A DNA stretch of 19,515 nt, taken from Candidatus Poribacteria bacterium (GTDB taxonomy: Bacteria > Poribacteria > DTPJ01 > WJIO01). The DNA lies in NCBI GenBank assembly GCA_014730235.1, contig WJIO01000081.1, positions 1-19,515 on the forward strand. Direction: 5' to 3'. A program made the position numbers and the translations under genes. Of the stretch, positions 1 to 19,515 are shown in pieces (the first letter of the stretch is position 1; the number at the start of each line of letters is the position of its first letter). Under the pieces are notes generated by a model. It saw only the letters and a list, made by a program, of their open reading frames with translations. It was not told the origin of the DNA and ran no database searches.

Positions 1-1
1 A

Positions 2-511
2 GTTAATCAACTGTGGGCTTCTGATATAACTTACATTGGTCTTCCTGACGAGTATATTTATCTTGCGTCGGTGGTAGACGTATACAGCCGGAAGTGTGTG
101 GGCTGGCACATAGGTGACAGCCTGGACCCGAGTCTGGCTCTGATAGCATTGCAGAAAGCAGTGGAATCCCGTAAACATCTGGGTTTATCAGACTTGATCC
201 ATCATTCGGACCGGGGAGTCCAGTATGCTTCAGAAGAATACACGGATTACCTGAAATCCCATGAGATAAGCATCAGCATGAGTCGTAAAGGCTGTCCCCA
301 GGACAACCCTTTTGCTGAGAGCTTCATTAAGACGGTGAAAGTGGAAGAGGTATATCTGTATGAGTATGACAACAGGCGTGAAGCCTATGAACGTATATCT
401 CATTTCATAGGTGACGTGCATAACCAGAAACGTCTCCATTCATCCCTGGGATATATGTCTCCCCAGGAATTTGAGAAGCAGATGGCAAAATCAACAACAA
501 CACTGGTTTAA
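2..511 (+). CDS. IS3-family transposase OrfB, C-terminal part (5' truncated by window)
   Basis: This is the integrase-core domain of an IS3 OrfB transposase, which catalyses strand cleavage and transfer of the element. The open frame continues upstream of the internal GTG at 71 to the window edge, so that codon is not the start. The catalytic triad is intact: Asp in WASDITY (visible residue 8), Asp in HHSDRG (70) and Glu in FAESF (106), with 35 residues between the second and third, as expected for a DD(35)E enzyme. The family signature VVDVYSR and the C-terminal LHSSLGYMSP stretch are present. The upstream OrfA and the N-terminal half of OrfB are outside the window. The visible part shows no frameshift or stop, so the element may be active or only recently silenced. 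Confidence 0.92.
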   Translation, partial: VNQLWASDITYIGLPDEYIYLASVVDVYSRKCVGWHIGDSLDPSLALIALQKAVESRKHLGLSDLIHHSDRGVQYASEEYTDYLKSHEISISMSRKGCPQDNPFAESFIKTVKVEEVYLYEYDNRREAYERISHFIGDVHNQKRLHSSLGYMSPQEFEKQMAKSTTTLV

Positions 512-516
512 TTCAG

Positions 517-541
517 TGTCCGTTATTAGGGGTGCAGTCCA
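517..541 (+). repeat. Right terminal inverted repeat of the IS3 element
   Basis: It sits 6 nt after the transposase stop codon. On the opposite strand it begins TGGACTGCACCCC, the usual start of IS3-group terminal repeats. The exact outer boundary is set by the terminal CA at 540-541. The matching left repeat is not in the window. Confidence 0.75.
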
Positions 542-1206
542 CTCAAAAAAGGTAAGTTCGGCTACACTGATATGATTAACCGAAAGGTTAATGACTGCAA
601 GTCTCGTAAATTTTAGGCAGGTTAATACATCAAAATCATCCTGTGGCCAAAATGGCTGCGCATCCGGGTTAGAGTCTCACAAATGCTCTGACCGATAGGT
701 CTTACGGATGTCGGGGTAAAGGTCAGGCCTAAGTCAGTGATAAAGTTCATTAGAGTGAAACTGGAGAAACCCTAAGTCCAATATCATGAATAACCCATGT
801 CAACCTTCAGATGAATGGGTAGATTTCTACAGCCTAAAACGTTGCCAGGACTACGTATTTAAGATGCAGAGAAGACTGGATAAAGCGGTTAGAGACAACA
901 ATATATATAGAATCAGGCATATAACCCACTTACTGTCAAGACGTTCATCAGCAGTAAAGATTCTCGCCATTGAGGGAATTACACGGATTAAATTCAATAT
1001 ACTCAATATGTTTGGAGAAACTTTTTCTTCGTCAGAAAGGAATATGCCCTGTATGTAAAAGAAGGATAACACCGGAACAAATTCGGAATAGTAAGTTTCA
1101 CATACATCATTTGATTCTACGTTCAGCCAATGACGACCATAAGCTAACTAACCTACGCCTGTTACATAATAGTTGCCATATTCAGCTTCATGTTATCCTA
1201 CTATGA
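542..1206 (+). mobile_element. Degenerate group II intron remnant
   Basis: The segment from 542 to 785 has no long open frame. It has the look of a group II intron 5' ribozyme region, including a GGAGAAACCCTAAGTCC stretch just before the intron ORF, as in bacterial class introns. The ORF that follows has an intron-maturase N-terminus and an HNH C-terminus but lacks the reverse transcriptase between them (see the pseudogene entry). I find no convincing domain V hairpin downstream, so the 3' catalytic part seems lost. The 5' end was probably displaced by the IS at 541. Identification rests mainly on the protein fragments; the RNA domains were not folded. Confidence 0.65.
786..1206 (+). pseudogene. 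ltrA: Group II intron-encoded protein, internally deleted and frameshifted (RT core missing, HNH retained)
   Basis: The first frame (786-1058) begins MNNPCQPSDEW and continues through a region rich in basic residues, matching the N-terminal RT-0 segment of group II intron maturases (family pattern: MNxPCxxSDxW, a VFKLQxRI-like helix, then AVxxVT). After about 65 residues, at AIEGITRI, where the reverse transcriptase should begin, the similarity stops. A second frame (open from 970) takes over and encodes RQKGICPVCKRRIT, then FHIHHLI, NLRLLHNSCH, a CxxC plus HNH nuclease typical of the C-terminus of these proteins. Roughly the whole RT and maturase X region is missing and the two ends are in different frames. 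It cannot be a functional intron protein. The HNH piece ends early at 1206, without the usual basic tail. Confidence 0.75.
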
Positions 1207-1469
1207 GGATTATACATGTGATTGCTGACAGGATAAGAGTTTCTTGGGCTAACCTTGTTACAACACCCTGGTTTCCCTTATATAATGCGGCTTTCTACTA
1301 GAGGAAGAAAAAACTGATGGTGAATCAAGTTAAAAAACAGGTTGAAAAATTACCATATTCTGATAAAATAGTCAGGAATCAGTCAAAAATTGAGAAGAGA
1401 AGTGACGAGAAGACCAAAAAAAACAACACTTGAAAAAGGTTGTAAAATCAATGCTGGTAGGGATTGAGA
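1207..1469. other. Intergenic stretch with no supported gene
   Basis: No convincing coding region, hairpin terminator or intron domain V is visible. A 38-codon open frame at 1316-1432, rich in Lys, has no good ribosome binding site and no recognisable family and is not called. The stretch is probably decayed intron or island DNA lying downstream of the 3' end of the minus-strand tRNA. Confidence 0.4.
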
Positions 1470-1558
1470 TGGTGCCGGAGGCGAGACTTGAACTCGCACG
1501 GAAGTATTTTTCCACTAGCCCCTCAAGCTAGCGTGTCTACCAATTCCACCACCCCGGC
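1470..1558 (-). tRNA. tRNA-Leu (anticodon GAG), CCA encoded
   Basis: On the minus strand the sequence runs from GCCGGGGTGGTGGAATTGG to the TCCGGCACCA end. The seven-base acceptor arms pair with one G-U. The anticodon stem CTAGC/GCTAG closes the loop TTGAGGG, giving anticodon GAG, which decodes CUC and CUU leucine codons. There is a long variable arm, as expected for a class II tRNA, and a T-arm with GTTCAAGTC. The 3' CCA (1470-1472) is encoded. A perfect-consensus promoter lies immediately upstream. The mobile-element debris at 1-1206 lies on the 3' side of this tRNA. Confidence 0.97.
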
Positions 1559-1576
1559 AATGGAAATGCAAAAATA

Positions 1577-1605
1577 ATTATACATAAGGCATAAGATTAT
1601 GTCAA
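1577..1605 (-). promoter_or_regulatory. Consensus sigma-70 promoter of tRNA-Leu
   Basis: On the minus strand there is TTGACA (1600-1605), a 17-bp spacer and TATAAT (1577-1582), a 12/12 match to the housekeeping consensus. The tRNA starts about 19 bp after the -10 box. The -35 box overlaps the proposed ATG of the divergent glycosyltransferase gene (1599). Confidence 0.9.
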
Positions 1606-2753
1606 GGTTATTTTTCCGCCAATTTATGAGAAAGCTTGAAGAATTCACCACTTTGCTGGCATCCGCCGTTGTAAATAACCTTATATTCTCTCGCAAAATA
1701 TTGATAAAGGAGCACATAAGCAAAATAGCCGTTATAAAGCTGGATCATATGGGGGATGTGATCCTATCCATACCTGCCCTTGCCTGTCTTAGAGAGAGTT
1801 TCCCGGAAGCACATATAACAATGGTCGTAAGTCCTTCTACAAAACAGATTGCAGAATATATACCATATATAGATGAAGTAATATGCTATAATGCACGTTT
1901 TTTTAATCGATCAGGAAATACAAAAAGATTTGGTCTGTCAAAAGCTATTGATTTCATATTTGATATGAAGGAAAAAGACTTCGATCTGTTAATTGATTTA
2001 CGGGGAAGTTTTGCTTCTATAGGACTTGCCCTTGCTTCTGCTAGTTGCTACAGGCTGGATCGGGCTGAATACATTATTAACCGGAAATTAAGCAAAAATA
2101 AGCTTTGGCCTGAGCATGAAGCTGAAGTTAATCTGGATTTGCTGGCTGGAAAGGGATTAAATGTAAACCACAGGGAGATATATCTGGACATTCCGGAAAA
2201 AGATATAAAGTCTACTGATAAAATACTAGGATTAAATGAGGATACATATAAAACAATTATAACTATTCATCCCGGATCACCGATTATATTCAAGAGATGG
2301 TCTATAGATAACTATATAAAATTATCCCACAGGCTTTATGAAAAATACAGAAGCCGATTGGTTTTTATAGGGGTTAAAGAGGAGGAAAAAATTGTGGAAG
2401 GTATTGTATCACACCTGGAAAGGTGTGATACAATAAATCTATGCGGTAAAACTTCTTTGAGTCAATTAATAGCTGTCCTGAGTAAATCAGATATATTTAT
2501 AGGAAATGACAGTGGACCAATGCACCTTGCTTCTGCATGTGGCACGAAAACAATTGGTTTATTCGGTCCCAGCAGTCCGAAAAGATTTGGCCCTTACGGT
2601 GATAACAGCTATTCTCTACGCATGGAAAAGAAATGTCCCCCATGTATGGGAGTAAAATGTAAATATCCCGGCTACAGATGTATTGACAACATATCTGTAG
2701 AAGATGTTATGCGTAAAATTGATGATATAATTCCTGATAAAAATAGGAATTAA
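1599..2753 (+). CDS. Glycosyltransferase family 9 protein (ADP-heptose:LPS heptosyltransferase type)
   Basis: It is a probable sugar-nucleotide-dependent transferase acting at the inner face of the cytoplasmic membrane in LPS core or related glycan assembly. Hallmarks of GT9 are visible: LDHMGDVILSIPAL near residues 48-61 (acceptor-side loop), HPGSPIIFKRW at 224-234, GNDSGPMHLASACG at 302-315 and GLFGPSSP at 320-327 (nucleotide-sugar side). A C-terminal Cys cluster (C346, C349, C354, C361) is common in the family. The 384-residue length is slightly above normal because of an N-terminal extension of about 40 residues. The start is uncertain: ATG 1599 has only a weak AAGG upstream and overlaps the divergent tRNA -35 box; ATG 1626 is the alternative. 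The stop codon overlaps that of the convergent gene by TTAA. A perfect 15-bp hairpin lies inside the coding region. The donor sugar cannot be read from the sequence. Confidence 0.88.
   Translation: MSRLFFRQFMRKLEEFTTLLASAVVNNLIFSRKILIKEHISKIAVIKLDHMGDVILSIPALACLRESFPEAHITMVVSPSTKQIAEYIPYIDEVICYNARFFNRSGNTKRFGLSKAIDFIFDMKEKDFDLLIDLRGSFASIGLALASASCYRLDRAEYIINRKLSKNKLWPEHEAEVNLDLLAGKGLNVNHREIYLDIPEKDIKSTDKILGLNEDTYKTIITIHPGSPIIFKRWSIDNYIKLSHRLYEKYRSRLVFIGVKEEEKIVEGIVSHLERCDTINLCGKTSLSQLIAVLSKSDIFIGNDSGPMHLASACGTKTIGLFGPSSPKRFGPYGDNSYSLRMEKKCPPCMGVKCKYPGYRCIDNISVEDVMRKIDDIIPDKNRN
2402..2435. repeat. Perfect 15-bp inverted repeat with GGAA loop inside the GT9 gene
   Basis: The arms 2402-2416 and 2421-2435 are exact reverse complements and enclose the four bases GGAA, a GNRA-type tetraloop in RNA. 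The palindrome is entirely within the coding sequence, in the stretch encoding GIVSHLERCDTIN, between the two conserved C-terminal GT9 motifs. A stem this long with no mismatch is unusual in coding DNA. Confidence 0.85.
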
Positions 2754-3076
2754 ATAGGCCAACCTTTCCCACAGGGCGGATTATGACGATTTCTTATCTT
2801 CTTCTCCAGTTTATTTCTATCCGATTCTTCCATATCGGGTGTATAATAAACGGAGATAAGTAATCTCCCTGAACAGTGTTTATCCCACTCAGTTTTTTTG
2901 CCGTTCTTGCCCTCTAATTCCTCTTTTATATTTTCCGATTCACCAACATCCACCAGGTAATGCCGCTTGTTACGGTAACATAGGACTGCATATAAACCTG
3001 GTTCTTCCTCTATCTCATCTATCTCATCAACTTTATAGCGGCCAGTAAAGCTTCGACCGGCTATTTTGAACCCCAA
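2750..3076 (-). CDS. Small GIY-YIG-like domain protein (UUG start)
   Basis: A 108-residue protein. Motifs from the N-terminus are PGLYAV (about 26-31), YLVDVGES (40-47), a helix NIKEEL, a SVYYTPDM strand, a helix LEKKIR and NPPCGKG near the end. GLY plus DVG spaced about 14 residues apart, with the late Glu-bearing helix and Asn, fit a minimal GIY-YIG nuclease fold. The Arg usual after YIG appears as Lys (NIKEEL), so activity is uncertain. I chose TTG at 3076 because AAAGGAGG lies 7 nt upstream on the minus strand. The in-frame ATG at 3112 would overlap infC and lacks a ribosome site. The gene lies 25 bp downstream of infC, probably in the same transcript, and its stop overlaps the convergent GT9 stop. 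Its role is unknown. Confidence 0.7.
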   Translation of the reverse strand: MGFKIAGRSFTGRYKVDEIDEIEEEPGLYAVLCYRNKRHYLVDVGESENIKEELEGKNGKKTEWDKHCSGRLLISVYYTPDMEESDRNKLEKKIRNRHNPPCGKGWPI

Positions 3077-3101
3077 GAAGATTCCTCCTTTATTTATGAT
3101 T

Positions 3102-3626
3102 TTATGATTCACTGGTTTTTGGTATCATTACCATTGACATATTATAACCACTCATCTTTGGAGGTGACAGCACTTCACCAATTTCTTTTAATTCATTTGC
3201 CATTCGTTTTAACAAATCCCTACCGAGTTCCGGGTGTGCTCTTTGTCTCCCTCTAAATATAATAGTAAATATTACTTTTGCACCGGACTTTAAAAAGTCT
3301 TCAGCATGATCCTTTTTAAATTGATAATCATGTTCAGCAGTAGCAGGACTAAGTTTGATTTCTTTTGTTACTGTTTTTTGGCTTTGTTTTTTTGCTTTTT
3401 CACGTTTATTTTGTTCGTATTTATACTTTCCGTAATCTACAATTTTACAAACGGGCGGATTGGCTTTAGGTGCAACCATAACCAGATCCAGGCCCTCTCT
3501 TTTTGCCCTGTTCAGAGCATCTCTGGGGGGCATAACACCAACCTGTTTACTATCGGAACCTATCAAACGAACTTTATCCTTAGCAAGGATACTTGAAATT
3601 GGGCTTTTTTTTCTGCGTCTACGCAA
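3102..3626 (-). CDS. infC: Translation initiation factor IF-3
   Basis: IF-3 binds the 30S subunit, prevents premature 50S joining and proofreads start codon and initiator tRNA. The 174-residue length is typical. The N-terminal domain has VRLIGSDSKQVGVM, then DLVMVAPKANPPVCKIVDYGKYKYE (about 47-71, the family signature). A Lys-rich linker leads to the C-terminal RNA-binding domain (KEIKLSPATAEHDYQFK, FRGRQRAHPELG, MSGYNMSMVMIP). The apparent start is TTG at 3626 with AGGAGG about 10 nt upstream; an in-frame ATA sits two codons further upstream. A non-AUG start is a known feature of infC and allows autoregulation, because IF-3 discriminates against it. The usual downstream partners rpmI and rplT are absent here. 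Confidence 0.96.
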   Translation of the reverse strand: MRRRRKKSPISSILAKDKVRLIGSDSKQVGVMPPRDALNRAKREGLDLVMVAPKANPPVCKIVDYGKYKYEQNKREKAKKQSQKTVTKEIKLSPATAEHDYQFKKDHAEDFLKSGAKVIFTIIFRGRQRAHPELGRDLLKRMANELKEIGEVLSPPKMSGYNMSMVMIPKTSES

Positions 3627-3656
3627 AAATATTTTACCTCCTAGTCCAGTGACCCT

Positions 3657-3791
3657 TTAAGAGTTTTTATTGTTATTCTTCACTGACTCCAGAAGTTTTT
3701 TCTGAGCCAGTTTTTTCCTTTTTAATCTACGTTTTTGACGATGCCTTATTTGCATCCTTCTTCTTTTGCGACCACTTTTTGTTCTTGCCAT
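3657..3791 (-). CDS. 44-residue highly basic protein, possible ribosome-associated protein
   Basis: The protein begins MARTKSGRKRRRMQIRHRQ and continues with RLKRKKLAQKK, then ends in an Asn/Lys tail. Almost half the residues are Lys or Arg and there is no Cys. A strong GGAGG lies 4 nt before the ATG (on the minus strand), and the frame is complete with its own stop 31 nt before infC. Its position between a zinc-ribbon protein and infC in an rpsU-led cluster argues for a ribosomal or ribosome-assembly role. The KRRRMxxRH pattern is vaguely like the AURKAIP1/COX24 (mS38-type) small basic proteins, but the spacing differs by one residue, so I give no name. It is too short for ordinary ORF screens and easy to miss. 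Confidence 0.75.
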   Translation of the reverse strand: MARTKSGRKRRRMQIRHRQKRRLKRKKLAQKKLLESVKNNNKNS

Positions 3792-3805
3792 AAAACCTCC
3801 TTATT

Positions 3806-4228
3806 CTATGAGGGAGCATATCCTTCTATAAGGGTTTTTTGCCCGGATTGCAGGAATGATACTATTATTGCTCCGGAACATTCAGCAAAAGGAGCGCTGG
3901 CTTTTTCCACAACCAGACCCATATCATGAAGCTTGGGATGATATATTAATTCACCAATAGAAAATGTCTTATTAGTTTTATAGACTTTAGCATCATCACG
4001 CTTAATTGCCGGCGTTTTAATGCGCTTTTTCTTTCTATAATCGCTGCGTGTGTATGCAAATCTGTTTTTGCATTCGGGACAAACAAGCCAGTAAAGATCG
4101 TTTTCCTCCTCAGCCTTACGCACAACAGCCATAGAAACAATTTCATCACATATAGAACAGTATTTCTTTCTATGTCTTACGCGTTTTTTTCTGGCCTTGG
4201 TTTTTTTTCTGGCTCTAGTTTCTGGCAT
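3806..4228 (-). CDS. Zinc-ribbon protein with C-terminal CarD/Tudor-like domain
   Basis: The 140-residue protein has a very basic N-terminus (1-22), a probable zinc ribbon (C24, C27, C50, C53) and a C-terminal SH3/Tudor-like segment from about residue 89: FSIGELIYHPKLHDMGLVV, then AIIVSF, SGQKTLIEGY. That last pattern (F-x-x-G-x-x-I-x-H-P, G-V-V, V-x-F, G-x-K-x-L) recurs in RNA polymerase- or nucleic-acid-binding modules of the CarD, Mfd and UvrD type. GGGAGTG precedes the ATG. It lies between rpsU and the 44-residue basic protein, in the same direction and closely spaced. A role in transcription or translation is plausible but not shown by the sequence. Confidence 0.75.
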   Translation of the reverse strand: MPETRARKKTKARKKRVRHRKKYCSICDEIVSMAVVRKAEEENDLYWLVCPECKNRFAYTRSDYRKKKRIKTPAIKRDDAKVYKTNKTFSIGELIYHPKLHDMGLVVEKASAPFAECSGAIIVSFLQSGQKTLIEGYAPS

Positions 4229-4279
4229 ATAATTTCACTCCCTATTTGTTTTTTATTGAAAATAAAGGTATAAATAAAC

Positions 4280-4459
4280 CTAGTCTCTTGATCTTTTTTT
4301 GTTTTTAATTCTTCTTTTTCTACGTCTTTCGCTAGGTTTAATATAGTGCTGCCTCTTCTTTATTTCCTTGACTAAATTATCCTTATCGCAACGCTTTTTG
4401 AATCTTCGAATAGCTTTTTCTATAGGCTCATTTTTCTTGACCCTTACCTCTGTAACCAC
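4280..4459 (-). CDS. rpsU: Small ribosomal subunit protein bS21
   Basis: The 59-residue protein reads VVTEVRVKKNEPIEKAIRRF, then KKRCDKDNLVKEIKKRQHY and KPSERRRKRR, the standard bS21 pattern with the conserved RRFKxxC, HYxKPS and basic C-terminus. It binds near the anti-Shine-Dalgarno region of the 30S subunit. The start is GTG at 4459 with AGGA seven bases upstream; no in-frame ATG is available. It is the first gene of the minus-strand cluster leading to infC, and a promoter-like pair lies about 57 bp upstream. Confidence 0.95.
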   Translation of the reverse strand: MVTEVRVKKNEPIEKAIRRFKKRCDKDNLVKEIKKRQHYIKPSERRRKRRIKNKKRSRD

Positions 4460-4488
4460 ATTATCATCCTATTCTGTAATGTTATGGT

Positions 4489-4530
4489 TTTACCCTGGTT
4501 AAGTATTTTTGTTTTAATATACAGGGTAAA
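4489..4530. promoter_or_regulatory. 9-bp inverted repeat flanking the -10 region of the rpsU promoter
   Basis: TTTACCCTG (4489-4497) and CAGGGTAAA (4522-4530) are exact reverse complements, 33 bp apart start to start. One arm lies in the spacer between the predicted -35 and -10 boxes, the other just downstream of the expected transcription start. This arrangement suits a DNA-level operator better than a leader RNA hairpin, since only one arm would be transcribed from that promoter. Confidence 0.4.
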
Positions 4531-4543
4531 CAAGTTGTTGCAA
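4516..4543 (-). promoter_or_regulatory. Putative sigma-70 promoter of the rpsU-infC cluster
   Basis: On the minus strand, TTGCAA (4538-4543), a 16-bp spacer and TATATT (4516-4521), the last preceded by TG one base away (extended -10 character). The predicted start of transcription is near 4509, about 50 nt before the rpsU GTG. Confidence 0.5.
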
Positions 4544-4645
4544 TTTTTATTCCAGATTTCCCATTGGTAATAAAATCCTATAAAAACTTGATTTAAGACG
4601 TTTTACGGCATTAGGGTAAAATTAGATAAATCTTTTACCACCACT

Positions 4646-4702
4646 GTTTTTGTAAATTTTACATACCGAAATTGAGGCAAAGTATGTAAATTTTACAAAA
4701 AC
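4646..4702. promoter_or_regulatory. Paired palindromic sites TGTAAATTTTACA upstream of the sigma-54 activator
   Basis: Two identical 13-mers, TGTAAATTTTACA, lie at 4651-4663 and 4685-4697, 34 bp apart. Each is itself a dyad (TGTAAA-T-TTTACA). The surrounding 21-bp arms 4646-4666 and 4682-4702 also form a large inverted repeat with a single central mismatch. They sit just upstream of the -35 box of the plus-strand promoter, a typical activator position. I cannot assign a regulator; autoregulation by the downstream NtrC-like protein is one possibility. Confidence 0.65.
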
Positions 4703-4706
4703 AACC

Positions 4707-4735
4707 TTGATTTACAAGTTCTAATGCTTTATAAT
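4707..4735 (+). promoter_or_regulatory. Putative sigma-70 promoter of the sigma-54 activator gene
   Basis: TTGATT (4707-4712), a 17-bp spacer and a perfect TATAAT (4730-4735). The start of transcription would be near 4742, about 45 nt before the TTG start codon. The paired TGTAAATTTTACA sites end 10 bp upstream of the -35 box. Confidence 0.7.
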
Positions 4736-4786
4736 TAAGATAGAAAATTATTTTTGGAAGAAAAAACATGAAGGGAGCAAGAAAAT

Positions 4787-6121
4787 TTGAATCATGGACG
4801 GATTCTAATCGTTGAAGATGAACCAATAACCCGAGATGTAATGCAAAGTTTGCTTGAGGATTGGGGATATGATACTATGTCTGTATCAGATGGTTTTGAG
4901 GCCTTGGATGTTATAGGTACTTTCAGACCGTCGCTGGTTATATCTAATCTTGTTATGCCTAAAATGGATGGCATAGAGCTTCTACGCAGACTTAAGCATG
5001 AATTATCTCATGTTTCGGTAATCATATTGAGCAGTCAGGGAACAGTGGAAAAAGCAGTCCAGGCTATGCGGGAAGGAGCTTATGATTATCTTGAAAAACC
5101 TATAGATATCCAACGGTTTCAACTTCTGGTCGAAAAAGCACTGGAGAGGGAAGACATATTGACCCGAATGGAGTTGGTAAACAGGGATTTACAGGAATTG
5201 GGTGTTTTTGGTGATTTAACTGGTAAATCCACTCCTATGCGCCGGGTCTACAGTCTTATTGAGCAAATTTCCCCATCTTCAGCTTCTGTGTTAATATATG
5301 GTGAAAGCGGAACTGGCAAAGAATGTGTAGCTCGTACCATACATAAAATGAGTCCAAGACATAATGAAACATTTATCACCCTTAACTGTGCTGCTATACC
5401 CGATACATTAATCGAAAGTGAGCTTTTTGGACACGAAAAGGGGGCTTTTACAGGGGCTGATCACAGAAGAGCTGGATGCTTTGAACTTGCAGATAGAGGT
5501 ACGCTTTTTCTGGATGAAATTGTTGAGATGAAACCAGATATGCAGGTTAAGCTCTTAAGGGTGCTGGAGGATGCAAAATTTCGACGTCTTGGAGGTAAAG
5601 AATATATTAGTGTAGATGTTAGAATACTTGCAGCAACAAATAAGAAGATAGAAAAAGCGCTGGAAGAAGGTAGTTTGAGAGAAGATTTATATTATAGACT
5701 GAAAGTTTTTACCATAGAATTACCACCACTTATTGATCGAAAAGAGGACATACCCCTTCTTATTGCCAGGTTTATAAAGGAATTTAATTCTAAACATGGG
5801 AAAGAAATCAAATCTGTGGATAATGATACCATGCAAATACTTCTGAATCATTCATGGCCCGGTAATGTCAGAGAACTGAGAAACGCCATCGAGAGGGCAG
5901 TAATTGTATGCAATGATGAACTTATCAGATTAAACCATTTACCTGTAGATTTACAGCAAAATACTCAGCAGATTCCCTCGATATCTATAAATATTGGGAA
6001 AACTATTAAAGAGATAGAGAAAGAAGTTATCCTGAAAACTCTGGACTATATGGAGGGAAATAAAACCAAAACAGCTAAATCTCTGGGTATTTCCCTTAAG
6101 ACACTTTATAATAAATTATAG
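4787..6121 (+). CDS. NtrC-family sigma-54-dependent response regulator with altered receiver (Asp54 to Asn)
   Basis: A 444-residue protein in three parts. The receiver domain (about 4-120) has the acidic pair E10-D11, switch residue S82/S83 and K104, but the phospho-acceptor position in VISNLVMPKMDG is N54 (codon AAT). The AAA+ domain (about 143-380) has Walker A GESGTGKE (172-179), the sigma-54-contacting GAFTGA loop (219-224), Walker B GTLFLDEI (238-245) and SWPGNVREL (356-364). A Fis-type helix-turn-helix ends the protein (KTAKSLGISLKTLYNKL). Being GAFTGA-positive, it should drive open-complex formation by sigma-54 polymerase, but it may not be controlled by standard aspartyl phosphorylation. 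The start is TTG with AAGGGAG 9 nt upstream; nearby ATGs are out of frame. No histidine kinase gene is adjacent. I saw no sigma-54 promoter in the window. Confidence 0.93.
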   Translation: MNHGRILIVEDEPITRDVMQSLLEDWGYDTMSVSDGFEALDVIGTFRPSLVISNLVMPKMDGIELLRRLKHELSHVSVIILSSQGTVEKAVQAMREGAYDYLEKPIDIQRFQLLVEKALEREDILTRMELVNRDLQELGVFGDLTGKSTPMRRVYSLIEQISPSSASVLIYGESGTGKECVARTIHKMSPRHNETFITLNCAAIPDTLIESELFGHEKGAFTGADHRRAGCFELADRGTLFLDEIVEMKPDMQVKLLRVLEDAKFRRLGGKEYISVDVRILAATNKKIEKALEEGSLREDLYYRLKVFTIELPPLIDRKEDIPLLIARFIKEFNSKHGKEIKSVDNDTMQILLNHSWPGNVRELRNAIERAVIVCNDELIRLNHLPVDLQQNTQQIPSISINIGKTIKEIEKEVILKTLDYMEGNKTKTAKSLGISLKTLYNKL

Positions 6122-6181
6122 TTTACAGTTTTAAAAATTAATTTTCAGTTTAAGTTTGGCAATAAAAGGTTAATATAGCTG

Positions 6182-6209
6182 TTATTCCTGCCTCAAGAGG
6201 CAGGAATAA
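6182..6209. repeat. Perfect 13-bp palindrome between convergent genes (REP-like or terminator)
   Basis: The arms TTATTCCTGCCTC and GAGGCAGGAATAA enclose AA. No T-tract follows on either strand, so it is not a textbook intrinsic terminator. The adjoining TTTCCCGGGGATGACGAAT resembles the reverse of dispersed 'GTCATTCCCG' type bacterial repeats, so a REP-like element is possible. It lies between the convergent ends of the sigma-54 activator and the URO-D-like gene and could stop transcription from both. Confidence 0.65.
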
Positions 6210-6316
6210 GAATTTCCCGGGGATGACGAATTCTATAATTAAACATAGAATAAAATTACTAATGGTTGCAATCTTAAGAAAATCAGTGAATAACAAGTAA
6301 TATTCATTTTTTACGA

Positions 6317-7390
6317 TTACCTACCATATTTTTTATATATATTATCCAGAAGGACCTTTGCTTCTTCCTCAGAACCGCAAGACGTACTGATAAGAAGTCC
6401 TTCATGCCTTAGACTGGAAAGTATATATTCTACATCACCACAGGGACATCCTATTTGCAGACATTTTCCACCATTCAGAATCCTGGAACATAAATCCATC
6501 CATTCTCTCATGGGTTTTGCTCCGGCACCAGGAACCCATTGGATACCATCAAGGGTTTCCACTTCTAAGAGATAGTCAAGATTACCGATAGCGATAGGCC
6601 CATCAAGATGGTAAATACTGTTGTCGAGGTGCTGAGAAAGCGCAATAACATCTTCATAAAGGAAGAATTCTTTGAACATTTCCGGAGAAATTAGACCTGA
6701 AAAGTCATTCTGAAGGGCCACATATTTCCCCCGGGAGTAGGCTGGAATCCACGTTATCGAACCTTCCTGATCCCTTGATATTCTATCATAATATATATTA
6801 AAAATTTCAATATATATATCCGTAAGCTTTTTCATAACCCTCTTAATATCATCGGGTTTATCATAAAGATCCATAGCTAGTCTTCCCGCATCAAAGGCAG
6901 CTACAAGGGAGTCACCTCCACCGTGCATATCTGGAATACCAACCAGATATCTGCCTTTTGCGGTTTCACAGGCAGCGTCAATCAGATCATTCATGAAAAT
7001 CCACCATTTGTTATTTTTATCAAAAACAGGATCATAATCAGAAATGTCTTCAACAAAAGATTTTACCCATGATGTATGATTATCTTTAAATACAATTTCG
7101 CCGCCCAGATATGCAGTAAATGAATCAGGTCCTATGTTGGGCCAGAAAGACGGTATAGCATCGCCATAATATGCTGTATTACTAAGATTAAGGTCTGTCC
7201 GTTTGAGTATATATTCAATATCCGTCCACCGGGCTTCTATAGTGTCAGGAATAGAGAAATCTATCTGTTTTCGTTCTCTACGAGGTGCTGTAATAGCTAC
7301 CATAGGTCTGTCAATTATTTCTTTATTCCAAAACGCGTCAAATCGCTTTTTTATCTGTTCAAAATCAATTCTTTCCAGATGGGATTCCAT
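6317..7390 (-). CDS. URO-D/corrinoid methyltransferase-like protein
   Basis: A 357-residue protein of the uroporphyrinogen decarboxylase-like superfamily, which includes MtaA-type methyltransferases acting on corrinoid proteins or thiols. Family features are DRPMVAI near the N-terminus (27-33), GIPDMHGGGDSLVAAF (151-166), SYSRG-type loop PAYSRGKY (216-223), YHLDGP (260-265), IQWVPGAGA (283-291), GCPCGDVE (314-321) and STSCGSEEEA (335-344). H261 with C315 or C317 and C338 could form a metal site as in MtaA-like enzymes. This is not the haem-pathway HemE: the N-terminal HemE signature is absent. GGAGGT lies 5 nt before the ATG. It is a lone minus-strand gene with no corrinoid protein beside it, so its substrate is unknown. 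Confidence 0.75.
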   Translation of the reverse strand: MESHLERIDFEQIKKRFDAFWNKEIIDRPMVAITAPRRERKQIDFSIPDTIEARWTDIEYILKRTDLNLSNTAYYGDAIPSFWPNIGPDSFTAYLGGEIVFKDNHTSWVKSFVEDISDYDPVFDKNNKWWIFMNDLIDAACETAKGRYLVGIPDMHGGGDSLVAAFDAGRLAMDLYDKPDDIKRVMKKLTDIYIEIFNIYYDRISRDQEGSITWIPAYSRGKYVALQNDFSGLISPEMFKEFFLYEDVIALSQHLDNSIYHLDGPIAIGNLDYLLEVETLDGIQWVPGAGAKPMREWMDLCSRILNGGKCLQIGCPCGDVEYILSSLRHEGLLISTSCGSEEEAKVLLDNIYKKYGR

Positions 7391-7489
7391 TTCTTACCTC
7401 CAAGACCATAAATATACCTTGCTGCCTTGCATGTTATATACTTGAGTGATTCTATCATTCTCGACCATTGTTGTCAAAGGTTTTTAAAC

Positions 7490-7518
7490 TTGACTCTTTT
7501 ATTGAAATTGTGTTATAC
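7490..7518 (+). promoter_or_regulatory. Possible upstream promoter of the redox operon
   Basis: TTGACT (7490-7495), a 17-bp spacer and TTATAC (7513-7518). It lies 135 nt before the first gene. A second, stronger extended -10 promoter lies closer to the gene, so this one may be secondary. Confidence 0.4.
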
Positions 7519-7558
7519 ACTTAATGGCTTAATTCCAATTTATGTATTATATATAATT

Positions 7559-7602
7559 GTATAATATTTTTGGAACAACGTTCTATATTATACTGTTATA
7601 AT
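7559..7602 (+). promoter_or_regulatory. Extended -10 promoter with overlapping dyad, upstream of the redox operon
   Basis: TGTTATAAT at 7594-7602 is a full extended -10 element (TG-N-TATAAT) with no good -35. Directly upstream is a dyad, GTATAATAT (7559-7567) facing ATATTATAC (7585-7593), with an inner GAAC-AAC-GTTC (7573-7583). The dyad covers about -50 to -16 of the predicted start near 7609. That placement suggests a regulator replaces or blocks the -35 contact. It does not match the PerR or Fur 7-1-7 consensus. Confidence 0.5.
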
Positions 7603-7652
7603 AAAAAATAATTTGAAACGCTTATTACAATAAACGAAAGGAATTTCCATTT

Positions 7653-8135
7653 ATGGATAATCAATTCTCAATTCAGGAGATAGTAGAGATAGCGATAGAA
7701 ATTGAGAAAAATGGAGCGCAGCTTTATAAATCTTTAACCGAATTAGCAGAGACATCCCACGTAAAAGAACTCTTCTCCTATCTCACCGAAGAGGAAAAAC
7801 GTCATGTATCCAGATTTGAGGAAATACTTATTTCTCTAGGGGGTTATCAAATACCAAAAGACTATTATACACTGGAATATATGGACTATATGAAGGCCCT
7901 GGCTGATGAACAAGTATTTCACAAAGATATTAAACCTCTGGAAGTAGCAAAAGCAATTAAAACACCGCTAGAAGCTGTCGAAATGGCGATAGGGTTTGAA
8001 AAAGACTCTATAATCTTTCTTTATGAAATGAGGGATATGGTTCCCGATAATGATAAAGAATCCATCCAGAAGCTGGTAAACGAAGAACGGGATCATATCA
8101 GAAGATTATCAGCTATAAAAAATCAAATCACATAA
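7653..8135 (+). CDS. Rubrerythrin-like di-iron ferritin-fold protein
   Basis: A 160-residue four-helix-bundle protein with all carboxylate/His ligands of a di-iron site in order: E18 (helix A), E48-x-x-H51 (helix B, EEEKRH), E116 (helix C, GFEKDS) and E145-x-x-H148 (helix D, EERDHI). It lacks the C-terminal rubredoxin domain of classical rubrerythrin, so it needs an external electron donor. The family commonly reduces peroxide in anaerobes or handles iron. It is the first gene of the operon, 31 bp before the AhpF-like flavoprotein, and the disulfide/flavin proteins that follow could supply reducing equivalents. A GAAAGGA site precedes the ATG by 10 nt. Its first helical pair aligns without gaps with the N-terminus of the phosphatase at the operon's end. 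Confidence 0.85.
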   Translation: MDNQFSIQEIVEIAIEIEKNGAQLYKSLTELAETSHVKELFSYLTEEEKRHVSRFEEILISLGGYQIPKDYYTLEYMDYMKALADEQVFHKDIKPLEVAKAIKTPLEAVEMAIGFEKDSIIFLYEMRDMVPDNDKESIQKLVNEERDHIRRLSAIKNQIT

Positions 8136-8166
8136 TTGCCTTTAGTATTTGTAAGGAGGTGCTGAG

Positions 8167-9159
8167 ATGGGATCGGACATACTGAACCTTGAACTTATTC
8201 TGCCTGAAGATGAACAGGAAAGAATTTCTAATAGTGACGATATATACGACCTTCTAATTATTGGTGGTGGTTCTGCTGGTATGACTTCAGCAGTCTATGC
8301 AGCCCGAAAGCAGATGAAAACGCTGCTTATAAGTAAAGACCTGGGAGGTCAGCTCCTCTGGACTTCTGATATTGAAAATTACATGGGATATCAATATATT
8401 ACAGGAAGAGAATTAACAGATAAATTCAAGGCTCAGATGCAGCAGTTCCCTATTGTTGATATTATTACCGGGATAAATGTAGAAAAAATTTCCAGACAGG
8501 ATAACCTTTTTTTGGCTTTAACAGAAAATGGTAAAAGTTACAGGGGAAAAACCATTATTATCGCAACGGGAAAACGTTACAGACCGCTTAACGTTCCCGG
8601 TGAAAAAGAATTAGTTGGGAAAGGTATTAGCTATTGCGCAACATGCGACGCTCCTTTATATAAAGGCAAGGATGTAGCTGTTATAGGTGGGGGAAATTCG
8701 GGGATTACATCGGTTATTGATCTTAGAAATATTTCAAATAATATCTATGTTATTAATAATTCCAATGTATGGCAGGCTGATCCTGTGCTTATAGAAAGGA
8801 TCAAAGATGCAGAAAATTTCATACCTATGCTTTCCCATAACGTATTAGCTATTCACGGTAAAGATTCGGTAACAGGTATAACAGTCCAGTCTATAAAAAC
8901 AGGGGAGCAAAAAACTCTTGATATCCAGGGGGTATTTATTGAGATCGGCCTTTTGCCCAATTCCGAACTTGTAAAAGAGATTATATCCCTTACTGACTTA
9001 GGGGAAATTATGGTTGACTGTGGTTGTAGAACTGCTGTTCCCGGTCTTTTTGGAGCCGGGGATGTCACAACTGTTCCTGAAAAACAGATTGGTGTAGCCA
9101 TTGGTGAAGGAATAAAAGCAAGTCTGAGCGCATATAAATATTTATTAAGAATGACATAG
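8167..9159 (+). CDS. AhpF/TrxB-like FAD-dependent pyridine nucleotide-disulfide reductase
   Basis: A 330-residue flavoprotein with FAD loop GGGSAG (33-38), redox pair CATCD (C157, C160), nucleotide loop GGGNSG (174-179) and the second FAD motif GAGD (296-299). The HRRDRLR motif that recognises the NADPH phosphate is missing; the equivalent region is VINNSNVWQADPVLIERI, which resembles the NADH-using AhpF pattern (AD-x-VL). The C-terminal third (IEIGLLPNSEL, GDVTTVPEKQI, GEGIKASLSAYKYL) is also AhpF-like. So it is probably an NADH:disulfide reductase corresponding to the C-terminal part of AhpF. An N-terminal extension of about 25 acidic residues precedes the FAD fold. GGAGGT lies 6 nt before the ATG. 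The AhpF N-terminal module seems to be supplied by the next gene, 12 bp downstream. Confidence 0.88.
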   Translation: MGSDILNLELILPEDEQERISNSDDIYDLLIIGGGSAGMTSAVYAARKQMKTLLISKDLGGQLLWTSDIENYMGYQYITGRELTDKFKAQMQQFPIVDIITGINVEKISRQDNLFLALTENGKSYRGKTIIIATGKRYRPLNVPGEKELVGKGISYCATCDAPLYKGKDVAVIGGGNSGITSVIDLRNISNNIYVINNSNVWQADPVLIERIKDAENFIPMLSHNVLAIHGKDSVTGITVQSIKTGEQKTLDIQGVFIEIGLLPNSELVKEIISLTDLGEIMVDCGCRTAVPGLFGAGDVTTVPEKQIGVAIGEGIKASLSAYKYLLRMT

Positions 9160-9171
9160 GAGGAATTTATT

Positions 9172-9813
9172 ATGGGCCTAATTAAAGAATCCCAACAAGA
9201 ACAATTGAAGGAAAAATTTAAAGACCTTGATGAAAAAATAAAACTGATAGTATTTACACAGGAGATGGAATGTCAATATTGTCGGGAGACCAGAGGTCTT
9301 ATGGAGGATCTGGCGGATCTGGCGGATAAAATAGATATAGAAGTCTATGATTTCGTAAATGATAAGGAAAAAGTAGAAGAATACAATATAGATAAAATAC
9401 CAGCGACAGTAGTTGAGGGTGAAAAAGACTATGGAGTAAGGTTTTATGGTATACCTGCCGGATATGAATTTACATCCCTGGTTGCCACTATTATGAATAT
9501 ATCCAGCAGTGAATCCGAGCTTTCAGAAAAAACAATTGAAGAACTAAAGAAGATTGATAAACCATTAAATATTGATATATTTGTTACATTAACATGCCCA
9601 TACTGTCCAAATGCAGTAGAGATAGCCCATAAGCTTGCAAAAGAAAATGATTTTATCAAATCAAATATGATCGAATCATCAGAATTTCCTGAACTTATGC
9701 AAAAGAACAATATAACATCTGTTCCTACTGTTGTCGTTAATAATGATATGAACTTTCCCGGTAATTTACCGGAAAAGGAATTTGTTGATAACCTTATAAA
9801 AGCTGTTACTTGA
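9172..9813 (+). CDS. Glutaredoxin-like protein disulfide oxidoreductase (two thioredoxin folds)
   Basis: A 213-residue protein with two tandem thioredoxin folds. Each has a CxxC active site, CQYC (34-37) and CPYC (142-145), and a cis-proline further on, KIPATV (P77) and SVPTVV (P185). This is the PDO architecture, related to the N-terminal domain of AhpF, except that AhpF keeps only one active CxxC. No signal peptide, so it acts in the cytoplasm. AGGAGGA precedes the ATG, 12 bp after the flavoprotein stop, so the two are cotranscribed. The likely electron path is NADH, the flavoprotein, this protein, then a peroxidase or cellular disulfides. No peroxiredoxin gene lies in the window; the rubrerythrin-like protein is a candidate acceptor. 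Confidence 0.9.
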   Translation: MGLIKESQQEQLKEKFKDLDEKIKLIVFTQEMECQYCRETRGLMEDLADLADKIDIEVYDFVNDKEKVEEYNIDKIPATVVEGEKDYGVRFYGIPAGYEFTSLVATIMNISSSESELSEKTIEELKKIDKPLNIDIFVTLTCPYCPNAVEIAHKLAKENDFIKSNMIESSEFPELMQKNNITSVPTVVVNNDMNFPGNLPEKEFVDNLIKAVT

Positions 9814-9900
9814 TATTGATTTTTAATCCGGGTTTAGTAGAGAATCGACTTTCTTTATTTCACTTAAAAAATCTGAAATGTAAAAAGGAGAAGAAAGCAA

Positions 9901-10143
9901 ATGGCAGACCTTAAGAAATTCACTTTAGAAGAACTTGCCGAATATAACGGTCAGGATGGTAAACCGGCTTACATTGCTTATAAAGGCAAGGTATATGATG
10001 TAAGTGAAAGCTGGTTATGGGAAGATGGTGATCATCAAGGGCTTCATGAAGCCGGTAAAGACCTGACCGATGAAATTGACGATGCACCCCATGAAGAAGA
10101 CTCCCTGGAAGATTTACCAGTTGTAGGTACACTCGAGGAATAA
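9901..10143 (+). CDS. Small cytochrome b5-like haem-binding domain protein
   Basis: An 80-residue acidic single-domain protein of the cytochrome b5-like haem/steroid-binding family. Visible family pattern: FTLEELAEYNGQDGKPAYIAY (7-27), KVYDVS (30-35), DHQGLHEAGKDLT (44-56) and APHEEDSLEDLPVVGTL (62-78). H45 or H49 and H64 are candidate axial ligands. There is no membrane segment or signal peptide, so it should be cytoplasmic. It follows the disulfide oxidoreductase after an 87-bp gap and precedes the phosphatase fusion by 4 bp, so tight coupling is to the phosphatase. Haem binding would let it act as an electron carrier or ligand sensor; which of these is not evident. AAGGAG precedes the ATG by 10 nt. 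Confidence 0.85.
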   Translation: MADLKKFTLEELAEYNGQDGKPAYIAYKGKVYDVSESWLWEDGDHQGLHEAGKDLTDEIDDAPHEEDSLEDLPVVGTLEE

Positions 10144-10147
10144 ATTA

Positions 10148-11242
10148 ATGAATATATTTGATGCTATCAAAGTAGCAATACGTTCTGAGATTGGCGCACA
10201 GAAGATGTATACCAGATTAGCTGAAGAAACCTCTGATGAAGAAGCAAAAGCCCTCTTTAGCTATCTGGAAAGATACGAAGAAATGCACCAGAGTTTTCTG
10301 GAAGCTGAACGAACAGCACTAGCCGCTGCAAAAAATGATGGAGGTGGAAGGCCTTCACACTGGCTGAAAATCCTTCATGATGAAATAAACGAGCAAACTG
10401 GTGAAAATAATGAATCAGTGGATCAGGTTTATCTGGATTTAGCTGCAACAAAAGGTATTGCCCAGATATTAAAAAACGCCAATGATGAATTACAAAACAA
10501 GCAAGCCCGTTACGAGCAGGAGCTTTCTATTGCAGCCGATATCCAGAACAAGCTCTTACCCCAGAATATACCTCAGAGTACCGGACTTCAGATAGCAGCA
10601 TCTAATATAATGGCAAGATCTGTAGGTGGCGATTATTATGACTTTGTTATGGATAATCATGGTCGTCTCGCTTTAGTAGTAGCCGATACAATGGGTAAAG
10701 GCATTCCCGCCGCCCTTCTTATGACTAATATCAGAGCAATATGGCGCAGTTTTGCCAATATGAATTTTGAATCACCAGGACAAACACTTGAAATGATAAA
10801 TCGCTCAGGTTATGAAGATATGAAAGCCGCTGAGGCTTTTATAACTATGTTTAACGCCACCTACGATCCTATTAACTGCAATTTTATTTACTCCGGTGCA
10901 GGTCACAACCCACCTATTTACTTACCTGCATCCAGCAAAGAATGTATACAACTGGAAGAAGGGGGATTACCTGTAGGTATTTTCCCTGAGACTGATTTTC
11001 CATCTGATGGCTTTAAATTACATGATAACGATATTATCGTTATATATACCGATGGAGTTGTTGAAGCTACTAATAAAAACGGAGTAGTATTTGGTTACGA
11101 AAGGTTATGTGATATTCTGTATTCCCAACAGTTTACCTGTGCCCAGGATATAAGCGATGCCATACACTCAGAATTATATTCTTACACAGAAGGTTCAGAG
11201 CAAGCTGATGATATAACTCTTGTAGTTCTTAGAAAGTCTTAA
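10148..11242 (+). CDS. Half-ferritin (di-iron type) domain fused to SpoIIE/RsbU-type PP2C phosphatase
   Basis: A 364-residue fusion. Residues 1-60 are two ferritin-like helices. They align without gaps to the first half of the rubrerythrin-like protein at 7653, sharing the LFSYL block, and keep E14, E44 and H47 at the ligand positions (E18, E48, H51 there). Residues 100-137 are a probable coiled coil (ELQNKQARYEQELSIAADIQ) leading into a PP2C-like SpoIIE domain (about 138-364). Its metal-binding acidic residues are present: GGDYYDF (D162), VADTMGKGIPAALL (D180), YTDGVVEA (D302) and ADDITLVVL (D354/D355). Such phosphatases act on anti-anti-sigma (STAS) or similar phosphoproteins. A half-bundle would have to dimerise to build a di-iron site. 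The gene starts 4 bp after the cytochrome-b5-like gene, with GAGG upstream. No anti-sigma or STAS partner is visible nearby. Confidence 0.88.
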   Translation: MNIFDAIKVAIRSEIGAQKMYTRLAEETSDEEAKALFSYLERYEEMHQSFLEAERTALAAAKNDGGGRPSHWLKILHDEINEQTGENNESVDQVYLDLAATKGIAQILKNANDELQNKQARYEQELSIAADIQNKLLPQNIPQSTGLQIAASNIMARSVGGDYYDFVMDNHGRLALVVADTMGKGIPAALLMTNIRAIWRSFANMNFESPGQTLEMINRSGYEDMKAAEAFITMFNATYDPINCNFIYSGAGHNPPIYLPASSKECIQLEEGGLPVGIFPETDFPSDGFKLHDNDIIVIYTDGVVEATNKNGVVFGYERLCDILYSQQFTCAQDISDAIHSELYSYTEGSEQADDITLVVLRKS

Positions 11243-11281
11243 AATTATTGGTTTTTCTGTGTTTAGTAGTGTGGTGATAAT

Positions 11282-12676
11282 TTACATAATAAAGCTGCAA
11301 GGAATATTCATCAATTTAGCCATCTTTTGGATTTTGTTACCAAATCTGCCATAAACCAAAGCCTGATGATGGGAGCCACCTTCCATGCTAAATTTAGTAA
11401 GAAAATCACATAGATTTCCATCAGGTGAAAATTTATAATGTGGTCTTGGTATAGTAGGTATTGGTGGGAAGTCCGGTACACTTCCTTCCGCCACTATTAG
11501 CTTCAGCCGGCCTTCAGATAGTGTAGTCAAACTTACCAGGGTTACGTCACCCGGTTCCAGGGAAAAAGTCAACATAGCGGCAGGAACAGGCAGATCACTA
11601 ATACCAAGGGAACTGGCCACCAGCTCTACAGGTCTGTCTTTACGTGCTAGCTTCCAGTTACCTTCACCCATATGACTCATCAAAGCAGAATTACCGCCAA
11701 AGTCCATGGTAAACATTTCGGTAAAATTGGCCTCACCAACCAACTGGTGCATCATGGTAACAGCAGCGGCGCTGGTAACATCACCTTCCCCACCGTAACC
11801 ATAACCCTCACCAATAAGTTTGGACGCTGCCAGAAACGGTAATGTTTTCAGGCGACCATCTTCTTCGATGGCTGTAAAATGAGATGCCATGGCGTGCATA
11901 TTCCTTTCCTGCATTATATTTCGTAAGGCCCATTCCAACCGAGAGCCTGTTTCATGTATCTCCGGTGTAACATCCGGATGTACCGTAAACATTTCTTTAT
12001 CCTGCTTCATCTGGTTTGCTATTTCTCCTTTCGGTGCTTTTTCAACCCTTTTTGCCACCAGCTTCATGGGTATACGTTGAACTTCAACACCTATCTGGGC
12101 CATAAAAGCAGTCTCATCAATGGCAAAATCACCCATTTGCTCCATAGGATAACCCAAAAGACCAATACATACTTTTTGCATAAAAGCCGCTGTTCTGGCA
12201 GCATCACACCAATCCCTAAGCTCTTTCTGTGTATTAGTATCTTTATAATGACCAGTCAGTATATTAAATTCTTTACCAGAACGAAGCAAAACATTGGCCA
12301 GGTCCTGAACCCCATGCATACCATGATTTTTTAGTGTTACATCAGGTCCCGTATCATGAGTAATGGCATATTCCTTTTGAGTATTAAAAATCAATACAGG
12401 TAATCGTGTTCGATTCAATGCAGGAAGAGCAACGTGGCTGGGTGCATAGCTGAGTAATACCACCATCAGTATATCCACATTATCACTTTCAAAGTTTGCT
12501 ACAGTCGCATTGACCATCTCTCTAGTATTACAGATTCCTGGAAATATAACATCAGCAAATGGTGACATTTCTTTTACAATTTCATTACCAAATTTATTTA
12601 AAGCAGGTTTAAGTTCAGGAAAACGATCATAAAGCTTAAACATCAAACCCAAAAATCCAACACGTGCTTTTTGCAT
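11282..12676 (-). CDS. L-arabinose/L-fucose isomerase-family protein
   Basis: A 464-residue protein with the two-domain fold of the AraA/FucI sugar isomerase superfamily, which interconverts aldoses and ketoses with a divalent metal. Candidate metal-site residues lie in GYGYGGEGD (E297), TEMFTMDFG (E320 or D325), MSHMGEGN (H335) and EGGSHHQAL (H436/H437), in the order seen in arabinose isomerases. It is too divergent to call araA, and no ribulokinase or epimerase gene is adjacent. AGGAG lies 7 nt before the ATG. It stands alone on the minus strand, convergent with the phosphatase fusion (only 39 bp apart) and divergent from trxB. The substrate is probably a pentose or deoxyhexose but is not determined. 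Confidence 0.82.
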   Translation of the reverse strand: MQKARVGFLGLMFKLYDRFPELKPALNKFGNEIVKEMSPFADVIFPGICNTREMVNATVANFESDNVDILMVVLLSYAPSHVALPALNRTRLPVLIFNTQKEYAITHDTGPDVTLKNHGMHGVQDLANVLLRSGKEFNILTGHYKDTNTQKELRDWCDAARTAAFMQKVCIGLLGYPMEQMGDFAIDETAFMAQIGVEVQRIPMKLVAKRVEKAPKGEIANQMKQDKEMFTVHPDVTPEIHETGSRLEWALRNIMQERNMHAMASHFTAIEEDGRLKTLPFLAASKLIGEGYGYGGEGDVTSAAAVTMMHQLVGEANFTEMFTMDFGGNSALMSHMGEGNWKLARKDRPVELVASSLGISDLPVPAAMLTFSLEPGDVTLVSLTTLSEGRLKLIVAEGSVPDFPPIPTIPRPHYKFSPDGNLCDFLTKFSMEGGSHHQALVYGRFGNKIQKMAKLMNIPCSFIM

Positions 12677-12783
12677 ATTAAAACTCCTGGTAAATATAAG
12701 ATGAAAAAGAATATAACATAATAAGCAATAGTAACTGAAATGCTTTGGATTGTCAATTCCATATTACGGTTGAATGAAAATGA

Positions 12784-12812
12784 TTGAAATAATGTAGAAT
12801 TTTTGGTAATAT
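12784..12812 (+). promoter_or_regulatory. Putative promoter of trxB
   Basis: TTGAAA (12784-12789), 17-bp spacer, TAATAT (12807-12812). It is in the divergent gap between the isomerase and trxB, about 63 bp before the trxB start codon. Confidence 0.4.
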
Positions 12813-12874
12813 TTCGTTGAATATGTAATAATTCATAAATACAGATAAATTCATATAGGGAAGGAAAAGCAATA

Positions 12875-13822
12875 ATGTCAGAGACATATGACTTGGCGAT
12901 AATCGGCGGTGGACCGGCTGGTCTTACTGCTGGTATATATGGAGCAAGGGCTGGTTTAAGCACTATAATACTTGAAAAACTTACACCGGGAGGACAGGTT
13001 GTTACTACCGATGTTGTAGAGAATTATCCCGGATTTACTGAACCTATAACAGGTTATGAATTGATGGAAAAAATGCTGAATCAGGCCAGTAAATTTGGAG
13101 TTGAAATCAAAAGCGCTGATGTTAAATCTTTAGATATTAATCATAATGACAATGAAATACATGCAGTATTTGATGATGGTAAAACAAACGCTCTTTCTGT
13201 CATAATTGCATCAGGTGCAGAACATAGACGTCTGGATATTCCCGGTGAAAACCGTTTCTGGGGTAGTGGTGTTTCATGCTGTGCTACCTGTGATGGTATG
13301 TTCTACAGGGATAAGGAAGTTGTAGTTGTGGGTGGTGGCGATACAGCTATAAAGGAATCTATATTCCTTACAAAATTTGCATCAAAAATTACTATTATCC
13401 ATCGACGCGATAGACTTCGGGCAACGAAAGTCCTGCAAGATGAGATATTCAAGATGGGTGATAAGGTAAATTTTGCATGGAAAACTGTGGTAAAAGAGGT
13501 TATGGGTGATGCACATGTAGAGGCTGTAAGGCTTGAAAATGTTGATACTAACGAGGAGCGTATTCTGGAATGTGATGGAGTTTTTGTCTTTGTGGGTTTC
13601 AATCCCAACACAGAATTTGCCAGGGGAGTTGTGGATACAGATAAAAAGGGATACATAATAACAAATGATGATATGGCCACATCCGTTCCGGGAATATATG
13701 CCTGTGGAGATGCCCGGAAGAAACTTCTCAGGCAGATCATAACTGCCTGCGGAGAAGGTGCAACAGCCGCATATTCCGCCCAGATGTATGTGGAAGAACT
13801 AAAAGGTATAGCCTACAAATAA
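12875..13822 (+). CDS. trxB: Thioredoxin reductase (NADPH type)
   Basis: A 315-residue enzyme of normal length that passes electrons from NADPH through FAD to thioredoxin. FAD loop GGGPAG (11-16), redox pair CATCD (C136, C139, preceded by an extra C135), nucleotide loop GGGDTA (153-158) and the NADPH-phosphate motif HRRDRLRA (176-183) are all present, followed by the GFNPNT and CGDAR-type FAD motif. These features distinguish it from the AhpF-like flavoprotein at 8167, which lacks HRR. GGAAGG lies upstream of the ATG. It stands as a single gene between the divergent isomerase and a LamG gene, and no thioredoxin gene is in the window. Confidence 0.95.
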   Translation: MSETYDLAIIGGGPAGLTAGIYGARAGLSTIILEKLTPGGQVVTTDVVENYPGFTEPITGYELMEKMLNQASKFGVEIKSADVKSLDINHNDNEIHAVFDDGKTNALSVIIASGAEHRRLDIPGENRFWGSGVSCCATCDGMFYRDKEVVVVGGGDTAIKESIFLTKFASKITIIHRRDRLRATKVLQDEIFKMGDKVNFAWKTVVKEVMGDAHVEAVRLENVDTNEERILECDGVFVFVGFNPNTEFARGVVDTDKKGYIITNDDMATSVPGIYACGDARKKLLRQIITACGEGATAAYSAQMYVEELKGIAYK

Positions 13823-13836
13823 ATCGATGTTTTTTG

Positions 13837-13865
13837 TTGATCTAAAACTTATGGCCTGGTAAAAT
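13837..13865 (+). promoter_or_regulatory. Putative promoter of the first LamG gene
   Basis: TTGATC (13837-13842), 17-bp spacer, TAAAAT (13860-13865). The start would be near 13872, 40 nt before the LamG start codon. Confidence 0.4.
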
Positions 13866-13911
13866 GTGATTGTATATTAATGATATTACATAGAAATGAA
13901 AGGAGTGTATT

Positions 13912-14655
13912 ATGTATCGTGTGAAATTATTATTTATTGCTCTGGTTCTATTTCTTGTTGCCGGGATGGTACAGGCCCAGGAATTTGTGGTTGATGGTCT
14001 GATCGCTATGTGGACTATGGATGATGCAGACATAGACGGTGATACAGTAAAAGACGCATCAGGCAATGGCAATGATGCCACAATCATGGGCACCGTACAA
14101 TTTACCAATGGTGTCATCGGTAAAGCATTGCTTCTTGATGGTACAGTAAATAATTACATCGAAATCCCGGACATGGGAGAGATGGAAACCGATTCTGTCG
14201 AATGCTGGGCTTACGAAGAAGCCTTTGCCGGGATACAGGGAATCATCTCCACATGGCAGTGGGAAGCAGGCAAAGTTCACTTTAAATTTGAAAGCAATCA
14301 GATTCAGGTGGACAAAAATGGGGTTGGAAAAATTACATCTCCAGGCGTTAATCAGCAGTGGTATCACATTATCTATACCCAGGGAATAGACGACGGTATC
14401 AAGCTGTATGTGGATGGTGAGTTAGCCAGTGAACTTCCCAGCGCAGGAGCATTACCTGAAAACTGGCACGAAAGAAGGATAGGAAGTGAACATGACGGTA
14501 GATTCCTGAACGGCATGATAGATGAAGTTCGGGTATATAATCGCATATTGACTCCCGAGGAAGTGACAAAGAATTTTGAGGTTACTTCAAATAAAATGGC
14601 AGTAGAACACGTTGGTAAATTGACATCTACATGGGGTAATATTAAGCAATTTTAG
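13912..14655 (+). CDS. Exported LamG (concanavalin A-like) domain protein, copy 1
   Basis: A 247-residue protein with a Sec signal peptide (hydrophobic LLFIALVLFLVAG, likely cut after A22 in VQA-QE). A single LamG/jellyroll domain follows: DGLIAMWTMDD, VKDASGNGNDATIMG, IGKALLLDG, IEIPDMG, SVECWAYEE, a WHERRIGSEHDGRFLNG stretch and IDEVRVYNRILTPEEV. The domain generally binds carbohydrate or protein ligands outside the cell; the ligand is unknown. The last 20 residues (VEHVGKLTSTWGNIKQF) resemble those of the downstream copy. GGAGTG lies 6 nt before the ATG. Copy 2 begins 108 bp downstream. Confidence 0.88.
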   Translation: MYRVKLLFIALVLFLVAGMVQAQEFVVDGLIAMWTMDDADIDGDTVKDASGNGNDATIMGTVQFTNGVIGKALLLDGTVNNYIEIPDMGEMETDSVECWAYEEAFAGIQGIISTWQWEAGKVHFKFESNQIQVDKNGVGKITSPGVNQQWYHIIYTQGIDDGIKLYVDGELASELPSAGALPENWHERRIGSEHDGRFLNGMIDEVRVYNRILTPEEVTKNFEVTSNKMAVEHVGKLTSTWGNIKQF

Positions 14656-14763
14656 TTTTAGAAAGTAGGGGTGATATACAAAGAATAGTTGCTATTATTC
14701 AAGCAGTTAAACTTTTATAGCCGCTTTATGAAGAGATAAAGTAGTTAAAGGGAGAGTAAAGTT

Positions 14764-15504
14764 ATGCTAAAAAAATTAGTTTTTTCAATTTCTGCTCTTA
14801 TGGTTATGGCTCTTACCGTCAATGCGCAAGAGTTTGTAACAGATGGTCTGATTCTCATGTATACTTTCGATAGTGGGGATGTATCAGGTGATACTGTCGC
14901 AGATGTATCAGGAACTGGTAACGACGGTACAGCAATGGGTACTGTAAACTATACATCCGGAATGATCGGTGATGCCCTTATGCTGGATGGAACAGATGGT
15001 TATATTGAAATTCCGGCCATGGGTTCTTTTGAACAGGTTTCAGTAGAATGTTGGGTATACGAAGAAGCCTTTGCCGGTATTCAGGGAATCGTCTCCACAT
15101 GGCAGTGGGAAGCAGGTAAAGTTCACTATAAATTTGAAAGCAATCAGATTCAGGTAGATAAGAATGGTGCAGGTAAGATAACAGCAGATGCTGAAGCCCA
15201 GACATGGTATCATGTTGTTTATACTACAGACACTATCGGCGATGCCTTGAAGCTGTATGTGGATGGTGAACTTGCAGCAGACGGTCCAGGCGGAGCAGGT
15301 GTAAATGAGTTATGGGATGAGAGACGAGTTGGCAGCGAACACGACGGCAGATTCCTGAACGGTATGGTAGACGAAGTAAGGGTTTATGACCGGGTTTTGT
15401 CCGCTGATGAGGTTGTTAATAATTTTGCTGTAACAACAAATGTAATGACTGCTGTTAAACCTTCAGGCAAAGCAGCTACTACATGGGGTAGTATAAAACT
15501 TTAA
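14764..15504 (+). CDS. Exported LamG (concanavalin A-like) domain protein, copy 2
   Basis: A 246-residue paralogue of the preceding gene, colinear along its whole length. The signal peptide is different in sequence (LVFSISALMVMALTVNA, likely cut after A21) but the mature start QEF is the same. The middle of the domain, EEAFAGIQGIVSTWQWEAGK and the following HYKFESNQIQVDKNG, is almost identical in protein and DNA to copy 1, while the flanks have diverged. It ends in KPSGKAATTWGSIKL, sharing GK, T-x-TWG and IK with copy 1. AAAGGGAG precedes the ATG. A hairpin terminator follows 38 bp after the stop. Confidence 0.88.
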   Translation: MLKKLVFSISALMVMALTVNAQEFVTDGLILMYTFDSGDVSGDTVADVSGTGNDGTAMGTVNYTSGMIGDALMLDGTDGYIEIPAMGSFEQVSVECWVYEEAFAGIQGIVSTWQWEAGKVHYKFESNQIQVDKNGAGKITADAEAQTWYHVVYTTDTIGDALKLYVDGELAADGPGGAGVNELWDERRVGSEHDGRFLNGMVDEVRVYDRVLSADEVVNNFAVTTNVMTAVKPSGKAATTWGSIKL

Positions 15505-15541
15505 CATAACAATTTCACATTTTCAAAACTTTTTATTTTTA

Positions 15542-15568
15542 TGGGCACGCCAACGCGTGCCCAGTTTT
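15542..15568 (+). terminator. Hairpin repeat copy A: intrinsic-type terminator after the LamG pair
   Basis: TGGGCACGC (15542-15550) pairs perfectly with GCGTGCCCA (15555-15563) around CAAC, followed by GTTTT. It lies 38 bp after the second LamG stop. Nearly the same 27-nt unit recurs at 15929, so it is also a local repeat. Confidence 0.7.
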
Positions 15569-15610
15569 CGAAAGAATTAAAACAAACTTACAGGGAAAAA
15601 AGCGTAGATA

Positions 15611-15862
15611 ATGAAAACTATAAAAATTACTTTATCTGATGAAATTTTAATATCCATGAAGGAAACCCCTGAAAACTTTTCCAGAGAAATTAAAATGGCA
15701 GCGGCTGCCAAGTTTTACGAAATGGGAAAGCTTTCTTCAGGAAGAGCGGCAGAACTGGCAGGTATTTCTAGAATTAGCTTTTTACAAAGTTTATCAATGT
15801 ATAAAGTTCCAATTTTTAGCATGACTGAAACAGAATTAAAACAGGATTTAAATAATCCCTGA
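15611..15862 (+). CDS. UPF0175 family protein, orphan antitoxin-like
   Basis: An 83-residue protein matching UPF0175: a start of ITLSDEILISMK, then PENFSREIKMAAAAKFYEMG (20-39), KLSSGRAAELAGISR (41-55, helix-turn-helix-like), FLQSLSMYKVP and a final ELKQDL. Members are usually the DNA-binding antitoxin of a pair whose toxin is a PIN-domain (DUF3368) protein. No such gene is adjacent here: the next gene is an unrelated URO-D-like protein. It is bracketed by two copies of a hairpin repeat (15542 and 15929). The ribosome site is weak (AGGGAAA about 14 nt upstream). It may be an orphan regulator or the leftover of a toxin-antitoxin pair. Confidence 0.82.
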   Translation: MKTIKITLSDEILISMKETPENFSREIKMAAAAKFYEMGKLSSGRAAELAGISRISFLQSLSMYKVPIFSMTETELKQDLNNP

Positions 15863-15928
15863 TTTAGTTATCTGTACAGTTCTGAAACTGGCGAATGTAA
15901 TGATACTTTTTTATTATAATGAATTCTA

Positions 15929-15955
15929 TGAGCACGCCAAAGCGTGCCCAGTTTT
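15929..15955 (+). repeat. Hairpin repeat copy B, downstream of the UPF0175 gene
   Basis: GCACGC (15932-15937) pairs with GCGTGC (15942-15947) around CAAA, followed by CCCAGTTTTT. It matches copy A at all but two positions across TATGxGCACGCCAAxGCGTG and the following CCCAGTTTT. The outer stem has one mismatch that copy A does not have. It probably terminates the UPF0175 transcript. Confidence 0.7.
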
Positions 15956-15982
15956 TATATGAATAAAATAAAGGAAATACAA

Positions 15983-17161
15983 ATGAGTTCTATACCGCAA
16001 AAGGACAAAAAAATCCTTCGGGAATTGGGTAGAGAGATAGTAGAAGCGGCGGCTGATCCGGTTAACGAGGAACGCAGGGAAATACATCGTCGTATAAATA
16101 ATTTTGAAAAGGTAAAACCCTGGATCACCATTTTTCAGGAACCCTGGAACGAACTGAATGTAAACGGGGAACTGGATATCCATTGCCAGGATGACTTTTC
16201 TCGTGGTATAGAATCAGGAATGAGACGCACTCTTTTCAAGTGGCGGCATTATCCTGGTGATATGACCATATCCCCGGTTTCTGTGCAACCCTATTGTATT
16301 CATGACACAGGTTTTGGAATTTCAGAAAAAGTTGATGTAGCCCGTACCGATCCTACCAACAGCGTGGTTTCCCGTCATTTTCACATACAGATCAAAGATG
16401 AAGAGGATATATCAAAAATTAAGAAGCCAGTGGTAACTCATGATGAAAAACTGACGGAAGAATATTACCAGAAACGGTGTGAAATATTCCATGACATCCT
16501 AGAAGTCAGAAAATCCGGGGTAGGTTCGTTCTGGTTTGCCCCATGGGATGAATTGGTCAGATGGACAGGAGTGCAAGAGGTGTTGATGGACATGATTGCC
16601 CGACCGGAATTCGTCCATAAAGCTATAGGTCATTTTGTAGATTGCTGGCTGCACCGTCTGGATCAATACGAAGAGCAAAATCTCTTATCTGCACCAGCAA
16701 AAAAATTGGGGGTAACAGGTGCGGCACAGATATTCTCAGAGGTATCTCCGGCCATGCATGGTGAATTTGCCCTTCAACATGAAGCCAGGTTCTATAAACG
16801 ATTTGGTAAAACATACTATGGTTGCTGTGAGCCACTTCATGACAAGGTAGATATATGCGCCCAGTATCTTCCAAATCTATATAAAATATCAATGAGTCCA
16901 TGGGTGGATTTTCCCAAAGCGGCAGAAAATGTGGGTAATAGATTTATCTTCGCCTGGAAACCAAATCCTGCCTTTGTAGCTTATGACCATTGGGATCCGG
17001 AATTAGTTCGCAGGGATATAAAGGAAAAGATGGCAATTGCTTCGGCAAACGATTGTATAATGGAAGTCCATCTTAAAGATATTAGCACTGTGAGATATGA
17101 CCTGCGAAGACTCACAGAATGGAATCAGATAGCCCAGGAATGTGCGGCTGAATATGTATAG
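15983..17161 (+). CDS. URO-D-like methyltransferase-family protein, second and divergent
   Basis: A 392-residue protein with the C-terminal half of a URO-D/methyltransferase-like barrel: FAPWDELVRWTGVQEVLMDM, then PEFVHKAI, the late YYGCCEPLHDK motif (C281, C282, H286: possible metal/thiol site), KISMSPWVDFPKAAENVG, and WKPNPAF. It shares the superfamily with the gene at 6317 but little sequence, so they are not recent duplicates. I chose ATG 15983 because AAAGGA lies 7 nt upstream. The longer frame opening at GTG 15944 begins inside the terminator hairpin. The gene is followed after 10 bp by the propeller protein. No corrinoid protein gene is nearby and the substrate is unknown. Confidence 0.72.
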   Translation: MSSIPQKDKKILRELGREIVEAAADPVNEERREIHRRINNFEKVKPWITIFQEPWNELNVNGELDIHCQDDFSRGIESGMRRTLFKWRHYPGDMTISPVSVQPYCIHDTGFGISEKVDVARTDPTNSVVSRHFHIQIKDEEDISKIKKPVVTHDEKLTEEYYQKRCEIFHDILEVRKSGVGSFWFAPWDELVRWTGVQEVLMDMIARPEFVHKAIGHFVDCWLHRLDQYEEQNLLSAPAKKLGVTGAAQIFSEVSPAMHGEFALQHEARFYKRFGKTYYGCCEPLHDKVDICAQYLPNLYKISMSPWVDFPKAAENVGNRFIFAWKPNPAFVAYDHWDPELVRRDIKEKMAIASANDCIMEVHLKDISTVRYDLRRLTEWNQIAQECAAEYV

Positions 17162-17171
17162 GTGATATTAT

Positions 17172-18602
17172 TTGAAATTTTTAGTAATTCTTATATGTTT
17201 AACATTAATTTTTCCCGCAGAAAAAGCTTTTTGCATCTGGCCTGATGATCCCGAGTTAAACTTACCCATCTGTATGGCAGCAGGAACCCAGGAACATCCC
17301 CGTATTACTACTGACGGTGCTTCTGGTGCCATTATAGTATGGCAGGATATTGCTTCAGTTTCTTCTGATATCTATGCCCAGAGGGTTGACGCCAGAGGTG
17401 AAATAAGATGGACAATTGATGGAGTGGCTGTCTGCCTTGAAAAGAAAAATCAATGGTTTCCCAACCTTGTGTCGGATGGTTCAGGTGGAGCCATAATTGC
17501 ATGGTGGGATGAAAGAAATGCCAACCCTAACCTTAACAGCGATACAGATATCTACGCTCAACGCATCAACGGTGAGGGTCAAGTTCAGTGGGAGCCTGGT
17601 GGAGTGCCTGTGTGCACCCTTCCCAGGGCCCAGTTAGAGTTTAATATAGCCGCCGATGGCGAAGGTGGTGCACTAATTGTCTGGCATGATTATCGGGATG
17701 AAACCTGGACTCCTTACATTTACGCCCAACGTGTAAATAAATATGGTGAGATGTTATGGGAAAAAGATGGTATTCTGGTGGCATCAAAAGACAATTCCCA
17801 GCAGTATCCAGATATTGCCAGCGATGGTTATGGTGGAGCTATAATAGTATGGCAGGACTGGCGGGATGGCAAGGGTGATGTCTATGCTCAACGAATAAGC
17901 GCAGAAGGCGAAAAAATCTGGAAGTATGACGGTATCCCTTTATGTCAGATGCCCGAAAGACAATGGCATCCCTACATAATCAACGATGGCTTCGGTGGAG
18001 CCATCGTTGCATGGATGGATCATCGTAACAGCATAAAAAACGAGTTTATATCCAGGGCCGACAATTCCAGCGACAGTGGATGGGATATTTACACCCAACG
18101 GATAAATGCACAGGGGAAAAGCTTATGGCAGGAAAATGGAATACCACTTTGCCTTATGGGTGGTGATCAATACGACTACACCATGATCTCTGACGGTGAA
18201 GGCGGCGCTTTTGTCACATGGCTTGATCAAAGGAAAGGTGATTGGGATATATATGGTCAAAGACTGAATTCCTCTGGTAAATATGAATGGAAAGAAAATG
18301 GTATTCCTGTATGCGATGAACCTGACAACCAGTTTAATCCAAACATAGTCAGCGATGGTGTTGATGGTTCAATTATATCGTGGTGGGACAGAAGGATATT
18401 GGATGGTGATATATATGCCCAGAGGATTGATAAAAGCGGTAATTTCCTCTGGGTTGAATCAGGAGCGGCTATATGTCTGGCCAAAGGTACACAGCAAGAT
18501 CCACATCCCATTAACAGTGGCATAGGAAGCGCAATTATCGTATGGTGGGATAAGCGGGAAATAGATGCGAATATATACGCTCAAAGAGTTATCTCAGAAT
18601 AG
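17172..18602 (+). CDS. Exported eight-repeat protein, probable eight-bladed beta-propeller
   Basis: A 476-residue protein with an N-terminal hydrophobic export signal (FLVILICLTLIFPAEKA). The rest is eight repeats of 53-69 residues with the pattern P-x-I-x-SDG-x-GGAIIVW-x-D-x-R ... DIYAQR-I-x-x-x-G-x-x-x-W-x-x-x-GIP-x-C. The SDG landmarks fall at residues 48, 102, 162, 218, 272, 341, 395 and 449 (the last degenerate). Repeat 8 stops after IYAQRVIS, and the missing W...PICMAAGTQEHP part is found at residues 23-43, so the N-terminus can complete the last blade (a 'velcro' ring closure). Aromatic- and Asp-rich repeats suggest an extracellular or periplasmic binding protein of unknown ligand. TTG start with AGGTGA upstream, 10 bp after the URO-D-like gene. 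Confidence 0.8.
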   Translation: MKFLVILICLTLIFPAEKAFCIWPDDPELNLPICMAAGTQEHPRITTDGASGAIIVWQDIASVSSDIYAQRVDARGEIRWTIDGVAVCLEKKNQWFPNLVSDGSGGAIIAWWDERNANPNLNSDTDIYAQRINGEGQVQWEPGGVPVCTLPRAQLEFNIAADGEGGALIVWHDYRDETWTPYIYAQRVNKYGEMLWEKDGILVASKDNSQQYPDIASDGYGGAIIVWQDWRDGKGDVYAQRISAEGEKIWKYDGIPLCQMPERQWHPYIINDGFGGAIVAWMDHRNSIKNEFISRADNSSDSGWDIYTQRINAQGKSLWQENGIPLCLMGGDQYDYTMISDGEGGAFVTWLDQRKGDWDIYGQRLNSSGKYEWKENGIPVCDEPDNQFNPNIVSDGVDGSIISWWDRRILDGDIYAQRIDKSGNFLWVESGAAICLAKGTQQDPHPINSGIGSAIIVWWDKREIDANIYAQRVISE

Positions 18603-18610
18603 GAGAATTT

Positions 18611-19515
18611 ATGCCTTTATCTACAATCGAATGGCATGAGGGCAAGGTCGTAATGATTGACCAGACTCTACTGCCTAACGAATTAAAATATATACATTGT
18701 GATACAGTGGAAAAAGTTTGGGAAGCCATAAAGATGCTTAGAGTGCGAGGAGCTCCAGCTATAGGCATCGCTGGGGCTTTGGGAATTGTTATTGGTATAT
18801 GGAATTCCAAAGCTCAGGACTACCCCACATTTAAGCTGCAACTGGACAAAGCCGCCGATTACCTGGCCACATCCAGACCTACGGCAGTTAATCTCTTCTG
18901 GGCTTTAGACAGGATGAAAGCTACTGCCGAAGCCAATAAAGATAAAGAGATATCAGAGCTTAAGCGTATTCTTCTGGCTGAAGCACAAAGGATAATAAAG
19001 GAAGACAAGGAAATGTGCCGGAACATCGGCAGGCACGGCTCAGAACTGGTTAAAGCAGGTGATACCATCCTGACTCATTGCAATGCTGGAGGTCTTGCTA
19101 CTGCCGACTATGGTACAGCCCTGGCCGTAATGTTTACAGCCCATGAGCAGGGGAAAAACATAAAAGTTTTTGCCGATGAAACCCGCCCTCTGCTACAAGG
19201 AGCAAGACTTACCACATGGGAACTTATGCAGACGGGAATTGATGTTACCCTTATCTGTGATAATATGGCGGCTCAGGTGATGAAAGAAGGCAGGATAAAT
19301 TGTGTTATAACAGGTGCAGACAGGATAGCCGCCAACGGCGATGCCGCCAACAAGATCGGCACTTATGGCGTAGCTGTGCTGGCAAAAGAGCATAAAATAC
19401 CCTTTTATGTAGCCGCTCCTACATCCACTCTGGACATGAGTCTAACAACTGGCGATCTTATACCTATCGAACAGCGGGGAGCAGAGGAAATAACCGAGGG
19501 ATTTGGAAGATGCAC
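18611..19515 (+). CDS. mtnA: Methylthioribose-1-phosphate isomerase, 3' truncated by window
   Basis: It converts 5-methylthioribose-1-phosphate to the ribulose form in methionine salvage. 301 codons are present; the family is usually about 345-370 residues. Signatures are RVRGAPAIGIAGA (44-56), THCNAGGLAT (155-164, catalytic C157), ETRPLLQGARLTTWEL (190-205), TGADRIAANGDAANKIGTY (234-252, with the acid D237) and VAAPTSTLD (267-275). The frame is open to the last base. AGGAG overlaps the stop of the preceding gene (18602) and the ATG follows 8 bp after that stop, so it is translationally adjacent to the propeller gene. The related eIF2B-alpha-like proteins lack this exact Cys-Asp pair, which favours mtnA. 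The end is outside the window. Confidence 0.95.
   Translation, partial: MPLSTIEWHEGKVVMIDQTLLPNELKYIHCDTVEKVWEAIKMLRVRGAPAIGIAGALGIVIGIWNSKAQDYPTFKLQLDKAADYLATSRPTAVNLFWALDRMKATAEANKDKEISELKRILLAEAQRIIKEDKEMCRNIGRHGSELVKAGDTILTHCNAGGLATADYGTALAVMFTAHEQGKNIKVFADETRPLLQGARLTTWELMQTGIDVTLICDNMAAQVMKEGRINCVITGADRIAANGDAANKIGTYGVAVLAKEHKIPFYVAAPTSTLDMSLTTGDLIPIEQRGAEEITEGFGRC

Follow-up and report, generated by a model that had tools for sequence, protein, structure and literature searches.

A candidate half-ferritin input on a SpoIIE-type phosphatase from Candidatus Poribacteria

We have identified a predicted signalling protein, P0001, a phosphatase of the SpoIIE type whose input appears undescribed and which seems to belong to a family of half-ferritin sensors. 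Its N-terminal hairpin is a recurrent input module on dimeric outputs, since nucleotidyl cyclase and histidine kinase fusions carry the same hairpin and the same site residues. Additionally, the hairpin has the look of an undescribed iron or redox sensor module.

P0001 is encoded within a window of 19,515 nucleotides (the whole stretch of DNA that was analysed), as the fifth and final gene of a same-strand row. The genes of this row, and the parts of P0001, are as follows.

7653..8135, + strand: rubrerythrin, gene 1 of the row (PF02915, E=3.1e-12)
8167..9159, + strand: AhpF C-half / thioredoxin-reductase-like flavoprotein (TIGR03140 residues 203-514, E=1.2e-100, below the curated cut-off)
9172..9813, + strand: glutaredoxin-like protein disulfide oxidoreductase, AhpF N-half-like (TIGR02187, 270.8 bits against a cut-off of 185)
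9901..10143, + strand: cytochrome b5-like heme protein, 80 aa (PF00173, E=6.7e-12; sequence)
10148..11242, + strand: P0001, half-ferritin / coiled coil / SpoIIE-type PPM phosphatase, 364 aa (open reading frame, Pfam, alignment, model, fold match)
10148..10336, + strand: half-ferritin hairpin, residues 1-63, helices 3-27 and 31-63 (PF02915, 2fzf, model, EncB superposition)
10337..10450, + strand: linker, residues 64-101, rich in Gly, Asn and Glu (pLDDT <50 at 65-73 and 91-108)
10454..10555, + strand: coiled-coil signalling helix, residues 103-136, running into the phosphatase (models; heptad pattern)
10562..11239, + strand: SpoIIE/RsbU-type PPM phosphatase domain, residues 139-364 (SpoIIE Pfam, invariant Asp, SiaA fold)

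The reading frame, its coordinates and both domains are as the first-pass annotation had described them. The genes of the row are separated by gaps of 31, 12, 87 and 4 bases, the last lying between the stop codon of the cytochrome b5-like frame and the ATG of P0001, and the right-hand neighbour of P0001 lies on the opposite strand. G+C content is 0.40 in the hairpin part of the gene, 0.39 in the phosphatase part and 0.33-0.43 in neighbouring genes, a likeness that disfavours chimeric assembly of P0001. A PerR-type box was sought in the window and rejected, as four matches at three mismatches compare with 5.5 expected, and a promoter scan gave a signal too close to noise for use.

AhpF is apparently split in this window (8167-9813), with the flavoprotein half followed by the glutaredoxin-like half, and it adjoins rubrerythrin, not AhpC. 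It is also seen that a bacterial redox gene row contains an 80-residue cytochrome b5-like frame (9901-10143). Elsewhere in the window, two neighbouring LamG/concanavalin-like proteins (13912-14655 and 14764-15504) are nearly alike, and their duplication looks recent. The frames at 6317-7390 (-) and 15944-17161 (+) gave only marginal URO-D matches and are possibly relatives of corrinoid methyltransferases.

As had been claimed for residues 1-60, the hairpin aligns to the first half of the operon rubrerythrin, ungapped past residue 1 and with 35% identity. E14, Y21, E44 and H47 of the hairpin stand opposite E18, Y25, E48 and H51 of the rubrerythrin; the three acidic and histidine positions were already on the earlier list, which lacked Y21, the fourth conserved site residue. 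The expected ferritin-like match is present in this region: residues 1-64 alone score 23.3 bits against PF02915 (Rubrerythrin), passing the curated cut-off of 22.8, and full-length P0001 scores 19.5 bits, below that cut-off. When residues 1-124 were compared with solved structures by phmmer, the only significant match was to 2fzf, a P. furiosus ferritin-like protein (E=6.6e-7), and it occurred in both 2fzf halves. A profile built from the other fusions only scored residues 1-124 at 36.7 bits, and 2000 shuffles of residues 1-64 reached a maximum of 14.7. A second ExxH hairpin is absent from residues 64-138 and PF02915 spans one half only; thus P0001 is not a complete rubrerythrin, and a complete site would therefore need a second chain.

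The N-terminus is predicted with moderate confidence (pLDDT 65-86). The best solved matches of the hairpin model in Foldseek were the half-ferritins EncB and EncFtn, with E-values that are weak (0.1) because a 60-residue hairpin holds little information. Structural alignment also ranked EncB best, at 0.6 A over 59 residues with Z 10.5 (EncB chains superpose at 0.5-0.6 A over 53-59 residues). Because unrelated helical hairpins appear in the same fold list at Z 8-9, the fold alone is insufficient as proof of a ferritin-like identity, which the sequence and ligands of the hairpin do supply. P0001 falls outside the encapsulin cargo ferritin family NF058679, with 14.0 bits against the 90 required, and no encapsulin gene was found among the scanned frames of the window.

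The di-iron site of EncFtn consists of Glu32, Glu62 and His65 with Tyr39, contributed by two chains, and sits at an antiparallel four-helix dimer interface, where metal stabilises the dimer (PMC5012862). In P0001 the E-Y-E-H residues are offset by 0, +7, +30 and +33, exactly as are E32/Y39/E62/H65 of EncFtn. The first alignment of P0001 with the cyclase and kinase fusions, which are ~31% identical to it, has nine invariant hairpin columns (A10, E14, Y21, D30, E32, L36, E44, H47 and L51), and all four site residues are among them; the L36 column has I in two later-added sequences. E, Y, E and H are unchanged and identically spaced in 28 of 28 cyclase and 3 of 3 kinase fusions, an invariance test biased by the picking of fusions by similarity, yet the remaining hairpin differs at ~70% of positions. 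This conservation was judged across the cyclase and kinase fusions, the SpoIIE version being a single sequence. The exact EncFtn spacing and the invariance in fusions, as sequence features, strengthen the idea of an inter-chain di-iron site.

Long frames recovered with residues 1-64 from the 395 genomes of a Desulfobacterota sample are other signalling fusions, among them seven with a class III nucleotidyl cyclase and two with a HisKA/HATPase histidine kinase (four of these first nine were scanned with Pfam, and all four were confirmed). With a hairpin profile, one class of this sample proved to carry the cyclase fusion in 28 of its 29 genomes, one copy each, and one order to carry the histidine kinase fusion in 3 of its 10; sequence comparison located the expected output domain in all 28 cyclase and all 3 kinase fusions. 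The cyclase fusions (loci L060-L062, L065-L067, L069, L120-L125, L127, L131-L144 and L149, the last in a genome outside those listed in the class search) are joined almost without a linker; the kinase fusions are at L063, L064 and L114. Cyclases, histidine kinases and SpoIIE phosphatases all function as dimers.

Stand-alone half-ferritins of 65-85 residues with the complete motif are frequent in a sample of the phylum to which a Thermincola genome belongs, and also occur in the Desulfobacterota sample (L097 and L150-L156). One other frame (L088, G628:C15:47841-48008) carries a half-ferritin-like hairpin followed by ~220 residues without a Pfam match. Long-frame matches in the phylum of P0001 itself were judged by eye to be ferritin-membrane (MbfA-like) proteins.

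We tentatively suggest, at a little less than an even chance, that the half-ferritin is a general and undescribed plug-in sensor. Its di-iron site would be completed by the pairing of signalling chains, metal or redox state would be read as dimerisation or geometry, and the module would be swapped between phosphatases, cyclases and kinases.

The coiled-coil helix of P0001 spans residues 103-133 in one model and 91-136 in another, and 8 of its 11 a/d positions are hydrophobic in the best register. The PP2C-like domain, with all the metal acidic residues previously read from the sequence, is evident from a SpoIIE match (PF07228) over residues 171-362 (E=6.7e-47; 160.4 bits against a cut-off of 25). 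D162, D165, D180, D302, D354 and D355 do not vary when P0001 is aligned with three other SpoIIE proteins, and the metal-Asp motifs GGDxxD, AD..GKG, TDG and DD are all present. The model of residues 115-364 is mostly confident and matches the PPM folds of SiaA, Rv1364c, RssB and SpoIIE at Z 22-27 over 213-246 residues, with SiaA 6k4e on top (Z 26.9, 243 residues). Since the metal aspartates are present and invariant, the predicted phosphatase should be an active enzyme.

The survey for the same fusion that the first-pass annotation had proposed turned up the hairpin on cyclases and kinases, and no second half-ferritin-SpoIIE fusion among the matches listed. This holds for exact-peptide scans of viral_contigs, genome_contigs, plasmids and 58 relatives, for 84 genomes of the phylum of P0001, and for the 395 Desulfobacterota-sample genomes and 348 from the Thermincola phylum sample, scans that rare SpoIIE fusions could escape. 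A DNA pattern for the whole architecture gave five matches in genome_contigs, all out of frame and rejected as false; the pattern combined the ligands, a spacer of 102-122 residues and GGDxYD with a TAC codon, and is blind to other spacers and to TAT. Viral relatives, sought to deepen the alignment, gave one SpoIIE locus only.

Within its own genome, P0001 is the odd one out among the SpoIIE proteins, because the seven other paralogues have ordinary inputs (receiver, GAF, PocR+GAF, cNMP-binding and HAMP). Own-genome searches placed half-ferritin matches beyond P0001 in frames of 149-172 residues, with no short stand-alone ones seen. Two pairs of STAS and HATPase_c_2 (RsbW-like) genes are present in the genome (at C333 and C355 of G000), unlinked to P0001, and no anti-sigma or antagonist gene was found among the window genes scanned.

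RsbU, RsbP and RssB phosphatases are driven by exchangeable N-terminal domains via coiled-coil linkers and dimerisation; histidine kinases and diguanylate cyclases are believed to have inputs that can be swapped with these (PMC12143880). By analogy, a half-ferritin whose site would form only as a dimer fits this input logic directly. We therefore favour, with about an even chance of being right, a reading of P0001 as a soluble RsbU/SpoIIE-type serine phosphatase that is redox- or metal-gated by paired half-ferritin hairpins and acts on a STAS antagonist. Two P0001 chains would pair so that E14, E44 and H47 from both, with Y21 nearby, build one symmetric, EncFtn-like di-metal site. Metal loading, or oxidation by peroxide or O2, would alter hairpin pairing, and the change would travel via the coiled coil (~103-136) and reach the phosphatase at its dimer switch helices. 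The phosphatase would then dephosphorylate a STAS-type (RsbV-like) antagonist and so flip a partner switch. The redox gene row would place the sensor next to the peroxidase system whose load it reports.

That the gene row is redox in character (rubrerythrin, AhpF-like parts) suggests peroxide or O2 as the trigger, and the presence in the genome of two STAS and RsbW-like pairs makes a phosphorylated STAS protein the likely substrate. The earlier interpretation, a half-ferritin input with an active-looking phosphatase, is borne out by sequence, fold and comparison; its sensed signal and downstream target we still infer, along with metal binding, the dimer and the direction of regulation.

A real difficulty for this mechanism is that antiparallel pairing, as in EncFtn, would send the chain ends to opposite ends of the bundle, whereas SpoIIE and cyclase outputs would need parallel helices. 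In P0001 the flexible residues 64-101 (~40), which are of low confidence and rich in Gly, Asn and Glu, could bridge antiparallel hairpins and a parallel output. The cyclase fusions have almost no gap, and their second hairpin helix seems to continue nearly straight into the cyclase; in these proteins the site may be formed between two dimers, or the hairpins may pair differently.

Other readings of the hairpin have been weighed. It might serve dimerisation alone, two hairpins forming a four-helix bundle that keeps the phosphatase dimeric and has no functional metal site, much like the N-terminus of RsbU, which uses an N-terminal helical dimer domain (PMC12143880). Outside the site residues the P0001 hairpin has diverged strongly (~31% identity to the other fusions), which would suit such a role. 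Burying Glu and His in a core that lacks metal is costly, however, and all four site residues are nevertheless invariant across three output classes; we consider a purely structural hairpin unlikely. It is improbable, in our judgement, that the hairpin is a docking module for another half-ferritin or for the operon rubrerythrin, with the phosphatase reading the state or amount of the partner. The rubrerythrin gene lies four genes upstream and the first half of its product is 35% identical to the hairpin, and other phyla have stand-alone half-ferritins, both of which point towards docking; against it, the matches in the genome of P0001 lie in the longer frames described above, with no short stand-alone protein seen, and rubrerythrin hairpins normally pair inside their own chain.

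The metal-driven assembly of EncFtn (PMC5012862) also agrees with a site that senses ferrous iron supply, not an oxidant, where Fe(II)-driven pairing would let the phosphatase report iron sufficiency. However, the gene row is peroxide- and thiol-centred, with no gene for iron transport or storage next to it, and we hold iron sensing of this kind to be quite unlikely. Finding a single SpoIIE fusion is what an assembly or gene-fusion accident without a sensor role would leave, but P0001 is one uninterrupted frame within a same-strand row, its two parts are similar in G+C, its active-site and ligand residues are intact, and parallel fusions are fixed in another lineage, all of which make an accident very improbable.

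To our knowledge, the domains through which bacteria are known to sense oxygen or redox state are of the heme, flavin, Fe-S, thiol or hemerythrin kind. The claim that no input of this type had been described agrees with a search of the open-access literature, which found no rubrerythrin or ferritin-like domain with a SpoIIE, histidine kinase, cyclase or sensor role, and no homologue with a known non-redox input or another described role was found. A review of hemerythrin sensors mentions neither ferritin nor SpoIIE (PMC9388753); ferritin and rubrerythrin are likewise absent from a 2025 survey of the domain partners of bacterial PP2C. If the gating of P0001 by paired hairpins is true, two signalling chains would share a split di-iron site, and this would be a new principle of sensing, with dimerisation itself being the occupancy or oxidation of the metal. 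The split-site idea agrees with recent thinking, in which dimeric coiled-coil control is common to SpoIIE phosphatases, cyclases and histidine kinases, and the fusions are short, soluble proteins suited to testing it.

Among known systems, phosphatases of the RsbU/RsbP/RssB/SiaA type share with P0001 the catalytic domain, metal aspartates, coiled-coil linker and soluble dimer logic (PMC12143880), whereas known SpoIIE phosphatases have RsbU_N, PAS, GAF, receiver or HAMP inputs where P0001 has a ferritin-like half. EncFtn and EncB, the nearest solved folds, are likewise two-helix half-ferritins with identical E-Y-E-H spacing; EncFtn, however, is a decameric encapsulin cargo ferroxidase, and in P0001 the hairpin forms the N-terminal part of an enzyme of signalling. 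Rubrerythrin and erythrin (2fzf-like) proteins are homologous in sequence to the hairpin and have common ligands, but rubrerythrins are peroxidases with the two hairpins in a single chain, while P0001 has one hairpin. Hemerythrin sensors (DcrH, hemerythrin-diguanylate cyclase) resemble the proposed P0001 in using a non-heme di-iron domain as an O2 or redox input (PMC9388753), although hemerythrin is another kind of di-iron protein, whose ligands are mainly His and whose site is complete within one chain. The half-ferritin class III cyclases and histidine kinases share with P0001 the same hairpin, ligands and spacing, and differ from it in output, the cyclases being almost linker-free.
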